Shown here: piece by piece, positions 1 to 64,000 of the stretch
How the letters are laid out: every line of letters begins with the position of its first letter
How positions within the stretch are numbered: the first letter of the stretch is position 1
Assembly: GCA_902826455.1 (NCBI GenBank)
Contig: CADEEV010000003.1
Coordinates: 1 to 64,000 of the forward strand
Direction: 5' to 3'
Length of the DNA: 64,000 bases
DNA from: an uncultured Acidobacteriota bacterium
GTDB lineage: Bacteria > Acidobacteriota > Vicinamibacteria > Fen-336
Position numbers and translations under genes: made by a program
Notes under the pieces: generated by a model
What the model was told of the DNA's origin: nothing
The model's input: the letters and a program-made list of their open reading frames with translations, nothing else
Databases searched by the model: none

Positions 1-418
1 CCGTGATCACGGCCTTGTCCACCTTCTCGCCCAGGTACTGCTCCGCCGCGTCCTTCATCTTCTGCAGGACCATCGCGGAGATCTCGGGCGGCGAGTAGAG
101 CTTGCCGTCGATGTCGATCCGGACGTCGCCGTTGTCCGACGGCACGACCTTGTACGGGACCATCTTGTTCTCCTCGGTGACCTCGGAGAACTTGCGGCCC
201 ATGAAGCGTTTGATCGAGAAGATGGTGTTCTCGGGGTTGGTCACCGCCTGACGCTTGGCGACCTGGCCCACGAGCCGCTCGCCGGCCTTCGTGAAGGCCA
301 CGACCGACGGCGTCGTGCGCGCGCCTTCGGGGTTCGCGATCACCGTCGGGCTGTCGCCCTCCATGACCGCCACCACCGAGTTCGTCGTTCCGAGATCGAT
401 ACCGATGATCTTGCTCAA
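1..418 (-). CDS. dnaK: Molecular chaperone DnaK (Hsp70), N-terminal 139 residues only
   Basis: This is the N-terminal part of the Hsp70 ATPase domain; the gene runs off the left edge. The protein begins [14 protein letters not shown], the phosphate-binding loop of Hsp70, and continues with the conserved stretches [25 protein letters not shown] and [11 protein letters not shown]. DnaK refolds client proteins in the cytoplasm together with DnaJ and GrpE, neither of which is visible here. The start is a TTG at 418, chosen because the Hsp70 N-terminus begins there and a GGAGGG ribosome site lies at 423-428. A sigma70-like promoter lies directly upstream. No CIRCE inverted repeat is visible, so HrcA control is not supported at this copy. 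Identity is certain; only the missing C-terminus is unknown. Confidence 0.97.
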
Positions 419-436
419 GCTACCCTCCAACCTTCT

Positions 437-465
437 AAGCTACGGGTTGAGCGCAGTTCTGTCAA
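437..465 (-). promoter_or_regulatory. Candidate sigma70 promoter of dnaK
   Basis: On the minus strand TTGACA (465-460) is followed after exactly 17 bases by TAGCTT (442-437). The predicted transcript start near 430 would leave a leader of only about 12 bases, just enough for the GGAGGG ribosome site before the TTG start. The match is read by eye and is untested. Confidence 0.6.
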
Positions 466-487
466 TGCGGTTGCGTGTCCGCCTGCA

Positions 488-493
488 TATAAT
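488..493 (+). promoter_or_regulatory. -10 element TATAAT upstream of the class IV aminotransferase
   Basis: A perfect TATAAT lies 8 bases before the ATG at 502 in otherwise GC-rich sequence. No good -35 hexamer is visible at 16-18 bases. If used, transcription would begin at about 500-502, making the mRNA leaderless. Confidence 0.45.
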
Positions 494-501
494 TGAAAAG
501 A

Positions 502-1326
502 ATGGCTTTCACGGCGGGGGCCTTGACCGTCGAATCGCGCGGAGGTCGCCTCAGGCGGGGCTCGGAGCATGCGAGCCTCGGCGAGGCGTCCCGGGCGTTG
601 CCGAACGGCGCCTACTCGACGCTGCGCACCTATTCCGGAGCGCGGCTGCTGCGTCTGTCCCAGCACGTCGCCCGGCTCAACGAATCCGCGTGGCTCCAGG
701 GGGTCGCGGGCCGGCTCGAGGAGTCCGAGGCGCGCGCCGCCATCGCGTTCGCGCTGCGCGAGACCGCGTTCGCGGAGTCGCGCCTGCGGCTCACGTGGGC
801 GTCGCCCGTCTTCTACGTCTCGGTCGAGCCGTTCACGGCGCTGCCCGCGGGGCTGTATCGGGACGGCGTCGCGTGCGCAACCGCTCCGGTGCGCCGCGAC
901 AACCCGCACGCGAAGGACACGCGCTTCATCGCGACGGCCCAGGCGGCGCACGCCGCCCTGCCGCCCGGGACCCACGAGGGCCTGATGGTGGCCGAGGACG
1001 GCGCCGTGCTCGAAGGGCTGTCGAGCAACTTCTTCGCCATCGTGGGGGGCGTCCTGCGCACCGAGGCCGAGCGCGTCCTGCTGGGGGTGACGCGCTCGCT
1101 CGTGCTCGAGGTGGCGCGGCCGGTCCTGCCCCTGGAGGCGCGGGCGGTCCGTCGCGACGAGCTCTCCCGGGTCGCCGAGGCCTTCCTCACCAGCGTGTCC
1201 CGCGGCATCCTGCCGGTCGTGACGATCGACGGCGCCCCGGTCGGCTCCGGGAGGCCGGGACCGCTCACGCTCGAGCTGATGCGGCGCTTCGCGGAGCTCG
1301 AGGCCGGCGAGGCGCAGCCCGTCTAG
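502..1326 (+). CDS. Class IV (fold type IV) PLP aminotransferase, PabC/BCAT-like
   Basis: This 274-residue protein belongs to the fold-type IV PLP enzymes, which include branched-chain and D-amino-acid aminotransferases and 4-amino-4-deoxychorismate lyase. The probable PLP lysine lies in NPHAKDTRF and the conserved glutamate and asparagine in VLEGLSSNFF, followed by the phosphate-binding segment GVTRSLVLE and a TSVSRGILPV motif near the C-terminus. The exact substrate cannot be told from sequence; no folate or branched-chain genes are adjacent. ATG 502 is chosen over TTG 493 because TATAAT at 488-493 overlaps the latter. The stop codon shares a CTAG with the converging phosphodiesterase gene. 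Confidence 0.85.
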   Translation: MAFTAGALTVESRGGRLRRGSEHASLGEASRALPNGAYSTLRTYSGARLLRLSQHVARLNESAWLQGVAGRLEESEARAAIAFALRETAFAESRLRLTWASPVFYVSVEPFTALPAGLYRDGVACATAPVRRDNPHAKDTRFIATAQAAHAALPPGTHEGLMVAEDGAVLEGLSSNFFAIVGGVLRTEAERVLLGVTRSLVLEVARPVLPLEARAVRRDELSRVAEAFLTSVSRGILPVVTIDGAPVGSGRPGPLTLELMRRFAELEAGEAQPV

Positions 1327-3143
1327 TTGATGTAGCCGAGGGCCCGCAGGCCTTCCAGCTCGCCGGCGTCGAGGTGCGCGCCGTCACGACGCATCGACAG
1401 GCGCCCGCGCCGGACGCCGTCGTACGACTCCACGGGCGGCGGCACGCGCGACGCGAGCCACTCGGGCGCGAGCACCGCGACGGGCAGGTGACCTTCCATG
1501 TTCTTCGCTTGCGGGAAGCCCTTGAGGTTGAGCAGCAGCGGCATCACGTCCATCACGCCCAGGCCCTCGACGCGCCCGGGCCGGAAGGCCGGACCGGATC
1601 CGATGAAGATGCCGTCGGGCGCCCGGTCGTGCCCGGCGCGCCGCCCACGGCGCCCCTCCACCACGTCGAAGCCGTGATCCGAGACCACCACGACGTTGGC
1701 TCCGGGCACGGCCGCGACGAGCTGCCCCAGGGCCTCGTCCACCTTCCGATAGGCCTCGCCCACGGCCGGCGTGAAGCTCGTGTCCTCCTCGTCCGCCGGC
1801 TTCCGGATCAGGTCGGAGTCCACCAGCGCCTTGTGGCAGACCATGTCGACGAGCCGGAACAGCACGAGCAGGTCGGTGGGCCGGGCGGCCTCGGCACGGC
1901 CGCGCTCGAGGGCGAACAGGCCCAGGCGCCGCGTCGTCTCGAAGAGCGACAGCGTGTAGGGCAGCATCTGGAGCAGATGGCCGTCGTGGCGCAACGGCAG
2001 CGCCGTGAGGGTGGCCCAGCCCGCCTCGTCGATCCGGGCGAAGCGCCGCGCCATCGCGAAGGGAATCTCCCGCGGTGTGGTGACCTGCTTCAAGGCGTCC
2101 GCGTACACGCGGCTGGGAAAGACGGCGCCCGGCGCGAACCCGCCGCCCTCGCCCTCGGTGACCGCGTAGTACACGCGCGGGCTGATCAGGCTCCCCAGGA
2201 TCGGCTCGGGATCGGTGGTCGCCCACCAGTGCACGACGCTCATGGGTGAGCCGTGGGCCGTCGCGATGTTCCACAGCGTCGGCACCCGCCGCGCCTCGCT
2301 GCCGACGGGGCTCTCGCGCAGGAGCTCGCGATCCTTGAGCTCGCGCTCGACCCGCGCGGACCCGACGCCCCGCGGCCACGCCAGCGACTCCGGGAGCGCC
2401 ACGTCAACGGGCGCCAGCGTCTTCATGAGGAAGCCCGACACGCCGTGGGCGCTCGGCGGCCGGCCGGTGACCATCGTGGTCCAGACGACCGGCGAGAGCG
2501 TCGGCTGCATCGTCGCGAGGGGGCCGAAGGCGCCGCCCTCACGGAGGCGCGCCAGGTTCGGGAGCTCGCCGCGCGCCAGCATCGGCTCGACGTAGCGCCA
2601 GTCCGCCCCGTCGAGTCCCACGACGAGCAGCGGCGGGGTCTCGCGCACGGCCTCGAGGGCCATCGCCGGGCGCGGGCGGGCCGGATAGAAGGCGCCGAGC
2701 GCGGCGCCGAGCGTGAGCAGCGCGGTGGCCCGCAGCAGGCCTCTCCGCTCGAGGGCGAGCGCAGCGCAGAGCGCCAGGCCGAGGGCCGCGAGAGCGAGGG
2801 CCGCCGGCGCGAGCCACTGGAAGCGCATCGGCGCCGGCAGTCGCGCGAGTGCGAGCAGCCCGGGCCGGTTGAGGGCCAGTGCAACGGCGACGAAGGTCCC
2901 CGCGGCGGCTCGAACGATCGCGGGCGCGAGCCACGGCACGCGGCCCACCCGGCCGACGACCGCGAGGACGGCGGCGGCGGGCAGCGCCACGGCCGCATGG
3001 AAGGCCAGGAAGGCCGCCCAGAACGCCAGGCCGAAGGTGACCCGCGACGGCGTCGGCGCCAGCAGGTTCGGTCCCACGGTGAGCACCGCGGCGAGCGTCG
3101 CCGCGAAGATCACGCCGAGAGCGCTGCGTTCGAGGAGTCGCAC
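1323..3143 (-). CDS. Membrane-anchored type I phosphodiesterase / alkaline-phosphatase superfamily protein
   Basis: The 606-residue protein has about five hydrophobic segments in residues 5-165 followed by a soluble alkaline-phosphatase-fold domain. Metal-site features are VVGLDGADW at the domain start, the nucleophile region SPVVWTTMVTG, and VVSDHGFDV with a second metal-binding Asp-His pair. Such enzymes hydrolyse phosphodiesters, pyrophosphates or phosphoglycolipid head groups, here probably in the periplasm. It is the last gene of a minus-strand group, 12 bases after the SDR gene. The stop overlaps the stop of the converging aminotransferase by four bases. The substrate is unknown. Confidence 0.85.
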   Translation of the reverse strand: MRLLERSALGVIFAATLAAVLTVGPNLLAPTPSRVTFGLAFWAAFLAFHAAVALPAAAVLAVVGRVGRVPWLAPAIVRAAAGTFVAVALALNRPGLLALARLPAPMRFQWLAPAALALAALGLALCAALALERRGLLRATALLTLGAALGAFYPARPRPAMALEAVRETPPLLVVGLDGADWRYVEPMLARGELPNLARLREGGAFGPLATMQPTLSPVVWTTMVTGRPPSAHGVSGFLMKTLAPVDVALPESLAWPRGVGSARVERELKDRELLRESPVGSEARRVPTLWNIATAHGSPMSVVHWWATTDPEPILGSLISPRVYYAVTEGEGGGFAPGAVFPSRVYADALKQVTTPREIPFAMARRFARIDEAGWATLTALPLRHDGHLLQMLPYTLSLFETTRRLGLFALERGRAEAARPTDLLVLFRLVDMVCHKALVDSDLIRKPADEEDTSFTPAVGEAYRKVDEALGQLVAAVPGANVVVVSDHGFDVVEGRRGRRAGHDRAPDGIFIGSGPAFRPGRVEGLGVMDVMPLLLNLKGFPQAKNMEGHLPVAVLAPEWLASRVPPPVESYDGVRRGRLSMRRDGAHLDAGELEGLRALGYIN

Positions 3144-3155
3144 CTGGGCCGCGGC

Positions 3156-4073
3156 TCAGGCGCTCCGCACGGCGGCCCCGATCGCGTCGTCGAGGGGCGT
3201 GAGGAACCCGCCGAGCAGCGCCTCGAGCGGTCGCGCGTCGCCGATCTCGTCGCACAGCAGGCAGTCGAGCTCGTCCTTGCCCATGCCGCGGTAGCCGCCG
3301 GGCGAGAGGGCGGCGCGGTCGGCTTCGGCGACCGGCACCTCGCGGACGCTCCAGGCCCCCGCCTTGCCGGCGCGACGCGCCACCTCTCCTAACCTCTCGT
3401 AGAAGGCCTGACAGGAGATGGGCTCCGGTCCGACGAGATCGAACACGCGATGGCGCGGAGCCGGGCCCGCGGCCGCGGCGAGGACCAGGCGCGCGGCGTC
3501 CCGCACGGCGATCGGCTGCATGCGGTAGAGCCCGTCGCCGACGCGCTCGAGCTCGCCGGCGGCCATCTGCCTCAGGATGAACGGCGCCCACGAGTCACCG
3601 GGGCCGAGGATGTAGGAAGGCCGGAAGACGGCCACCTCGAGACCGGACGCGAAGAGGGCCGTCTCCGCCTCCAGCTTCGAGAGGAAGTACGGGTTCGTGC
3701 AGCGCGGCCACGCGCCGTAGTGGGCGATGCCGAGGCCGCTGAAGTAGACCACCCGGGGAACGCCCGCCGCGCGCGCCGCCTCGGCCACGCGGCGTGTGCC
3801 CTCGACGTTGACCTCGGCGAACGTGACGCCGGGCTTCTCGGAGCCGATCTGCGCCAGGTGGACGACGGCGGTGGCGCCGGCGAACGCCTCCGACAGCGCC
3901 GCGGCCTCGAGCCCCGCGTGGCGGAGCGGGCGACCCCCGGCGGCGATCACGGCGCGTGCGGCCGCCTCGTTCCTCACGACACCGGCCACCTCCCAGCCCT
4001 CGGCCGCCGCCGCCTGGATCACGTGGCGGCCCACGAAGCCGTTGGCGCCCGTCAGGACGAGGCGTCGCGCCAT
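3156..4073 (-). CDS. NAD-dependent epimerase/dehydratase (atypical/extended SDR)
   Basis: The 305-residue protein opens with the Rossmann motif LTGANGFVGRHV and contains VVHLAQIGSE and a modified active-site region, NPYFLSKLEAE, where the usual YxxxK is present as Y-F-L-S-K. It resembles the NADH-ubiquinone oxidoreductase-associated and nucleotide-sugar SDRs (NmrA/complex-I 39 kDa type), so it may bind NAD(P) and act on a sugar nucleotide or simply bind cofactor. The ATG at 4073 shares one base with the TGA of the upstream amidohydrolase, which implies translational coupling. The open frame continues upstream antisense to nothing meaningful, so the internal ATG is the real start. Confidence 0.85.
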   Translation of the reverse strand: MARRLVLTGANGFVGRHVIQAAAAEGWEVAGVVRNEAAARAVIAAGGRPLRHAGLEAAALSEAFAGATAVVHLAQIGSEKPGVTFAEVNVEGTRRVAEAARAAGVPRVVYFSGLGIAHYGAWPRCTNPYFLSKLEAETALFASGLEVAVFRPSYILGPGDSWAPFILRQMAAGELERVGDGLYRMQPIAVRDAARLVLAAAAGPAPRHRVFDLVGPEPISCQAFYERLGEVARRAGKAGAWSVREVPVAEADRAALSPGGYRGMGKDELDCLLCDEIGDARPLEALLGGFLTPLDDAIGAAVRSA

Positions 4074-5761
4074 CAGCGCGTCGCCCCGGGCCCCTTGAGG
4101 GCGCGGCCGGGCAGGGCCCCCGTGTGCTCGCCCTTCTTCAGCACCTGCACCCCGTTCACGAAGACGTCGCGCACGCCGGTCGAGTACTGGTGCGGCTTCT
4201 CGAAGGTGGCGTGGTCCGCGATCGTCGCCGGGTCGAAGACCACGACGTCGGCGAACATGCCGGGCTTCAGGAAGCCCCTGCCGGCAAGCCCGAGGTTCGT
4301 GGCCGGCAGCCCCGACAGGCGATGGATCGCCTGGCTCAGCGGCACCAGCTTCTCGTCGCGCACGTACTTGCCGAGGAGCCGGGCCACGTTGCCGTACGCG
4401 CGGGGGTGCGTGCCCGACTTCAGGAAGACGCCCTCCGGGGCGAGCGAGCCGGCGTCCGAACCGAACGCGACCCACGGCACCTGGATCTGCTTGCGCACGT
4501 TCTCCTCGGACATCAGGAAGAAGACGACGCCGATGCGGGTCTGGTCCTCGAGCATGAGCTGGAGCATCGTCTCCTCGGGATCCGTGCCGCGCAGCTTCGA
4601 GACCTCGGCCAGCGTCTTGCCGCTGTACGGCTTCAAGGCGTCGGTCTTGAATTCCACGAGCAGGATCCGCTCGGGAGTGCCGGCCGAGAGACACAGGTTC
4701 TCGTAGCCCAGCCCCGGCGTGCGCGTCTCCGTCTTGATCTTCTCGCGCGTCGCGGGATCCTTGAGGCGCGGCCAGAGCGCCTCGTAGCCGCCGTCGAGGG
4801 CCCAGCGCGGGATGCAGGCGTCGAAGCCCGTGGCCCCGGCGGTGTATGTGTACATGTCCGCGCCGATCTTCAGGCCTTCCTTGCGCGCCGCCTCGACCTT
4901 GGCGAGCGCCGCGTCGAGCTTGCCCCAGTTGTCCTTGCCGGCCGCCTTCAGGTGGTAGATCTCGGCCGGGACGCCTGCCTCGCGGCTGATGCGGATCAGC
5001 TCGTCCACGGCCTCCAGGAAGCGGTCCCCCTCGCTGCGCATGTGCGAGATGTACTTGCCCTGGTACGGCGCAGCGGCCTTGCACAGCGCGATGAGCTCCT
5101 CGGTGGACGCGTAGCTGCCGGGCGCGTAGATGAGCGAGGAGCCGATACCCAGGGCGCCGGCCTCCATCGCCTTCCTGACCAGGCCCTGCATGCTCTCGAG
5201 CTGCGCGGGCGTCGGCTTCACGTCGCCCTCGCCCAGCACGTACTCGCGGATCGTGGCCGCCCCGATGTAGGACGCGACGTTGGGGGCGACGCCCTTCTTC
5301 TGGAGGAACGCGAGGTACTCGGAGAGCGTCGTCCACTCGATGTCGTACTGGATGTCGCCCTGGCTCGCCTTCGCGAGCCGCTTCATCTCGTCGGTCCAGG
5401 GCCCCATGGACGAGCCCTCGCCGAAGATCTCGGTCGTGACGCCCTGGCGGATGTCGCCCTGGGACCGCCCGTCGGCGATCAGCGAGTCGACGGCCCACGA
5501 CAGCATGTTGATGAAGCCCGGCGCCACCGCGAGGCCCGACGCGTCGAGGCGCGCGGCGGCCTTCGCCTTCGACAGGTCGCCCACCGCGGCCACCGTGTCG
5601 CCCCGGAGCCCGACGTCGGCACGCACGCCGGGCGCGCCGCTGCCGTCGTAGACCGTGCCGCCGTGGATCACGACGTCGTAGGGGGCGTCGGCGGCGAGCG
5701 CCGACCCGCCCAGCAGCACTCCGGCCACCAGCACACCGAGACCCGTCGTCACTCGCTTCAT
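4073..5761 (-). CDS. Exported D-aminoacylase-like amidohydrolase
   Basis: The 562-residue protein has a Sec signal peptide (residues 1-23, cleavage after GGSALAA) and the amidohydrolase frame of N-acyl-D-amino-acid deacylases: DVVIHGGTVYDG at residues 29-40, GVTTEIFGEGSSMGP, ISHMRSEGD, YHLKAAG and AFGSDAGS. Members deacylate N-acyl-D-amino acids or related cyclic amides. The HxH metal motif expected after APGFI is absent: residues 83-90 read FINMLSWA. This looks like the described HxH-less subfamily rather than damage, since the rest is intact, but catalysis by a different metal set must be assumed. A GGAGG ribosome site precedes ATG 5761. It heads an operon with the SDR and the phosphodiesterase. 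Confidence 0.88.
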   Translation of the reverse strand: MKRVTTGLGVLVAGVLLGGSALAADAPYDVVIHGGTVYDGSGAPGVRADVGLRGDTVAAVGDLSKAKAAARLDASGLAVAPGFINMLSWAVDSLIADGRSQGDIRQGVTTEIFGEGSSMGPWTDEMKRLAKASQGDIQYDIEWTTLSEYLAFLQKKGVAPNVASYIGAATIREYVLGEGDVKPTPAQLESMQGLVRKAMEAGALGIGSSLIYAPGSYASTEELIALCKAAAPYQGKYISHMRSEGDRFLEAVDELIRISREAGVPAEIYHLKAAGKDNWGKLDAALAKVEAARKEGLKIGADMYTYTAGATGFDACIPRWALDGGYEALWPRLKDPATREKIKTETRTPGLGYENLCLSAGTPERILLVEFKTDALKPYSGKTLAEVSKLRGTDPEETMLQLMLEDQTRIGVVFFLMSEENVRKQIQVPWVAFGSDAGSLAPEGVFLKSGTHPRAYGNVARLLGKYVRDEKLVPLSQAIHRLSGLPATNLGLAGRGFLKPGMFADVVVFDPATIADHATFEKPHQYSTGVRDVFVNGVQVLKKGEHTGALPGRALKGPGATR

Positions 5762-5795
5762 GGTGCCTCCGCCCGCGCATTATTGACCATCGTGT

Positions 5796-5801
5796 TAGCC
5801 T
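5796..5801 (+). promoter_or_regulatory. Candidate -10 (TAGCCT) for the TMTC-like gene
   Basis: TAGCCT ends 8 bases before the GTG at 5810, the same spacing seen before other starts in this window. No convincing -35 is visible. This supports GTG 5810 over the in-frame GTG at 5792. Confidence 0.3.
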
Positions 5802-5809
5802 CGCGTCGC

Positions 5810-7371
5810 GTGGCGCCGCCTGGTCGGAGCAAGGTCGTGCTGGCCGGTCTGACCCTGGCCCTCGCCGTCTTCGTCGCCTACGCGGGCGTCCGTGACAACG
5901 GCTTCCTGAACTGGGACGACGACCTCTACGTCACGCGCAACCCCCACGTCCAGAGCCTCTCGACCGCGAACCTGGCCTGGATGCTGCGCAACACCCTGCC
6001 TCAATGGGGGCCCCTCGCCTTCGCCGCCCACGCGGTCGACGTCCGGCTCTTCGGCCTGGATCCCGGCGCCCATCACCTCACGAGCGTCGGCCTCCACGCC
6101 TGCGTGGCCGTCCTCGTGCTCTTCGCGTTCCTGTCGCTCAGCCGCGCGTCGGGCGTGCCCTGGACCAAGAACGCGCGCGTGGCCGGCGGCTTCGCGGCCG
6201 CCCTGCTGTTCGCCCTGCATCCGCTACGGGTCGAGTCCGTGGCCTGGGCGTCCGAGAAGAAGGACCTGCTGTGCGCGCTGTTCATGCTGATCGCGCTGCT
6301 GGCCTGGCTGCGCCGGGCCGCCGCGACCACGGCGGCGGCCCGGCGCACGGCCTTCGTCCTCGCCAACCTCGCCGTGGCCCTCGCCCTCCTCTCGAAACCG
6401 ATGGCCGTGACCCTGCCGGTCCTGCTGCTCGTCCTCGACGCGTACCCGCTGGGCCGGATGTCGTGGGCGGGCTGGCCGCGTCTGCTCTCCGAGAAGGCCC
6501 TGATGATCGCGTTCGCCGCGCTCGTCGGCGGGATCACGGTCGCTCCCCCGCGAGAGGCCGCCCCACGCATGCGGGTGGGCGTGATGGAGTCGAGCGCGCG
6601 GACCCTGCTGCCGCTGCGCTCGGCCACGTTCCACCTCCAGAAGACGCTGTGGCCCGAACCGCTGGTCGCGTTCTATCCCGCGCCGCCGCCCGCACGGCGG
6701 CGTCTCGCGGACCCCGAGTTCGCGCTCTCGGCGCTCCTCGTCGCCGCGGCCAGCCTCGCGGCGCTCTGGCGCTGGTCCCGGGGCGAGCGCTACTGGCTGG
6801 CGGCCTGGGCCTTCTACGGGGTCGCGCTCCTGCCCGTGAGCGGGCTGTGGCCCCTGGCCGGCCAGGTCGGCGCGGATCGCTTCAGCTACGTGCCGACGCT
6901 ACCGCTGTTCCTCCTGGCGGGCGCAGTCGTCGCGCGCGCGTGGGCGACGCGGGCCCGGGCGCTGCTTCTCGGGCTCGTCGCGGCGCTCGCCCTCGTCTTC
7001 GGCCTCATGACGAGAGCGCAGGTCCGCCTCTGGCGGGACTCGGAGACGTTCTGGGGCCACGTGGTCGCGGTCTTCCCCGGACAGGTCGTGATGGCCCACA
7101 ACAACCTGGGGGCGCTCTTCCACGAGCGGGGGCTCCGCGAGGGGAGCCTCGAGGAGCTGGCCCGCGCCGAGGCGCAGTACCGCCAGGCGATCGCCCTCGT
7201 GCCGCGCCACGCGAACGCCTGGAACAACCTCGGGCTCATCCACGAGCAACGCGGCGAGCGGGCCGAGGCGGAACGCTGCTACCGCCGCGCGCTCCTGATC
7301 GCACCCCGCCACCCGCAGGCCCAGGCGAACCTGGGCCGGCTGCTCGCGACGGCCGGCCCCGTCGCCGCGCC

Positions 7372-7375
<4 letters not shown>
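5810..7375 (+). CDS. TMTC-like polytopic membrane protein with C-terminal TPRs
   Basis: The 521-residue protein begins with a membrane segment and the motif [12 protein letters not shown], followed by about ten transmembrane helices containing [18 protein letters not shown] and [10 protein letters not shown]. These are hallmarks of the family related to eukaryotic TMTC O-mannosyltransferases and bacterial lipid-linked glycosyltransferases of GT-C type. The last 105 residues carry two or three TPRs ([33 protein letters not shown]). A role in protein glycosylation in the membrane is plausible but unproved. The GTG start at 5810 is chosen for its position after a TAGCCT -10. Its stop shares CTAG with the converging ettA stop. 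Confidence 0.8.
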
Positions 7376-9033
<1,658 letters not shown>

Positions 9034-9124
9034 CCGGCCTCCTCGAGGAAACGACGATTCTGCCACGTTCGGCGGCCGGCCCGCGACGCGGACGCGCAGG
9101 TGAGCGCAAAACCTATTCAATAGC

Positions 9125-9153
9125 TTGACGCTTTGGTCGCCCGGCGCTAGGCT
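9125..9153 (+). promoter_or_regulatory. Sigma70-type promoter giving a leaderless SRPBCC-SDR mRNA
   Basis: TTGACG (9125-9130), a spacer of exactly 17 bases, and TAGGCT (9148-9153) form a good promoter. The predicted start of transcription, 7 bases after the -10, falls at 9160-9161, on the ATG itself. Confidence 0.6.
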
Positions 9154-9160
9154 CGAGACG

Positions 9161-10516
9161 ATGCCGACGAAGGGAGCTCACGTCTTCACCCGGCGCAGCA
9201 CCCTGGCCGCGAGCGCCGAGGAGGTGTTCCTGTGGCACGCGCGGCCGGGCGCCTTCGAGCGCCTGACGCCGCCCTGGGACGAGACGCGCGTCGTGAGCCG
9301 CACCGGCGGCGTCGAGGACGGCGCGCGCGTCACGCTGCGCGTGCCCGTGGGCCCCACCGCCACGCGGTGGGTCGCCGAGCACCGCGACGTCGAGCCGGGG
9401 CGCGGCTTCCGCGACGTCCAGGTCGAGGGGCCGTTCGCGCGCTGGAGCCACCGCCACTCGATGCAGCCGGCCGGCGCCTCGAGCGTCCTCGAGGACCGCA
9501 TCGAGTACGCGCTGCCGGCGGGCCCCGCCGGCGAGCTCGTGGCCGGCGCATTCGTGCGCCGGAAGCTCCACGCGGCGTTCGAGCATCGCCACGCGGTGAT
9601 CGCCGCCGACCTCGCGGATCACGCGGCCTGCCGCAAGGTAGCTCCCATGAAGGTCGCGATCACCGGCGCGTCCGGCCTCGTCGGCTCCGCGCTCGTGCCC
9701 TACCTCACGACCGGCGGCCATGCCGTCGTGCCGATTCCGCGCGACGCAAGCCCGGCCCAGCTCGCGGCGGCCCTCGAGGGCATCGACGCGGTGGTGCACC
9801 TGGCCGGCGAGAGCATCGCGTCGGGCCGCTGGACCGAGGCGAAGAAGCGCCGCATCCGCGAGAGCCGGGTCAACGGCACGACCGCCATCGCCACGGCGAT
9901 GGCCGCGTTGGAGCGCAAGCCGAAGGTCCTCGTCTCCGCCTCCGCCGTCGGCTACTACGGCGACCGCGGCGCCGAGCCCCTGACCGAAGCGAGCTCGGCC
10001 GGCACCGGCTTCCTTCCCGAAGTCGGCCAGGAATGGGAAGCGGCGACACGCCCGGCCGCCGCGGCCGGGATCCGGGTCGTGAACCTGCGCTTCGGCCTGA
10101 TCCTCAGTCCCAAGGGAGGAGCGCTCGGGACGATGCTCACGCCCTTCCGGCTGGGGGTCGGCGGCACGATCGGTCCCGGAACCCAGTACACGAGCTGGAT
10201 CGCCCTCGACGACGTCCTGGGGGTGATCCACCACGCATTCGGCCACGCCGCGCTGCGCGGGCCCGTCAACACGGTCGCCGCGCGGCCGGTGACCAATGCC
10301 GAGTTCACCGCGACCCTCGGCCGCGTCCTGCATCGCCCCGCGATCGCGCCGCTGCCGGCGTTCGCGGCGCGGCTCGCCCTGGGGGAGATGGCGGAGGCGC
10401 TCCTGCTCTCGAGCGCCCGCGTCGTGCCTCGACGTCTCGAAGAGTCCGGCTACCGTTTCCGCCATCCCGAGCTGGAGGGCGCGCTGCGGGCCCTGCTGGG
10501 ACGGAGCGGCGCGTGA
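9161..10516 (+). CDS. SRPBCC-domain protein fused to TIGR01777-type SDR (YfcH-like)
   Basis: The 451-residue protein combines two domains. Residues 1-150 form a START/SRPBCC lipid-binding-like fold ([19 protein letters not shown] at the start, as in polyketide cyclase-like proteins). Residues 163-451 form an SDR of the TIGR01777/SDR39U1 family beginning [16 protein letters not shown], with [27 protein letters not shown] and [14 protein letters not shown]. Both halves also occur as separate proteins in other bacteria; M163 would be the start of a standalone SDR. The function is unknown; proteins of this type bind a hydrophobic ligand and NAD(P). A promoter with TTGACG-N17-TAGGCT lies immediately upstream, and no ribosome site is present. 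Confidence 0.88.
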
Positions 10517-10595
10517 GGCCCGCGGGCTTCGCTCGTCCCCTTTTCTGAACCCGCGGCGGGCGTCGTGCGTATGGACTGATCAAGAGGTAAGTCCA

Positions 10596-10922
10596 ATGCT
10601 CGGAGCCTTGGTCGTCGTGGCGCTCGCGATGGCGGTCGGCGTGACGTTGCTGGTCGCGATCCCGCTGATGCTGCTGAAGGTCGCCTTCACCGTGCTCTTC
10701 CTGCCGTTCCGCATCCTGGGAGCCTTGCTCCGGGTGGTGGCGGGAGTCCTGGCCGGGGTCGCGGGGGTCGCCGCGACCGCCGTCGGCCTGCTGCTCGCCG
10801 TCGGCGGCGTGCTGCTCGGCCTGGTGCTGCTGCCGCTCCTGCCCTTCCTCTTCGTGGGCGCGATGCTGTGGGCGGCCGTGCGCCTGACACGGCGCCCGAC
10901 GGCCGTCCGCGTTGTTGCCTAA
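10596..10922 (+). CDS. Small hydrophobic membrane protein, function unknown
   Basis: The 108-residue protein is almost entirely hydrophobic, with three to four membrane segments (residues about 3-25, 27-45, 48-75 and 76-95) and a basic C-terminus RLTRRPTAVRVVA that would face the cytoplasm. No known domain is recognised. ATG 10596 has a weak AGAGGT upstream. Valine, leucine and alanine dominate in a way typical of real membrane proteins of GC-rich genomes, but composition alone cannot rule out a spurious frame. Confidence 0.6.
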   Translation: MLGALVVVALAMAVGVTLLVAIPLMLLKVAFTVLFLPFRILGALLRVVAGVLAGVAGVAATAVGLLLAVGGVLLGLVLLPLLPFLFVGAMLWAAVRLTRRPTAVRVVA

Positions 10923-10994
10923 GCTGCTGAACTGTTAGCTATTACAAAAGTCTGACGCTGCCCCCGGAGGGCCGGGTGCTAGTCTCCTTGCACC

Positions 10995-11891
10995 ATGACC
11001 CTGACTTGGAACGGCAAGCGCTTCGACTGGGTGAACGTCGCCTACTTCTCGGCGATTCACATCGCGGCCATCACCGCGTTCTGGAACTTCACGTGGACGG
11101 GCGTCTTCGTCCTGCTGTTCATGAACTGGGTGGCCGGATCCCTCGGCATCGGGATCACGTTCCATCGCCTGCTCACCCACCGCGGCTACAAGGCCCCCAA
11201 GTGGCTCGAGTACCTCGGCACGCTGTGCGGGACGCTCGCCTCCGAGGGCGGGGCCATCACGTGGGTCGCGATGCACCGGATGCACCACACGTGGTCCGAC
11301 CGTCCCGGCAAGGACCTCCACACCCCGAAGGACGGCTTCTGGTGGAGCCACCTCGGCTGGATCATCTGCGACCTCAACATGGACCGCGGCGAGATCGAGC
11401 GCAAGTACGCGCCGGAGCTGGTCGCCGACCCGGTCCACCGCTTCCTCAACAAGTTCCACGTCTTCCCGAACATCCTCGTCGGCCTCGCCCTCTACGCCTG
11501 GGGCGGCTGGCCGCTGGCGGCCTGGGGCGCCCTGCTCCGCATCGTGGTGACGCTCCATGTCACCTGGCTCGTGAACTCGGCGGCCCACACCTGGGGCTAC
11601 CGCACCTTCGACACGCCCGAAGGCTCGACCAACTGCTGGTGGGTCGGCCTGCTCGCCTGGGGCGAGGGCTGGCACAACAACCACCACGCCTTCCAGCGCT
11701 CGGCCCGTCACGGCCACGAGTGGTGGGAGTTCGACGCGAACTGGGTGGTGATCCGCAGCCTGATGGCGCTGGGCCTCGTGAAGGACGTCCAGCTCCTGCC
11801 GAAGGGCGCCGAGCGCTTCCGCCTCGACAAGAAGGCGAACCCGAACGCGATCATCGAGCCCGGCCTGACCGTCGACCCGGTCGAAGCCTAG
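10995..11891 (+). CDS. Acyl-CoA delta-9 type fatty acid desaturase
   Basis: This 298-residue integral membrane di-iron enzyme introduces a double bond into saturated acyl chains using O2. The three histidine boxes are clear: HRLLTHR at 57-63, HRMHH at 94-98, and HNNHH at 227-231, with the extra family motifs NSAAHTWGYR and GEGWHNN. Four membrane helices are predicted around the boxes. It stands alone with its own upstream region: 72 bases that include an AT-richer patch (TTAGCTATTACAAAAG) and a TAGTCT hexamer 9 bases before the ATG. No electron-transfer partner is adjacent. Confidence 0.95.
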   Translation: MTLTWNGKRFDWVNVAYFSAIHIAAITAFWNFTWTGVFVLLFMNWVAGSLGIGITFHRLLTHRGYKAPKWLEYLGTLCGTLASEGGAITWVAMHRMHHTWSDRPGKDLHTPKDGFWWSHLGWIICDLNMDRGEIERKYAPELVADPVHRFLNKFHVFPNILVGLALYAWGGWPLAAWGALLRIVVTLHVTWLVNSAAHTWGYRTFDTPEGSTNCWWVGLLAWGEGWHNNHHAFQRSARHGHEWWEFDANWVVIRSLMALGLVKDVQLLPKGAERFRLDKKANPNAIIEPGLTVDPVEA

Positions 11892-11893
11892 TT

Positions 11894-12556
11894 CTAGGGA
11901 AGCGCCGCCGCCACGAAGGCGGCCAGCTTCCCCGCGTCGAGCCGGTCGTCGGTGCGCACGCCGGTGCACAGGTCGAGTCCGAACGGGCCCACGGCCTCGA
12001 TCGCCTCCTGGACGTTCTCGACCCGCAGGCCGCCGGCCAGGTAGAGCGGCACGTCCACGGCCTCGCGGATCCTCCGGCTGAGGGCCCAGTCGTGGCGCCG
12101 GCCGGTCCCCCCCAGCTCTTTGACCGCCAGGCCGGGGTTCCCGGAGTCCAGCAACAGGGCGTCGACGCCGGCGCTCACCCGCACGGCCTCCTCCACCGAC
12201 TCGGGCCCCGTGACGTGGACCACCTGGACGATGCCGATCCCCGGCAGCGCCTCGCGCAGCTCCGCATAGCTTCCGGTCGTGAGGGCGTCCACGAGCTGCA
12301 GCGTCGTGGTCCGAAGCCGCCGGTGCTGGGCGACGATCGACGGAACGTCCTGCAGGCTCGTGAGCAGGAACGTCGCGACGCCGGGCGGCACCTGAGCCGC
12401 CACCGCCGCGATCGTCTCCTCCGCGATCACTCCCGGCCCGCTCGGCATCGCCGAGACGAGGCCCAGGGCCGAGGCTCCCCGCCGAATGGCCGTCCACGCC
12501 TCGCCCGCATCCCGGATGCAGCAGATCTTGATGCGGGGACGGCGCGTGGGCTCCAT
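11894..12556 (-). CDS. Phosphoribosylanthranilate isomerase-like protein (TrpF family), orphan
   Basis: The 220-residue protein has the TrpF barrel pattern: IKICCIRD near the N-terminus with the catalytic cysteine, VQVVHVTG, DALLLDSG with the catalytic aspartate, GGTGRRHDW where the usual phenylalanine before DW is histidine, and LAGGLRVENV. TrpF converts phosphoribosylanthranilate to CdRP in tryptophan synthesis. There are no other trp genes here, and the phosphate-binding end GLDLCTGVR differs from the usual SSGVE. It may be a true TrpF placed apart from its operon or a paralog with another substrate. It is divergent from the cNMP-DUF1003 gene across 48 bases. Confidence 0.78.
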   Translation of the reverse strand: MEPTRRPRIKICCIRDAGEAWTAIRRGASALGLVSAMPSGPGVIAEETIAAVAAQVPPGVATFLLTSLQDVPSIVAQHRRLRTTTLQLVDALTTGSYAELREALPGIGIVQVVHVTGPESVEEAVRVSAGVDALLLDSGNPGLAVKELGGTGRRHDWALSRRIREAVDVPLYLAGGLRVENVQEAIEAVGPFGLDLCTGVRTDDRLDAGKLAAFVAAALP

Positions 12557-12604
12557 GCGCGCGGCATCATATAGAATCCCCCGCCAGGAGGCGCCCCGAA
12601 CCGC

Positions 12605-13468
12605 ATGGCCGAAGACACGTCCTTCCTCGCCGACATCCCGTTCTTCCAGCTCCTCGGCGAAGAGGAACGAGCGGATCTCGTGGCGCGCCTCGAGCCCATC
12701 CGCCTGCCGGCAGGCCGCATGGTGTTCGACTACGGCGACCCCGGCGACGCCCTGTTCATCGTGCGCTCGGGAGAGGTCGAGGTCTTCTTCAAGGACGACA
12801 CCGGCCAGAAGATCGTCCTCGAGGACGGCAAGGCCGGCTACGTGTTCGGCGAGCTGTCGCTGCTCGACGGCGGCCCGCGCACGGCCTCCGTCGTGGTGAA
12901 GGAAGACCTGCAGGCCCTGAAGTTCGACCGCACCCACCTGGGCGAGTTCCTCCAGCGTCATCCCTCGGCGGCCCTCGACATGCTCGCGGCCACGGGCCGG
13001 CGCCTGCGCTTCACCACCGAGCGCCTGCGCCATACCGCGTCGCGCAACGTGAACGAGGAGGCCGAGGACAAGCGCACGACGATCCAGAAGACCGCCGACT
13101 GGATCGCGGAGTTCAGCGGCAGCATCGCCTTCCTGATGCTGCACGTGGGACTGTTCACGGTCTGGATCCTGCTCAACACGTCGTGGATCGCCGGGGTCGG
13201 CGCGCTCCACGCCGTCGCGAACTTCGACCCCTTCCCGTTCGGCCTGCTGACGATGTCCGTCTCCCTCGAGGCGATCTTCCTGTCGGTCTTCGTGCTGCTC
13301 AGCCAGAACCGCCAGGCGGCGAAGGAGCGCGTGCGCGCCGACATCGAGTACGACGTGAACCTCAAGGCCGAGCTGGAGATCGCCCATCTCCACGAGAAGG
13401 TCGACCGGTTCCAGGCCGACTCGCTCGCCCGCCTCGACCGCATCGAGCGCGCCGCGTCCAAGAAGTAG
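12605..13468 (+). CDS. Cyclic-nucleotide-binding domain + DUF1003 membrane protein
   Basis: Residues 1-125 form a CAP-like cyclic nucleotide domain (FQLLGEEERADLVARLEP, GDPGDALFIVRSGEVEV, FGELSLLDGGPRTASV with the phosphate cassette). Residues 150-270 form DUF1003, with two membrane helices around SIAFLMLHVGLFTVWILLN and FDPFPFGLLTMSVSLEAIF. There is no DNA-binding HTH, so a nucleotide probably modulates the membrane domain. AGGAGG at 12586-12591 precedes ATG 12605, and TATAGAAT at 12570-12577 is a candidate -10. It is followed after 8 bases by the spermidine-synthase-like gene. Confidence 0.87.
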   Translation: MAEDTSFLADIPFFQLLGEEERADLVARLEPIRLPAGRMVFDYGDPGDALFIVRSGEVEVFFKDDTGQKIVLEDGKAGYVFGELSLLDGGPRTASVVVKEDLQALKFDRTHLGEFLQRHPSAALDMLAATGRRLRFTTERLRHTASRNVNEEAEDKRTTIQKTADWIAEFSGSIAFLMLHVGLFTVWILLNTSWIAGVGALHAVANFDPFPFGLLTMSVSLEAIFLSVFVLLSQNRQAAKERVRADIEYDVNLKAELEIAHLHEKVDRFQADSLARLDRIERAASKK

Positions 13469-13476
13469 TCCTCCGG

Positions 13477-16212
13477 TTGTCCCGACCGCGCGCCGCGCTC
13501 TTCCTCCTCTCGCTGGCGGCGGTGCTGTTCGAGATCGCGCTGACGCGGATCGCCTCCGTCCTGCTCCAGGCGACGCTCACGGCCGTCGTGATCGCGGTCT
13601 GCCTGGCGGCCCTCGGGCTCGGAGCGGCGCTCGCCGGCCCGCGCCTCGACGACACGCGCCTGCCCGTGGCGGCCGTGCTCGTGGCTTCGGCCGGCGGGGC
13701 ACTGGCCGTGGCGGCGCTCGTGACGACGCCGCTGGGCTTCGCCCTGGGGCTGTTCGCGGCGCCCTTCCTCGGGACCGGCGCGTTCGCGGCCTGGGTCTAC
13801 GGGCGGGGCGCGGCGCCTCCCCGGACCTACGCGGCGGAGGCCCTGGGCGGCGCGCTCGGCGCGATCCTGGCGCCCGGGGCGATCCGGCTGCTGGGCGACG
13901 TGAACGCGGCGCTCGCGGCGGCCGCCCTGGCCGGGCTCGCGGGTCTGCTCGTGGCCGCCGGCAGCGCGCGCCTCGCCGTGCTCGTGGCGCCCGCGGTGTG
14001 CGCGGCCAACCTGTTCACCCACGCGATCGCGGTCGACCCGTGGTCGCAGTTCGGGTTCCGCCCGCACATGGTGGCGCAGACGGAAGGCAAGGACGGACGC
14101 GTGCTCGCCACGGCCTACGACGCCTTCGCGCGCACCGACCTCGTCGAGACCCGCGAGCCGTGGCTGCGCTACCTGTTCACCGACCGCATGTACACGGCGC
14201 GCGTGGCGCGCTGGGACGGCGCGACTGCGGCCTTCGCCGACGCGCCCCTCGCGGAGCTGTCGCGGCTCAAGGGCTTCGCGTTCCGCGCGCTGCGTCCGGG
14301 TCGCGTACTGGTCCTCGGCTCGGGCGGCGGCTTCGACGTGGCCCTGGCACTCCAGTCGGGCGCGACGCGGGTGGAGGCGGTCGAGATCAACGGCGCGATG
14401 CTGCGCATGACCCAGGAGCTCGGCGCCTTCGCGGGCCATGTCTACGACCGTCCCGAGGTGAGCGTCCACGAGGCCGAGGCCCGGCGCTTCCTGCGCGCGA
14501 GCAGGGACCGCTACGGTCTCGTGAGCCTGTCGCTGCTGCAGACCGACCCGGCCGTGGATCGCGCCAACACCGGTTTCCAGAGCTGGGTCTTCACGCGCGA
14601 GGCCGTGGCCACGTATCTCGACCACCTCGAGCAGGGCGGCGTGCTCGCGATCGTGCAGAACACCGACGCGGTGGCCGAGAAGACCGTCGCGACCGCTCTC
14701 GCGGCGCTCCACGACCGTGGCCTGTCCACCGCGGACGCCTTCGAGCGGCTCGCCGTGTTCCACCTGCGGGAGCCGGGGACCAATCCGTTCGCGCATCTCG
14801 TGCTGGTCGCGCGCGAGCCATGGAGCGCCGCGACGCGGGCGGCCCTGGCCGCGTCCGCCGCGCGCGACGGCTTGCGAGTCGGTCACCTGACCGGCGAGGG
14901 CACCTCGCCGCGGCTCGGCGCGCTCGTCGAGGGCCGGGAGAGCCTGGCCGCGTGGGTCGCCGGCAGCCGGTCACGGCTCGACGTACCCACGGACGATCGC
15001 CCCTTCTTCTTCGACCTCAATCGCGCGCTGCCCGGGTTGTTCGCGAGCGTCGCGCTGGGGGGCGTCGCGCTGCTCCTGGCGCTGTACGCCCGCGACCGGC
15101 TCGCCGCCCACGGCCCGCGCCTCCGCGGGGCCGGCTGGCTCGCGGCCGCCGGGCTGGGCGCGGGCTTCCTGCTGCTCGAGGCCGGCCTGATCGCCCGCGG
15201 CCAGTTCCTGATCGGCACGCCGACGCTGGCCCTCGCCCTCGTGATCGGTTCGATCCTGATCGCGGCGGCGGTCGGAGCCGTGCTCGGCCCGCGCGCGCAG
15301 CCCGATCCCGTGCGGCGCCTGCGGCTCGGCGCCAGCCTGGTGGCGGGCGTCGCGTTGCTCGAAGCGGTGGCCTGGCCCTGGCTCGCGGTCCATCCCCCGG
15401 CGGGCACGCCGGGGCTCGCGGTGCTCACCGCCTTGCTGGTCGCCGCCGTCGGCTTGCCGATCGGCTTCTGCCTGCCGGCCCTGTTCGAGATCCAAGGCCC
15501 GAAAGGCGCCGCGGCGCTCTACGCCTCGAACGCGGTCGCGACCGTGGCCGCGTCCGCGGCGGCGACGTTGCTCGCCCAGGCGTTCGGCCTGCACTCGGTG
15601 CTCTTGGCCGGCTCCCTCTGCTACGCCGCCTGTGCGGTGCTCGCCGCTCGTCGCCCCTACAATGCAGCGATGGAGGTCGCCCCAGGGCTCCGCACCCACG
15701 CTCCCGCCGACGCCCTCGAAGGCTCCCACCTCGCCCGCATCCTGGCGTTCGTGGCCGCGCATCCCCGGCCCTTCGACCGCGCGATCCCGGAAGGGCACCT
15801 GACCGGCAGCGCGATCGTGGTCTCGGCGTCGCGCGATCGCGTGCTGCTGCTGCACCATAAGAAGCTCGGCCTCTGGCTGCAGCCCGGCGGCCACGGCGAG
15901 GCCGGCGAGTCGAGCGCCGAGGCCGTGGCCCTCCGCGAGGCCCTCGAAGAGACCGGCATCCGCGAGCTCGTGCTGCACCCGACGGCGCCGCGCCCCATCG
16001 ACGTGGACGTCCACACGATCCCGGCGCGCAGGGACGAGCCGGCCCACGAGCACCTCGACCTGCGCTACCTCGTGATCGCTCCCGATTCCGCCGTGGCCGT
16101 CCACGATCCCGCCGAGAGCCACGCGATCCGCTGGTTCACCTGGGACGAACTCGCAACGATGGAGCTCGATCCCGGGCTGCAGCGTGCCCTCAAGAAAGTG
16201 AAGGCCCTATGA
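13477..16212 (+). CDS. Membrane spermidine-synthase-like methyltransferase fold fused in frame to a Nudix hydrolase
   Basis: One open frame of 911 codons holds two unrelated modules. The first has about seven N-terminal membrane helices, a spermine/spermidine synthase-like domain (VLVLGSGGGFDVALAL near residue 278, then VEAVEINGAML and NTGFQSWVFTREA) and a second membrane block. From about residue 732 a Nudix domain follows: GGHGEAGE, then REALEETGI, with eight rather than seven residues between the motif glutamate and RE. An ATG at 15670 with no stop before it could give a separate 180-residue Nudix protein. The TTG start at 13477 is provisional. The stop overlaps the helicase start by ATGA. 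Confidence 0.75.
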   Translation: MSRPRAALFLLSLAAVLFEIALTRIASVLLQATLTAVVIAVCLAALGLGAALAGPRLDDTRLPVAAVLVASAGGALAVAALVTTPLGFALGLFAAPFLGTGAFAAWVYGRGAAPPRTYAAEALGGALGAILAPGAIRLLGDVNAALAAAALAGLAGLLVAAGSARLAVLVAPAVCAANLFTHAIAVDPWSQFGFRPHMVAQTEGKDGRVLATAYDAFARTDLVETREPWLRYLFTDRMYTARVARWDGATAAFADAPLAELSRLKGFAFRALRPGRVLVLGSGGGFDVALALQSGATRVEAVEINGAMLRMTQELGAFAGHVYDRPEVSVHEAEARRFLRASRDRYGLVSLSLLQTDPAVDRANTGFQSWVFTREAVATYLDHLEQGGVLAIVQNTDAVAEKTVATALAALHDRGLSTADAFERLAVFHLREPGTNPFAHLVLVAREPWSAATRAALAASAARDGLRVGHLTGEGTSPRLGALVEGRESLAAWVAGSRSRLDVPTDDRPFFFDLNRALPGLFASVALGGVALLLALYARDRLAAHGPRLRGAGWLAAAGLGAGFLLLEAGLIARGQFLIGTPTLALALVIGSILIAAAVGAVLGPRAQPDPVRRLRLGASLVAGVALLEAVAWPWLAVHPPAGTPGLAVLTALLVAAVGLPIGFCLPALFEIQGPKGAAALYASNAVATVAASAAATLLAQAFGLHSVLLAGSLCYAACAVLAARRPYNAAMEVAPGLRTHAPADALEGSHLARILAFVAAHPRPFDRAIPEGHLTGSAIVVSASRDRVLLLHHKKLGLWLQPGGHGEAGESSAEAVALREALEETGIRELVLHPTAPRPIDVDVHTIPARRDEPAHEHLDLRYLVIAPDSAVAVHDPAESHAIRWFTWDELATMELDPGLQRALKKVKAL

Positions 16213-17927
16213 CCACGTTCGCCAGCCTCGGACTGCTGGACTCCCTCGTGACCGCGACCACGGCTCTCGGCTACGAGGAGCCGACGCCCGTGCAGCGCGA
16301 GGCGATCCCCGTGCTGCTCGAGGGCCGCGACGTGCTGGGCCAGGCAGCCACCGGCACCGGCAAGACCGCGGCGTTCGCGCTGCCGATGCTCCACCGGATC
16401 CTCGAGAGCAAGGTGAAGGGCCGCACCAGCGGCCTGGTGCTCGTGCCCACCCGCGAGCTCGCGATGCAGGTCTCCGAGGCGATCCACAAGTACGCGAAGG
16501 GCGGTGGCCTTTCGGTCGTGCCGGTGTACGGCGGCGCGCCCATGGACGTGCAGATCCGCGCGCTGCGGCGCGGCGCCGACATCGTGGTCGGCACTCCGGG
16601 CCGGGTGCTCGACCACATCAACCGCGGGACGCTGAAGCTCGACCAGATCCGCATGATGACCCTCGACGAAGCCGACGAAATGCTCGACATGGGCTTCGCC
16701 GACGACATGGAAGCGATCCTGAAGGCGACGCCGTCCGACAAGCAGACGGCGCTGTTCTCGGCCACGATGGCGCCGCGCATCGCCGCGATCGCCTCGCGCC
16801 ACCTGAAGAACCCGGCCCGGGTGACGATCGCGCGCGAGAAGGCCACGGCGGGCCAGATCCCCCGCGTCCGCCAGGTCGCGTACATCGTGCCCCGCGCCCA
16901 CAAGCCCCAGACCCTGGGCCGCGTCCTCGACATCGAGAGCCCGTCGGCCGCGCTCGTCTTCTGCCGCACGCGCCTCGAGGTCGACGAGCTCGTCGAGACC
17001 CTGAGCGCCCACGGCTATCGCGCGGAGCCGCTCCACGGCGGCATGGCCCAGAACCAGCGCGACCGCGTCATGAGCCTGTTCCGCGCCAAGAAGGTCGACC
17101 TGGTCGTCGCCACCGACGTCGCGGCGCGCGGCCTCGACATCGATCATCTCTCCCACGTCGTGAACTACGACGTGCCCTCGGCGCCCGAGGCCTACGTGCA
17201 TCGCATCGGTCGCACGGGCCGCATCGGGCGCACGGGCGTCGCGATCACGCTGGCCGAGCCCCGCGAGCACCGCCTGCTCGGCAACATCGAGCGCTTCACG
17301 AAGCAGAAGATCGAGCTGGCCTCGGTGCCGACGGTGGCCGACCTGCGCTCGCGCCGCCTCGACGTCATGCGCGCGTCGCTCCGCGAGCGCCTGCTCGCCG
17401 GCAACATCGACGATGTCCGCGTGATCGTCGAGTCGCTGGCCGAGGAGTTCGACATCGTGCGCGTCGCCTCGGCCGCGGTGAAGCTCGCCCTCGAAGCCTC
17501 CCTGGGCGAAGGCGAGGACAAGGAGATCCCCACCGTCTCGGTCTCCTTCAAGGATCGCGGCCCGGCGGCCTCGGATCGGCCCAAGCCCAAGGGCGGCAAG
17601 TTCAAGGCGCGCGCACGCGAGACCGAGGGCGGTGGCGGCGACAAGCCGGCCCCGAAGCGCGCCTACGTGCCGGCCGGGCCGACGACGCGGCTCTACGTCG
17701 CCGCCGGTCGCATCGCCGGCGTGCGCCCCGCCGACCTGGTCGGCGCGATCACGGGCGAGACCGGCGTCCAGAACAAGGTCATCGGCTCGATCCAGATCGC
17801 CGACCGCTTCTCGATCGTCGAGGTCCCCGAGGCGCTCGCCAACAAGATCATCGACGCGCTGCGCGCGACCAAGATCCGCGGCAAGAAGGTGCTCGTGAAC
17901 CGCGACCGGGGACAGAAGCCTTCGTAG
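16209..17927 (+). CDS. DEAD-box RNA helicase, DeaD/CsdA-like
   Basis: The 572-residue protein shows all helicase motifs: the Q motif around YEEPTPVQREAIP, ATGTGKTAAFALP (motif I), PTRELAMQV, GTPGRVLDH, LDEADEMLDMG (motif II), FSATM (motif III), FCRTR, VATDVAARGLDID and HRIGRTGRIGR (motif VI). A basic linker is followed by a C-terminal DbpA-type RNA-binding domain (TRLYVAAGRIAGVRP to KIRGKKVLVNRD). Such helicases unwind structured mRNA or rRNA and assist ribosome assembly, often in the cold. Its ATG lies in the stop of the upstream gene (ATGA). Confidence 0.95.
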   Translation: MTTFASLGLLDSLVTATTALGYEEPTPVQREAIPVLLEGRDVLGQAATGTGKTAAFALPMLHRILESKVKGRTSGLVLVPTRELAMQVSEAIHKYAKGGGLSVVPVYGGAPMDVQIRALRRGADIVVGTPGRVLDHINRGTLKLDQIRMMTLDEADEMLDMGFADDMEAILKATPSDKQTALFSATMAPRIAAIASRHLKNPARVTIAREKATAGQIPRVRQVAYIVPRAHKPQTLGRVLDIESPSAALVFCRTRLEVDELVETLSAHGYRAEPLHGGMAQNQRDRVMSLFRAKKVDLVVATDVAARGLDIDHLSHVVNYDVPSAPEAYVHRIGRTGRIGRTGVAITLAEPREHRLLGNIERFTKQKIELASVPTVADLRSRRLDVMRASLRERLLAGNIDDVRVIVESLAEEFDIVRVASAAVKLALEASLGEGEDKEIPTVSVSFKDRGPAASDRPKPKGGKFKARARETEGGGGDKPAPKRAYVPAGPTTRLYVAAGRIAGVRPADLVGAITGETGVQNKVIGSIQIADRFSIVEVPEALANKIIDALRATKIRGKKVLVNRDRGQKPS

Positions 17928-17933
17928 GCGGCC

Positions 17934-18389
17934 ATGACCCAGGTGCCTCGCGACCCGGATTTCGAGCGGCGCGTGCGCGCGAGCTTCGACCGGCAGGCCG
18001 TGATGGCGACGTTTCGCGCACGCCTCGTGCGCGTCGGCCCCGGCGAGGTCGACATCGAGCTGCCGTTCCGAGCCGAGCTGACACAGCAGCACGGCTTCCT
18101 CCACGCCGGGATCGTCACGACCCTGATGGACAGCGCGTGCGGCTACGCGGCCCTCAGCCTGATGGAACCCGGCGCCGCCGTGCTGAGCGTCGAGTTCAAG
18201 GTGAACCTGCTGGCACCCGCGCGAGGCAGCCGCTTCCTCGCGAGCGGGCGCGTGGTGCGGGCCGGTCGGACCGTGGCGGTCGTGTCGGGCGAGTTCCGGG
18301 CCGTGGAAGCGGAGCCACCGGGCTCGCTGCTCGCCATGATGACCGGCACGATGATGTCCGTACGCGATCGAGCCGGGCTGGTCGACTAG
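17934..18389 (+). CDS. PaaI-type hotdog-fold thioesterase
   Basis: This 151-residue protein has the hotdog motif QQHGFLHAGIVTTLMDSACGYAA, split here as QQHGFLHAG and TLMDSACG, followed by SVEFKVNLLAPARG and the strand-rich C-terminus. Members hydrolyse acyl- or aryl-CoA thioesters in the cytoplasm as tetramers. The conserved aspartate in TLMDS is the likely catalytic residue. It follows the helicase by 6 bases and is probably co-transcribed. A link to the box aromatic-CoA genes 23 kb away is possible but not shown. Confidence 0.88.
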   Translation: MTQVPRDPDFERRVRASFDRQAVMATFRARLVRVGPGEVDIELPFRAELTQQHGFLHAGIVTTLMDSACGYAALSLMEPGAAVLSVEFKVNLLAPARGSRFLASGRVVRAGRTVAVVSGEFRAVEAEPPGSLLAMMTGTMMSVRDRAGLVD

Positions 18390-18433
18390 GGTCGCTATCC
18401 TTATTCCGTGCCCTGGGCTACCGTTAGCCGCGA

Positions 18434-18814
18434 ATGCCGACGAGCCACTGGCCGAAGCGCGGCGCGACGTGTCTCCTGCTGGCCTCGGTGTTCGTCCCGC
18501 AGGTCGTCAGCGGCTTGTACCAGGGCCTGGGGCGCCCCGTTCCTGCCGGCTATTCGCTACTGACGGGCCTCGCACTGTGGCTGAGCATGGTGGCGTGGTT
18601 CTCCCAGTACAGCCAGGAGCACCACGTGCCGTGGGTCGTGGACATGGGCTGGTTCCTGTACCTCGTCTGGATCGTGGTCGCTCCGTACTACATCGTGCAA
18701 CGTGAGGGTCGAGCGGGCCTCGGCCGGATCGCACTGTTCTGTGGCGCTTGGGCCGCAGCGTGGACCGTCGGCCGGGCCACGATGATCTGGGTTCGGGTGC
18801 TCGTAACGCAATGA
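18434..18814 (+). CDS. Four-helix membrane protein, function unknown
   Basis: The 126-residue protein has four predicted membrane segments (residues about 12-30, 42-60, 68-87 and 97-118) and an EHH motif in the loop before the third. I do not recognise a family. It starts a series of small genes with very short spacing. The 44 bases before it contain TACCGT 9 bases ahead of the ATG, resembling the start-proximal -10 elements elsewhere in the window. Confidence 0.65.
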   Translation: MPTSHWPKRGATCLLLASVFVPQVVSGLYQGLGRPVPAGYSLLTGLALWLSMVAWFSQYSQEHHVPWVVDMGWFLYLVWIVVAPYYIVQREGRAGLGRIALFCGAWAAAWTVGRATMIWVRVLVTQ

Positions 18815-18840
18815 GACGCCGTCAACCAAGGAGGCTTTCG

Positions 18841-19296
18841 ATGAAAGCTCGAGCCGGTGCCGCATTCCTCATGACCCTGGCCCTGCCGATGACTGCGCTC
18901 GCACAGTCGGCAACGCCGCTCGTCGTGGTGCCGGCGGGCGAGATGAAGTGGGCGGATCTCGGGCCCGGCGCCCCGGGCGTCAGGATCGCCAACCTCTGGG
19001 GCAACTACGCGACCGGCGCGTTCGGAGCGCTGATCAGGCTGCCCGCGGGATTCGCGGCGCCCTTGCACACCCACAGCCACGACATGAAGGTCGTGATCCT
19101 GTCGGGGACCTACGTCCAGGCGCCGGAGGGCAAGCCCGAGTTCCGGCTCGGACACGGCTCCTACTTCCAGCAGCCCGGCGGCAAGTACCGCCACACGACG
19201 TCGTGCGACAAGGCGGCCGAGTGCGTATTCTTCGTGGAGAGCAACGGCGCCTTCGATCTGCTGCCCGCCGAGGCGTCGAAGCCCGCCACCAGGTAG
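18841..19296 (+). CDS. Secreted cupin-domain protein
   Basis: The 151-residue protein has a Sec signal peptide (cleavage after MTALAQ, residue about 22) and a single cupin barrel. The first cupin motif is LHTHSHDMKVVILSG with three histidines and the second is the GSYFQQPGGKYRH region, together forming a plausible metal site. A cysteine pair in TSCDKAAECVF may form a disulfide, as expected outside the cytoplasm. AGGAGG at 18829-18834 decides the ATG at 18841. The family resembles DUF4437-type cupins; the substrate is unknown. Confidence 0.8.
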   Translation: MKARAGAAFLMTLALPMTALAQSATPLVVVPAGEMKWADLGPGAPGVRIANLWGNYATGAFGALIRLPAGFAAPLHTHSHDMKVVILSGTYVQAPEGKPEFRLGHGSYFQQPGGKYRHTTSCDKAAECVFFVESNGAFDLLPAEASKPATR

Positions 19297-19305
19297 TCCG
19301 TGCCC

Positions 19306-19584
19306 ATGACTGACCCGATCCTGACGGACGACGATCTCGACGCGATCGAAGGGCGTTCGAACGCCGCCACGAAGGGACCTTGGCAATCCTACGTAGAGGG
19401 CAGGGACCATCTCGGCGGATCCAACGTCATCGTGACCGGTGGACTTGACGACAGGTCGCCGGACATCGAGATCGCCAATGTGTCGAACGCCGACCAAGAT
19501 TTCATCGCCCACTCCCGGCAGGACGTACCCCGTCTTGTCGCAGAGGTTCGACGCCTCCGCGCCGCGCTGAAGAGGATCCCATGA
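19306..19584 (+). CDS. Small conserved protein of unknown function
   Basis: The 92-residue protein is acidic and ends in an amphipathic helix, PRLVAEVRRLRAALKRIP. The pattern ATKGPWQSY, DIEIANVSNADQDFIAHSRQDVPRL matches a short conserved family I recall from actinobacterial and phage genomes, in which a GPW motif and an (D)FIAHARQDVP segment recur; its role is unknown. GTG 19300 is an alternative start two codons earlier. Its stop overlaps the next start by ATGA. Confidence 0.65.
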   Translation: MTDPILTDDDLDAIEGRSNAATKGPWQSYVEGRDHLGGSNVIVTGGLDDRSPDIEIANVSNADQDFIAHSRQDVPRLVAEVRRLRAALKRIP

Positions 19585-19781
19585 TCGTCCGCATGTGGCA
19601 TGGACGCGTGCCGACCGCGAAGGCCGCCGCGTACCGTGCATTCCTCAACGCCCGCGCCATTCCCGACTACCGCTCGGTACCCGGCAACATCGCGGCGATC
19701 GTCGGCTTCGCCGGCGCCGACGTCGAGGTGGAGTTCGAGCCCAACGTCGTCCACTACGAAGTGGTGGGATCGGCCCGATGA
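19581..19781 (+). CDS. Shortened antibiotic-biosynthesis-monooxygenase (ABM)-like protein
   Basis: The 66-residue product starts exactly like full-length ABM-family proteins of about 100 residues (MIVRMWHGRVP, YRAFLNARAIPDYRSVPGN) and ends like them (VEFEPNVVHYEVVG). The middle is missing: the strand and helix usually found after PGN, and the acidic stretch usually found between the FAGxDVE motif and EFEP, are both absent, yet the frame is kept. It is either a decayed copy or a genuinely minimal version that would not form the usual ferredoxin-like fold. It overlaps both neighbours by ATGA, so loss of frame would disturb coupling. Confidence 0.6.
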   Translation: MIVRMWHGRVPTAKAAAYRAFLNARAIPDYRSVPGNIAAIVGFAGADVEVEFEPNVVHYEVVGSAR

Positions 19782-20257
19782 CGAGCGAGCCCGAGAGGAT
19801 CGCGGAACAGCTGCGGCTGTCCTTCGAGGGCGACGCCTGGCACGGGCCTGCCGTACTGCAGGCGCTCGCCGGCGTCTCCCCTGCCGCCGCCGCGGAGCAT
19901 CCCATCGCAGGCGCGCACAGCATCTGGGAGCTGGCCCTGCACCTGACGGGCACCTATGGGCTGGTGCTCCGACGCCTGGCCGGCGACGGACGCCAATTGT
20001 CTACGGAAGAGGACTGGCCACCGGTGCCGCCTGTGACCGAAGTGGCATGGGTCGAGCTGCTTCAGCGGCTGCGCGAGCTGAACGTCGAGGTCCGCCGCAT
20101 CGTGCGCGCCTTCCCCGCCGAGCGTCTCGACGCGCCCCTGGTTCCGGAGAGTCCGTACACGGCCTACGTCCAGTTCGTCGGGATCACCCAACACGACCTC
20201 TACCATGCGGGCCAGATCGTTCTGCTGAAGCGGGCCCTCGCCGGTCCCGTCGACTGA
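19778..20257 (+). CDS. DinB-family four-helix metal-binding protein
   Basis: The 159-residue protein has the DinB/YfiT four-helix pattern, with metal-ligand histidines in AHSIWELALHLT (about residues 47-55) and in TQHDLYHAGQIVLLKR near the C-terminus. DinB-like proteins include thiol-dependent S-transferases (mycothiol or bacillithiol), but the thiol cannot be predicted here. ATG 19778 overlaps the stop of the ABM-like gene (ATGA). Confidence 0.82.
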   Translation: MTSEPERIAEQLRLSFEGDAWHGPAVLQALAGVSPAAAAEHPIAGAHSIWELALHLTGTYGLVLRRLAGDGRQLSTEEDWPPVPPVTEVAWVELLQRLRELNVEVRRIVRAFPAERLDAPLVPESPYTAYVQFVGITQHDLYHAGQIVLLKRALAGPVD

Positions 20258-20345
20258 TCCACCGTCGGTCCTCACCCACGGCTCATGCGCAATCCATCGG
20301 AATCGCTCCCCGAGATCCCTAGAATGGGTCTGCGGAGGAGTGACT

Positions 20346-20849
20346 GTGATACCTAGGAATCTCGGGCAGGTACTGATCCTTGCCGGCGCCGTCCTGTCCA
20401 CGCCGGCGTGGGGCGACGGGTGCCCCGATGGCCTGACGGCGGCCGACGCCACCCAGGTGCGGGCGGTCGTCGAGGCCTACCGGTCGTCGTGGTTGCGAGG
20501 CGACCAGGCCGGGGTCCTGGCGACCTTGACCGACGATGCCGTGCTCCTTCCGGCTCACGGCGCCGCACCGGTCGTCGGGAAGGCGGCGATCACCCGATAC
20601 TGGTGGCCCGTGGGCGCTCCCGTCACCACGGTCACGCGGCTGGAGATCACGATCGAAGGGTTGAGCGGCGATTGCCGGATGGCCTCCGCCTATGGGCACG
20701 ACGACGTCGGGTGGACCCAGGAGGAGAATGGACGCGTGACGGCCCACGGCCACCCCGGGACCTACCTCAACGTGTTCCGCAAATCCGCGGAGGGCCGCTG
20801 GCAGATCTCGCGCCACATGTGGGACGACGGCCCGTCAACAGTCGACTAG
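20346..20849 (+). CDS. Secreted NTF2-like (SnoaL/DUF4440) protein
   Basis: The 167-residue protein carries a signal peptide (LGQVLILAGAVLSTPAWG) and an NTF2-like cone fold: AVVEAYRSSWLRGDQAGVLATLTDDAVLLP and a C-terminal WQISRHMWDD strand. Proteins of this kind hold small hydrophobic ligands or act as isomerases; without clear catalytic residues no reaction is assigned. GTG 20346 is preferred because GGAGGAG ends 5 bases before it; GTG 20340 overlaps that site. TAGAAT at 20320-20325 may be the -10. Confidence 0.75.
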   Translation: MIPRNLGQVLILAGAVLSTPAWGDGCPDGLTAADATQVRAVVEAYRSSWLRGDQAGVLATLTDDAVLLPAHGAAPVVGKAAITRYWWPVGAPVTTVTRLEITIEGLSGDCRMASAYGHDDVGWTQEENGRVTAHGHPGTYLNVFRKSAEGRWQISRHMWDDGPSTVD

Positions 20850-20870
20850 ACCTGTGTTGAGGAGGAATCC

Positions 20871-21650
20871 ATGAGGATGTTCGCGACGGAGGCCCTCCTC
20901 TCGCTGGTGCTTCTCGCCGTGCTGCCCCCGCCCGTTCCCGGGACGACGGATTCGCAGACCAACGCCGAGGCCGAGGTGCTCGCCGCTCTCCGGGGCCGGC
21001 TCGACGCCGCCGGCCGCAACGACACGGCAGCTTGGGCACAGTTCGTGGCCGACGACTGCGTCGCGCCTCTGGGCGGCGCCGTGCCGATGAAGCAGGCCTG
21101 GATCCAGGAGCACGAGGCGTGGCCGGCGGGCGTGAAGTACTACTACGGGCCCCTCGAGGACGTGAAGGTGCGCGTCCACGGCGAGACGGCGATCGTCACG
21201 TTCCGGTCGAAGCAGTTCAACGAGTACGGCGGACAGACGACCCATCAGAACCGCTGGCAGATCGAGACGTGGATGCGCCGGGCGGGACGCTGGCAGCTCG
21301 TCTCGATCGCCGACGGCGTCATTCCGGTGGAGCCCACTCCCGTGAAGGTGAACCCTGCCGTCTACGACGGCTACGTCGGGAAGTACGAATGGGGCCCGAA
21401 CATGGCCTCGACGATCACGCGTCGTGGAGGGGCCCTGTTCGAGCAGTTCATGAACGACGAGCCGAGCGAGCTGCTGCCGGAGAGCGAGACGACGTTCTTC
21501 ATCAAAGGGCAGGCGGCCACCGGAGACTCGGCACGCTACATCTTCGTGCGGTCACCCTCAGGAGCGGTCATGCACTTCATCTATCGCGAGCTGGGCGGCA
21601 CCGACCGCATCGTGAAGCGCGTGGCCGATCCGCAGAACGAGCCGCGCTAG
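20871..21650 (+). CDS. Secreted NTF2-like protein with C-terminal DUF3471-like domain
   Basis: The 259-residue protein has a signal peptide (MRMFATEALLSLVLLAVLP), an NTF2-like/DUF4440 domain over about residues 30-150 (RLDAAGRNDTAAWAQFVADDC, AIVTFRSKQFNEY, WQLVSIADGVIP) and a C-terminal beta domain starting VYDGYVGKYEWGP that resembles DUF3471, often attached to serine hydrolases. AGGAGG lies 7 bases before the ATG. It follows another NTF2-like secreted protein by 21 bases, so the two may be co-expressed. Confidence 0.8.
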   Translation: MRMFATEALLSLVLLAVLPPPVPGTTDSQTNAEAEVLAALRGRLDAAGRNDTAAWAQFVADDCVAPLGGAVPMKQAWIQEHEAWPAGVKYYYGPLEDVKVRVHGETAIVTFRSKQFNEYGGQTTHQNRWQIETWMRRAGRWQLVSIADGVIPVEPTPVKVNPAVYDGYVGKYEWGPNMASTITRRGGALFEQFMNDEPSELLPESETTFFIKGQAATGDSARYIFVRSPSGAVMHFIYRELGGTDRIVKRVADPQNEPR

Positions 21651-21656
21651 TCGGCT

Positions 21657-22850
21657 CTAGGGGAAGAACGCCGCGACGTAGATCCAACGGCCGTCGCGCT
21701 TCTGGAACACGTTGACGGAGGCGTACTCGGACACGCGGGTCGAGCCGTCGGCATTGCGGTACTGGAAGCGGCCCTTGCCGCTGGCGACCGCGGTGTCGCC
21801 CCAGGCCTTCACGGCCGTGAGCTCGTAGCCGCCGCTCACCATCACGGGATCCGTCGCGAGGCCCGCCAGCAGCTGCGCCTTGGTTCTCACCGAGCCGTCG
21901 GCCGAGAGGGCAGCATAGTCGTCGGCATAGAGCGCATCGAGAGCGACGGCATCCTTGCGGCGATGGCCGTCGACGATCCCCTGCTTCACCGCGGCCACGG
22001 CGGCGCGCACGTCCTCGGCGCTCGCCACCGCCGCAGGCGTCGCGCCGAGATTCTCGCGTAGGAACGCGACCGTGCGCCGGATGATCTCGCGGCTGCGCGG
22101 GACGTCGTCGCGGATATCGAAGCCGTGCTGGCCTTCGGGATGCAGCAGCAGGTCGACGGTGGCCTTCTTCTCGACGGCGAGCGCCATGAAGCGATCCACG
22201 GACTCGTTCAGCGACGCATCGTCCTTGCCGGCGCGTGCGACGAGCAGCGGCGGAAGCGGACGGCCGTCGCCGACCACCTCGACGGCCGAGAGGCGCGGCT
22301 CCGCGGGCGCGGCGCCTGGACGATCCAGGAACGCGTAGTAGGACGCGGTACAGCGCAGCCAGGCGGGATGCTGCGCGAGCACGGAGGCCAGCAGCGGACC
22401 GCCGCCCGAGAACCCCCACACGGCCACGCGCTCGGGATCGATGGTGAGCGCCTTCGCGTCGCCGCGCACGCGCGCGATCAGGGCCGCGACGTCGTCCGCC
22501 GCGCGCGGGTAGTGCGCCACGGCCGTGAGGCGATGGTTGAAGGTCACGGCGGCCATTCCCGACGCCGCCATCATCCGGCCGTACGAGCGATAGATGCCCC
22601 AGTCCTTGGGCGCCGCGTCCGGCTGCACGGGACCGCCGTGGACGAAGATCACGACCGGCCAGCCGCCGGCCGGCGCCGCTCCCTGCGGCAGGTACACGTC
22701 CATGGCGAGCGTCGCGTCGCCGCTCGTGTACGTGAGGTTCGTCTGGACGCGGACCGCGTCCATGCCGGGCACGGTGTAGACCGCCTCGTCGGCGGCGTGA
22801 ACGGAAACGGCAGCGAGAACGGCTGCCAACCAGACGAGCGGTCTCTTCAT
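21657..22850 (-). CDS. Exported alpha/beta hydrolase fused to an NTF2-like domain
   Basis: The 397-residue protein has a signal peptide (cleavage after VSVHA), an alpha/beta hydrolase of the esterase/dienelactone-hydrolase type over about 35-265, and an NTF2-like domain over about 275-397. Catalytic elements are the oxyanion loop FVHGGP, the nucleophile elbow GFSGGG, an aspartate in ARAGKDD and the histidine in PEGQHGFD. The C-terminal half (VKQGIVDGHRRKDAVALDALYADDYAAL, WIYVAAFFP) matches DUF4440. It converges on a gene with the same NTF2 fold, 6 bases away. Confidence 0.85.
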   Translation of the reverse strand: MKRPLVWLAAVLAAVSVHAADEAVYTVPGMDAVRVQTNLTYTSGDATLAMDVYLPQGAAPAGGWPVVIFVHGGPVQPDAAPKDWGIYRSYGRMMAASGMAAVTFNHRLTAVAHYPRAADDVAALIARVRGDAKALTIDPERVAVWGFSGGGPLLASVLAQHPAWLRCTASYYAFLDRPGAAPAEPRLSAVEVVGDGRPLPPLLVARAGKDDASLNESVDRFMALAVEKKATVDLLLHPEGQHGFDIRDDVPRSREIIRRTVAFLRENLGATPAAVASAEDVRAAVAAVKQGIVDGHRRKDAVALDALYADDYAALSADGSVRTKAQLLAGLATDPVMVSGGYELTAVKAWGDTAVASGKGRFQYRNADGSTRVSEYASVNVFQKRDGRWIYVAAFFP

Positions 22851-22880
22851 CGGACCTCCACTCGCCCCCCGCCCGGGATT

Positions 22881-23354
22881 CTAGCGGGTCTCGCCTGTGG
22901 CGGCAGGAACGGGCACCCGTTCCCACTTTTCAGCCTGGATGCCATGCCCCACGAGGCCGCCGCCGGCGAGCAAAACACCGATGAACACCGGTTCGCCGAC
23001 ACCGGACTCGTCGAGCGTGCTGCCGACGGCGAAGGCACCCACGATTGCGCCCCAAAGCGCTGCACCTGCGAACACGCCCTTCAAAGTGTTGCGCTTCTTT
23101 CCTCGGCTCAGCTCCAGCCACTTGACGTCGCGCCAGGGAATCTCCTGTCGCGTATCTAGCCCTGAGATCTGGAGCGTCATCCGTTCCTGGGTGACCGCCA
23201 AGGCTGTACCGATGACGGCTTCAGGACTCGCGAGCAGCCGAAGGCGAACGCGCTGGTTGACGATCGCATCGCCCTCGGCCGACGCGGTGGAGGCTGCGAG
23301 GAGCAACGGGATTGCCCACAACCACTTGTTGGCGCCGGCCGGCGCGAATGGCAT
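22881..23354 (-). CDS. Secreted or membrane-anchored protein, function unknown
   Basis: The 157-residue protein has an N-terminal signal peptide (WLWAIPLLLAASTASAEG), a short beta-rich region (GTALAVTQERMTLQIS, EIPWRDVKWLELSRGKKR) reminiscent of small barrel domains, and one or two glycine-rich membrane segments (KGVFAGAALWGAIVGAFAVG and FIGVLLAGGGLVGHGI). I do not recognise the family. ATG 23354 is chosen as it directly precedes the signal peptide, with TATACT at about 23365 as a possible -10. Confidence 0.65.
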   Translation of the reverse strand: MPFAPAGANKWLWAIPLLLAASTASAEGDAIVNQRVRLRLLASPEAVIGTALAVTQERMTLQISGLDTRQEIPWRDVKWLELSRGKKRNTLKGVFAGAALWGAIVGAFAVGSTLDESGVGEPVFIGVLLAGGGLVGHGIQAEKWERVPVPAATGETR

Positions 23355-23396
23355 ATGGATTGTAAGTATACGCCCCGGGGCACGCACGGCCGACGG

Positions 23397-23777
23397 CTAG
23401 CGACGCTTCCTAGCGGCCGCCTTCTCGCGGAGCTGCTTCGCCCGGAACTTCACGATGCGGCCGACGAGGCCGACCGGAATCGTCTGGTCGAGAGGAAAGC
23501 TCACGGACGACTTCGCGCCCTTGTAGGCGGCGAGCTCTTCCTTGAAGTCCGCATGGCTCCGCGGCGCCGGGTACAGGCCGATGTGGTTCTTGAACGCGGC
23601 GAAGCTGACCAGGTTGCCGTCGAGCACGAGCGTCGGGATCCCGTACTTGATCGCTTCCTCGGCCTTGGGGGCCGCCTTCCGGATCGCGAGCCGCATCTGC
23701 TTCAGCAGTTTCCGCACTGCAGGAGGAAAGCCGGCGATGTAGGTGTCGACGTCCTTCGGAGGGGCTGCGGCTTTCAT
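23397..23777 (-). CDS. DUF1801 (YdhG/Fra-like) protein
   Basis: The 126-residue basic protein matches DUF1801: VDTYIAGFPPAVRKLLKQMRL, then AEEAIKYGIPTLVLDGNLVSFAAFKNHIGLYP (quoted in two parts) and a lysine/arginine-rich C-terminus. Relatives include a frataxin-like iron chaperone of Bacillus, but most members have no assigned role. It follows the sarcosine oxidase gene by 10 bases and is likely the last gene of that operon. Confidence 0.85.
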   Translation of the reverse strand: MKAAAPPKDVDTYIAGFPPAVRKLLKQMRLAIRKAAPKAEEAIKYGIPTLVLDGNLVSFAAFKNHIGLYPAPRSHADFKEELAAYKGAKSSVSFPLDQTIPVGLVGRIVKFRAKQLREKAAARKRR

Positions 23778-23787
23778 GCGGACTCCG

Positions 23788-24954
23788 TCACACCATGAAG
23801 CTCTTCGGCGGGTTCTCCATGTGCAGGATCTCGCGGCCGTAGTCGAAGCCCGCGATGTTCGAGGCGGTGCGGCCGTCGATCGCGAGCTCGCTGAGGATCC
23901 GGCCGAACAGCGACGAGAACTTGTAGCCGTGGGCCGAGTCGAGGGCGAGGAAGGCGTTCGGGTGCTCCGGCAGCGCGTCGATCAGGAAGTTGCGGTCGGG
24001 AGCCATCGTGTAGAGGCACGGCTTCGAGTACAGGATCGGACCGACGCTGCCGGGGATGTACTGCTCGAGGAACGCGCGCACGCGGGCCTCCATGCGCGGG
24101 TTGGGGTCGAAGGTGCGCGTGCCGACCGTGACCTCGTCGCCGCCGACGTCCTGCGTCACCTTCACGGCCTGCTCGCCGTAGACCGGGAAGCCGTAGTAGC
24201 AGGGCTCGTCCATCCAGATCCACATCGGGAAGCGGCCGACCTGGAACGGCGCCAGGTCGGGGGCCTTGAAGTACGTGACCTGCTCCTGCGTGACCGTGAG
24301 CGGCAGCTTCAGGCCGAAGTGGTTGAGGGCTTCGTTGGACCAGGCGCCGGCCGCGATCACGAGCGTGCCGACCGTGTACGTGACGCCGCCGGCCGTGATC
24401 TCGATCTCGCCGCCCTTCGCACGGATCGCGGACACCGGCGCGTTGTCGCGCATCGTGGCGCCGTGGGCACGGGCCATGCGGATGTGGGCCGCGACGCCCT
24501 TGTTGGCCGGCGCGATGCCGCCCTCCGACTGGTACAGGCCGATGATGTCGTCGGTCAGCTTGAACTGCGGCCAGCGCCGCATGATCTCGGCCGCGTCGAG
24601 CTTCTCGTACGGCACGTTCTCGGCGTCGAGCGAGTCGTAGTAGTCCTTGAGCGGGATCAGGCTCTCGGGCTTGGCGAAGTCGAGGCCGCCCGTCTTCACG
24701 ATGAGCGCCTCGCCGGCGTCGTCCTCGAGCGTCGCCCAGGCCTCGTAGGCCTGCTTCGCGAGGGCGACGTACTGCGGCGTGTGGTACGAGAGCCGGATGA
24801 TGCGGGAGTGGTCGTGGGAGCCGCCCTTCACGTGGCCGAACTCGAACTGCTCGAGGCCGAGCACCTCGGCGCCGGCGCGTCGCGCGAACCAGTAGCAGGC
24901 CCCGCTGCCGAGGCCGCCCACGCCGAGGACCGCGTAGTCGAAGCGCGTCTTCAC
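23788..24954 (-). CDS. Monomeric sarcosine oxidase / N-methyl amino acid oxidase family flavoenzyme
   Basis: The 388-residue FAD enzyme starts with a variant Rossmann motif AVLGVGGLGSGACYW and contains GGSHDHSRIIRLSYH, typical of monomeric sarcosine oxidase (MSOX) and SolA. The cysteine in SKPCLYTMAPDRNF corresponds to the covalent flavin attachment site. It would oxidatively demethylate sarcosine or a similar N-methyl amino acid to release formaldehyde and H2O2. The GTG start at 24954 lies one base after the stop of the BHMT-like gene, which makes a betaine-to-glycine route the natural reading. Confidence 0.9.
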   Translation of the reverse strand: MKTRFDYAVLGVGGLGSGACYWFARRAGAEVLGLEQFEFGHVKGGSHDHSRIIRLSYHTPQYVALAKQAYEAWATLEDDAGEALIVKTGGLDFAKPESLIPLKDYYDSLDAENVPYEKLDAAEIMRRWPQFKLTDDIIGLYQSEGGIAPANKGVAAHIRMARAHGATMRDNAPVSAIRAKGGEIEITAGGVTYTVGTLVIAAGAWSNEALNHFGLKLPLTVTQEQVTYFKAPDLAPFQVGRFPMWIWMDEPCYYGFPVYGEQAVKVTQDVGGDEVTVGTRTFDPNPRMEARVRAFLEQYIPGSVGPILYSKPCLYTMAPDRNFLIDALPEHPNAFLALDSAHGYKFSSLFGRILSELAIDGRTASNIAGFDYGREILHMENPPKSFMV

Positions 24955-24955
24955 G

Positions 24956-25942
24956 CTAGTCCTTGTGCCCGTGCTGCTCGTAGGCCGACATCGGCTTGCC
25001 GTAGTCGACGCGCCACTGGCGCTCGCCCGCGGGAATCTTCCCGAGCGCCTTCGCCATGGCCTTCACGTGGCAGGCGACCGAGCCGCAGCACGAGCCGATG
25101 AACTCGATGCCCATGGCCTTCGCCTTCGTGGCGTAGTCGGCCATCTCGGCGCGGTTGAGCTGCAGGGGGTCGAGGCCCACCGGGAACTCCGGCAGGGTGG
25201 TGAAGTCCACGGCCTCGGGCTTCGTGCGGTAGGCCGTCGGCTGGCAGGCGACGAAGCCCTTCACGGCGTCGCGGACTTCCTGCATCAGCGGCAGCGTGTA
25301 CTCCGGGTTGCGCAGGCAGTTGATGCCCACGATGTCGCAGCCGGCGCCCTCGAGGCGCTTCATGCACTCCGCCACCGAGTCGCCCTCGTAGGATCCGGGC
25401 TTCTGCTCGAAGGACATCGTGACCATGGCGGGCAGGCCGGCCTTCTTGATCGACTCCACGGCCAGGAGCGCCTCGCCCAGGAACGAGTAGGTCTCCCCGA
25501 TCACGAAGTCGCAGCCGCCGTCCTTCATGATCGCGACCTGGCGGTCGAACAACTCGCGGGTGCGGTCCTTCGTCTTCGCTTCCTTCGGGTCGTAGACCCA
25601 GGCCAGGGAGATGTTGCCCGCCACGAGCGCGTCGCCTTCGGCCGCCACCTGCTTCGCGATCTTCACGGCGGCGCGGTTGATGTCGTCGGCCTTGCCGCCG
25701 AGTCCCACCGTGTTGAGCTTGTCCTCGCTCGCGTAGAACGTGAGGGTCTGCAGCACCTCCGCGCCCGAGCGCAGGAACTCACGGTGCAGCTGGGCGAGCG
25801 CCTCCGGGTTCGTGAGGCTCACCTCCGGCGTGAACGGCCCGGCCTGGACGTAGCCGCGCTTCTCGAGCTCGAGCAGGTAGCCGCCGTCTCCCAGGACCAC
25901 GCCTTTCTTCAGGCGCTCCAGGATCCCCTTCGTCTTCGCCAT
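24956..25942 (-). CDS. Homocysteine S-methyltransferase, betaine-homocysteine methyltransferase-like
   Basis: The 328-residue protein has the BHMT/methionine synthase N-terminal barrel. The zinc ligands are the cysteine in GINCLRNPEY and the pair in GSCCGS; VLGDGGYLLELEKRGY and FYASEDKL match the betaine-dependent branch. It would transfer a methyl group from glycine betaine (or S-methylmethionine) to homocysteine. AAGGAG precedes ATG 25942. It sits 10 bases after the beta-lactamase-like gene and 1 base before the sarcosine oxidase-like gene; the dimethylglycine step between them has no gene here. Confidence 0.9.
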   Translation of the reverse strand: MAKTKGILERLKKGVVLGDGGYLLELEKRGYVQAGPFTPEVSLTNPEALAQLHREFLRSGAEVLQTLTFYASEDKLNTVGLGGKADDINRAAVKIAKQVAAEGDALVAGNISLAWVYDPKEAKTKDRTRELFDRQVAIMKDGGCDFVIGETYSFLGEALLAVESIKKAGLPAMVTMSFEQKPGSYEGDSVAECMKRLEGAGCDIVGINCLRNPEYTLPLMQEVRDAVKGFVACQPTAYRTKPEAVDFTTLPEFPVGLDPLQLNRAEMADYATKAKAMGIEFIGSCCGSVACHVKAMAKALGKIPAGERQWRVDYGKPMSAYEQHGHKD

Positions 25943-25952
25943 GGTCGGCTCC

Positions 25953-26894
25953 TTACTGCGGCTTGTTGAAGTGGTCGTAGACGAGGCGCGAGATCGCGCC
26001 ACCGAACACGAGGGCCTCGTTGTCGACGCTCCAGCGCCCGTCGTCCACCTGGCGGGTGAAGATCGCGATCGCGTAGCGCGCCTTCGGCCCCTGCACGATC
26101 CCGCCGTCGGCGCGCACCTGGCGCGCGACCCCGTCGGGCCCGGGCAGCTTCTCCTCGTCCATGCCGGTCTTGTTCGCGACCTCCGCGTCGCCGGGAAGCT
26201 GGCGCGGGATCATGTCCTGGTAGCGCTGATGCGCCAGCATCTCGCGCATCGCCGCGGACGCCTCGGGGCTCACCGCCTTGCCCTCGGCGATCAGCTCGAA
26301 GAGCCGGCACATGTCGCGGGGCGTGCTCATGCCCAGGCCGAACTCCTTCTCGAGCTCGGGGTGGACGTCGGGCTTGCCCTGGCGGAACGTGGGACGGAAG
26401 AGCAGGGTGTTGTCGAGGCCGTAAGATGCCATCGTCGCGTTCACGTTCGCCGTGCCCACGAGGCCCACGACCAGGTTCGTGGCCGTGTTGTCGCTCTGGG
26501 AGATCATGAGCTCGAGGGCGTCGTTGAGCGTGATCGCGAGGCCCGGGTGCATGAGCCGCAAGACACCCGAGCCGCCGACCTTCTCGTCTTCCTTCAGCGA
26601 CACGAGCTGGTCGCGCTTCAGCGTGCCGGCGCCGATCTGCCGAAAGGCCTCGACGAGGACCGGCGTCTTGATCGTGCTGGCCGTGGGGAAGCGCGTGTCG
26701 GCGTTCACGAACACCGTTTCCCCCGTCGTGAGGTTCCTGGCCGCGAGGCCGAACACGCCGCGGAACGCCTTCGCGCGCGCCCCGATCTCGACCTCGAGCG
26801 CCGACGGCGCCGGAGCCGCGGCATGAGCCACGAGCGGGAGCGCCAGGATCGCCACGAGAGCCGGTACGAGAGAGGCCGGTGTCGGGTCGAGCAT
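25953..26894 (-). CDS. Class A beta-lactamase-like serine hydrolase
   Basis: The 313-residue exported protein has a signal peptide (residues 1-26) and the penicillin-recognising fold: S73-T-I-K76, S134-D-N136 and K242-T-G244. A canonical omega-loop glutamate is not obvious at the expected distance after SDN; the loop reads GKPDVHPELEKEFG, where several glutamates could serve or none. It may be a true beta-lactamase, or a related hydrolase or penicillin-binding relative with slow deacylation. It is first in a run with BHMT and sarcosine oxidase (gaps of 10 and 1 bases), an unusual neighbourhood. Confidence 0.82.
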   Translation of the reverse strand: MLDPTPASLVPALVAILALPLVAHAAAPAPSALEVEIGARAKAFRGVFGLAARNLTTGETVFVNADTRFPTASTIKTPVLVEAFRQIGAGTLKRDQLVSLKEDEKVGGSGVLRLMHPGLAITLNDALELMISQSDNTATNLVVGLVGTANVNATMASYGLDNTLLFRPTFRQGKPDVHPELEKEFGLGMSTPRDMCRLFELIAEGKAVSPEASAAMREMLAHQRYQDMIPRQLPGDAEVANKTGMDEEKLPGPDGVARQVRADGGIVQGPKARYAIAIFTRQVDDGRWSVDNEALVFGGAISRLVYDHFNKPQ

Positions 26895-26950
26895 GAGTGG
26901 TCGGAGGCTACAGTCCCCACCGCACCCTGGTCAACCGCCGTGACTGTGAG

Positions 26951-29473
26951 TCAGCGTGCCGCGAACACGGCCCTCGCGTCGTCGAGGTTCTTGAGGATCG
27001 CGGCCTTCTCGGCGTCGCTGTTGTAGGCCGGATGGACCAGCGCCCCGGCCTTCATGCGATCGATCCAGGCCGTGAAGTACGCCGCGTCGGCCGCCGACCG
27101 CGCAGGCGCTCCGGCCACGCTCACGTAGATCGGGCTCGTCGTGGCGATCGGCAGCGTGTCGAGGACCGGGTGGCGCGAGGCGTTCGCGAAGGCGCGCAGC
27201 AGGTACCAGCCGCTCTTCGCGACCTTGAGCGGCAGCGTGGCCGCCGCGGCGGTGTTGTCGCCGCCGAGCGGGATCTCCGCCACGACCTCGCCGTTGCCGA
27301 CGATCTGCAGGTGGTCGACCGCCACGATCGACTTGAGATCCACCTTGGCGTCGACCGTGCCGGCCTTCGCGAGCGCCAGGGTGTCGCCGAGCTCCTTGCC
27401 GCCCAGCGTGAACTGCAGGAGCGGCCCGTTGGTCGCGAACGTGCGGCCCGCCTTGAGGCCGGCGAGCCACGCGGCGTGGTCGAGCGTGCCCGACTTCACG
27501 TAGACGCGGTTCATGCCCACCGGACCGCGCAGCGACGCGTAGTTGGCCATGGCGTCGGTGCCGGCGCCGGCCGGGATCTTGAACCCGCAGTTGAGGAGCC
27601 GGTACCAGACCTTCTGGGTGGGCCAGTAGTCGTCCACGAAGCCGACGGCCTCGTAGTAGTCGACCTTGCCGAGGGCCACGTCCACGGGGAACTCGTGGTT
27701 CGAGGGACGCGACGTGTTCGAAGGATCGGGGTCGCTGTCGTAGGGATGCACGTAGCCGAACAGCGCGCCCTGGGCGTGGGCGAGGTCGGCGATCGCCGCG
27801 TTGTTCGGATACAGGCTCGCGACCGCGGTGTTCACGTAGGCCGCGTAGGCCGGCACCAGGATGTGTTCGGTCAGGCCGAGGAGGCCCGTGTGGCCCCAGT
27901 AGCTCGTGTGGTACTCCTGGCCGTGGACGATCAGGGTGTCCTTCGTGGACGCCGGGTCGGTCCGGCCGCCGTCGAAGTACGCGATGTCCGGGATGCGCTG
28001 CTCCTTGTTGACGATGAGGTTCTCGACGACGTGGAGATCCTCGGCGCGGGCCTGGGCGGCCAGGTTCTTCGGCGTGTTGCGGTAGGTGCCGCCGTAGTTC
28101 ATGTGGACGTGCACGTCGCCCGAGAAGACGCCCTTCGCCGGGAGATCGTCGAGGCGCTCGAGGGCGATCGCGACGTCGAGCCGGCCGCCCGCCACGACGC
28201 TCAGGGTCTTCACGACCCGGCGGAACTCCATGCCGCGCTGGACCTCGACCGTGTACTCGCCGGCCGGCAGGGTCAGGGTCGAGTCGCCGGGCGTGTGGAA
28301 GTAGCCGTACTCGAACTTCCCCGAGGCGCGGTCCCAGGCCTCGTCGCCGTAGCGCCAGGCGTCGTCGGGCCCGAAGTAGCGGCCGTCCGGGCCCCGCACC
28401 GCGACGCGCGCCGGCACGAGGCGATGGTCCGGGCCCGCGACGTGAAGGCCGAGGGTGCCCACCGGCCCCAGGTACTGGCGGTCCTTCGCTTCGACCTGGG
28501 TGCGCTGCGCGCCGGGCACGTCGATTACCCACAGGGACGTGTTGCCGGTCTCGTTCGAGACGTACGCGATGCGGCGGCCGTCCGGCGACCAGCGCGGCGA
28601 CACGGCGTCGAAGGCGCCGTAGGTCAGCGGGAACGCGTCGCCGCCCTCGGCCGTCATCAGCCAGAGCTGGTGCCACTGCCCGCCGAGGTACGACGCGTAC
28701 ACGACGCGCTTGCCGTCGCGCGACCAGTCGGGCCGGGCACGCCAGTTGGTCTCCTCGAAGTGGACCTCGCGCTCGGCGGCGCCCGGCTCGGCCTTCATGC
28801 GCCAGAAGCCGCCGGTGCCCCACACGAGGCCGTGGTTCGCGACGTAGAGGATCTCGCGGCCGTCGGGGGACCACGAGGGCGAGAGGTAGTGGTCGAAGTT
28901 CGAGTAGTAGTACCGTGGGATCGTCGCTTCCTTGTCCTCGGTGATGCGCGTGACGGCGCCGGGCCGGCCGTCCGCGACCTCGACCGTATGGATGTGGAAG
29001 CGGCGATTGAAGGCGGTCGACACGAAGGCCAGGCGCTTGCCGTCCGGCGACCAGCGCGGCTCGAGGTTGACGGCGTCGTTCCGGGTCAGAGGCCAGCTCT
29101 TCCCCGTCGCGAGCTCCAGGATCCACAGCTCGACCTTGTCGTCGCGGTAGCACGCGTACGCGACGAAGCGGCCGTCGGGCGACCAGTCCGGCTGGTGGTC
29201 GTAGCCCGGCCCGTTCGTGATCTGCCGGGCCGTGGTCGAGCCCAGGGTCTGCCGCCACAACGAGCCCTGCATGGCGTAGACGAGCTCGGTGCCGTCGGGC
29301 GACCAAGTGGCGGAGGCGGGGCCGCTCGTCACCTGCGGGAGGTACATCTCCCGGTAGTAATAATGATGCGGGACCTGGATCTGCTTCAGGACCGGGGCAC
29401 GCTGGGCAAAGGCGGCTCCGGGAAGGGCCAGCAGGGCGAGGGCGGCGGCCGCGGTGCTTCGTTGCAGGAACAT
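26951..29473 (-). CDS. Exported PD40 beta-propeller protein fused to a CehA/McbA-type metallohydrolase
   Basis: The 840-residue protein has a signal peptide (cleavage after GAAFAQ), six or so PD40/TolB-like repeats over about residues 50-350 (repeated WSPDGxxxxY units: ATWSPDGTELVY, PDWSPDGRFVAY, PRWSPDGKRLAF, PSWSPDGREILY, PDWSRDGKRVVY, PRWSPDGRRIAY), a beta linker, and a PHP-like metal domain with FSGDVHVHMNYGGTY near residue 445. CehA/McbA relatives hydrolyse carbaryl and other esters. The propeller probably binds a polymer or partner. ATG 29473 directly precedes the signal peptide, with AGAAAGGG upstream. Confidence 0.85.
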   Translation of the reverse strand: MFLQRSTAAAALALLALPGAAFAQRAPVLKQIQVPHHYYYREMYLPQVTSGPASATWSPDGTELVYAMQGSLWRQTLGSTTARQITNGPGYDHQPDWSPDGRFVAYACYRDDKVELWILELATGKSWPLTRNDAVNLEPRWSPDGKRLAFVSTAFNRRFHIHTVEVADGRPGAVTRITEDKEATIPRYYYSNFDHYLSPSWSPDGREILYVANHGLVWGTGGFWRMKAEPGAAEREVHFEETNWRARPDWSRDGKRVVYASYLGGQWHQLWLMTAEGGDAFPLTYGAFDAVSPRWSPDGRRIAYVSNETGNTSLWVIDVPGAQRTQVEAKDRQYLGPVGTLGLHVAGPDHRLVPARVAVRGPDGRYFGPDDAWRYGDEAWDRASGKFEYGYFHTPGDSTLTLPAGEYTVEVQRGMEFRRVVKTLSVVAGGRLDVAIALERLDDLPAKGVFSGDVHVHMNYGGTYRNTPKNLAAQARAEDLHVVENLIVNKEQRIPDIAYFDGGRTDPASTKDTLIVHGQEYHTSYWGHTGLLGLTEHILVPAYAAYVNTAVASLYPNNAAIADLAHAQGALFGYVHPYDSDPDPSNTSRPSNHEFPVDVALGKVDYYEAVGFVDDYWPTQKVWYRLLNCGFKIPAGAGTDAMANYASLRGPVGMNRVYVKSGTLDHAAWLAGLKAGRTFATNGPLLQFTLGGKELGDTLALAKAGTVDAKVDLKSIVAVDHLQIVGNGEVVAEIPLGGDNTAAAATLPLKVAKSGWYLLRAFANASRHPVLDTLPIATTSPIYVSVAGAPARSAADAAYFTAWIDRMKAGALVHPAYNSDAEKAAILKNLDDARAVFAAR

Positions 29474-29535
29474 GGGGCCCTTTCTGAATGGACGGGCAGG
29501 ATACCTTACACTCGAGATTCGGAGGCCGCTTCGCC

Positions 29536-31209
29536 ATGCGTCGATGCGTCGTGTCGTTCGCGCTCCTCGTCCTCGCCACACCCGTCCACGCGGCCTCGGG
29601 CCATCGCACCTGCGGCACCAGCCGCGACGGCAGCCGGACGGCGCTCGCGGCCCACGCCGAGGCGCTCGCCCGCCGCGGGCCGTTCCGGAGCACGGCCACG
29701 GCCACCGCCTCGGACGTCGGTGCGATCGCCGTGCTCCAGGACGAAGGAGACCTGGCGCTCCTGCGCAACCTCCTCGACCTGGGCGGCGCCGGCGTCGAGT
29801 TCGTTCCCTCCGGCGCCACCTACCGGGCGACCCGCGTCGACCGTCCCGTCACCGGCGGCGGCGCTCCGCTGACCCTCGGCGACGACGCCAGCGTCTCGGT
29901 TCCGCTGCCCTTCTCCTTCACCTTCCGCGGCGCGGCCTACGCCAGCGTGTTCGTGAACTCCGACGGCAACCTGACCTTCGGCGAGAAGGACGACGCCTCC
30001 ACGGCGCGCAGCCTCGGCCGCTTCCTGGCGGGGCCGCCGCGCCTTGCGCCGCTGCTCGCGGACCTCGACCCGACCCGGCCGGGGGCCAGCATCACGACGC
30101 GCGCCGAGGCGGGCGCCTTCCTCGTGACGTGGACCGACGTGCCGCAGTTCGACAAGGCCGACAAGAACACGTTCCAGGTGACCCTGTTCCAGGACGGGCG
30201 GGTGGCCTTCGCGTGGGCTACGGGGCTGTCGTCGCTGCTCGACGAGGGCGTCGTCGGGATCGCTCCCGGCCGCAACCAGGGCGGGCTCACGGGGGTCGAC
30301 CTGTCGACGGTGGCGGGCGCCGTGGGCGGTGGCGCGATCGCCGAGTCCTTCCGCAGCGCCAACGAGCTCGACCTGGTGGCCGCGGCCCGCAAGTTCTACC
30401 GCAGCCACGGCGACGCCTACGACCAGGTGCTGTTCTTCACCAGCCAGTCGCTGATCGCCCGGGGCGTCTTCGCCTTCGAGAACAACGTGAAGAACGCCGA
30501 CGCCGGCACCGGCGTCGCGATCGAGGACCTCTCGGCGCAGTTCGGCAGCGCCGGGCGCCTCGAGAGCGTCGTGATGATGGACGCGCTCTCCAAGTACTCC
30601 ACGATCCCCGGAGCGCGCATCAACGGCGAGGACACGTCGCTGTCGCTGATCGGCCACGAGGTCGGCCACCGCTGGCTCGCCTCGGCCCTCTTCAAGGACG
30701 GAGACCGGGTCAGCGAGGAGCTGCTGGGCCGCGACCTCGCCCACTGGAGCTTCTTCCTCGACACGGACGGCTCGTTCGACGAGGGCAACGAGATCACGGA
30801 TCTCGGCGGCGGCCAGTTCCGCACGGCCGGAGCGTCCCTCGGCTACGGGCCGCTCGACGAGTACCTGATGGGCCTGCGGCGCGCCGAGGACGTGCCGCCG
30901 CTGTTCCTGGTCCGGACGCCCTCGGGGACGAGCCCGCTCGATCCCGGCCGCGACCCCCAGACGAGCGTCACGTTCCAGGGCACGCGCAAGGACGTGGCGA
31001 TCGGCGACATCGTGGCGGCGCTCGGCCCGCGCAACCCGGCGGCGAGCACGAGCCTGCAGCCGTGGCGTCAGGCCTTCGTGTACGTGAGCGTCGGCGGGCC
31101 GGCCGATCCCGCGGCGATCGCCAAGCTCGACCAGCTGCGCGCCCAGTGGGAGCCGTTCTTCCGCGCGGCGGTCGACGGCCGCCGCGCGGTCGACACCCGG
31201 CTCGAGTAG
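29536..31209 (+). CDS. Secreted protein with nidogen-like domain and HExxH metalloprotease motif
   Basis: The 557-residue protein has a signal peptide (MRRCVVSFALLVLATPVHA), a nidogen-like (NIDO) region at about residues 115-260 (FSFTFRGAAYASVFVNSDG, FLVTWTDVPQF, FQVTLFQDGRVAFAW) and a zinc-protease signature H374-EVG-H378 followed by RWLAS. Downstream residues around DLAHWSFFLDTDG and GYGPLDEYLMGL may supply the third ligand. It is probably an extracellular peptidase; the target is unknown. CGGAGG lies 10 bases before the ATG. It is divergent from the PD40-CehA gene and its stop abuts that of the VOC gene. Confidence 0.78.
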   Translation: MRRCVVSFALLVLATPVHAASGHRTCGTSRDGSRTALAAHAEALARRGPFRSTATATASDVGAIAVLQDEGDLALLRNLLDLGGAGVEFVPSGATYRATRVDRPVTGGGAPLTLGDDASVSVPLPFSFTFRGAAYASVFVNSDGNLTFGEKDDASTARSLGRFLAGPPRLAPLLADLDPTRPGASITTRAEAGAFLVTWTDVPQFDKADKNTFQVTLFQDGRVAFAWATGLSSLLDEGVVGIAPGRNQGGLTGVDLSTVAGAVGGGAIAESFRSANELDLVAAARKFYRSHGDAYDQVLFFTSQSLIARGVFAFENNVKNADAGTGVAIEDLSAQFGSAGRLESVVMMDALSKYSTIPGARINGEDTSLSLIGHEVGHRWLASALFKDGDRVSEELLGRDLAHWSFFLDTDGSFDEGNEITDLGGGQFRTAGASLGYGPLDEYLMGLRRAEDVPPLFLVRTPSGTSPLDPGRDPQTSVTFQGTRKDVAIGDIVAALGPRNPAASTSLQPWRQAFVYVSVGGPADPAAIAKLDQLRAQWEPFFRAAVDGRRAVDTRLE

Positions 31210-31647
31210 CTACTTCTGCGCCGCGGCGCGGCGCTGGATCTCCTCGCCCGGGACGTCCTCGATGTGCGTGCCCAGCCACCAGGTGATGCCGTGGGCGTCC
31301 GCGACGCCGCCGCTGCGGTCACCGTAGAACTGGTCGGCCGGCGCCATCAGGGACGTGGCCCCGGCCGCGAGCGCCTTCCGGTAGGTGGCGTCCACGTCGG
31401 GCAGGTACACGTAGACCGAGCCCGGCGCGGCCTTCCACTCGGCCCGGGCCTGGCTCAGCATCAGCATGGAGTCGCCGATGCGGAACTCGGCGTGGCGGAT
31501 GAGGCCGTCCCCGTCGAGGGTGCGGTGCACCTCGACCGCGTCGAAGGCCTCCTTCACGAACGCGAGGAACCTCGGGGCGTCCTCGACGGTGAAACAGGGC
31601 GTGACGGAGTGGTAGCCCTCGGGAACCGGCTTCACGGCGTTCTTCAT
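31210..31647 (-). CDS. VOC-superfamily protein (PhnB-like glyoxalase fold)
   Basis: The 145-residue protein has two beta-alpha-beta-beta-beta units: VTPCFTVEDAPRFLAFVKEAFDA and SVYVYLPDVDATYRKALAAGA. Both patterns are typical of PhnB-like VOC proteins, which bind a divalent metal or act as small-molecule binding proteins. A histidine in RHAEFRIGDSML is one potential ligand. AAGGAGA lies before ATG 31647, which excludes an in-frame ATG six codons earlier. Confidence 0.88.
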   Translation of the reverse strand: MKNAVKPVPEGYHSVTPCFTVEDAPRFLAFVKEAFDAVEVHRTLDGDGLIRHAEFRIGDSMLMLSQARAEWKAAPGSVYVYLPDVDATYRKALAAGATSLMAPADQFYGDRSGGVADAHGITWWLGTHIEDVPGEEIQRRAAAQK

Positions 31648-31720
31648 GGGTCGTTCTCCTTCCATGCGCCGATTCTGCCGGGAACGGCGGCGCTTCGATT
31701 GTAGGAATTTGACCCCGGGC

Positions 31721-32497
31721 TCAGTCCGGCAGCGCCACGTGGTTGAGATGGTCGCTGCGCAGCGCGAGGTAGGCCGAAGGCGTGAGCCCCGAGAAGCCGC
31801 GGAAGTCGTGGATGAAGTGGGCCTGGTCGAAGTAACCGCACTCGAGCGCCACGTCCGCCCAGTCGACCTCGGCCCGGGGCTGGGTCGTGCGCAGCACGTG
31901 CTGGAAGCGCCGGATGCGGCTGAACAGCTTGGGCGTGAGCCCCACCTGCTGCTTGAACAGCTCGATGAAGCGCCGCGAGCTGAGCCCCGTGGCGTCGCCC
32001 ACGTCCGTGGCGCTCGCCGCGAGGGGCGCCTGGAACGCGCGAAGCGCGTACTCCACGGCCGGGTGCCGGTCGAGGTCGCGCACGCGCTGCCGGAGCAGCG
32101 TCGCCTCGAGTCTCCGGAACATCGCCTCGGGCTCGCGGCTGGCCAGGAACTGCTCGCGCAGGTCGCGCGCGAGGCCTCCCCAGACGTCGGCGAGCGTCAC
32201 CTCCTCGTCGCGGAACGCGTGGGCGGGCGGCTTGAGGAACGCGAAGGCGCCGCCGGGCTTGAAGTGCACGCCGAGCAGGGTCTGCGGCTTCGACGTGTCG
32301 ATCTCGACGGCGCCCGACTGCGCGCCGACCAGGAACGCGTCGCCCCGCGTCTCGTCGGTGAGGTCGAAGATGAGCTCCATCGAGCCCGAAGGGAGCAGCC
32401 GCTCGCGGGCGTGGCCCGGCGCCCAGCCCGCGTAGTACCAGTACAGCTCGACGAGCCCCGAGAGCGCCGGCGACGGCGGCCGGTGCAGGGCGATCAC
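31721..32497 (-). CDS. AraC-family transcriptional regulator
   Basis: The 258-residue protein has an N-terminal DUF6597-type ligand/dimer domain (LVELYWYYAGW, LLPSGSMELIFDL, LLGVHFKPGGAFAFL) and a C-terminal AraC double HTH (AASATDVGDATGLSSRRFIELF, VALECGYFDQAHFIHDFRGF, GLTPSAYLAL). Proteins of this build often control small stress or xenobiotic genes. GTG 32497 overlaps the stop of the upstream channel-like gene by GTGA. The neighbouring VOC gene 73 bases downstream is a plausible target. Confidence 0.88.
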   Translation of the reverse strand: MIALHRPPSPALSGLVELYWYYAGWAPGHARERLLPSGSMELIFDLTDETRGDAFLVGAQSGAVEIDTSKPQTLLGVHFKPGGAFAFLKPPAHAFRDEEVTLADVWGGLARDLREQFLASREPEAMFRRLEATLLRQRVRDLDRHPAVEYALRAFQAPLAASATDVGDATGLSSRRFIELFKQQVGLTPKLFSRIRRFQHVLRTTQPRAEVDWADVALECGYFDQAHFIHDFRGFSGLTPSAYLALRSDHLNHVALPD

Positions 32498-32838
32498 TCC
32501 GGCTCCTTCACGTGCAGTTTGCCGAGCACGTGGTGGAACACCGGCGTCAGCATCACGCCCGCAAGGACGATCACGACCAGCCCCGCGAGCAGCGCGTAGA
32601 ACCCGATCAGCCACTTTCCGAGCTCGGTGCGGATCGGGTCGATGGGTCCCATGCCGCCCAGCAGCATCGCCGCGTTCAGAAACGCGTCGGACCAGGCGAG
32701 GCCCTCGACCCAGTGGTACAGGGCCATCCCGAGAGCCAGCGTGGCGGCCGTGATCGGCAGGAACGCGGTCCACGTGGAGACCATGTGGCGCGCGATGTGC
32801 CAATGACGGGCCGAAGGCGAACTGCTAGGGCGTTTCAC
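32494..32838 (-). CDS. Two-helix membrane protein, ion-channel-like
   Basis: The 114-residue protein has two membrane helices (about residues 24-42 and 80-103) separated by a re-entrant-like segment DAFLNAAMLLGGMGPID. This arrangement resembles a two-TM potassium-channel pore, but the selectivity filter TVGYGD is replaced by LGGMGP, so potassium transport is not supported. The family recurs as an uncharacterised conserved membrane protein. GTG 32838 is the first start; ATG 32784 is possible. Confidence 0.65.
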   Translation of the reverse strand: MKRPSSSPSARHWHIARHMVSTWTAFLPITAATLALGMALYHWVEGLAWSDAFLNAAMLLGGMGPIDPIRTELGKWLIGFYALLAGLVVIVLAGVMLTPVFHHVLGKLHVKEPE

Positions 32839-32853
32839 GGCGCTGCGTCGATC

Positions 32854-33420
32854 CTACCGCCGATCCTCGTGGCGGAAGGCGGCGATCGCCTCGCACTCGC
32901 CGTGGAACTCGCCCAGGAACTCCGCGGCGCCCTGGTAGGTCGTGGCGTCGAGCTTCTTGTCGCGCATCACCACGTGCTCGCCCTTCGCGTCGCGCAGGCG
33001 GTACAGGAAGTACGTGTCGTTGCGGCCCTTCGCGGCCTTCCACGCGGCCTTCGCCGCGCACACCGGATCGAGGGCCACGCCGATTCCCGCGACGGTCGAC
33101 TTCGGTCCCGGTCGCATGGGCGCCATCTCCTCCACGGTCGGCGGCCGGCGCTCGGCGGGCTTGCGCCCGGAGCCGAGGTTCCAGAGCGACTCGCGGACCG
33201 AGACCGTGGGGCCCTCCGCGTGGACCTCGACCGGGAAGCACGGAACGCCCTGGTTGATCGGCTTGTTGCAGGGCTCCCGGCTCTCGCGCCACCACTTCTC
33301 CACGGCCGGGTCGATCGCGCTCAGGATCGGCCGGGGCGCCTGGGTCGTGGGCGGCGGGGTCGGCTCCTGCGCGAGTGCTCCGCTGGCGATCAGGCACGCC
33401 GCCGGCACGAGGCCACGCAC
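32854..33420 (-). CDS. Secreted protein, function unknown
   Basis: The 188-residue protein has a short signal peptide (residues 1-18, after SGALAQ), a proline-rich stretch (TPPPTTQAPRP) and four cysteines that could form disulfides (ESREPCNKP, GVPCFPVEV, LDPVCAAK, FHGECEAI). No family is recognised. GTG 33420 is the start. TACGGT on the minus strand, six bases before it, lies within a 15-base stretch shared with the divergent NFACT gene's control region. Confidence 0.65.
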   Translation of the reverse strand: MRGLVPAACLIASGALAQEPTPPPTTQAPRPILSAIDPAVEKWWRESREPCNKPINQGVPCFPVEVHAEGPTVSVRESLWNLGSGRKPAERRPPTVEEMAPMRPGPKSTVAGIGVALDPVCAAKAAWKAAKGRNDTYFLYRLRDAKGEHVVMRDKKLDATTYQGAAEFLGEFHGECEAIAAFRHEDRR

Positions 33421-33430
33421 CCATCGACCG

Positions 33431-33436
33431 TATCAT
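33431..33436 (+). promoter_or_regulatory. -10-like TATCAT in the 33421-33434 divergent gap
   Basis: TATCAT overlaps the ATG at 33435 and ends 7 bases before an in-frame GTG at 33444. If it is a real -10, the NFACT-domain mRNA would be leaderless from GTG 33444. The gap is only 14 bases, so any -35 lies within the opposite gene. Confidence 0.3.
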
Positions 33437-33803
33437 GGCCCTCGTGAAGCTCATCGAGTACGGCCTGCCGGGCGGCTTCCGCGTGCTGGTCGGCAAGACC
33501 GACGCCGACAACGACGAACTGAGCCTGCGGGTCGCGCGCCAGGACGACTGGTGGTTCCACGTGCGGGGCCTGCCCGGCAGCCACGTCGTGCTGCAGGCTC
33601 CCGACGGCGTCGAGGCCGACCGCAAGACCCTGGAGCTCGCCGCGTCGATCGCCGCGTATCACAGCAAGGCGCGCGCGGCCGGCGTCGTGCCGGTGTCGTA
33701 TACGCGCGCGCGCTTCGTCTCGAAGCCTCGGGGAGCGAAGGCCGGCACCGTCGAGATCCGCAAGGAGGCGGTGCTCAAGGTCCGGCCGGGGTTGCCCGCC
33801 TAG
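33435..33803 (+). CDS. Standalone NFACT-R (DUF814) RNA-binding-domain protein
   Basis: The 122-residue protein is a single NFACT-R domain: YGLPGGFRVLVGKTDADND, then DDWWFHVRGLPGSHVVL and SIAAYHSKARAAGVVPV. In RqcH/NEMF this domain contacts tRNA and the stalled 50S subunit, but the other NFACT parts are missing here. Short NFACT-R proteins exist elsewhere and their role is unclear. ATG 33435 is given; GTG 33444 is the alternative if the TATCAT at 33431 is the -10. Confidence 0.82.
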   Translation: MALVKLIEYGLPGGFRVLVGKTDADNDELSLRVARQDDWWFHVRGLPGSHVVLQAPDGVEADRKTLELAASIAAYHSKARAAGVVPVSYTRARFVSKPRGAKAGTVEIRKEAVLKVRPGLPA

Positions 33804-33838
33804 GACCGCCGTATACTCGCGGCACAGACCCACGTCCC

Positions 33839-34276
33839 ATGGACCCCAGCGTCTTCCGGACGGCCGTCAGCCTCACCAGCATCGCGGTGCTGGTGACGGC
33901 GGTCCTGTGGTGGCGAGCCCGCCGTTTCCTGAGCCGGGGCCTTCACGTGGACGGTACCGTGACCCGGGTCGAAGCCGAGAAGTACGAGCACGCGAGCTAC
34001 TGCGCCGACCATCCGGCCGAGACCCGCTACGGCTATCGCGCTCACGCGGCCTTCACGACCGCCGCCGGCGCGCGCGTCGAGTTCCGCTCGCGCGTGGCCC
34101 AGGCCCAGGCGCCGCTTTACTCCGAAGGACAGACGGTGACCGTCGTCTACGATCCCGCGGACCCGGCGGGCACGGCCGAGATCGAGGGCCCGGCGATCTG
34201 GCGCAACACGATCTTCGCCGCGATCGGCACGACGCTGCTGCTGCTGTTCACGGTCTTCGGAAAGGCGTGCGGGTGA
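33839..34276 (+). CDS. DUF3592 membrane protein
   Basis: The 145-residue protein has one helix at each end (residues about 8-27 and 122-140) enclosing a beta-sheet domain, GTVTRVEAEKY to LYSEGQTVTVVYDPADP, the DUF3592 pattern. The role is unknown; members lie in the inner membrane with the beta domain outside. TATACT lies at about 33814, leaving a leader of about a dozen bases. Its stop overlaps the next GTG start (GTGA). Confidence 0.82.
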   Translation: MDPSVFRTAVSLTSIAVLVTAVLWWRARRFLSRGLHVDGTVTRVEAEKYEHASYCADHPAETRYGYRAHAAFTTAAGARVEFRSRVAQAQAPLYSEGQTVTVVYDPADPAGTAEIEGPAIWRNTIFAAIGTTLLLLFTVFGKACG

Positions 34277-35198
34277 GCGCCTGGCGGCGGCGCGCGTTCC
34301 TGGCGACGGCCGGCGCCGCGGGCCTGGCGACGCTGGCCGGTCGGACCCACGCCGAGGCCCCGACCCGCCTCATCCTGCTCGGGACCGGCGGCGGTCCACG
34401 GCCGCGCCGCGCCAGCTCCGGCTCCGCCCAGGTGATCGTCGCGGGCGGCTCCGCGTACGTCGTCGACTGCGGAGACGGCGTCGCGCGGCAGCTCGCGTTC
34501 GCGAACGTGCCGCTGCCGTCGCTGCGCCACGTCTTCATCACCCATCAGCACTCGGATCACACCGCCGACTACGGCAACCTGCTGTGGCTCGCCTGGGCCT
34601 CGGGGCTCGAGACGCCGGTCGACACGTGGGGTCCGCCGCCCCTCGAGAGGATGACGGCGCTGTTCTTCGAGATGAACGCAGCAGACATCGCCACGCGCAT
34701 CGCCGACGAAGGGCGCGTGCCCCTCGCTCCCCTGGTCCATGTCCACGAGCTGAAGGACGGCGGCGTCGTGCTCCGGGACGCGAACCTCACGGTCACGGCC
34801 GCCGTCGTCCACCATCCTCCCGTGGTGCCGTCCTTCGCCTACCGGTTCGACGCGGCCGACCGGTCGATCGTGATCTCCGGCGACACCACCGTCTCCGAGA
34901 ACCTGATCCGCCTCGCGAAGGGCGCCGACGTGCTGGTCCACGAGGCGCTGTTCGTGCCCGGAGTCGAGCGCCTCGTCGCGAAGGTGCCCAACCAGGCGAC
35001 GCTCCGGGAGAGCATCCTGTCCCACCACACCACGGCCGAGGAGGCCGGGCGCGTGGCGCAGGAGGCGGGCGTCAAGACACTGGTGCTGTCGCACCTGGTG
35101 CCGCCGGACGATCCGGCCATCGACGACGCGACGTGGATCGCCGCCGCCCGCACCCGCTTCGCGGGCCGGGTGGTCGTCGGCCACGACCTGATGGAGCC

Positions 35199-35202
<4 letters not shown>
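34273..35202 (+). CDS. Tat-exported metallo-beta-lactamase-fold hydrolase
   Basis: The 309-residue protein begins with a twin-arginine signal (WRRRAFLATAGAAGLATLAG) and has the MBL fold of the tRNase Z / arylsulfatase-like branch: LLGTGGGPRPRRASSG, THQHSDHTADY (HxHxDH), SGDTTVSEN with the bridging aspartate, and LVLSHLVPP with the last histidine. Export by Tat fits folding with two zinc ions before transport. It probably hydrolyses a phosphate, sulfate or lactone ester in the periplasm. GTG 34273 overlaps the upstream stop; GTG 34267 is an alternative. Confidence 0.85.
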
Positions 35203-37487
<2,285 letters not shown>

Positions 37488-37506
37488 CGAGGCCGGGGAG
37501 GACGGC

Positions 37507-37800
37507 GTGGCGATGGCGGCGAAGACCCCGAAAGCTCCGCTCGCGGCGGCCCTCAAGGCGGGCACGAGCAGCCTGGTGCTCGTCACCGTGGTCGTGCTCG
37601 TATTCCTGTTCCGGCCGGGAGCCTCCGGAACGCTCCAGCCCGCCTTCGCCTTCCCGCGCGTCCTCGGCTTTCTCGCGGCGAGCGCGGGCTCCGCCTACGC
37701 CTGGGAGGCCGACGATCCCGCGCTCGCCCTCTGGAAACGCCTGCTCTACCTCGCCATGGTCCTCGGCGCTTGGTGGTTCTGGCTGTTCGGCGTGCGATGA
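37507..37800 (+). CDS. Small membrane protein, function unknown
   Basis: The 97-residue protein has three hydrophobic segments (about residues 20-36, 48-65 and 78-95) and no known domain. GGGGAGGA ends about 6 bases before GTG 37507; ATG 37513 is also possible. Its stop overlaps the start of the DUF1475 gene (ATGA), suggesting that the two membrane proteins work together. Confidence 0.65.
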   Translation: MAMAAKTPKAPLAAALKAGTSSLVLVTVVVLVFLFRPGASGTLQPAFAFPRVLGFLAASAGSAYAWEADDPALALWKRLLYLAMVLGAWWFWLFGVR

Positions 37801-38156
37801 AGCGCGCCCTCGCCGTCCTCTTCCTGGCGATCCTCGCGACGATGCTGTTCGTGACGATCCGCGCGAGCCTCGAGCGCTCGGTGTTCGACAACGGCTTCCT
37901 GATCCGCGACGTGTGGGGCGTCGCGACGCTGGCCGACGCGTACTGCGGCTTCCTCACCTTCTACGCGTGGGTGTTCTACAAGGAGCGCGGCTGGCCCGGG
38001 CGGGTGGCGTGGTTCGCGCTGATCATGGCGCTGGGCAACATCGCGATGTCGGCCTACGTGCTGATCGCCCTCGTCCGGCTGCCGACGGGCGCCGGCCCCG
38101 CGCAGCTGCTGCTGCGCGCCGACCTCAGCTCTCGGCGGAGCCCCGCCCGGGCTTGA
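37797..38156 (+). CDS. DUF1475-family membrane protein
   Basis: The 119-residue protein has three membrane helices and the DUF1475 core VWGVATLADAYCGFLTFY followed by AWVFYKERGW and an FALIMALGNIAMSAYV helix. DUF1475 proteins occur in bacteria and plants with no assigned function. Its last 32 bases overlap the end of the converging DUF1820 gene. Confidence 0.75.
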   Translation: MKRALAVLFLAILATMLFVTIRASLERSVFDNGFLIRDVWGVATLADAYCGFLTFYAWVFYKERGWPGRVAWFALIMALGNIAMSAYVLIALVRLPTGAGPAQLLLRADLSSRRSPARA

Positions 38157-38469
38157 GGATCGAGACGGGGAACGGCGTGACGGTTCCCTTCGCGACCTCG
38201 CTGATGCGGCTCGGGCCGCGCTTGTCCACCTCGTCGATGCGCACCACGGAGTGCATCGGCACGAAGAAGCGCTTGACCCCGGCGAACTCCTGCTGGAGCC
38301 GCTCCTCCCCCGGGTCCACGACGATCTGGTGGCGGGCCCCGAACACCAGCCCCTCGATCTCGACGAAGCCGAGCAGGTTCCCCTGGTTCACGCGCTTCGC
38401 GTAGATCTCGTAGACCTGGCCCTGGTTGAGGAACGTGACCCTGTAGAGGCGCTTGTCCGACGTCGGCAT
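38125..38469 (-). CDS. DUF1820-family protein
   Basis: The 114-residue cytoplasmic protein matches DUF1820: LYRVTFLNQGQVYEIYAKRV, QGNLLGFVEIEGLVFG and MHSVVRIDEVDK. The family is common in Proteobacteria and has no known role. ATG 38469 is chosen because the conserved region starts just after it. It is downstream of the RapA-like gene by 14 bases and converges on DUF1475 with a 32-base overlap. Confidence 0.85.
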   Translation of the reverse strand: MPTSDKRLYRVTFLNQGQVYEIYAKRVNQGNLLGFVEIEGLVFGARHQIVVDPGEERLQQEFAGVKRFFVPMHSVVRIDEVDKRGPSRISEVAKGTVTPFPVSILKPGRGSAES

Positions 38470-38483
38470 CGCGCGATGATACG

Positions 38484-40871
38484 TCAAGCCACCACGAGGG
38501 CCGCGAGGGCCACGGGCCGCCGGCCCTGCGGCAGCGCGACCGAGAGCCGCCGGATCGTGTCGGACCAGCCCTCTTCGGCGGCGGCGTCGGCCGGAACGCG
38601 CTTCGTGCGCAGCGGCCGCTGGCGCAGCGTGGCGGCCCAGTCCGGCCGAGCCCTTCCCGCGCCGTCGATCACGAGCACCTCGGAGGCCGGTCCGTCCTTG
38701 TAGACGGCCAGCAGGCAGAGGCCGTGGGCTCCGGGGATGTCGACGCCCAGCACGGTGGCGCGGCCGGTCGGCGCATCCTCGAGGTGTTGGAGGACCGCTT
38801 CGACGAGCGGATGGCCGGCCGCGAAGAAGTCCAGGGTCTCGTCCTCGACGGCCTCCTCGCGATCGAACGTGCCGCGGAAGCCGGAGCCGGGCGGAACGCC
38901 GGGAAGGCTGTCCACGAGCGCTTCGTTGCCGAACTCGATCGAGTGCACGCGGCGTCCGAGCTGCCGCTCGACCGTGAAGCCGACGCGCTCGCAGGCCGCC
39001 ACCACCACGTCCTGGGTGAGCGAGTCGAGCTCGGGCGGCACGCGCGCCAGGATGCCTTCGGCCATCGCGGCGCGAAAGCGATCGCGGTGCAGCTCCTGGT
39101 AGGCGCCCTCGCGGATGCGCGCGAGGCTCGTCTGTGCGGCGCTCACGAGCTGCGAGAGACGGCCCGCCCCGAGCGCGCCGCCGGGATCGAGGGCCGCCTC
39201 TTCGATCGCGGCCTCGACCGGCGCCAGCTCGGGCTCGAGGCCGGCCAGCGGCTCACGAAAGAGGCCGATCTCCTCGTAGATCCGCGCAACGCCATCGCCG
39301 ATGCCCGAGGGCGGCCGGAAGTAGACGATGGCCGCGGGAAGCGTCCGGCCGATGCGGTCGAGACGGCCGATCCGCTGTTCCACCACGACGGGATTCCAGG
39401 GCAGGTCGAACAGCACCAGGCGATGGCAGAACTCGAAGTTGCGGCCTTCCCCGCCGCATTCGGTGGAGACCAGCAGGCTCGGACCCTCGGGGCGCCGGAA
39501 CTGGGCGACCTCGATGTCGCGGCGCGTGGCCGAGAGCTCCTCGTGGAAGACGCCGGTCGCGAGCTGCACGCGGCGGCTGAGCTCGGCCCGCAGCAGCTCC
39601 AGGGTCTCGCGTTGCGCCACGAAGACCAGCGTCTTCTCGCCGGCCTCCTTCCAGCCGCGGGCCTCGGCGGCGAGCCACGCGAGTCGCGGGTCGGCGGCGT
39701 CGGCGGCGTCGGCGAGGCGCTTCAGCTCCTCCTGGCCCTGGCCGAGCACGGCCCGCAGGGCGGCGCCCGAGGACAAGGCGCGCCGCAGGCGCTCGGACTT
39801 CTGCTTGCGCGCGAGGGCATGGGGCGCCGGCTCGCCGCGCACCGCGTCCTCGAGGGCGAGGCGCGCCTGCCACTGCGGCGGGCCGCCGGCCTCGGTCGGA
39901 AGGCCCACGCGCGGCGGCAGTCCCCCGATCTCCGAACGTCGGGTCGAGCTGGTGCACGGCGGGAGGGGCTCCGCGCGCGCGAGGCGCGCCTCGAAGCCGT
40001 CGTCCTCGAGGAACTCCTCCGGCCGCAAGAGCTGCAGCAGACGGTAGAAGCCGTGCACGTCGTCCTCGAAGGGCGTGGCGGTGAGCAGCACGACGTGACG
40101 CCCCAGATCCGCGATCGGCGCCACCGCGCGCCAGGCGGCATCGCCCGCGTGCCCGGGCGGCCGTCGCAGCCGGTGCGCCTCGTCGACGACCATGAGGTCG
40201 ATGCGGGCAGCCACCGCCTGCGCCGTGAGCTTCGGCCGCGCCACGAGCATCTCGAGGGACACCACGACGCGGCGGTGGACGTCGAAGGGGTTGAAGTCGG
40301 CGCCGAAGTCGCGCGCCACGTCGGCGAGGCGCTGCTCGTCGAACAGCACGAAGGCCTGGTGGTGCTTCCGCCACAGCTCGCCCAGCCACTGGACCGTGAG
40401 CGTGTCGGGGGCGACCACGACACAGCGCTCGGCCCGGCCGGAGAGCACGAGCCGGTTGAGGATCAGGCAGGCCTCGATCGTCTTGCCGAGTCCGACCTCG
40501 TCGGCCAGCAGCCAGCGCACCGGGTCGGCCGCGGCCGCGCGCTGCGCGGTGTAGAGCTGGTGCGGGAAGAGCCGGATGCGGCCTCCCAGGAACGAGCCGA
40601 GCCCGCCCGCCTCTCTCAGCTCCAGCAGGTGCAGCGCGTCGAGCCGGTTCGCGAAGTCGGCCACGGGGTCCGTGGCGCCGCGGGCCAGGCGCTCGACCAG
40701 GTCCTCTTCGAGCTGCGCTCCCGGAACCAGCGCGTCGGAGCTGCCGGCGATGCGCAGCGTCTCGCCGTCCGGAAACTCCACGACCACCGCGCGGCCCTCG
40801 ACCGCCACGACGCGCCCGATGCCGAGCTCGGGGTTGTGGCGGTGCCGCACGGCGTCTCCCGACTTCCACAT
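38484..40871 (-). CDS. RapA/HepA-like Snf2 family helicase
   Basis: The 795-residue protein has an N-terminal KOW/Tudor-like part (AVRHRHNPELGIGRVVAVEG), a Snf2 ATPase core with LADEVGLGKTIEA (motif I), VVDEAHRLRR (motif II, DEAH), LLTATPFEDD (motif III), and LVSTECGGEGRNFEF plus RIGRLDRIGR (motifs V and VI), and a long C-terminal region. RapA recycles RNA polymerase after transcription. At 795 residues it is shorter than the E. coli protein (968), mainly in the C-terminal part. It lies 52 bases downstream of boxB on the same strand, perhaps by read-through only. Confidence 0.88.
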   Translation of the reverse strand: MWKSGDAVRHRHNPELGIGRVVAVEGRAVVVEFPDGETLRIAGSSDALVPGAQLEEDLVERLARGATDPVADFANRLDALHLLELREAGGLGSFLGGRIRLFPHQLYTAQRAAAADPVRWLLADEVGLGKTIEACLILNRLVLSGRAERCVVVAPDTLTVQWLGELWRKHHQAFVLFDEQRLADVARDFGADFNPFDVHRRVVVSLEMLVARPKLTAQAVAARIDLMVVDEAHRLRRPPGHAGDAAWRAVAPIADLGRHVVLLTATPFEDDVHGFYRLLQLLRPEEFLEDDGFEARLARAEPLPPCTSSTRRSEIGGLPPRVGLPTEAGGPPQWQARLALEDAVRGEPAPHALARKQKSERLRRALSSGAALRAVLGQGQEELKRLADAADAADPRLAWLAAEARGWKEAGEKTLVFVAQRETLELLRAELSRRVQLATGVFHEELSATRRDIEVAQFRRPEGPSLLVSTECGGEGRNFEFCHRLVLFDLPWNPVVVEQRIGRLDRIGRTLPAAIVYFRPPSGIGDGVARIYEEIGLFREPLAGLEPELAPVEAAIEEAALDPGGALGAGRLSQLVSAAQTSLARIREGAYQELHRDRFRAAMAEGILARVPPELDSLTQDVVVAACERVGFTVERQLGRRVHSIEFGNEALVDSLPGVPPGSGFRGTFDREEAVEDETLDFFAAGHPLVEAVLQHLEDAPTGRATVLGVDIPGAHGLCLLAVYKDGPASEVLVIDGAGRARPDWAATLRQRPLRTKRVPADAAAEEGWSDTIRRLSVALPQGRRPVALAALVVA

Positions 40872-40923
40872 CAGCCGGCGATTGTACGTCGCCCGCGCGG
40901 AGTATCGGACCGAGTGGCAGGTT

Positions 40924-42339
<1,416 letters not shown>

Positions 42340-43989
42340 CTAGGTTCGACTCCAATTGAACTTGGCGCGCTCGGGCTTGCCGTACAGGGTGAGGGCGCCC
42401 TTCTCGCCCACCGCGTTCGGGCGCTGGAAGATCCAGTTCTGCCACGCCGACAGGCGGCCGAAGATCTTCGTCTCCATCGTCTCGGGCCCTGCGAAGCGCA
42501 GGTTCGCTTCCATGCCCGTGAGCGCGTCCGGAGAGATCGTGGCGCGCTCCTCGATGGCGAGGCGCACCTCGTCCTCCCAGTCGATGTCGTCGGGAGCGAA
42601 CGTCACGTAGCCCTCGGCCAGGGCCGACTCGGCGTCGAAGCTCTCGCCCACGGGCGGCTCCGCCTTCCGGGGCTCGCCGAGGAAGCGCGTCGCGAGACGC
42701 GACAGGCCGTTCGCCATGGGCAGCGCGCCGCCGTTCAGGGCCGAGAACGCGATCTCGGGCCCGTCGTCCTGCGCGAGCATGTACGAGCGGTCGGCGGCGA
42801 ACGCGAGCTCCAGCAGCGAGCCGGCGAAACACGAGCCTTCGTCCACGATCGCGAGCAGGCTGCGGGCCGTCACGTCGAGGCGCTTCAGCACGCGCTTCAT
42901 GTGATGGAGGACCTCGCTCACGAACCCGTCGTCCTGCTGCGCCAGGAGCGCCGCGTCGACGGCAAGGACGCGAGCGGCCTCGCCGCGCGTCTTCAGGACG
43001 AGCACGCCGATCTCGGGACGGTTGAAGCGCAGGTCGAGGAGCACGTCGTCGAGCTCGCGGAAGGCGCGCAGCGCCCAGAGCTCGCTCCCCCGCTCGCGCA
43101 TCCCGGCCGCGTCGGCCGGCTCGTCCGACTCGGGCGCGCGCACGGTGATCTCCCCGACGCGGGTCGCGGCGTCGATCGCGAGCGTCACGTAGCGATGCTG
43201 GACTCCCCGGTCGTCGTAGCGGCCCTCGAGAGGGGCGAGGACGACGCCGGGCCCGCTCCGCGCCGGCGCGCCGGCGGCGAGCGCCGCCGCCCGCTCGGGC
43301 ACGCGGCTCGCGAACTTCGAGAGCGGGATGGCCTCGTCCACCAGCCGCCACTGCACGGCGCGCTTGCCCTTGACGCCCTCGCCGAGGCTCGAGAACACGT
43401 CGGCGAGATCGCGCCGCACCTTGCGCTTGTCCACGACCCGGGTGAGTCCCCCGGTGCCGGGAAGCACGGCCAGGAGCGGCACCTCGGGCAGGCTGACGGC
43501 GGAGGACGCGTCGTCGACCAGAAGGATCTCGTCGCAGGCGAGGGCCAGCTCGTAGCCGCCCCCGGCGCACGCGCCGTTGACGGCGGCGATGGCCTTCAGG
43601 CCCGAGTGCTGCGAGGCGTCCTCGAGGGCGAGCCGCGTCTCGTTCGTGAACTTGCAGAAGTTCACCTTGAAGGCGTGGGTCGAGGAGCCGAGCATGTAGA
43701 TGTTGGCGCCCGAGCAGAAGATGCGGTCCTTGCCGCTCGAGATCACGACCACCCGCACCTCGGGGTGCTCGAAGCGCAGCCGCGCGATCGCGTCGGCCAG
43801 CTCGATGTCGACGCCCAGGTCGTAGCTGTTGGTCTTGAGCGTGTAGCCCGGCCGCAGCGGCCGCTCCTCCTCGATGTCCATCACGAGCCGGGCCACCGGG
43901 GCGGCCACCTCGAGCTTCCAGTGGACGTAGCGGGAGGGGTGGGTCTCGAACCGGACGGGGGTGGCGCTCGCGGCCTCGGGGTGTTCCAT
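42340..43989 (-). CDS. boxC: 2,3-epoxybenzoyl-CoA dihydrolase BoxC
   Basis: The 549-residue protein is a double-length crotonase. BoxC opens the ring of 2,3-epoxybenzoyl-CoA hydrolytically, giving 3,4-didehydroadipyl-CoA semialdehyde and formate. Crotonase features are VVVISSGKDRIFCSGANI, AAVNGACAGGGYELALACD (oxyanion hole) and SLPEVPLLAVLPGTGGL, with E169 in LPEV and C112 as likely counterparts of known catalytic residues. The second half (FNRPEIGVLVLKTRGE, ALNGGALPMANGLSRL) is a diverged repeat. ATG 43989 is chosen; an in-frame TTG two codons earlier is possible. It is the first gene of the box transcript and divergent from boxR. Confidence 0.97.
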   Translation of the reverse strand: MEHPEAASATPVRFETHPSRYVHWKLEVAAPVARLVMDIEEERPLRPGYTLKTNSYDLGVDIELADAIARLRFEHPEVRVVVISSGKDRIFCSGANIYMLGSSTHAFKVNFCKFTNETRLALEDASQHSGLKAIAAVNGACAGGGYELALACDEILLVDDASSAVSLPEVPLLAVLPGTGGLTRVVDKRKVRRDLADVFSSLGEGVKGKRAVQWRLVDEAIPLSKFASRVPERAAALAAGAPARSGPGVVLAPLEGRYDDRGVQHRYVTLAIDAATRVGEITVRAPESDEPADAAGMRERGSELWALRAFRELDDVLLDLRFNRPEIGVLVLKTRGEAARVLAVDAALLAQQDDGFVSEVLHHMKRVLKRLDVTARSLLAIVDEGSCFAGSLLELAFAADRSYMLAQDDGPEIAFSALNGGALPMANGLSRLATRFLGEPRKAEPPVGESFDAESALAEGYVTFAPDDIDWEDEVRLAIEERATISPDALTGMEANLRFAGPETMETKIFGRLSAWQNWIFQRPNAVGEKGALTLYGKPERAKFNWSRT

Positions 43990-44001
43990 GGGCAATTCCG
44001 G

Positions 44002-44031
44002 AGGCTACGCGACCGGAGCACCGGGTGTCAA
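44002..44031 (-). promoter_or_regulatory. Candidate sigma70 promoter of boxC-boxB
   Basis: On the minus strand TTGACA (44031-44026) is followed after 18 bases by TAGCCT (44007-44002). Transcription would begin near 43995, six bases before the boxC ATG. An operator-like repeat abuts the -35 on its upstream side. Confidence 0.5.
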
Positions 44032-44043
44032 GCACTATACTGC
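44032..44043. promoter_or_regulatory. Operator-like site 1, imperfect palindrome GCACTATACTGC
   Basis: This 12-base site differs at one base from the perfect palindrome at 44065-44076 and starts 33 bases away from it, close to three helical turns. It touches the boxC -35 hexamer. It is proposed as a BoxR-binding site; no binding data exist for this sequence. Confidence 0.5.
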
Positions 44044-44044
44044 G

Positions 44045-44074
44045 TTGACTCTCCAACCGCTCACGCACTATAGT
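44045..44074 (+). promoter_or_regulatory. Sigma70 promoter of boxR, leaderless
   Basis: TTGACT (44045-44050), an 18-base spacer and TATAGT (44069-44074) form the best promoter in the window. The predicted start of transcription at 44081-44082 is the boxR ATG. The -10 lies inside the perfect palindrome, which would let a bound repressor block it. Confidence 0.6.
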
Positions 44075-44076
44075 GC
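44065..44076. promoter_or_regulatory. Operator-like site 2, perfect palindrome GCACTATAGTGC
   Basis: A perfect 12-base palindrome covers the boxR -10 hexamer. Together with site 1 it forms a pair placed on both promoters of the divergent gap. It is the expected layout for an autoregulated repressor that also controls boxC-boxB. Confidence 0.55.
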
Positions 44077-44081
44077 GCGCC

Positions 44082-44843
44082 ATGGACGCCGACCGGCTGC
44101 TCGAGGCCCTGGGCCAGCGCGTGCGCGCCTTGCGCACGGAGCGCGGCTACTCGCTGCGCGAGCTCGCCACGCGCTCCGGTGTCTCGGCCCGCTTCCTGGT
44201 CCAGGTGGAGTCGGGCACCGGGAACATCTCGGTCCGCAAGCTGCTGGCCCTCGCCCGGGCCCTGGGCTCGACACCGGCGGCGCTGCTCACGGGCGCTGGG
44301 GGCGAGTCCGGGATGCCGGTGATCGCCCTGCTCGGGCTGCGGGGCGCCGGCAAGAGCACCCTGGGCCGCAAGCTGGCGCGCAAGCTGCGCGTGCCGTTCG
44401 TGGAGCTCGACCGTCGCATCGAGGAGGCCGCAGGCCTGTCTCTCGCGGAGATCTTCACGGTGCACGGCGAGGAGTACTACCGCCGCCTCGAGCGCGACGC
44501 CCTCGACCAGGTCCTGACCGAGGGCCGGCCCCTGGTCCTCGCCACCGGCGGCGGCATCGTGAACGCCAGGGGCACCTTCGCGATCCTCAAGCGCCGCGCG
44601 CTCACCGTGTGGCTGCGGGCGAAGCCCGAGGATCACTGGAACCGCGTGGTGAGGCAGGGCGACCGGCGGCCCATGGCCGACAACCCCGAGGCGATGGAAG
44701 AGCTGCGCCGGCTCCTCGCTGAGCGCGGCCCTCTCTACGCCCAGGCGGCCCACGCCGTCGACACGTCCCGCCTCGGCGAGAGCGCGTCCCTCAGGGCCCT
44801 CGCGGCCCTCGCGGCTGTGGACGGAGCCACTACGAGGGTGTAG
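44082..44843 (+). CDS. boxR: BoxR-type regulator: XRE HTH fused to shikimate-kinase-like domain
   Basis: The 253-residue protein joins an XRE helix-turn-helix (residues about 9-62; LRELATRSGVSARFLVQVESG) to a shikimate-kinase fold (residues 75-245) with the P-loop LLGLRGAGKSTLGRKL, PFVELDRRIEE and the lid region GDRRPMADNP. BoxR/BzdR proteins use the kinase-like domain to sense benzoyl-CoA, which releases them from box or bzd promoters. The lysine and DRR motifs of active shikimate kinases are retained, yet the family is not thought to phosphorylate shikimate. It is divergent from boxC across 92 bases and followed after 13 bases by the SpoIIE gene. Confidence 0.93.
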   Translation: MDADRLLEALGQRVRALRTERGYSLRELATRSGVSARFLVQVESGTGNISVRKLLALARALGSTPAALLTGAGGESGMPVIALLGLRGAGKSTLGRKLARKLRVPFVELDRRIEEAAGLSLAEIFTVHGEEYYRRLERDALDQVLTEGRPLVLATGGGIVNARGTFAILKRRALTVWLRAKPEDHWNRVVRQGDRRPMADNPEAMEELRRLLAERGPLYAQAAHAVDTSRLGESASLRALAALAAVDGATTRV

Positions 44844-44856
44844 CGTCGCTCCTTCC

Positions 44857-47190
44857 ATGACCAAGCGCCGCTTCGTCTTCCTCCTGACGATGGTGTTCGT
44901 CCTGGGAGGGCTCCGACTGGCGGTGATCTTCGAGGCCTACTTCGGGACGCCGGTCTCCGGGCTGCCCGAGAGCCCGTTGCTGCGCTTCTCCAACGAGCTG
45001 TGGGTGCCGCTGCTCACCCTGGGCGCCGGCGCGTTCATCGGCCTCATGCGCGCCGGGGATCCGAACGCGTTCCGCGCCAGCCAGATGTTCCTGTGGTTCG
45101 CGTGGATGATCCGCAGCCCCAGCCTCGGCTTCGGCCCGGGCCTGCCGCGCGTGGCGGCGATCCTGAGCTCGTTCGCCGCGATCGTGGCGGTGCCGTACTT
45201 CGTGCTGGCGTTCTTCCTCCACTACCCCCGGCGCTCGACGCTCGACCGCCGCGCACCGTGGCTGACGCGCGCCGTGGCCGTCGTCTCCATGGCGTTCTGG
45301 CTGCTCGTGCTGCTGCCGGGCCTGGCGGAGGTGTACGGCACGGACGCGATGCGCACGCTGGTCGCCGCGCTGCCGAAGATCGACCGGACCTCCGCCCTCG
45401 ACAACGCGCTCTTCGCCTTCATCGCGCTCCAGTACTCCGTCGCCCTGGGGACCCTCGGCAACAACCGGCGCCGCGCCCAGACGCCCGACGAGCACCGACG
45501 CCTCGCGCTCATCAACCTCGGCGTCGGGGCCGCCGTGCTGTCGCTCTTCACGGGCGCTCTCACCTTCAAGCTCGGCGTCAATCTGCCGCCCGACGCTCTC
45601 GGCAGCCTCGCGCTGCTCATGGGCCTGTTCCCGCTCACGTTCGTCTACGTCGTGCTGCGCGATCGCGTCTTCGGCATCCGGCTGATCCTGCGCCGCGGCC
45701 TCCAGTACGCCCTCGTCTCGCGGGGCGTCCTGCTGCTCGAGGCCGTGCTGGTCTTCTACCTGCTGTTCATGGGCGCCCGTTCGCTCGTGGACGTGCCCGA
45801 CGACCATGCGCGGTTCGTGCCGGCCATCGCGGCAGCCCTGGCGGTGGGCGCCGTCTACGGCCTCGCGCGGGTGACGCGCAAGGTCCTGCCGTGGATCGAC
45901 CGGCGCTTCTTTCGCGAGGACTACGACGCGCGCGAGGTGCTCGTGGACCTCTCGCGCACGGTGCGGCGGCTGACCTCGAGGCCCGCCGAGCTCCTCGGGA
46001 CCGTGACGAGCCAGGTCGTGGCCTCGCTGCACCCGCGCTTCGCGGCCTTCTACCTGCGCGACGAGGCGTGGCCGCAGCTGCACGCGCTCGCCACGGCCCC
46101 GGCAGCCGGCCAGGGCGAGGATCGCTGGCTGGCGTTCGCCGCGTCGCGCGCCGAGGGCGTCGGGGGCGGGCTGCCCGTGGTGCCGATCGAGGCGGTGCGG
46201 CAGATCCTCGCCACGGGCGACGCGTTCCGGATCCCGGTGATGGACGCGCCCGGCCAGGGCGACGGCGAGAGCTGCCGTCTCCTGGTGCCGCTCCACGGCA
46301 GCGGCCAGCTCCTCGGCTTCCTCGCCCTCGGCGACAAGCTCTCCGAGGAGCCGTACACGCCCGAGGACCGCGAGCTCCTGATGAGCGTCACCGAGCAGTG
46401 CGCGATCGCCCTCGAGAACGTGCGGCTGTTCGCGCAGCTCGCCGACCAGCAGAAGCTCCAGCGCGAGATCGAGATCGCGAAGGAGGTGCAGGCCGGGCTG
46501 TTCCCGAAGGTGCTGCCACGCCTCGACACCCTCGCCTACGTCGGCTCCTGCCGCTCGGCCCGCGAGGTCGGCGGCGACTACTACGATTTCCTCGCCTTGA
46601 GCCCGGGCCGCGTCGGCATCGCGCTGGGCGACATCGCCGGCAAGGGCATCTCGGCCGCGCTGCTGATGGCGAGCCTGCAGGCGCTCCTGCGCAGCCACGC
46701 GCCGCTGCGCGGCCACGATCTCGCGGCGCTCGTGAGCGACATCAACCGGCTGCTCTTCGAGTCCACCGACTCCGCCCGCTACGCGACCTTCTTCTACGGC
46801 GTCTACGAGGAGCCCACGCGTCGCCTCACCTACGTGAACGCGGGCCACGTGCCCCCGGTGCTGGTGCGGGCCAACGGCGAGGCGCCGAGCGTCGAGCGGC
46901 TCACCACCGGCGGCCTCGTGATCGGCCTGATGCCCGATCCCGTCTACGAATGCGCGACCGTCGAGCTCCGGCGCGGCGACGCCCTCCTCATCTTCTCGGA
47001 CGGCATCTCCGAGGCGGAGAGCACGAGCGGCGACATGTACGGCGACGAGCGCGTCGGGCTCCTCGCCGCGGCCTGCCCGGGCCTCTCGGCGGAAGAGCTC
47101 CACGACCGGGTGCTGGAGGAGGTGCTCCGCTTCTCGACCGGCATGCCTCAGGCCGACGACACGACGCTGATCGTGGCCCGGGCGCTCTGA
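44857..47190 (+). CDS. Membrane protein with GAF-like and SpoIIE/RsbU-type PP2C phosphatase domains
   Basis: The 777-residue protein has about eight membrane helices in residues 1-330, a GAF-like domain at about 355-530 (SDLVPLHGSGQLLGFLALGD-like core near 470) and a PP2C phosphatase at about 545-777: AREVGGDYYDFL, ALGDIAGKGISAAL, TYVNAGHVPPVL, LIFSDGISEAES and ADDTTLIV, with all metal-site aspartates present. Such phosphatases usually dephosphorylate anti-sigma-factor antagonists; none is adjacent. It follows boxR by 13 bases and precedes the 2OG-Fe(II) gene by 2, so the three may form a transcript. Confidence 0.9.
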   Translation: MTKRRFVFLLTMVFVLGGLRLAVIFEAYFGTPVSGLPESPLLRFSNELWVPLLTLGAGAFIGLMRAGDPNAFRASQMFLWFAWMIRSPSLGFGPGLPRVAAILSSFAAIVAVPYFVLAFFLHYPRRSTLDRRAPWLTRAVAVVSMAFWLLVLLPGLAEVYGTDAMRTLVAALPKIDRTSALDNALFAFIALQYSVALGTLGNNRRRAQTPDEHRRLALINLGVGAAVLSLFTGALTFKLGVNLPPDALGSLALLMGLFPLTFVYVVLRDRVFGIRLILRRGLQYALVSRGVLLLEAVLVFYLLFMGARSLVDVPDDHARFVPAIAAALAVGAVYGLARVTRKVLPWIDRRFFREDYDAREVLVDLSRTVRRLTSRPAELLGTVTSQVVASLHPRFAAFYLRDEAWPQLHALATAPAAGQGEDRWLAFAASRAEGVGGGLPVVPIEAVRQILATGDAFRIPVMDAPGQGDGESCRLLVPLHGSGQLLGFLALGDKLSEEPYTPEDRELLMSVTEQCAIALENVRLFAQLADQQKLQREIEIAKEVQAGLFPKVLPRLDTLAYVGSCRSAREVGGDYYDFLALSPGRVGIALGDIAGKGISAALLMASLQALLRSHAPLRGHDLAALVSDINRLLFESTDSARYATFFYGVYEEPTRRLTYVNAGHVPPVLVRANGEAPSVERLTTGGLVIGLMPDPVYECATVELRRGDALLIFSDGISEAESTSGDMYGDERVGLLAAACPGLSAEELHDRVLEEVLRFSTGMPQADDTTLIVARAL

Positions 47191-47192
47191 GC

Positions 47193-48095
47193 GTGGCGGC
47201 GTTCGACGCGATCCCGGTCGTGGACCTCGGGCAGCGCGACGTCGCGCGCGCGATCGGCGCCGCCTGCCGCGACGTCGGCTTCTTCTACGCGGCCGGCCAC
47301 GGGGTCGACGGGCGGCTGCTCCGCGACGTGCTGGCGGCAGCCCACCGCTTCTTCGACCTGCCCCAGGGAGCCAAGGAGGCCGTGCGCGGACGCCACCGCG
47401 GCTACATCCCGTCGCGGGGCGAGGCGACCGATCCCCTCGCCCCTCCGGATCTCAAGGAGGCGTTCGACGTCGGCCTCGTCCTCGACGCCCCGGAGGACAC
47501 GCCGGGCTTCGAGCGCATGACGAGCCCCAACCGCTGGCCGGGCCTCCCCGGCTTCCGCGAGCCGGTCGAGGCCTACTTCGACGCGATGCTCGGGCTGTCG
47601 CGGCGGCTCTTCGCGATGTTCGCGGGCGCCCTCGGGCTGCCCGAGCGGCACTTCGACGCCGAGCTCACGCATCCCATCGCGCAGCTGCGCCTGCTGCGCT
47701 ATCCCGTCGCGCGCGCCGGTGAGGCGGGCCCGGGCATCGGCGCCCACTGCGACTACGAGTGCTTCACGATCCTCGCCCAGGACGGCGTCGGCGGTCTCGA
47801 GGTCCAGAACACGGCCGGGGCCTGGGTGGCGGCCCCGCCGCTCGAGGACACGTTCGTCGTGAACGTCGGCGAGATGCTGCAGCGCTGGTCGAACGACGCG
47901 TTCCGGGCGACGCCGCACCGCGTGGGCGCGGTCGCGGGCGCGCCGCGCTTCTCCATCCCGTTCTTCTTCGCGACGAACTACGACACCGACATCGCGTGCC
48001 TGCCGACCTGCACGACGCCCTCGAACCCGCCGCGCTACCCGCCCGTCGCCGCCGGCCGCTATCTCGAGGACCGCCTGCGCGAGATCTACGGCTAG
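47193..48095 (+). CDS. 2-oxoglutarate/Fe(II)-dependent oxygenase, isopenicillin N synthase-like
   Basis: The 300-residue protein has the N-terminal DIOX_N region (IPVVDLGQRDVARAI, GFFYAAGHGVD) and the double-stranded beta-helix core with Fe ligands in GAHCDYECFTIL (H and D) and RATPHRV (distal H), plus the 2-oxoglutarate-binding RFSIPFFF (RxS). It hydroxylates or desaturates a small molecule; members of this group include ethylene-forming and flavonoid-like enzymes, but the substrate is unknown. The start is a GTG. Its stop shares CTAG with the converging flavoprotein gene. Confidence 0.9.
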   Translation: MAAFDAIPVVDLGQRDVARAIGAACRDVGFFYAAGHGVDGRLLRDVLAAAHRFFDLPQGAKEAVRGRHRGYIPSRGEATDPLAPPDLKEAFDVGLVLDAPEDTPGFERMTSPNRWPGLPGFREPVEAYFDAMLGLSRRLFAMFAGALGLPERHFDAELTHPIAQLRLLRYPVARAGEAGPGIGAHCDYECFTILAQDGVGGLEVQNTAGAWVAAPPLEDTFVVNVGEMLQRWSNDAFRATPHRVGAVAGAPRFSIPFFFATNYDTDIACLPTCTTPSNPPRYPPVAAGRYLEDRLREIYG

Positions 48096-49303
48096 GCGCT
48101 GGCGGCGAGGGCGCGGGCGGCCACGAACGCCGTCGACCAGGCCCACTGGAAGTTGAAGCCGCCGATGCGGCCGTCCACGTCCAGGATCTCGCCCACGCAG
48201 TAGAGGCCCGGGGCGATCCGCGACTGCATCGTGGCCGGGTCGATCTCGCCCTGGGGAACGCCGCCGGACGTGACCTCGGCAAAGCCGTAGCCGCGGCTGT
48301 CGCGCACCGGCAGCGGCCAGGCCGTGAGGGCATGCACCAGGGAGCGGCGCGCGTCGCGCTTCAGCTGGCCCAGGGTTCCGGCGGGATCGATGCCGAGCGA
48401 CTCGGGCACGGCGGACGCGACCGAGGCCGGCAGGCGCTGCGCCAGGGTCTTCGCGAGCGTCGCCGGGCGCGGGGCCTCGAGGAGCCAGCGCTCCACGGCC
48501 TCGAAGTCGTGGGGCGGGAGGAGGTTCACGAACAGCGCCGCCTCGCGCCCGTCGAGGCGCGCCCGATGCCAGAAGCGTGAGGCGTCGAGGGGCGCCGGGC
48601 CGCTCACGCCGAAGTGGGTCCACAGGAGCGGACCGGGCACCTCGACCTGCTTGCGGCCGTCGACGTGGACCGCGATCGTCACGTCGTGGGCGACGCCCGA
48701 GAGCGCCTTGTGGAAGGCGCCGTCGAGCACGAGCGGGGCGAGCGCCGGGGTCGTGGGCACGAGGGAGTGCCCGAGCGCCCGGGCGAGCGCGTAGCCGCCG
48801 CCGTCGCTGCCGGTCTTCGGGAGCGACAACCCGCCGGTCGCGAGCACCACGCGCTCGGCGAGGACGCGACCCTTCGAGGTCTCGAGGACGAAGCCGGGAG
48901 CGGCCGAGAGCACGCGCTCTCCGGTCGCGAGGGTCACGCCGAGGCGGGCCGCCTCGTCCAGCAGCGCCTTCAGGACCGTCCGGGCGCTGTTGGAGTCGGG
49001 AAACATCTTGCCGCCCGGCTCCTCGTGCAGCGTCACGCCGAGCTCGCGGAAGAAGGCGACGGCTTCGTCGGCCGTGAACGAGCGCAGCACGCGCCTCACG
49101 AACGGGGAACGCCCTTGCCAGAAATCCTCGGGGCCGACCCGGGCGCTCGTGACGTTGCAGCGCCCGCCGCCGCTCACGAGGATCTTGGCTCCGAGGGTGC
49201 GCGCGCCGTCGAGAACGGTGACCGCGAGTCCCCGGCGCGCCGCGAAGATCGCGGTGGCCAGGCCCGCGGCACCGCCCCCGACGACGGCGACGCCGCCGGC
49301 CAA
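48092..49303 (-). CDS. BaiN/HI0933-family FAD-dependent oxidoreductase
   Basis: The 403-residue flavoprotein starts with VAVVGGGAAGLATAI and has the family's ILVSGGGRCNVTS motif, a middle inserted beta domain, and the C-terminal FAD motif VTSGGVPQGEID followed by GLYCVGEILDVDGRIGG and FNFQWAWSTAF. Members are mostly uncharacterised; BaiN reduces bile-acid intermediates. The start is a TTG directly after the TAG of the FKBP gene on the same strand. Confidence 0.9.
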   Translation of the reverse strand: MAGGVAVVGGGAAGLATAIFAARRGLAVTVLDGARTLGAKILVSGGGRCNVTSARVGPEDFWQGRSPFVRRVLRSFTADEAVAFFRELGVTLHEEPGGKMFPDSNSARTVLKALLDEAARLGVTLATGERVLSAAPGFVLETSKGRVLAERVVLATGGLSLPKTGSDGGGYALARALGHSLVPTTPALAPLVLDGAFHKALSGVAHDVTIAVHVDGRKQVEVPGPLLWTHFGVSGPAPLDASRFWHRARLDGREAALFVNLLPPHDFEAVERWLLEAPRPATLAKTLAQRLPASVASAVPESLGIDPAGTLGQLKRDARRSLVHALTAWPLPVRDSRGYGFAEVTSGGVPQGEIDPATMQSRIAPGLYCVGEILDVDGRIGGFNFQWAWSTAFVAARALAASA

Positions 49304-49702
49304 CTACTTGCCGGCGATCGAGAGCAGCTCGACTTCGAAGACGATCGTGGTGTTGCCGGGGATCGGTCCCTGGCCCTGGCTGCCGTAGGCCAGGTTGGGC
49401 GGAATGGTCAGCCGGCGCTTGCCGCCGACCTTCATGCCGACGAGGCCCTGGTCCCAGCCGGGGATCACGGCGCCGGCGCCGAGGCGGAACGTGTAGGGAC
49501 GGCCGCTGTCGTACGAGCTCTCGAACTTCTGTCCGCTCGTGAACGTGCCGAGGTAGTGGACGGTGATCACGTCGCCGACGACGGCCGTGGCACCGGTGCC
49601 GACGACGATGTCCGCGATCACGAGCTCGCCCGTGACCTCGTCCGAACCGCAGGCGGGAAGGAGGATGGCGGCCACGAGGGCCAGGAACAAGGATCTTCTC
49701 AA
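49304..49702 (-). CDS. Lipoprotein FKBP-type peptidyl-prolyl isomerase
   Basis: The 132-residue protein has a lipoprotein signal peptide MRRSLFLALVAAILLPAC, with the lipid-bearing cysteine at residue 18, and one FKBP domain (VHYLGTFTSGQKFESSYD, VIPGWDQGLVGMKVGGKRR, LAYGSQGQGPIPGN, LIFEVELL-like end). It would catalyse proline isomerisation of exported proteins at the outer or inner membrane. TTG 49702 is chosen because AAGGAG lies 7 bases upstream and gives a clean lipobox; an ATG 11 codons earlier (49735) gives a poorer signal. Confidence 0.88.
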   Translation of the reverse strand: MRRSLFLALVAAILLPACGSDEVTGELVIADIVVGTGATAVVGDVITVHYLGTFTSGQKFESSYDSGRPYTFRLGAGAVIPGWDQGLVGMKVGGKRRLTIPPNLAYGSQGQGPIPGNTTIVFEVELLSIAGK

Positions 49703-49758
49703 GTCACGACTCCTTTCGACGAACCAGCCTTCCATTTAAGCCGCGGGTCGGCGGAGCG

Positions 49759-50826
49759 TCAAACGAGGAGCCGGAACGAATGGCTCTTGACCGCGATCCA
49801 GACCGGCACGCCCGGGCGCAGGGCGAGGGCCTTCACGGCTCCGGGGGTCAGGCGCGCGAGCCAGGTCGCGCGGGCCTGTGTCGTCTCGAGCCGCAGCGTG
49901 AGGTCGGTGCCCGTGCGCTCCTCGGCGACCACGGTGCCCGCGTACACGTTGCGGGCCGAGAGCCCCGTGAGCGGCTCGACCGCGAGCAGCACGTCCTCGG
50001 CCCGCACCGCGAGGGTGACGGGGGCGCCGAGGGCCAGGCCCGGCGCGATCGGGACAGAGACGGGCAGGCCGCCCTGGACCACGACGTGGGTCAGACCCGC
50101 CTCGGCATCGTGGCTCGCGACGGCGCCACGGAACAGGTTCTCGATGCCGGCTTCCGCCGCCTGGGCGAGGCCCGGCGACGAGAGCAGGTCGAGCGGCCGG
50201 CCCGCCGCCTCCACGGCGCCGTCGCGCAGCAGCAGGGCGTGGTCCGCGAGGAGCAGGGCCTCCCCGACGTTGTGGGTCACGTAGAGCATCGGCACGCGCC
50301 AGTCGTCGCGCACCCGCAGCAGGTACGGCAGGATGCGCTCGCGCAGCGAGGCGTCGAGGGACGCCAGGGGCTCGTCGAGCAGCAGCAGGGCCGGGTCGCT
50401 CGCGAGGGCCCGCGCCAGGGCGACGCGCTGGCGCTCCCCGCCCGAGAGCCGCGCGGGGTAGCGCTCGAGCAACTCGCCCAGGCCCAGGGTCGCGATCGCG
50501 GTCTCGACGCGCCGCGCGTCGCCGCGCGCGCCGAACGCTACGTTCTCGCCCACGCGCAGGTGCGGGAACAGGCCGGCCGCCTGGGGCACGTAGCCGACGC
50601 GCCGTCGCTCGGGCGCGCGCCTCACCCCGGCGCCGGAGTCGAGCCACACCTCGCCCCCGACCACGATGCGGCCGCGCGCCGCGGGACGCAGGCCGGCCAG
50701 CACCTCGAGCAGCGAGGTCTTGCCCGATCCCGACGGCCCGAGCACTCCCGTCACGCCCGCCCCGAGGGAGGTGCTCACGCGCAGCGGAAAGCGGGACAGC
50801 GGCAGCTCGACCGCGAGCTCGATCAC
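49759..50826 (-). CDS. modC: Molybdate/tungstate ABC transporter ATPase ModC
   Basis: The 355-residue ATPase has Walker A GPSGSGKTS, signature LSGGERQRVALARAL, Walker B LLLLDEPLASLD and a C-terminal TOBE region (residues about 290-355), which binds molybdate in ModC. It powers oxyanion import with the permease encoded just upstream, with which it overlaps by GTGA. No molybdate-binding ModA gene is adjacent. Sulfate or tungstate is possible, but the size and TOBE domain favour molybdate. Confidence 0.88.
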   Translation of the reverse strand: MIELAVELPLSRFPLRVSTSLGAGVTGVLGPSGSGKTSLLEVLAGLRPAARGRIVVGGEVWLDSGAGVRRAPERRRVGYVPQAAGLFPHLRVGENVAFGARGDARRVETAIATLGLGELLERYPARLSGGERQRVALARALASDPALLLLDEPLASLDASLRERILPYLLRVRDDWRVPMLYVTHNVGEALLLADHALLLRDGAVEAAGRPLDLLSSPGLAQAAEAGIENLFRGAVASHDAEAGLTHVVVQGGLPVSVPIAPGLALGAPVTLAVRAEDVLLAVEPLTGLSARNVYAGTVVAEERTGTDLTLRLETTQARATWLARLTPGAVKALALRPGVPVWIAVKSHSFRLLV

Positions 50827-51500
50827 GAGGCGAGCCGCCGGTCGCGCGCGCGCGTGAGCCACTCCGTCGTCCACAGGCAGGCGAAGGCGAGGGCCACGGT
50901 GACGCCGGCCAGGACCATGGCCCGATCGTCGCGCCCGAGCTGGCTCTCGTGGAAGATCGCGAGGGCCAGGGTCTGGGTCTTCCCGGGGATGTTGCCGGCG
51001 ACCATGATCGTCGCGCCGAACTCGCCCAGGGCGCGGCTGAAGGCGAGGGCGACGCCGGCGAGCACGCCGCGCCAGGCGAGCGGGAGCGTGACGCGGAAGA
51101 ACGCCGCGAGCGGGCTGCAGCCGAGGGTGCGCGCGAGACCCACGAGGTGCGGATCCACCTCCTCGAACGCCGTGCGGGCCGAGCGCACCAGGAGCGGGAA
51201 GGACATCAGCATCGTCGCGACCAGCACGCCGCGCCAGGTGAACACGATGTCCCAGCCGCGGACGGCGAGCCACGCGCCGAACGTCGTGCGGCGCGACAGG
51301 ACCTCGAGCAGCACGAGGCCCACCGCCGTGGGCGGCAGGACGAGGGGCAGCGCCAGCAGCGTCTCGAGGACGCCCTTGCCGGGGCCGCGATAGCGCGCCA
51401 GCAACAGCGCGGCGAGCAGGCCTGGCGGGACGAGCAGCAGCGTCCCCAGGGCCGCGACCTTCAGCGTGAAGGCGACGACGCGCAGCTCCTCGGACGTCAC
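50823..51500 (-). CDS. modB: Molybdate ABC transporter permease ModB
   Basis: The 225-residue protein has about five membrane helices and the binding-protein-dependent permease loop EVDPHLVGLARTLGCSPLAAFF, with RALGEFGATIMVAGNIPGKT, a stretch strongly conserved in ModB. It forms the membrane channel with ModC. The GTG start lies 6 bases after the stop of the DinB gene. ModA is missing from the window. Confidence 0.9.
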   Translation of the reverse strand: MTSEELRVVAFTLKVAALGTLLLVPPGLLAALLLARYRGPGKGVLETLLALPLVLPPTAVGLVLLEVLSRRTTFGAWLAVRGWDIVFTWRGVLVATMLMSFPLLVRSARTAFEEVDPHLVGLARTLGCSPLAAFFRVTLPLAWRGVLAGVALAFSRALGEFGATIMVAGNIPGKTQTLALAIFHESQLGRDDRAMVLAGVTVALAFACLWTTEWLTRARDRRLAS

Positions 51501-51506
51501 GGTCGC

Positions 51507-52004
51507 CTAGCGGCCGCCTTGGGCCGCTTCCCAGGCCTTCAGGTTGCGGTCGATCTGCCCCGCGTGCTTCTCGAGGTGCTCGGCGTAGGACTCGAGCCAG
51601 CTGTCGCCCGAGTACGGGCCGGAGTGGGTGTGCCGGCCCGCGCTCGCCCAGTCCTTGTCCGAGAAGCGCTCGATCAGCGCGACGGTGTGGGCCCGCACCG
51701 CGTCGATCGTGGCGAAGGCCGACTCGACCGGCAGGCTGTGGTAGTCGAAGCGGCGCGCCCAGTCGGCCTCGTCGTAGCCCAGGATCACGGGCTCGGCCTC
51801 GCTGACGAGGTAGCGGATGCGGGCATAGGCGTTCGTCTCCGAGTCGGCGCAATGGCACACCACCTCGTGAGCCGACCACTTGCCCGGACCGGGCCGGAAG
51901 AGGCGCGCGGCCTCGGGCACGCGCTCCCAGGCCGCGTGGAGCAGGGCGGGACCGCGCGCGTAGCGCTCGATCCGGGAACGGCGTTCAGGGGCGGACAGGG
52001 CCAT
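51507..52004 (-). CDS. DinB-family protein
   Basis: The 165-residue protein has the four-helix DinB pattern with metal-binding histidines in WSAHEVVCHCADSE, DYHSLPVE and YAEHLEKHAGQID. It resembles the DinB_2 (DUF664-like) group of thiol-linked transferases. GAGGAG precedes ATG 52004. Its first 20 bases overlap the end of the membrane-protein gene upstream. Confidence 0.85.
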   Translation of the reverse strand: MALSAPERRSRIERYARGPALLHAAWERVPEAARLFRPGPGKWSAHEVVCHCADSETNAYARIRYLVSEAEPVILGYDEADWARRFDYHSLPVESAFATIDAVRAHTVALIERFSDKDWASAGRHTHSGPYSGDSWLESYAEHLEKHAGQIDRNLKAWEAAQGGR

Positions 52005-52917
52005 CGGGGACTCCTCGTTCGGTGTCGAACATGGGTACGCCGAGCTGCTCGAGCAGGCCCAGCGACCAGGCGCGTTCGAAGAAGAAGAAGGGCTGCAGCA
52101 CGACCTGCGCGACGACGGGCAGCAGCGCGCAGCAGCAGGTGAAGCAGGCGGCGACCAGGCTCGCGACGCCCAGGATGAACGCAAAGGCGATCTTCAGGGC
52201 CAGGTACACGGCGACGGCGCCCTTGTGCGGGGCGAGCAGGCCCGCGGCACGGCGCGCGGCGTCCCCGCACGCGAGGCCCTCGCGCCACTGGAGCGGCGCC
52301 ACGAAATCGCGCAGGAACACCGAGGCGAGGGACGCGGCGAGCACCACGAGCAGCGCCAGGAGTACGAGCCCGACGACGACGAGCGCGGTCGCGAGGCCGG
52401 GCAGGCGGTCGCGCGAGTGCATCCAGAGCGTGAGCGCTCCCGACCCGACCAGCAGCAGGACGGCGCTGAGCGTCGCCATGGCCAGGGCGAAACGCCAGGC
52501 GAACAGGGACTGGGCGTTCTCCGCATGGGCCGAGAAGCGCAGCCCGAGCTCGCGCGGCGCCGCCGCCACCGCCTCGAGATACATGAAGATGCCGCGGGAG
52601 TTGATCCACAGCACGAGCGCGCTCACGAGCACGATGAAGAGAAGGCCCGCCGCGGCCAGGCCCATCAGCAGGCCGACGTGGTCGCCGGCCCACGCGGCGG
52701 CCTTCGCGATCTCGGGTCCGGCGCCCTCGCCGCCGTCGCCGAGCCCGCCCCCGCCGGGAACGTTCGAGGGCACGCCGCTGCCGCCGCGGCCGCACTGGTC
52801 CAGGAAGGCCACGAAGCCGAGGAGGAGCCAGCGCTCGAAACGGAAGGGGAACAGGCTGCGGCGGGTGTGTTCGATCGCCCGCTGAGCGGCGTCGAGGGGC
52901 GAGACGCGCAGGCTCAT
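51985..52917 (-). CDS. Multi-pass membrane protein, function unknown
   Basis: The 310-residue protein begins with a soluble segment containing RVSPLDAAQRAIEHTRRSLFPF and RFERWLLLGFVAFL, then a glycine-rich loop, then about five membrane helices. The cysteine-rich segment AACFTCCCALLP sits in the fifth. This resembles a DUF-type family seen beside many unrelated genes (often annotated DUF4013-like), but I do not assign it firmly. Confidence 0.75.
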   Translation of the reverse strand: MSLRVSPLDAAQRAIEHTRRSLFPFRFERWLLLGFVAFLDQCGRGGSGVPSNVPGGGGLGDGGEGAGPEIAKAAAWAGDHVGLLMGLAAAGLLFIVLVSALVLWINSRGIFMYLEAVAAAPRELGLRFSAHAENAQSLFAWRFALAMATLSAVLLLVGSGALTLWMHSRDRLPGLATALVVVGLVLLALLVVLAASLASVFLRDFVAPLQWREGLACGDAARRAAGLLAPHKGAVAVYLALKIAFAFILGVASLVAACFTCCCALLPVVAQVVLQPFFFFERAWSLGLLEQLGVPMFDTERGVPDGPVRP

Positions 52918-52985
52918 GTGCGGGGCGATATTAGCAGACGCTTCCGAAGCGAAGTGCTATCCTCCCGGCCGGAGTTTCTTCCCTC

Positions 52986-55349
52986 TTGCTCGAAGACGGC
53001 GCACGAGAGCTCCCCCTCGTCGGGGAGATCGGCCTGGCACTCGGCCGGGCGGCGGGCACGCGCGCGGCCCTCGAGGCCGCGGCGCAGGCCCTGGCCCGCC
53101 AGCCGGGCGCCGGCCTCGCGTGCGTGTTCACCGTCGAGGGCGAGGGCAACTTCCTCGAGCTCGCGGCCAGCGCCGGTGCCGGCGAGCTCCCCTGCGAGGT
53201 CGGCGCCCGGCTCCTGATCGGCCACGACCGCTACGGCCGCGCCGTGCAGCAGCGGCGCTCCGCGGTGGCCCGCGACGAGAGCGGCTGGTTCCTCGCGTGC
53301 CCCGTGCGCATCGGAGAGGACGTGGTCGGTCTCGCGACGCTCACGAGCCCGGAGCCCCTCGCGCCGGCGTTCGCGAACGAGGTCGAGTCGGCGGCGGCGC
53401 TGCTCGGCCAGTTCCTCGACCGCGTGCGCCTGCAGGGCGAGCTGCGCGAGAGCGCGCATCTCCTGGGGCTCGTCACCGACCAGGTCCCGGCCATCCTGTG
53501 GACCCTCGACGTCCACCTGCGCATCACGGCGTCGCTGGGCAGCGGGCTGCGCGCCCTCGGCCTGCGTCCGGGCCAGATGGTGGGCCGCACGCTCTTCGAC
53601 TGGCTGGGTCCGAACCCCGAGTCGAACCCGAGCCTCGGCCATCACCTGCGCGCCCTCGCGGGCGAGGTGGTCACCTACGAGTGGAGGGAGCACGGCGTCG
53701 CCTTCGAGACCCGGCTCCAGCCCCTGCGCGACGCCTCGGGCCGGATCACCGGCGTCGTGGGCTTCACGGTCGACGTCTCCCAGCGCGAGCGCGAGCGCGA
53801 GGCGCTACGGGCCTCCGAGCACCAGTACCGGCTCGTCGTCGAGAACGCGAACGAGGCGATCGTCGTGGCCCAGGACGGGCGGCTGCGCTTCGTGAACGGC
53901 AAGGCCGAGGAGATCATCGGCGTGAGCCGCGCCGAGCTCCTCGGGATGCCGCTGCTCGAGGCCGTGCACCCCGACGACCACGGTCTCGTCATGGACCGCT
54001 ACCAGCGCCGGATCCAGGGCGAGGACGTGGCGCACTTCTACTCGTTCCGCGTGGTGCGGCCCGACGGCGGCGTGCGCTGGGTCGACATCAACGCGATCAC
54101 CTTCGAATGGGAAGGGCGTCCCGCGACGCTCAACTTCTTCACCGACGTCACCGAGCGCGAGCGCGCCCAGGCCGAGCTCCGGGAGAAGGAGCTGGCCCGG
54201 GAGCGCGAGGAGCGCCGCGTCGAGGACGCGCTGCACCGCGCCCAGAAGATGCAGAGCCTCGGGCTGCTGGCCGGCGGCATCGCTCACGACTTCAACAACC
54301 TGCTGGTCGCGATCCTGGGCCACGCGGACCTCGCGACGCGGGACGTGGCGCCGGGCACGGCCCTCGCGGGCCGCGTCGAGCAGATCCGCCTCGCGGCCAC
54401 CCGGGCCGCGGAGCTCACCCACCAGATGCTGGTGTTCGCGGGCAAGGGCCGCGTCGCGGTCCAGGCCGTCGACCTCTCGGGCCTGGTCGGCGAGATCAGC
54501 CAGCTCCTGGCGGCCGGCCTCTCGAAGAAGACGCGCCTCGAGTACGCGCTCGGCGCCGGGCTGCCGACGCTGCAGGGCGATCCGAGCCAGCTCCGGCAGC
54601 TCGTCATGAACCTGCTCACGAACGCCTCCGAGTCCCTCGAGGGCGGGGAGGGCACGGTGACGGTGCGCACCGGCACCCTCGACGCGGACAAGCCCGCGCT
54701 CGTCGAGTGCGTGCTCGGCGAGGACCTTGCTCCGGGACCCTACGTCTTCCTCGAGGTGGCGGACGAGGGCGCCGGCATGACGGCCGAGACCCAGGCCCGC
54801 ATGTTCGACCCCTTCTTCACCACGAAGTTCGCGGGGCGCGGGCTCGGGCTCGCGGCCACCCTCGGCATCGTGCGCGGCCACCGGGGCGCCATCCGCGTGC
54901 GCTCGGCGCCCGGCCGCGGCACCACGTTCGGCGTGCTGTTCCCCGCGACGGCCGCGACGCCGAGGAGCGCCGACGCCTCGCGCGCCACGGTGCTCGCCCT
55001 CGACGTGGACGCCGGGGTGCTCGGGGCCCTGAGGGCGCACCTGAGCGACGCCGGCTTCAAGGTGCTGACCGCGCGCAGCGCCCGCGACGGCCTGAAGCTG
55101 TTCGAGAGCGCCAGCGACGACATCGTGCTGGCGCTCGTCGACGCCTCCGTCATGGAGGACACGCCCCACATCGCCCACGACCTGCGCCGGGTCCGGCCGG
55201 CGCTCCCGATCCTGTTCTCGAGCGGCTACGCGGAAGCGGCGGCGCGCGGCGGCGACGGCTTCTCGGGCCGGGACAGCTTCATCCAGAAGCCCTACCGCCA
55301 CGCGGCGCTCGTCGAGGCCGCCGAGCGCGCCCGCGACCTCGCCGAGTGA
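52986..55349 (+). CDS. Hybrid histidine kinase with GAF, two PAS and a receiver-like domain
   Basis: The 787-residue protein has a GAF-like domain (residues about 20-160), two PAS domains (about 165-280 and 290-405; VNGKAEEIIGVSRAELLG), a short coiled coil, HisKA with the histidine in GGIAHDFNNLLVAI, HATPase (MNLLTNASESL, DEGAGM, GRGLGLAATLG) and a C-terminal receiver-like domain. That domain keeps an aspartate in LALVDASVM and the lysine in QKPY but has LALDVDAG instead of the acidic pair at the start, so its phosphorylation is doubtful. TTG 52986 has GGAG at 52971-52974 and TATCCT at 52958-52963 upstream. Its end overlaps the converging gene by 71 bases. Confidence 0.88.
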   Translation: MLEDGARELPLVGEIGLALGRAAGTRAALEAAAQALARQPGAGLACVFTVEGEGNFLELAASAGAGELPCEVGARLLIGHDRYGRAVQQRRSAVARDESGWFLACPVRIGEDVVGLATLTSPEPLAPAFANEVESAAALLGQFLDRVRLQGELRESAHLLGLVTDQVPAILWTLDVHLRITASLGSGLRALGLRPGQMVGRTLFDWLGPNPESNPSLGHHLRALAGEVVTYEWREHGVAFETRLQPLRDASGRITGVVGFTVDVSQREREREALRASEHQYRLVVENANEAIVVAQDGRLRFVNGKAEEIIGVSRAELLGMPLLEAVHPDDHGLVMDRYQRRIQGEDVAHFYSFRVVRPDGGVRWVDINAITFEWEGRPATLNFFTDVTERERAQAELREKELAREREERRVEDALHRAQKMQSLGLLAGGIAHDFNNLLVAILGHADLATRDVAPGTALAGRVEQIRLAATRAAELTHQMLVFAGKGRVAVQAVDLSGLVGEISQLLAAGLSKKTRLEYALGAGLPTLQGDPSQLRQLVMNLLTNASESLEGGEGTVTVRTGTLDADKPALVECVLGEDLAPGPYVFLEVADEGAGMTAETQARMFDPFFTTKFAGRGLGLAATLGIVRGHRGAIRVRSAPGRGTTFGVLFPATAATPRSADASRATVLALDVDAGVLGALRAHLSDAGFKVLTARSARDGLKLFESASDDIVLALVDASVMEDTPHIAHDLRRVRPALPILFSSGYAEAAARGGDGFSGRDSFIQKPYRHAALVEAAERARDLAE

Positions 55350-56361
55350 TCTCGAGCAGGTCGGACAGGAGCGCGTAGGCGGTCTGGTCGACGCCGCCCG
55401 GGCCCTCGGCGAGCCCGACGTCGCCCATGAGGTCGGTCTCGAGGACCAGAACGCCGTCCGCGTGGACGGCCAGGATGTCGCCGCTCCCGAGCGCTTCGAG
55501 GCCGACGCTCAGCACCACGCGGCGGCCGTCGCGCCGGCCGCGGGCCACGAGACGCAGGCGCTCGCCCCGGGCGCGCGCGGCCGTGACGACCGCCGGCGCG
55601 ATCCCGGAGATTCCCTCGCGGCGCACGTCCGCCGGGCGCAGGTCGGCTCCCATCACGGCGTTGGCGATCGCGCAGGCCTTGACCGCGGCGTCCCAGCCAT
55701 CGATGTCGTTGCGGGGATCGGCCTCGGCGACGCCGGCCTCCTGCACCTCGCGCAGCGCGGCGTCGAAGGCGACGCCCTCCTCCATGCGTCCGAGGATCCG
55801 CGTCGTGGTGGCGTTCAGCACGCCGCGGAAGCCCGTGACCGCGAGGCCGGGCAGGCAGCGCTCGGCCAGGTTGAAGATCGGGAAGCCGTCCATCACGGCG
55901 CCCTCGTGGAGGAAGCTCGTGCCCGCGCGCGCGGCGAGGCGGCGGAGCCGGCGCAGGCCGAAGGCCACGGGCCCCTTGTTCGCCGTGACGACGTGGAGCC
56001 CGCGCGTCAGGGCCGCCGCGACGTGGGACGTGGCGGGCTCGCCCGTGCGCGGATCGAGCGGCGTGATCTCGACCAGGACGTCGGCGGGCACGCGCTCGAT
56101 GAACTCGGGGATCGACGCCACCGCGGGCCCGCGGTGCAGCGCCGCCAGGGAGCGGCCGGCCAGCGAGAGCGTCGTGGCCCGCCGCGGCGACAGGCCCGCG
56201 CGGTCGATCGCGATGCCGTGACGGGCGGTGGCGATGCCGGTGACGACGGGCATGACGCCGGCCGCACGCAGGGCCCGCCCGAAGGGCCCCGGCAGCAGCT
56301 GTGCGAAGCGCCGGCCGACGTGGCCGAAGCCCACGAAGGCGAGGCGCAGCTTCGACCTCAC
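55279..56361 (-). CDS. Homoserine dehydrogenase family protein
   Basis: The 360-residue protein has the NAD motif AFVGFGHVGRRFAQLL, the catalytic-lysine segment VVTANKGPVAFG, GAVMDGFPIFNL, GVLNATTTRIL and EADPRNDIDGWDAAVK, all conserved in homoserine dehydrogenase. There is no ACT domain. It would reduce aspartate semialdehyde to homoserine. The last 22 residues, rich in arginine, are encoded opposite the end of the hybrid kinase and are probably non-essential. GTG 56361 overlaps the aminotransferase stop (GTGA). Confidence 0.87.
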   Translation of the reverse strand: MRSKLRLAFVGFGHVGRRFAQLLPGPFGRALRAAGVMPVVTGIATARHGIAIDRAGLSPRRATTLSLAGRSLAALHRGPAVASIPEFIERVPADVLVEITPLDPRTGEPATSHVAAALTRGLHVVTANKGPVAFGLRRLRRLAARAGTSFLHEGAVMDGFPIFNLAERCLPGLAVTGFRGVLNATTTRILGRMEEGVAFDAALREVQEAGVAEADPRNDIDGWDAAVKACAIANAVMGADLRPADVRREGISGIAPAVVTAARARGERLRLVARGRRDGRRVVLSVGLEALGSGDILAVHADGVLVLETDLMGDVGLAEGPGGVDQTAYALLSDLLEITRRGRGRARRPRRAPRGGRASG

Positions 56362-57476
56362 GCCGCGGGCAGCGTGTCCAGGATCGCGTCGATGCGCTTC
56401 AGGCCGCCCGACAGGTCGTGGGGCTCGTTGCCGTAGCCGATGCGCAGGAACCCGTCCATGCCGAAGTGGTCGCCCGGCACGATCAGCACGCTCTGCTGGT
56501 CGCGCAGCCGCAGCACGAGCTCCGTCGAGTTCACCTTCCAGGGGTAGCGCACGTACGCGATCGCGCCGGCCTCCGGCGTCACCATGCGGAACGCGTCGCG
56601 GCGTTTGCCGGCCCAGCTCTCGAGGACGGCGTAGTTCTCGCGCAGGATGCCTTTCGTGCGCGCGAGGATGCGCGGGCGCGTGGCCGGCGCCAGGGCCTTC
56701 TGGGCCAGGAAGTCCGAGAGCGCGCCCGGGCTGATCGACGTGTAGTCCTTGCGTCCCCACAGGTCGTAGGTCGAGCTCGCGGGCGCGACGATCCAGCCGA
56801 TGCGCAGGCCGGGCAGGCCGTACGCCTTGCTCAGGCCGCAGGTCGCGAGCACCCGGTCGTAGGTGCCCCAGAACGACGGCGTCTCGGGCGCGTCGCGCTC
56901 GGCGCCGCGGTACACCTCGTCGGCCAGGATCCAGGCGCCCACCGAGGCGGCCGCCGACACGATCGCGGCCCGGTCGGCGTCGCTCAGGATCGCGCCCGTC
57001 GGGTTGTTCGGGTTGCAGACCACGATCATCTTCGTCTTCGCGTTGACCGCGCGCCGCAGCTCCTCGGGGTCGAGCCCCCAGCCGCGCTCCTCGTGGAGCG
57101 GCACCGGCACGACCTTCGCCCCGAAGCCTCCGAACAGGCCCAGGAGCTGGCCGTAGTTCGGCAGGATCATCACGACCTCGTCGCCGGGCTCGATCGTGCG
57201 CCAGGCGCAGATGAAGTTGGCCTCGGCGGAGCCGTTCGTGACCACGACGTTCTCGACGGCGGCGCCCGGGTACAGGCCCGCGATCGTCGCGCGCAGCTCG
57301 TCGGTGCCGTTCGACTGGACGTAGACGAGCCGGCGCCGCAGGAGATCCTGGCACTCGTCGGGCGTGAGGAACTCCTCGACCGACATGGGATGCACGCCGC
57401 TCTCGGAGAGGTTGTGGGAGACGCGGTTCTCCCACTCGGACTGCATCCGCTCCATCTCGAAGGGCTGGATCTTCAT
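56358..57476 (-). CDS. Class I/II PLP-dependent aminotransferase
   Basis: The 372-residue protein has the fold-type I aminotransferase elements: VVTNGSAEANF (phosphate loop), CNPNNPTGAILS, LADEVYRGAE with the aspartate that contacts the pyridine ring, LSKAYGLPGLRIGW with the Schiff-base lysine, and FLRIGYGNEP with the carboxylate-binding arginine. The substrate is unknown; the coupled homoserine dehydrogenase hints at an aspartate-family substrate. It heads the two-gene set. Confidence 0.9.
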   Translation of the reverse strand: MKIQPFEMERMQSEWENRVSHNLSESGVHPMSVEEFLTPDECQDLLRRRLVYVQSNGTDELRATIAGLYPGAAVENVVVTNGSAEANFICAWRTIEPGDEVVMILPNYGQLLGLFGGFGAKVVPVPLHEERGWGLDPEELRRAVNAKTKMIVVCNPNNPTGAILSDADRAAIVSAAASVGAWILADEVYRGAERDAPETPSFWGTYDRVLATCGLSKAYGLPGLRIGWIVAPASSTYDLWGRKDYTSISPGALSDFLAQKALAPATRPRILARTKGILRENYAVLESWAGKRRDAFRMVTPEAGAIAYVRYPWKVNSTELVLRLRDQQSVLIVPGDHFGMDGFLRIGYGNEPHDLSGGLKRIDAILDTLPAA

Positions 57477-57502
57477 GGCGCGGATTGTAGCCCGGCGCGA
57501 CT

Positions 57503-58756
57503 CTACTTGATGCGGAAGTCGGCGTTGCTCGTGTCGGTGACCTGAGGCTGGTCGACGCTCGTGATGCGCACGCGGCAGCGCTGGGCGGCGGGAGCGACCA
57601 TCTTGAATTGCTGCTTGCCGTCGTCGAGGGTCTTCGCGAGCAGAGCCTTCCATGTCACGCCGCCGTCCTTCGACAACTCGATCTTGACCTTGCCCGTGAC
57701 CCCGGACGACGCCCACAGCACCTTGTAGGACGTGCCCACGAGCCACTGCTCGCCGCCGTTCGGCGCGAGCACCTGGATCGAGGCCGGCGGCGGGGGCGGC
57801 GGCGGCGGCGCGTCGTCCACCAGCGCCTGACCGGAGTCGTCGTCGATCTTGAGCGACGAGACGTCGACGGCTTCGAAGTGCGAGCCCTTGAGGCGGCCGA
57901 AGTCGGTGTTGAGCGCGCTGTTGTTCCAGCCCGGGTTGGGGATGCCCGAGATGTACCAGGCGGAGCCGTTGTCGGCCAGGATCATGCCGTACTTCTGGAG
58001 AGCCCGCAGGATCACCTGGCCCTGGGGCGAGAAGGTCGAGATGTCGACCGCTCCGGCCTTGAGGCGGAAGCGTTGCCCCATGGGCGGCAGGTTCGCGTTC
58101 GTCGAGGACGACGCGTAGTGCCGCGCCGGCCAGACGTAGGCCTTGCGCGTGCTCGGCACCGTGAAGCGCAGCGCGTGCTTGATCTCGCCGGCCGCGACCT
58201 CTTCGTAGCGCGCGAGGCCCGGGAAGAGCGGCAGGCCCGCGGCGTCGGCCGAGGTCCAGCCGTCTTCGCGCAGCAGGTGGGAGTTGAGGTCGTAGATCGA
58301 GCCCTGGTCGGCCTTCCAGCTGTTGTTCGCCTGCTTGAAGGCCCGGTAGAGCTCGTACAGCTTGCAGGCACCCTTGTCGACGACCAGCACGTGACGGTCG
58401 CCGTTGGGGTTGGTGCCGCCCTCGACCGGGGCCGTCGGCGGCACGGGGTACGGGCCCGGGTCGCTCTCGTCGCCATAGGCCGTGAACTCGATCCCCACCT
58501 TCGGCTGGTTGCCCGGCACCGTGACGTAAGGGATGCCGATCGGCTGTCCTTGATAGAGGCCGGCGCCGAAGTCGGGGTGGAACGACGTGTTGGCTCCGAT
58601 CGAGGTCACGTAGGCGCTGGACTTCGCGTCGACGGGCAGGGTGTCCACCGGGACGTTCCAGATGTTGTCGGCGGGGAACACCGGGCACCCGTCAATGACG
58701 GGTTGGGCCCAGGCGGGAGCCGACACGAATACCGCGGCCAGGATCAAGGAGCGCAT
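57503..58756 (-). CDS. Secreted protein with proline linker and C-terminal Ig-like domain
   Basis: The 417-residue protein has a signal peptide (MRSLILAAVFVSAPAWA), a large N-terminal domain with CPVFPADNIWNVPVDTLPVD and LNSHLLREDGWTSADAAGLP, a run of prolines at about residue 316 and a C-terminal beta-sandwich (VLAPNGGEQWLVGTSYKVLW) of the type common in extracellular proteins. The N-terminal family recurs in Acidobacteriota-like genomes and I know no function. It may bind or modify a surface polymer. Confidence 0.78.
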   Translation of the reverse strand: MRSLILAAVFVSAPAWAQPVIDGCPVFPADNIWNVPVDTLPVDAKSSAYVTSIGANTSFHPDFGAGLYQGQPIGIPYVTVPGNQPKVGIEFTAYGDESDPGPYPVPPTAPVEGGTNPNGDRHVLVVDKGACKLYELYRAFKQANNSWKADQGSIYDLNSHLLREDGWTSADAAGLPLFPGLARYEEVAAGEIKHALRFTVPSTRKAYVWPARHYASSSTNANLPPMGQRFRLKAGAVDISTFSPQGQVILRALQKYGMILADNGSAWYISGIPNPGWNNSALNTDFGRLKGSHFEAVDVSSLKIDDDSGQALVDDAPPPPPPPPASIQVLAPNGGEQWLVGTSYKVLWASSGVTGKVKIELSKDGGVTWKALLAKTLDDGKQQFKMVAPAAQRCRVRITSVDQPQVTDTSNADFRIK

Positions 58757-58839
58757 GGCCGCGAAGGTACGATGGCGCCGGGTCGAGCGTCTGTGAGCCG
58801 CGGCACGCGGAAAGGTAACAGGTCCGAGGCCAATTTTTG

Positions 58840-61410
58840 TCAGCGTAACTTCAGGCTACCCTGCTCGACCCAGTGCGCGAGGAGCCGGCGGATGCGGTAG
58901 GCGTCGGTCGGCACCTCGCGCTCGCACAACAGGGCGGGGGTCCCGCCGCGGGCACGGGTCCAGACGGCGGTCACGACCGACTGGTCGGTTTCCTCGGGAT
59001 GCGAGGTCGGCGCCACGCCGGTGCTCGCGAGCGGCGCCGTGTCGGGCACGAGAGCCGCCGCCCGCTGGAACTCGTCGTAGCGCCGCATGCCCTCGAACAG
59101 CAGGTTGAGGATCTCGGTGCCGCCGCCGCCCGCCGGAAGCTCGCCCTCGGGCCGGCTCGCGAACTGGAACGTGGCCGTGACGGGCCGCTCGAGGAGCTGG
59201 TATACGGCGTCGGGGCCCCGCAGGTGGCCCACCTGGGCGTCGAGCATCTGCCCCCTGCGGATCGAGAGCGTGCCCAGCACCTGGGCGTCGCGGCCGTGCA
59301 GGCGCAGCACGCCGGTCACCGAGGACTGGGCGAGGCTCTGGAGCAGGTTGGGCAGGCCGAACAGCTCGAGGTCGCCGGACAAGCCGGGGGCCGCGCCGGC
59401 GGGCGCCGCGACCGCGCCCGCGGGCGGCGGCGGAGCGGGCGCCGCTCCGGGGCCGTGAGGCGCCGCGGCCACGGGCGTCGTGAGCGCCTTGTGGGCCTCC
59501 TGGCCCAGATCCTCGGAGCCGTGCTCGCGGACCACGTGCAGCAGCAGCTCGCGGGCCGCGACCGTGCCGGCGAGGGCCCGGATGAGCGCGACGGCGCGGT
59601 TGCCTTGCGGCTTGACCACGACGCCCAGCACCTTCTTCGGCAGCTCCTCCTGCAAGGCTCGCGTCAGCTTCTCGAAGATCGTCTTGTCGGCGCTGAGGTC
59701 GGAGGCGCCGAGCTCCGCCAGCCGGCCCACGGTGTCGCCCAGGCGCGAGTCGTTCTTGAGCCCGTGGCCCACCACGACGCGGCGCGCGTTCGGCGTGCCC
59801 GCTCGCGCGAGGGCCGCGATCGCGCGATCGATCAGCGCCCGCAGCTCCCCCGCCTCGCCGGCCGGCGGCTGCCCCTGGAGCAGGCGCTCCTCGAAGCGCG
59901 TCACGAGCCGCGCCAGCAGCTGCTCGGCCTTGTCGTGGCGCATCTGGCCCAGGGCCGCGATCACTTCCTTCACGAGCGGCGCCGGACGCGCCGGGTCGGC
60001 CAGGGTCGCGAACATCTCGAGCTCGGGCTCGGGCGAGACCTCCGGCGGCCGCGGGATGCGCCGCGCGACGTGCACGAGGTTGCGCTGGATGTGCCAGTCG
60101 TCGCGGGCGATCACGCCGGTGAAGGACTTCTGGAGCCAGTCGAGGGCCTCGGCGCGGCCCGACGGGCCGTGGACCTCCATGAAGGTCAGGAGCTGCCGGC
60201 GCCGGTCGCGCTTGGGGGAGATCGCGAGCTCCTCGAGCAGGCCCGAGGGCCGCAGCGGCAGGTAGAACGCCATCACCTTGCGCAGCTGCGCGTGGCGGTC
60301 CGGCGCGTCGCCGTACTGCTTCAGGCGCTCGAAGTCGAGGAACTCGTGGCCCGTGCGGCGCAGGGCCTCGACCACCGACGGCTTCACCTTGTTCTCACCG
60401 ATCACCTTCTCGGCCAGCTCGAACATCGTGACCGCGCGGCTCAGCAGGCCCTCGTTGACCTGGGCCACGGCCGCCTTCACGAGCTCGTGGAGGCGATGCG
60501 TGGCCTCGGCCGGATCCTCGGCCATGCTGATGATGCGATGCATGGCCTCGACGGGCGCGCTGGTCGGGAGCTGCGGATCGTCGGCGGCCGGCGTCGGGCC
60601 GACCGGCAGCGACCAGCCGGGAATGCTGTTGCCGAGGAAGCTGAAGACCTGGTCCATGCCCGCGTCGATGCCGAGGCTCTTGAGGCGCGCCAGATCCTGG
60701 TCGAGCTCGCGGCCCGTGGCCGAGTTGTTCGCGACCGCGGCGATGAGCTGTCCGGGATCGGGCCGCGGGCCCGCGGCGGGCGCCGGGCTCCCGGGCGCGG
60801 CAGCGACGCCGAGGTCCCGCTCGTAGCGGTCCAGCAGGATCGTCACCAGGCGCGACAGGCGCGCGTTGTCCTCGGGCACGACCGGCGGCGCCACGGACGG
60901 GAGGGCCGTCGGGACCGGCCCGGCGGAGCGCAGCGGCGCCGCGGCGGCGGTGGCCGGCGCCGGCGCGGCCTGGTCGGTCGCGAGGCGCGACTGGGTCCCC
61001 ATCTGCCGATGGATCACCGTGACGGGGGTCGCGAGCAGCGGCTGGGGCCGCGCCAGCTTCTGGAGGTTGTCGAAGAAGAACTGCCGGTCGCCCTCGGGGC
61101 ACAACGACGCGAGCACGGGCGCCAGCCGCTCGATGTAGGGCAGGATCTGGTCCTTCGAGATCAGCCCGAAGTCTCCAAGGAGCGCCAGCTTCTTCACGGC
61201 GTGGAACAGGTAGTCGGAGACCGGCATCTGCTCCCGCGCGCCCTGGTACTGCAGCAGGGTCCAGTTCTGGATCTCCGCCGCCATCAGCTCCGGGGGCTGC
61301 GCCATGAGCAGCGTCACCGCGTCGGTGACGATCAAGGGCGCCACGTTGTCGGAGAGGTACTGGTTGAGATCGTGAAGCGCGTCCTGGAGCTCGGGCGTCA
61401 GTTCAGCCAC
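58840..61410 (-). CDS. HEAT-repeat-like protein with DUF4388 (PATAN) domain
   Basis: The 856-residue cytoplasmic protein has a helical N-terminal half, alpha-solenoid HEAT-like repeats over about 330-600 (VKEVIAALGQMRHDKAEQLLARLV, KNDSRLGDTVGRLAELG), an alanine/proline linker (about 640-675) and a DUF4388/PATAN domain at about 677-775 (LELFGLPNLLQSLAQSSVTG, VLGTLSIRRGQMLDAQVG). PATAN domains are linked to signalling and predicted regulatory roles, often near two-component genes. GTG 61410 is the start. No partner gene is obvious nearby. Confidence 0.8.
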   Translation of the reverse strand: MAELTPELQDALHDLNQYLSDNVAPLIVTDAVTLLMAQPPELMAAEIQNWTLLQYQGAREQMPVSDYLFHAVKKLALLGDFGLISKDQILPYIERLAPVLASLCPEGDRQFFFDNLQKLARPQPLLATPVTVIHRQMGTQSRLATDQAAPAPATAAAAPLRSAGPVPTALPSVAPPVVPEDNARLSRLVTILLDRYERDLGVAAAPGSPAPAAGPRPDPGQLIAAVANNSATGRELDQDLARLKSLGIDAGMDQVFSFLGNSIPGWSLPVGPTPAADDPQLPTSAPVEAMHRIISMAEDPAEATHRLHELVKAAVAQVNEGLLSRAVTMFELAEKVIGENKVKPSVVEALRRTGHEFLDFERLKQYGDAPDRHAQLRKVMAFYLPLRPSGLLEELAISPKRDRRRQLLTFMEVHGPSGRAEALDWLQKSFTGVIARDDWHIQRNLVHVARRIPRPPEVSPEPELEMFATLADPARPAPLVKEVIAALGQMRHDKAEQLLARLVTRFEERLLQGQPPAGEAGELRALIDRAIAALARAGTPNARRVVVGHGLKNDSRLGDTVGRLAELGASDLSADKTIFEKLTRALQEELPKKVLGVVVKPQGNRAVALIRALAGTVAARELLLHVVREHGSEDLGQEAHKALTTPVAAAPHGPGAAPAPPPPAGAVAAPAGAAPGLSGDLELFGLPNLLQSLAQSSVTGVLRLHGRDAQVLGTLSIRRGQMLDAQVGHLRGPDAVYQLLERPVTATFQFASRPEGELPAGGGGTEILNLLFEGMRRYDEFQRAAALVPDTAPLASTGVAPTSHPEETDQSVVTAVWTRARGGTPALLCEREVPTDAYRIRRLLAHWVEQGSLKLR

Positions 61411-61480
61411 GGACCACCGGCGAGCACTGTCGCGAACACGGCACTATCGTACCGCCGAAGGGCGGCCGGCCAGGGGCTGC

Positions 61481-61486
61481 TATCAT
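61481..61486 (+). promoter_or_regulatory. -10-like TATCAT before the GNAT gene
   Basis: TATCAT ends 6 bases before the GTG at 61493, so transcription would begin at the start codon. No good -35 is visible. It shares the hexamer and spacing of other starts in this window. Confidence 0.35.
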
Positions 61487-61492
61487 CGCCGC

Positions 61493-62032
61493 GTGCTGAT
61501 CGGAAAGGCCGTGCGCCTGCGCCGCGTGGAGCGCGAGGACCTGCCTCGCTTCACCGTGTGGCTGAACGATCCCGAGGTCCGCGAGGGCCTCGAGATGATC
61601 TACCCCGTGAGCCTCGCCAACGAGCAGGCCTGGTTCGAGGAGATGCTGCGCAGCGAGCCCGCGGCGCAGCAGTTCTCGATCGACGCGCTGTCGGGCGGCG
61701 GCGGCGCCGTGCTGCACATCGGCATCATCGGCTTCCACCGCGTCGACTGGAAGAACAGCCACGCCGAGATCGGCGTCTTCATCGGCGACAAGGCGTTCTG
61801 GGGACGCGGCTTCGGCACCGACGCGGTGCGCACCCTGACCCGCTGGGGCCTGAACGAGCTCAACCTGCACCGGGTCTGGCTGAAGGTCTACGAGGACAAC
61901 AAGCGCGCGATCCGCTCCTACGAGAAGGCGGGCTTCCGCCACGAGGGCCGGCTGCGCGAGGATGCCTTCCATCGCGGGCGCTACTGCGACACCCTCGTGA
62001 TGGGCGTGCTGCGTTCCGAGTTCGAGGCCTGA
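61493..62032 (+). CDS. GNAT acetyltransferase, RimJ/RimL-like
   Basis: The 179-residue protein has the GNAT fold of the RimL type: VRLRRVEREDLPRFTVWLND, IGVFIGDKAFWGRGFGTDAV with the acetyl-CoA loop, LNLHRVWLKVYEDNKRAIRSYEKAGF and a final GRYCDTLVMGVL strand. It acetylates a ribosomal protein N-terminus, a peptide or a small amine. It is the first of a plus-strand group of three. Confidence 0.9.
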   Translation: MLIGKAVRLRRVEREDLPRFTVWLNDPEVREGLEMIYPVSLANEQAWFEEMLRSEPAAQQFSIDALSGGGGAVLHIGIIGFHRVDWKNSHAEIGVFIGDKAFWGRGFGTDAVRTLTRWGLNELNLHRVWLKVYEDNKRAIRSYEKAGFRHEGRLREDAFHRGRYCDTLVMGVLRSEFEA

Positions 62033-62039
62033 GTCCCTC

Positions 62040-62384
62040 GTGAAGATCCATCACGTCGCCTTGCGGGTCGCGGACTGCGCGCGCGCGGCCCGCTTCTACG
62101 GCGGAGTGCTGGGACTGCCCGAGATCCGGCGCCGCGACGACGGGACGGCCGTCTGGCTCTCGGCCGGCGACGCGGTGCTGATGCTGGAGACCGCCTTGCG
62201 CGGAGCCGGCGCCGACGCGGGCTCCGGTCACGTGCTCGCCCTCGCGGTCGACGAGCTCGCGGCCTGGGAAGCACGGCTCGCGAGCGCGGGCGTCGCGATC
62301 GTCGACCGCACCGAGCACACGCTCTACCTGCAGGACCCCGACGGCCACCGCGTCGGCCTGACCGTCTTTCCCGCCCGCGCTTGA
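62040..62384 (+). CDS. Glyoxalase/VOC-family protein
   Basis: The 114-residue protein starts with IHHVALRVADCARAARFYGGVLGLPEI and ends YLQDPDGHRVGLTVF, the two halves of a single VOC domain. Histidine and glutamate/aspartate positions for metal binding are present (H4, H349-type end). The start is GTG 62040, 7 bases after the GNAT stop. The substrate is unknown. Confidence 0.88.
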   Translation: MKIHHVALRVADCARAARFYGGVLGLPEIRRRDDGTAVWLSAGDAVLMLETALRGAGADAGSGHVLALAVDELAAWEARLASAGVAIVDRTEHTLYLQDPDGHRVGLTVFPARA

Positions 62385-63247
62385 GCGACCACCTCCGGCA
62401 CTCCTTCCGCATCGTCGCGGCGGCGGCGCTGTTCTCCACGGCCGGCGCCGTGATCAAGGCGACGACGCTCACGAGCTGGCAGGTCGCGGGCCTGCGGGCG
62501 GCGTTCGCGGCCCTCACGGTCTTCGTCCTGCTCCCGGAGACGCGCCGGCACCTGACGCGGCAGGCCGCGGCCGTCGGCGTCGCCTACGCCGCGACCGTGA
62601 TCCTGTTCGTCCAGGCCAACAAGCTCACCACCGCGGCCAACGCGATCTACATCCAGTCCACGTCGCCGCTGTACATCCTCCTGCTCGGCCCGTGGCTGCT
62701 GAAGGAGAAGATCCGCCGCAGCGACGTCTTCGTGCTGGTGGCGATCGCGGCCGGCGTCGCGCTGTTCTTCGTGGGCCTCGACGCCCCGGTCGAGACGGCC
62801 CCCGACCCGTTGCGCGGCAACCTGATCGCCGTCGCGAGCGGCTTCGCGTGCGGCGTGATGATGATCGGCCTGCGCTGGCTCGCCCGCATCGATCGCCTGA
62901 GCGCCGCGTCGTCGGTCCTGATCGGCAACGTCCTGGCGGCGGTCTTCTGCCTGCCCTTCGTCATGCCCGTGGGGCCGGTGCGCGTGCTCGACATCGCGCT
63001 CGTGGCGTACCTGGGGATCTTCCAGATCGGCGTCGCCTACTACTTCCTCACGAAGGCCATGACCCACGTGCCGGCGCTCGAGGCCGCGCTGCTGCTGTTC
63101 GTCGAGCCCGTGCTCTCGCCGCTGTGGGCGTGGCTCATCCACGGCGAGACCCCGGGCACCTGGTCGCTGCTGGGCGGCGGTGTGATCCTGGGGGCGACCG
63201 TGGCGAATGCGGCGTTGGGATCGAGGCGTTCGGAAACGAACACCTGA
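62381..63247 (+). CDS. EamA/DMT-family transporter
   Basis: The 288-residue protein has ten membrane helices in two EamA repeats (AAAALFSTAGAVIKATT and ASGFACGVMMIGLRWLA mark the two halves), typical of drug/metabolite exporters of the DMT superfamily. The solute is not predictable. The TTG start overlaps the VOC stop (TTGA), so the pair may detoxify and export a compound. Confidence 0.9.
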   Translation: MSDHLRHSFRIVAAAALFSTAGAVIKATTLTSWQVAGLRAAFAALTVFVLLPETRRHLTRQAAAVGVAYAATVILFVQANKLTTAANAIYIQSTSPLYILLLGPWLLKEKIRRSDVFVLVAIAAGVALFFVGLDAPVETAPDPLRGNLIAVASGFACGVMMIGLRWLARIDRLSAASSVLIGNVLAAVFCLPFVMPVGPVRVLDIALVAYLGIFQIGVAYYFLTKAMTHVPALEAALLLFVEPVLSPLWAWLIHGETPGTWSLLGGGVILGATVANAALGSRRSETNT

Positions 63248-63346
63248 GGCCCCGGGGCGCTCAAATTCCTGGATCGCAAGTCGCTTCGAATCAGCGTTTT
63301 GACGTTCCAGACGCCGATGGCACGCCGCGTGGAGTAGCCGGGCGCC

Positions 63347-64000
63347 ATGGACATCGCCCGTCCGGACCGTGCTCGTGAGAAGAAGACCCGCCGCCTGATC
63401 TACGGAGGCCTCGGCCTCGCCGCCGTCCTGCTCGTGACGCTCGGCCTGTCGCGCCTCAAGCCGGCCGCCCCCAGCGTCGAGCGGGCGACCGTCTGGATCG
63501 ACACCGTGAAGCGCGGCCCGATGCTGCGCCAGGTGCGCGGCCTCGGGACGCTCGTCCCGGTGGAGATCCGCTGGATCCCGGCGATCAACGAAGCGCGCGT
63601 CGAGCGCATCGTGATCCAGCCCGGCACCGCCGTGAAGGCCAACTCGGTGATCCTCGAGCTCTCGAACCCCAACCTCGAGCTCGCGGCCCTCGAGGCCGAG
63701 TCGCAGCTGCGCGCCGCCGAGGCCCAGTACGTCGAGCTGCGCGTGCGCCTCCAGAGCCAGCGCCTCGACCAGGAGGCGTCCGCCGCCCAGGTGCGCGCGA
63801 GCTACAACGAGGCCCGCCTGCGCGCCCAGGCCGACGCCGAGCTGGCCAAGGCGGGGCTGATCGCCGACATCACCCGGCAGGTCTCGAAGGTCACGGCCGA
63901 GGAGCTCGGCAACCGAAACAGCATCGAGGAGAAGCGCCTCGACATCAGCGGCGAGTCGGTGAAGGCGCAGCTCGCGGTGCAGCAGACCGCGGTCGAGCGC
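63347..64000 (+). CDS. RND efflux membrane-fusion protein (HlyD family), N-terminal part
   Basis: The visible 218 residues show an N-terminal membrane anchor (RLIYGGLGLAAVLLVTLGLS), a biotinyl-like segment (GLGTLVPVEIRWIPAINEARVERI, quoted in parts as GTLVPVEIRWIP and IVIQPGTAVKANSVILELS) and a long coiled coil (residues about 120-218). This is the periplasmic adaptor of a tripartite exporter. The gene continues past the window. TAGCCG ends 6 bases before ATG 63347, again a start-proximal -10-like element. Confidence 0.85.
   Translation, partial: MDIARPDRAREKKTRRLIYGGLGLAAVLLVTLGLSRLKPAAPSVERATVWIDTVKRGPMLRQVRGLGTLVPVEIRWIPAINEARVERIVIQPGTAVKANSVILELSNPNLELAALEAESQLRAAEAQYVELRVRLQSQRLDQEASAAQVRASYNEARLRAQADAELAKAGLIADITRQVSKVTAEELGNRNSIEEKRLDISGESVKAQLAVQQTAVER

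Follow-up and report, generated by a model that had tools for sequence, protein, structure and literature searches.

Gene content and paired palindromes of the box locus

We analyzed a stretch of DNA of 64,000 nucleotides from an uncultured Acidobacteriota bacterium (the window), in which boxC and boxB are divergent to boxR. The features of the locus are as follows.

40924..42339, minus strand: boxB, benzoyl-CoA 2,3-epoxidase subunit (TIGR03225, 732 bits versus a cut-off of 499)
42340..43989, minus strand: boxC, 2,3-epoxybenzoyl-CoA dihydrolase (TIGR03222, 825 bits versus a cut-off of 712)
44002..44007, minus strand: predicted boxC -10, TAGCCT, 18-nt spacer (from the sequence; TAnnnT conserved)
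44026..44031, minus strand: predicted boxC -35, TTGACA, abutting O_L (from the sequence; TTGAC 0 to 1 nt from the left site in 10 paired gaps)
44032..44043, no strand: O_L, predicted left operator, GCACTATACTGC, between two divergent -35 hexamers; conserved
44045..44050, plus strand: predicted boxR -35, TTGACT, 18-nt spacer (consensus scan; same hexamer and spacing in the relative L025)
44065..44076, no strand: O_R, predicted right operator, GCACTATAGTGC, containing the boxR -10; conserved in relatives
44069..44074, plus strand: predicted boxR -10, TATAGT, inside O_R (consensus scan)
44082..44843, plus strand: boxR, 253 aa, XRE-type helix-turn-helix (HTH) and shikimate-kinase-like domain nearly directly joined (Pfam HTH_3 and SKI; NF006015)

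The BoxR protein combines an N-terminal XRE-type HTH (HTH_3, 48.9 bits versus a cut-off of 23) with a C-terminal shikimate-kinase-like domain (SKI, 141 bits; Walker A from residue 85), and it scores 290.7 bits, over the cut-off of 204, with NF006015, the NCBI subfamily model of the benzoate regulator. Like other members of its family it is encoded beside box genes, with divergent boxC and boxB adjoining it; the original prediction had likewise placed BoxR next door to the sites. On the same strand, 14 bases past boxR, lies a long open frame (44857-47190) that may be cotranscribed with it and by eye looks like a phosphatase of the PP2C type (SpoIIE/RsbU-like) that also has a GAF-like part.

The sequence bears out the coordinates given earlier for the two 12-mers, their difference at one base, and their start-to-start distance of 33 bp. 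O_R had been described as a perfect palindrome of 12 bases; it is indeed palindromic, and its real length is 14 bp, one further base at either end completing CGCACTATAGTGCG (44064-44077). The boxR -10 falls inside this palindrome, and the boxC -35 (44031-44026 on the other strand) directly abuts the left 12-mer, both as predicted. What had been overlooked is that -35 hexamers stand on both flanks of O_L (TGTCAA-GCACTATACTGC-G-TTGACT), which is one base from the boxR -35. The order in the window is TGTCAA GCACTATACTGC G TTGACT ... GCACTATAGTGC GCGCC ATG, and a consensus scan of positions 43800-44300 returned the TTGACT-18-TATAGT of boxR as the sole promoter-like match.

Both sites contain a GCA-N6-TGC core with a TATA center. 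Neither has the full TGCA on both sides that marks the betaproteobacterial consensus, the outer bases being CGCA...TGCG in O_R and AGCA...TGCG in O_L. Judged by its letters, the predicted operator is a variant of the TGCA consensus and not a separate motif. Genome-wide pattern searches located exact GCANTATANTGC at just two places in the 5.26-Mb genome, namely, O_L and O_R, and backwards GCANTATANTGC, used as a control, had zero occurrences; within the window, every match apart from these two sites has at least two mismatches.

Conservation of the sites across boxC-boxR gaps

Relatives of BoxR were gathered from GTDB genomes and by searching 396 Acidobacteriota genomes, 30 of which encode one at an E value of ≤1e-40. 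This gave 36 readable boxC-boxR gaps, window included, from Acidobacteriota, Planctomycetota, and one Kofleriaceae metagenome-assembled genome (a myxobacterium), in which a site was called at one mismatch or fewer over the 10 fixed positions of GCANTATANTGC. At least one site is present in 35 of these related, nonindependent gaps and two are present in 27, compared with a mean of 0.2 gaps with one site and 0 with two over 200 rounds of dinucleotide shuffling (maxima, 2 and 0). The original prediction had named a lack of conservation of the 12-mer in related gaps as one result that would overturn it; the prediction survived this check, with a site in 35 of 36. A count of 8-mers made with no motif as input ranked GCACTATA (23/36 gaps) and GCAGTATA (21/36) highest, and TATAGTGC was absent from boxR coding sequence of equal lengths. 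Over 62 sites, themselves preselected at one mismatch or fewer to the pattern, each of the 10 fixed positions of GCANTATANTGC carries 1.46 to 1.93 bits, and the outermost T/A of TGCA is weakly conserved at about 0.1 bit. Since the identity of BoxR to the window protein falls to about 45 to 50% within the gap set, the sites have been kept well beyond neutral similarity. Several Planctomycetota have a single recognizable site, one locus (L008) has only a poor one, and a BoxR-like locus of Methylobacterium (L063) has none.

Association of the sites with boxR

Exact sites occur about twice per genome in 23 boxR-bearing genomes, mostly at the box locus, and 20 genomes of the same class with no boxR match hold 15 lone sites in total and no pair at the spacings of the gap set. 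Where the genes have come apart, the sites go with them: in G134, boxC and boxR each keep one site just upstream, the two sites being about 1.8 kb from one another, and in three genomes in which boxR is not beside boxC (G088, G309, and G376), boxR is still preceded by a pair of sites at 34 bp. In G134 (locus L101, G134:C19:20500-27000), the roughly 1.8 kb between the sites has short GTGCT/GAGCAC-type repeats at its ends, and in the congener G151 the two sites are 92 bp apart. The BoxR homologs of G088 (L103, G088:C109:1-5000; no boxB in this genome) and G309 (L102, G309:C191:4500-11500), with their pairs at 34 bp, lie in coenzyme-F420 clusters, both of which encode an F420-dependent LLM oxidoreductase and cofE, L103 having in addition npdG and a divergent cofG. 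In G376 (L107, G376:C203:48500-53936), the homolog diverges from a gene resembling aldehyde dehydrogenase, and its two sites, at 34 bp, are imperfect.

In the source genome, the regulon appears, from the distribution of sites, to consist of boxR and boxCB only. Neither the best benzoate-CoA ligase (C5:42007-43518) nor boxD (C1:298913-300460) has a site upstream, and both are on other contigs; one-mismatch sites elsewhere in the genome were also rejected as members, being about as frequent as matches to the backwards pattern used as control. For boxA, the model TIGR03224 gave no match at an E value of ≤0.001 in the source genome, and no match reached its cut-off in the 30 genomes of the phylum that carry boxR.

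Comparison with known BoxR/BzdR operators

The palindrome has been described before, a point that the original prediction omitted. Suvorova and Gelfand predicted in 2019 the BoxR/BzdR palindrome ATGCACTATAGTGCAT in Betaproteobacteria, where sites are "almost always multiple" and mainly 3 to 5 turns apart (PMC6449761). That motif includes the 12 bp of O_R exactly, and the box locus studied here shares with the betaproteobacterial ones the presence of more than one site, at a distance of some three helical turns, and a divergent layout of the box units, here under predicted BoxR control. It differs in its phyla, in the lack of conservation of the outermost T/A of TGCA, and in the makeup of the divergon, which here consists of boxR and boxCB, bclA and boxD lying elsewhere and having no sites. 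In a betaproteobacterial box cluster inspected for comparison (Mycetohabitans, L062), GCAATATAGTGC abuts TTGACA as O_L does in the window. DNase I footprints of BzdR on the PN promoter of Azoarcus sp. CIB include TGCA-N6-TGCA (PMC6678401), and BzdR has the same XRE HTH and shikimate-kinase-like domain as BoxR; PN likewise has operators of the TGCA-N6-TGCA type, one of them overlapping the -10, although it has an AcpR site besides its three operator regions and is the promoter of the anaerobic bzd genes (PMC6678401, PMC3602430). Searching the literature for an acidobacterial BoxR yielded no paper. What is new is how far the motif reaches across taxa and how the promoters are laid out.

We consider it very probable that the two palindromes are operators of the adjacent BoxR, acting as a benzoyl-CoA-responsive repressor. 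Conservation across the gaps, agreement with the BoxR/BzdR motif already published, the footprinted BzdR sequence, and the gene-by-gene placement of sites in G134 all favor this assignment, and the match to ATGCACTATAGTGCAT makes it well supported while showing that the motif is not new. Against it count the betaproteobacterial origin of the closest studied regulators, which have a linker of about 40 residues that the BoxR of the window lacks, the position of O_L upstream of the boxC -35, and the single or poor sites of several Planctomycetota and of L008. It is very improbable that the sites serve some other regulator, with BoxR acting elsewhere or not at all, in view of the published motif, of site pairs that travel with boxR even without boxC, and of the confinement of exact sites to the boxR locus in the source genome.

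Spacing classes and promoter layout

Paired sites fall into two spacing classes, 30 to 33 bp (17 gaps) and 41 to 44 bp (12 gaps), while two further pairs are spaced at 55 and 92 and the other five gaps have one site each. The idea that the classes divide strictly by phylogeny was rejected, as the BoxR tree needs three changes; spacing follows descent loosely, not as one event. Ten gaps of the 30- to 33-bp class, window included, have TTGAC on the boxC strand 0 to 1 nt from the left site and TAnnnT 17 to 18 nt after it, and in these the boxC -35 comes right after the predicted left operator. In the 41- to 44-bp class, the divergent promoters appear by eye to overlap, with each of the two cores acting as a -10 hexamer, e.g., in L044.

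This arrangement bears on a very unlikely alternative, namely, that the TATA(G/C)T cores are mere -10 elements of divergent promoters and the palindrome a by-product. The right core is indeed the boxR -10, and the left core of the 43- to 44-bp class resembles a boxC -10 (TATAAT in L044, with the Shine-Dalgarno-like AAGGAG downstream). However, the outer GCA/TGC arms, which sigma-70 does not need, are as well conserved as the core, and in the class of the window the left site is at no -10 position for either gene, being followed by the boxC -35 TTGACA.

The boxR start codon lies 7 nt behind the -10 in the window and 6 to 12 nt past it in 28 of 31 paired gaps, as counted by a script that takes the first in-frame ATG past the site and so is biased to short distances; no later ATG precedes the HTH in the window or its near kin. 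This distance puts the start codon at or near the transcription start, and the boxR mRNA is probably leaderless. Published work gives TANNNT some 12 nt ahead of the start codon as the signature of leaderless bacterial genes, which occur in Acidobacteria among other groups (PMC3160421). An RNA hairpin or chance palindrome, which the perfect or near-perfect inverted repeats might suggest, has a negligible probability, since O_R is upstream of the predicted boxR transcription start, a loop-free palindrome makes a poor hairpin, and chance is excluded by conservation across the gaps.

BoxR proteins without the interdomain linker

The linker of about 40 residues is missing in 32 of the 36 BoxR proteins of the gap set, including that of the window, in which an alignment places Walker A at residue 85 versus 139 in the BoxR of Mycetohabitans. 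BzdR of Azoarcus, in contrast, has it (residues 91-130; PMC6678401, PMC3602430), and a BzdR-SKI chimera without these residues lost its response to shikimate as inducer (PMC3602430). We treat the linker as a trait of the studied BzdR; NF006015 does not require one and accepts the window protein, which we accordingly file as a linkerless member of the family. In such proteins, the signal may pass directly, or the proteins may be tuned in another way. We tentatively suggest, at somewhat less than even confidence, that in Acidobacteriota and Planctomycetota the signal goes from the kinase-like domain directly to the HTH and that the module has been reused outside benzoate degradation, e.g., in the F420 clusters of G088 and G309.

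A model for control of the divergent box promoter

With the palindromes taken as BoxR operators, a BoxR dimer on O_R would cover the boxR -10, so that boxR would shut itself off, and a dimer on O_L, between both divergent -35 hexamers, would block boxCB and probably boxR too. As O_L is upstream of the boxC -35 and not over the promoter core, repression at boxC would be steric. The sites are about three helical turns apart, on one helix face, so binding of the two dimers may be cooperative. Benzoyl-CoA, the substrate of BoxB, would act as inducer by releasing BoxR, whereupon boxCB would be made.

The locus has a compact divergent promoter of 92 bp, whose regulator gene is probably leaderless and, by our proposal, self-repressed. 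The natural linkerless BoxR proteins offer a direct test of what the linker has been proposed to do. The benzoyl-CoA repressor-operator system of Betaproteobacteria would extend to largely uncultured soil phyla with its operator nearly unchanged, which should make box regulons predictable there.
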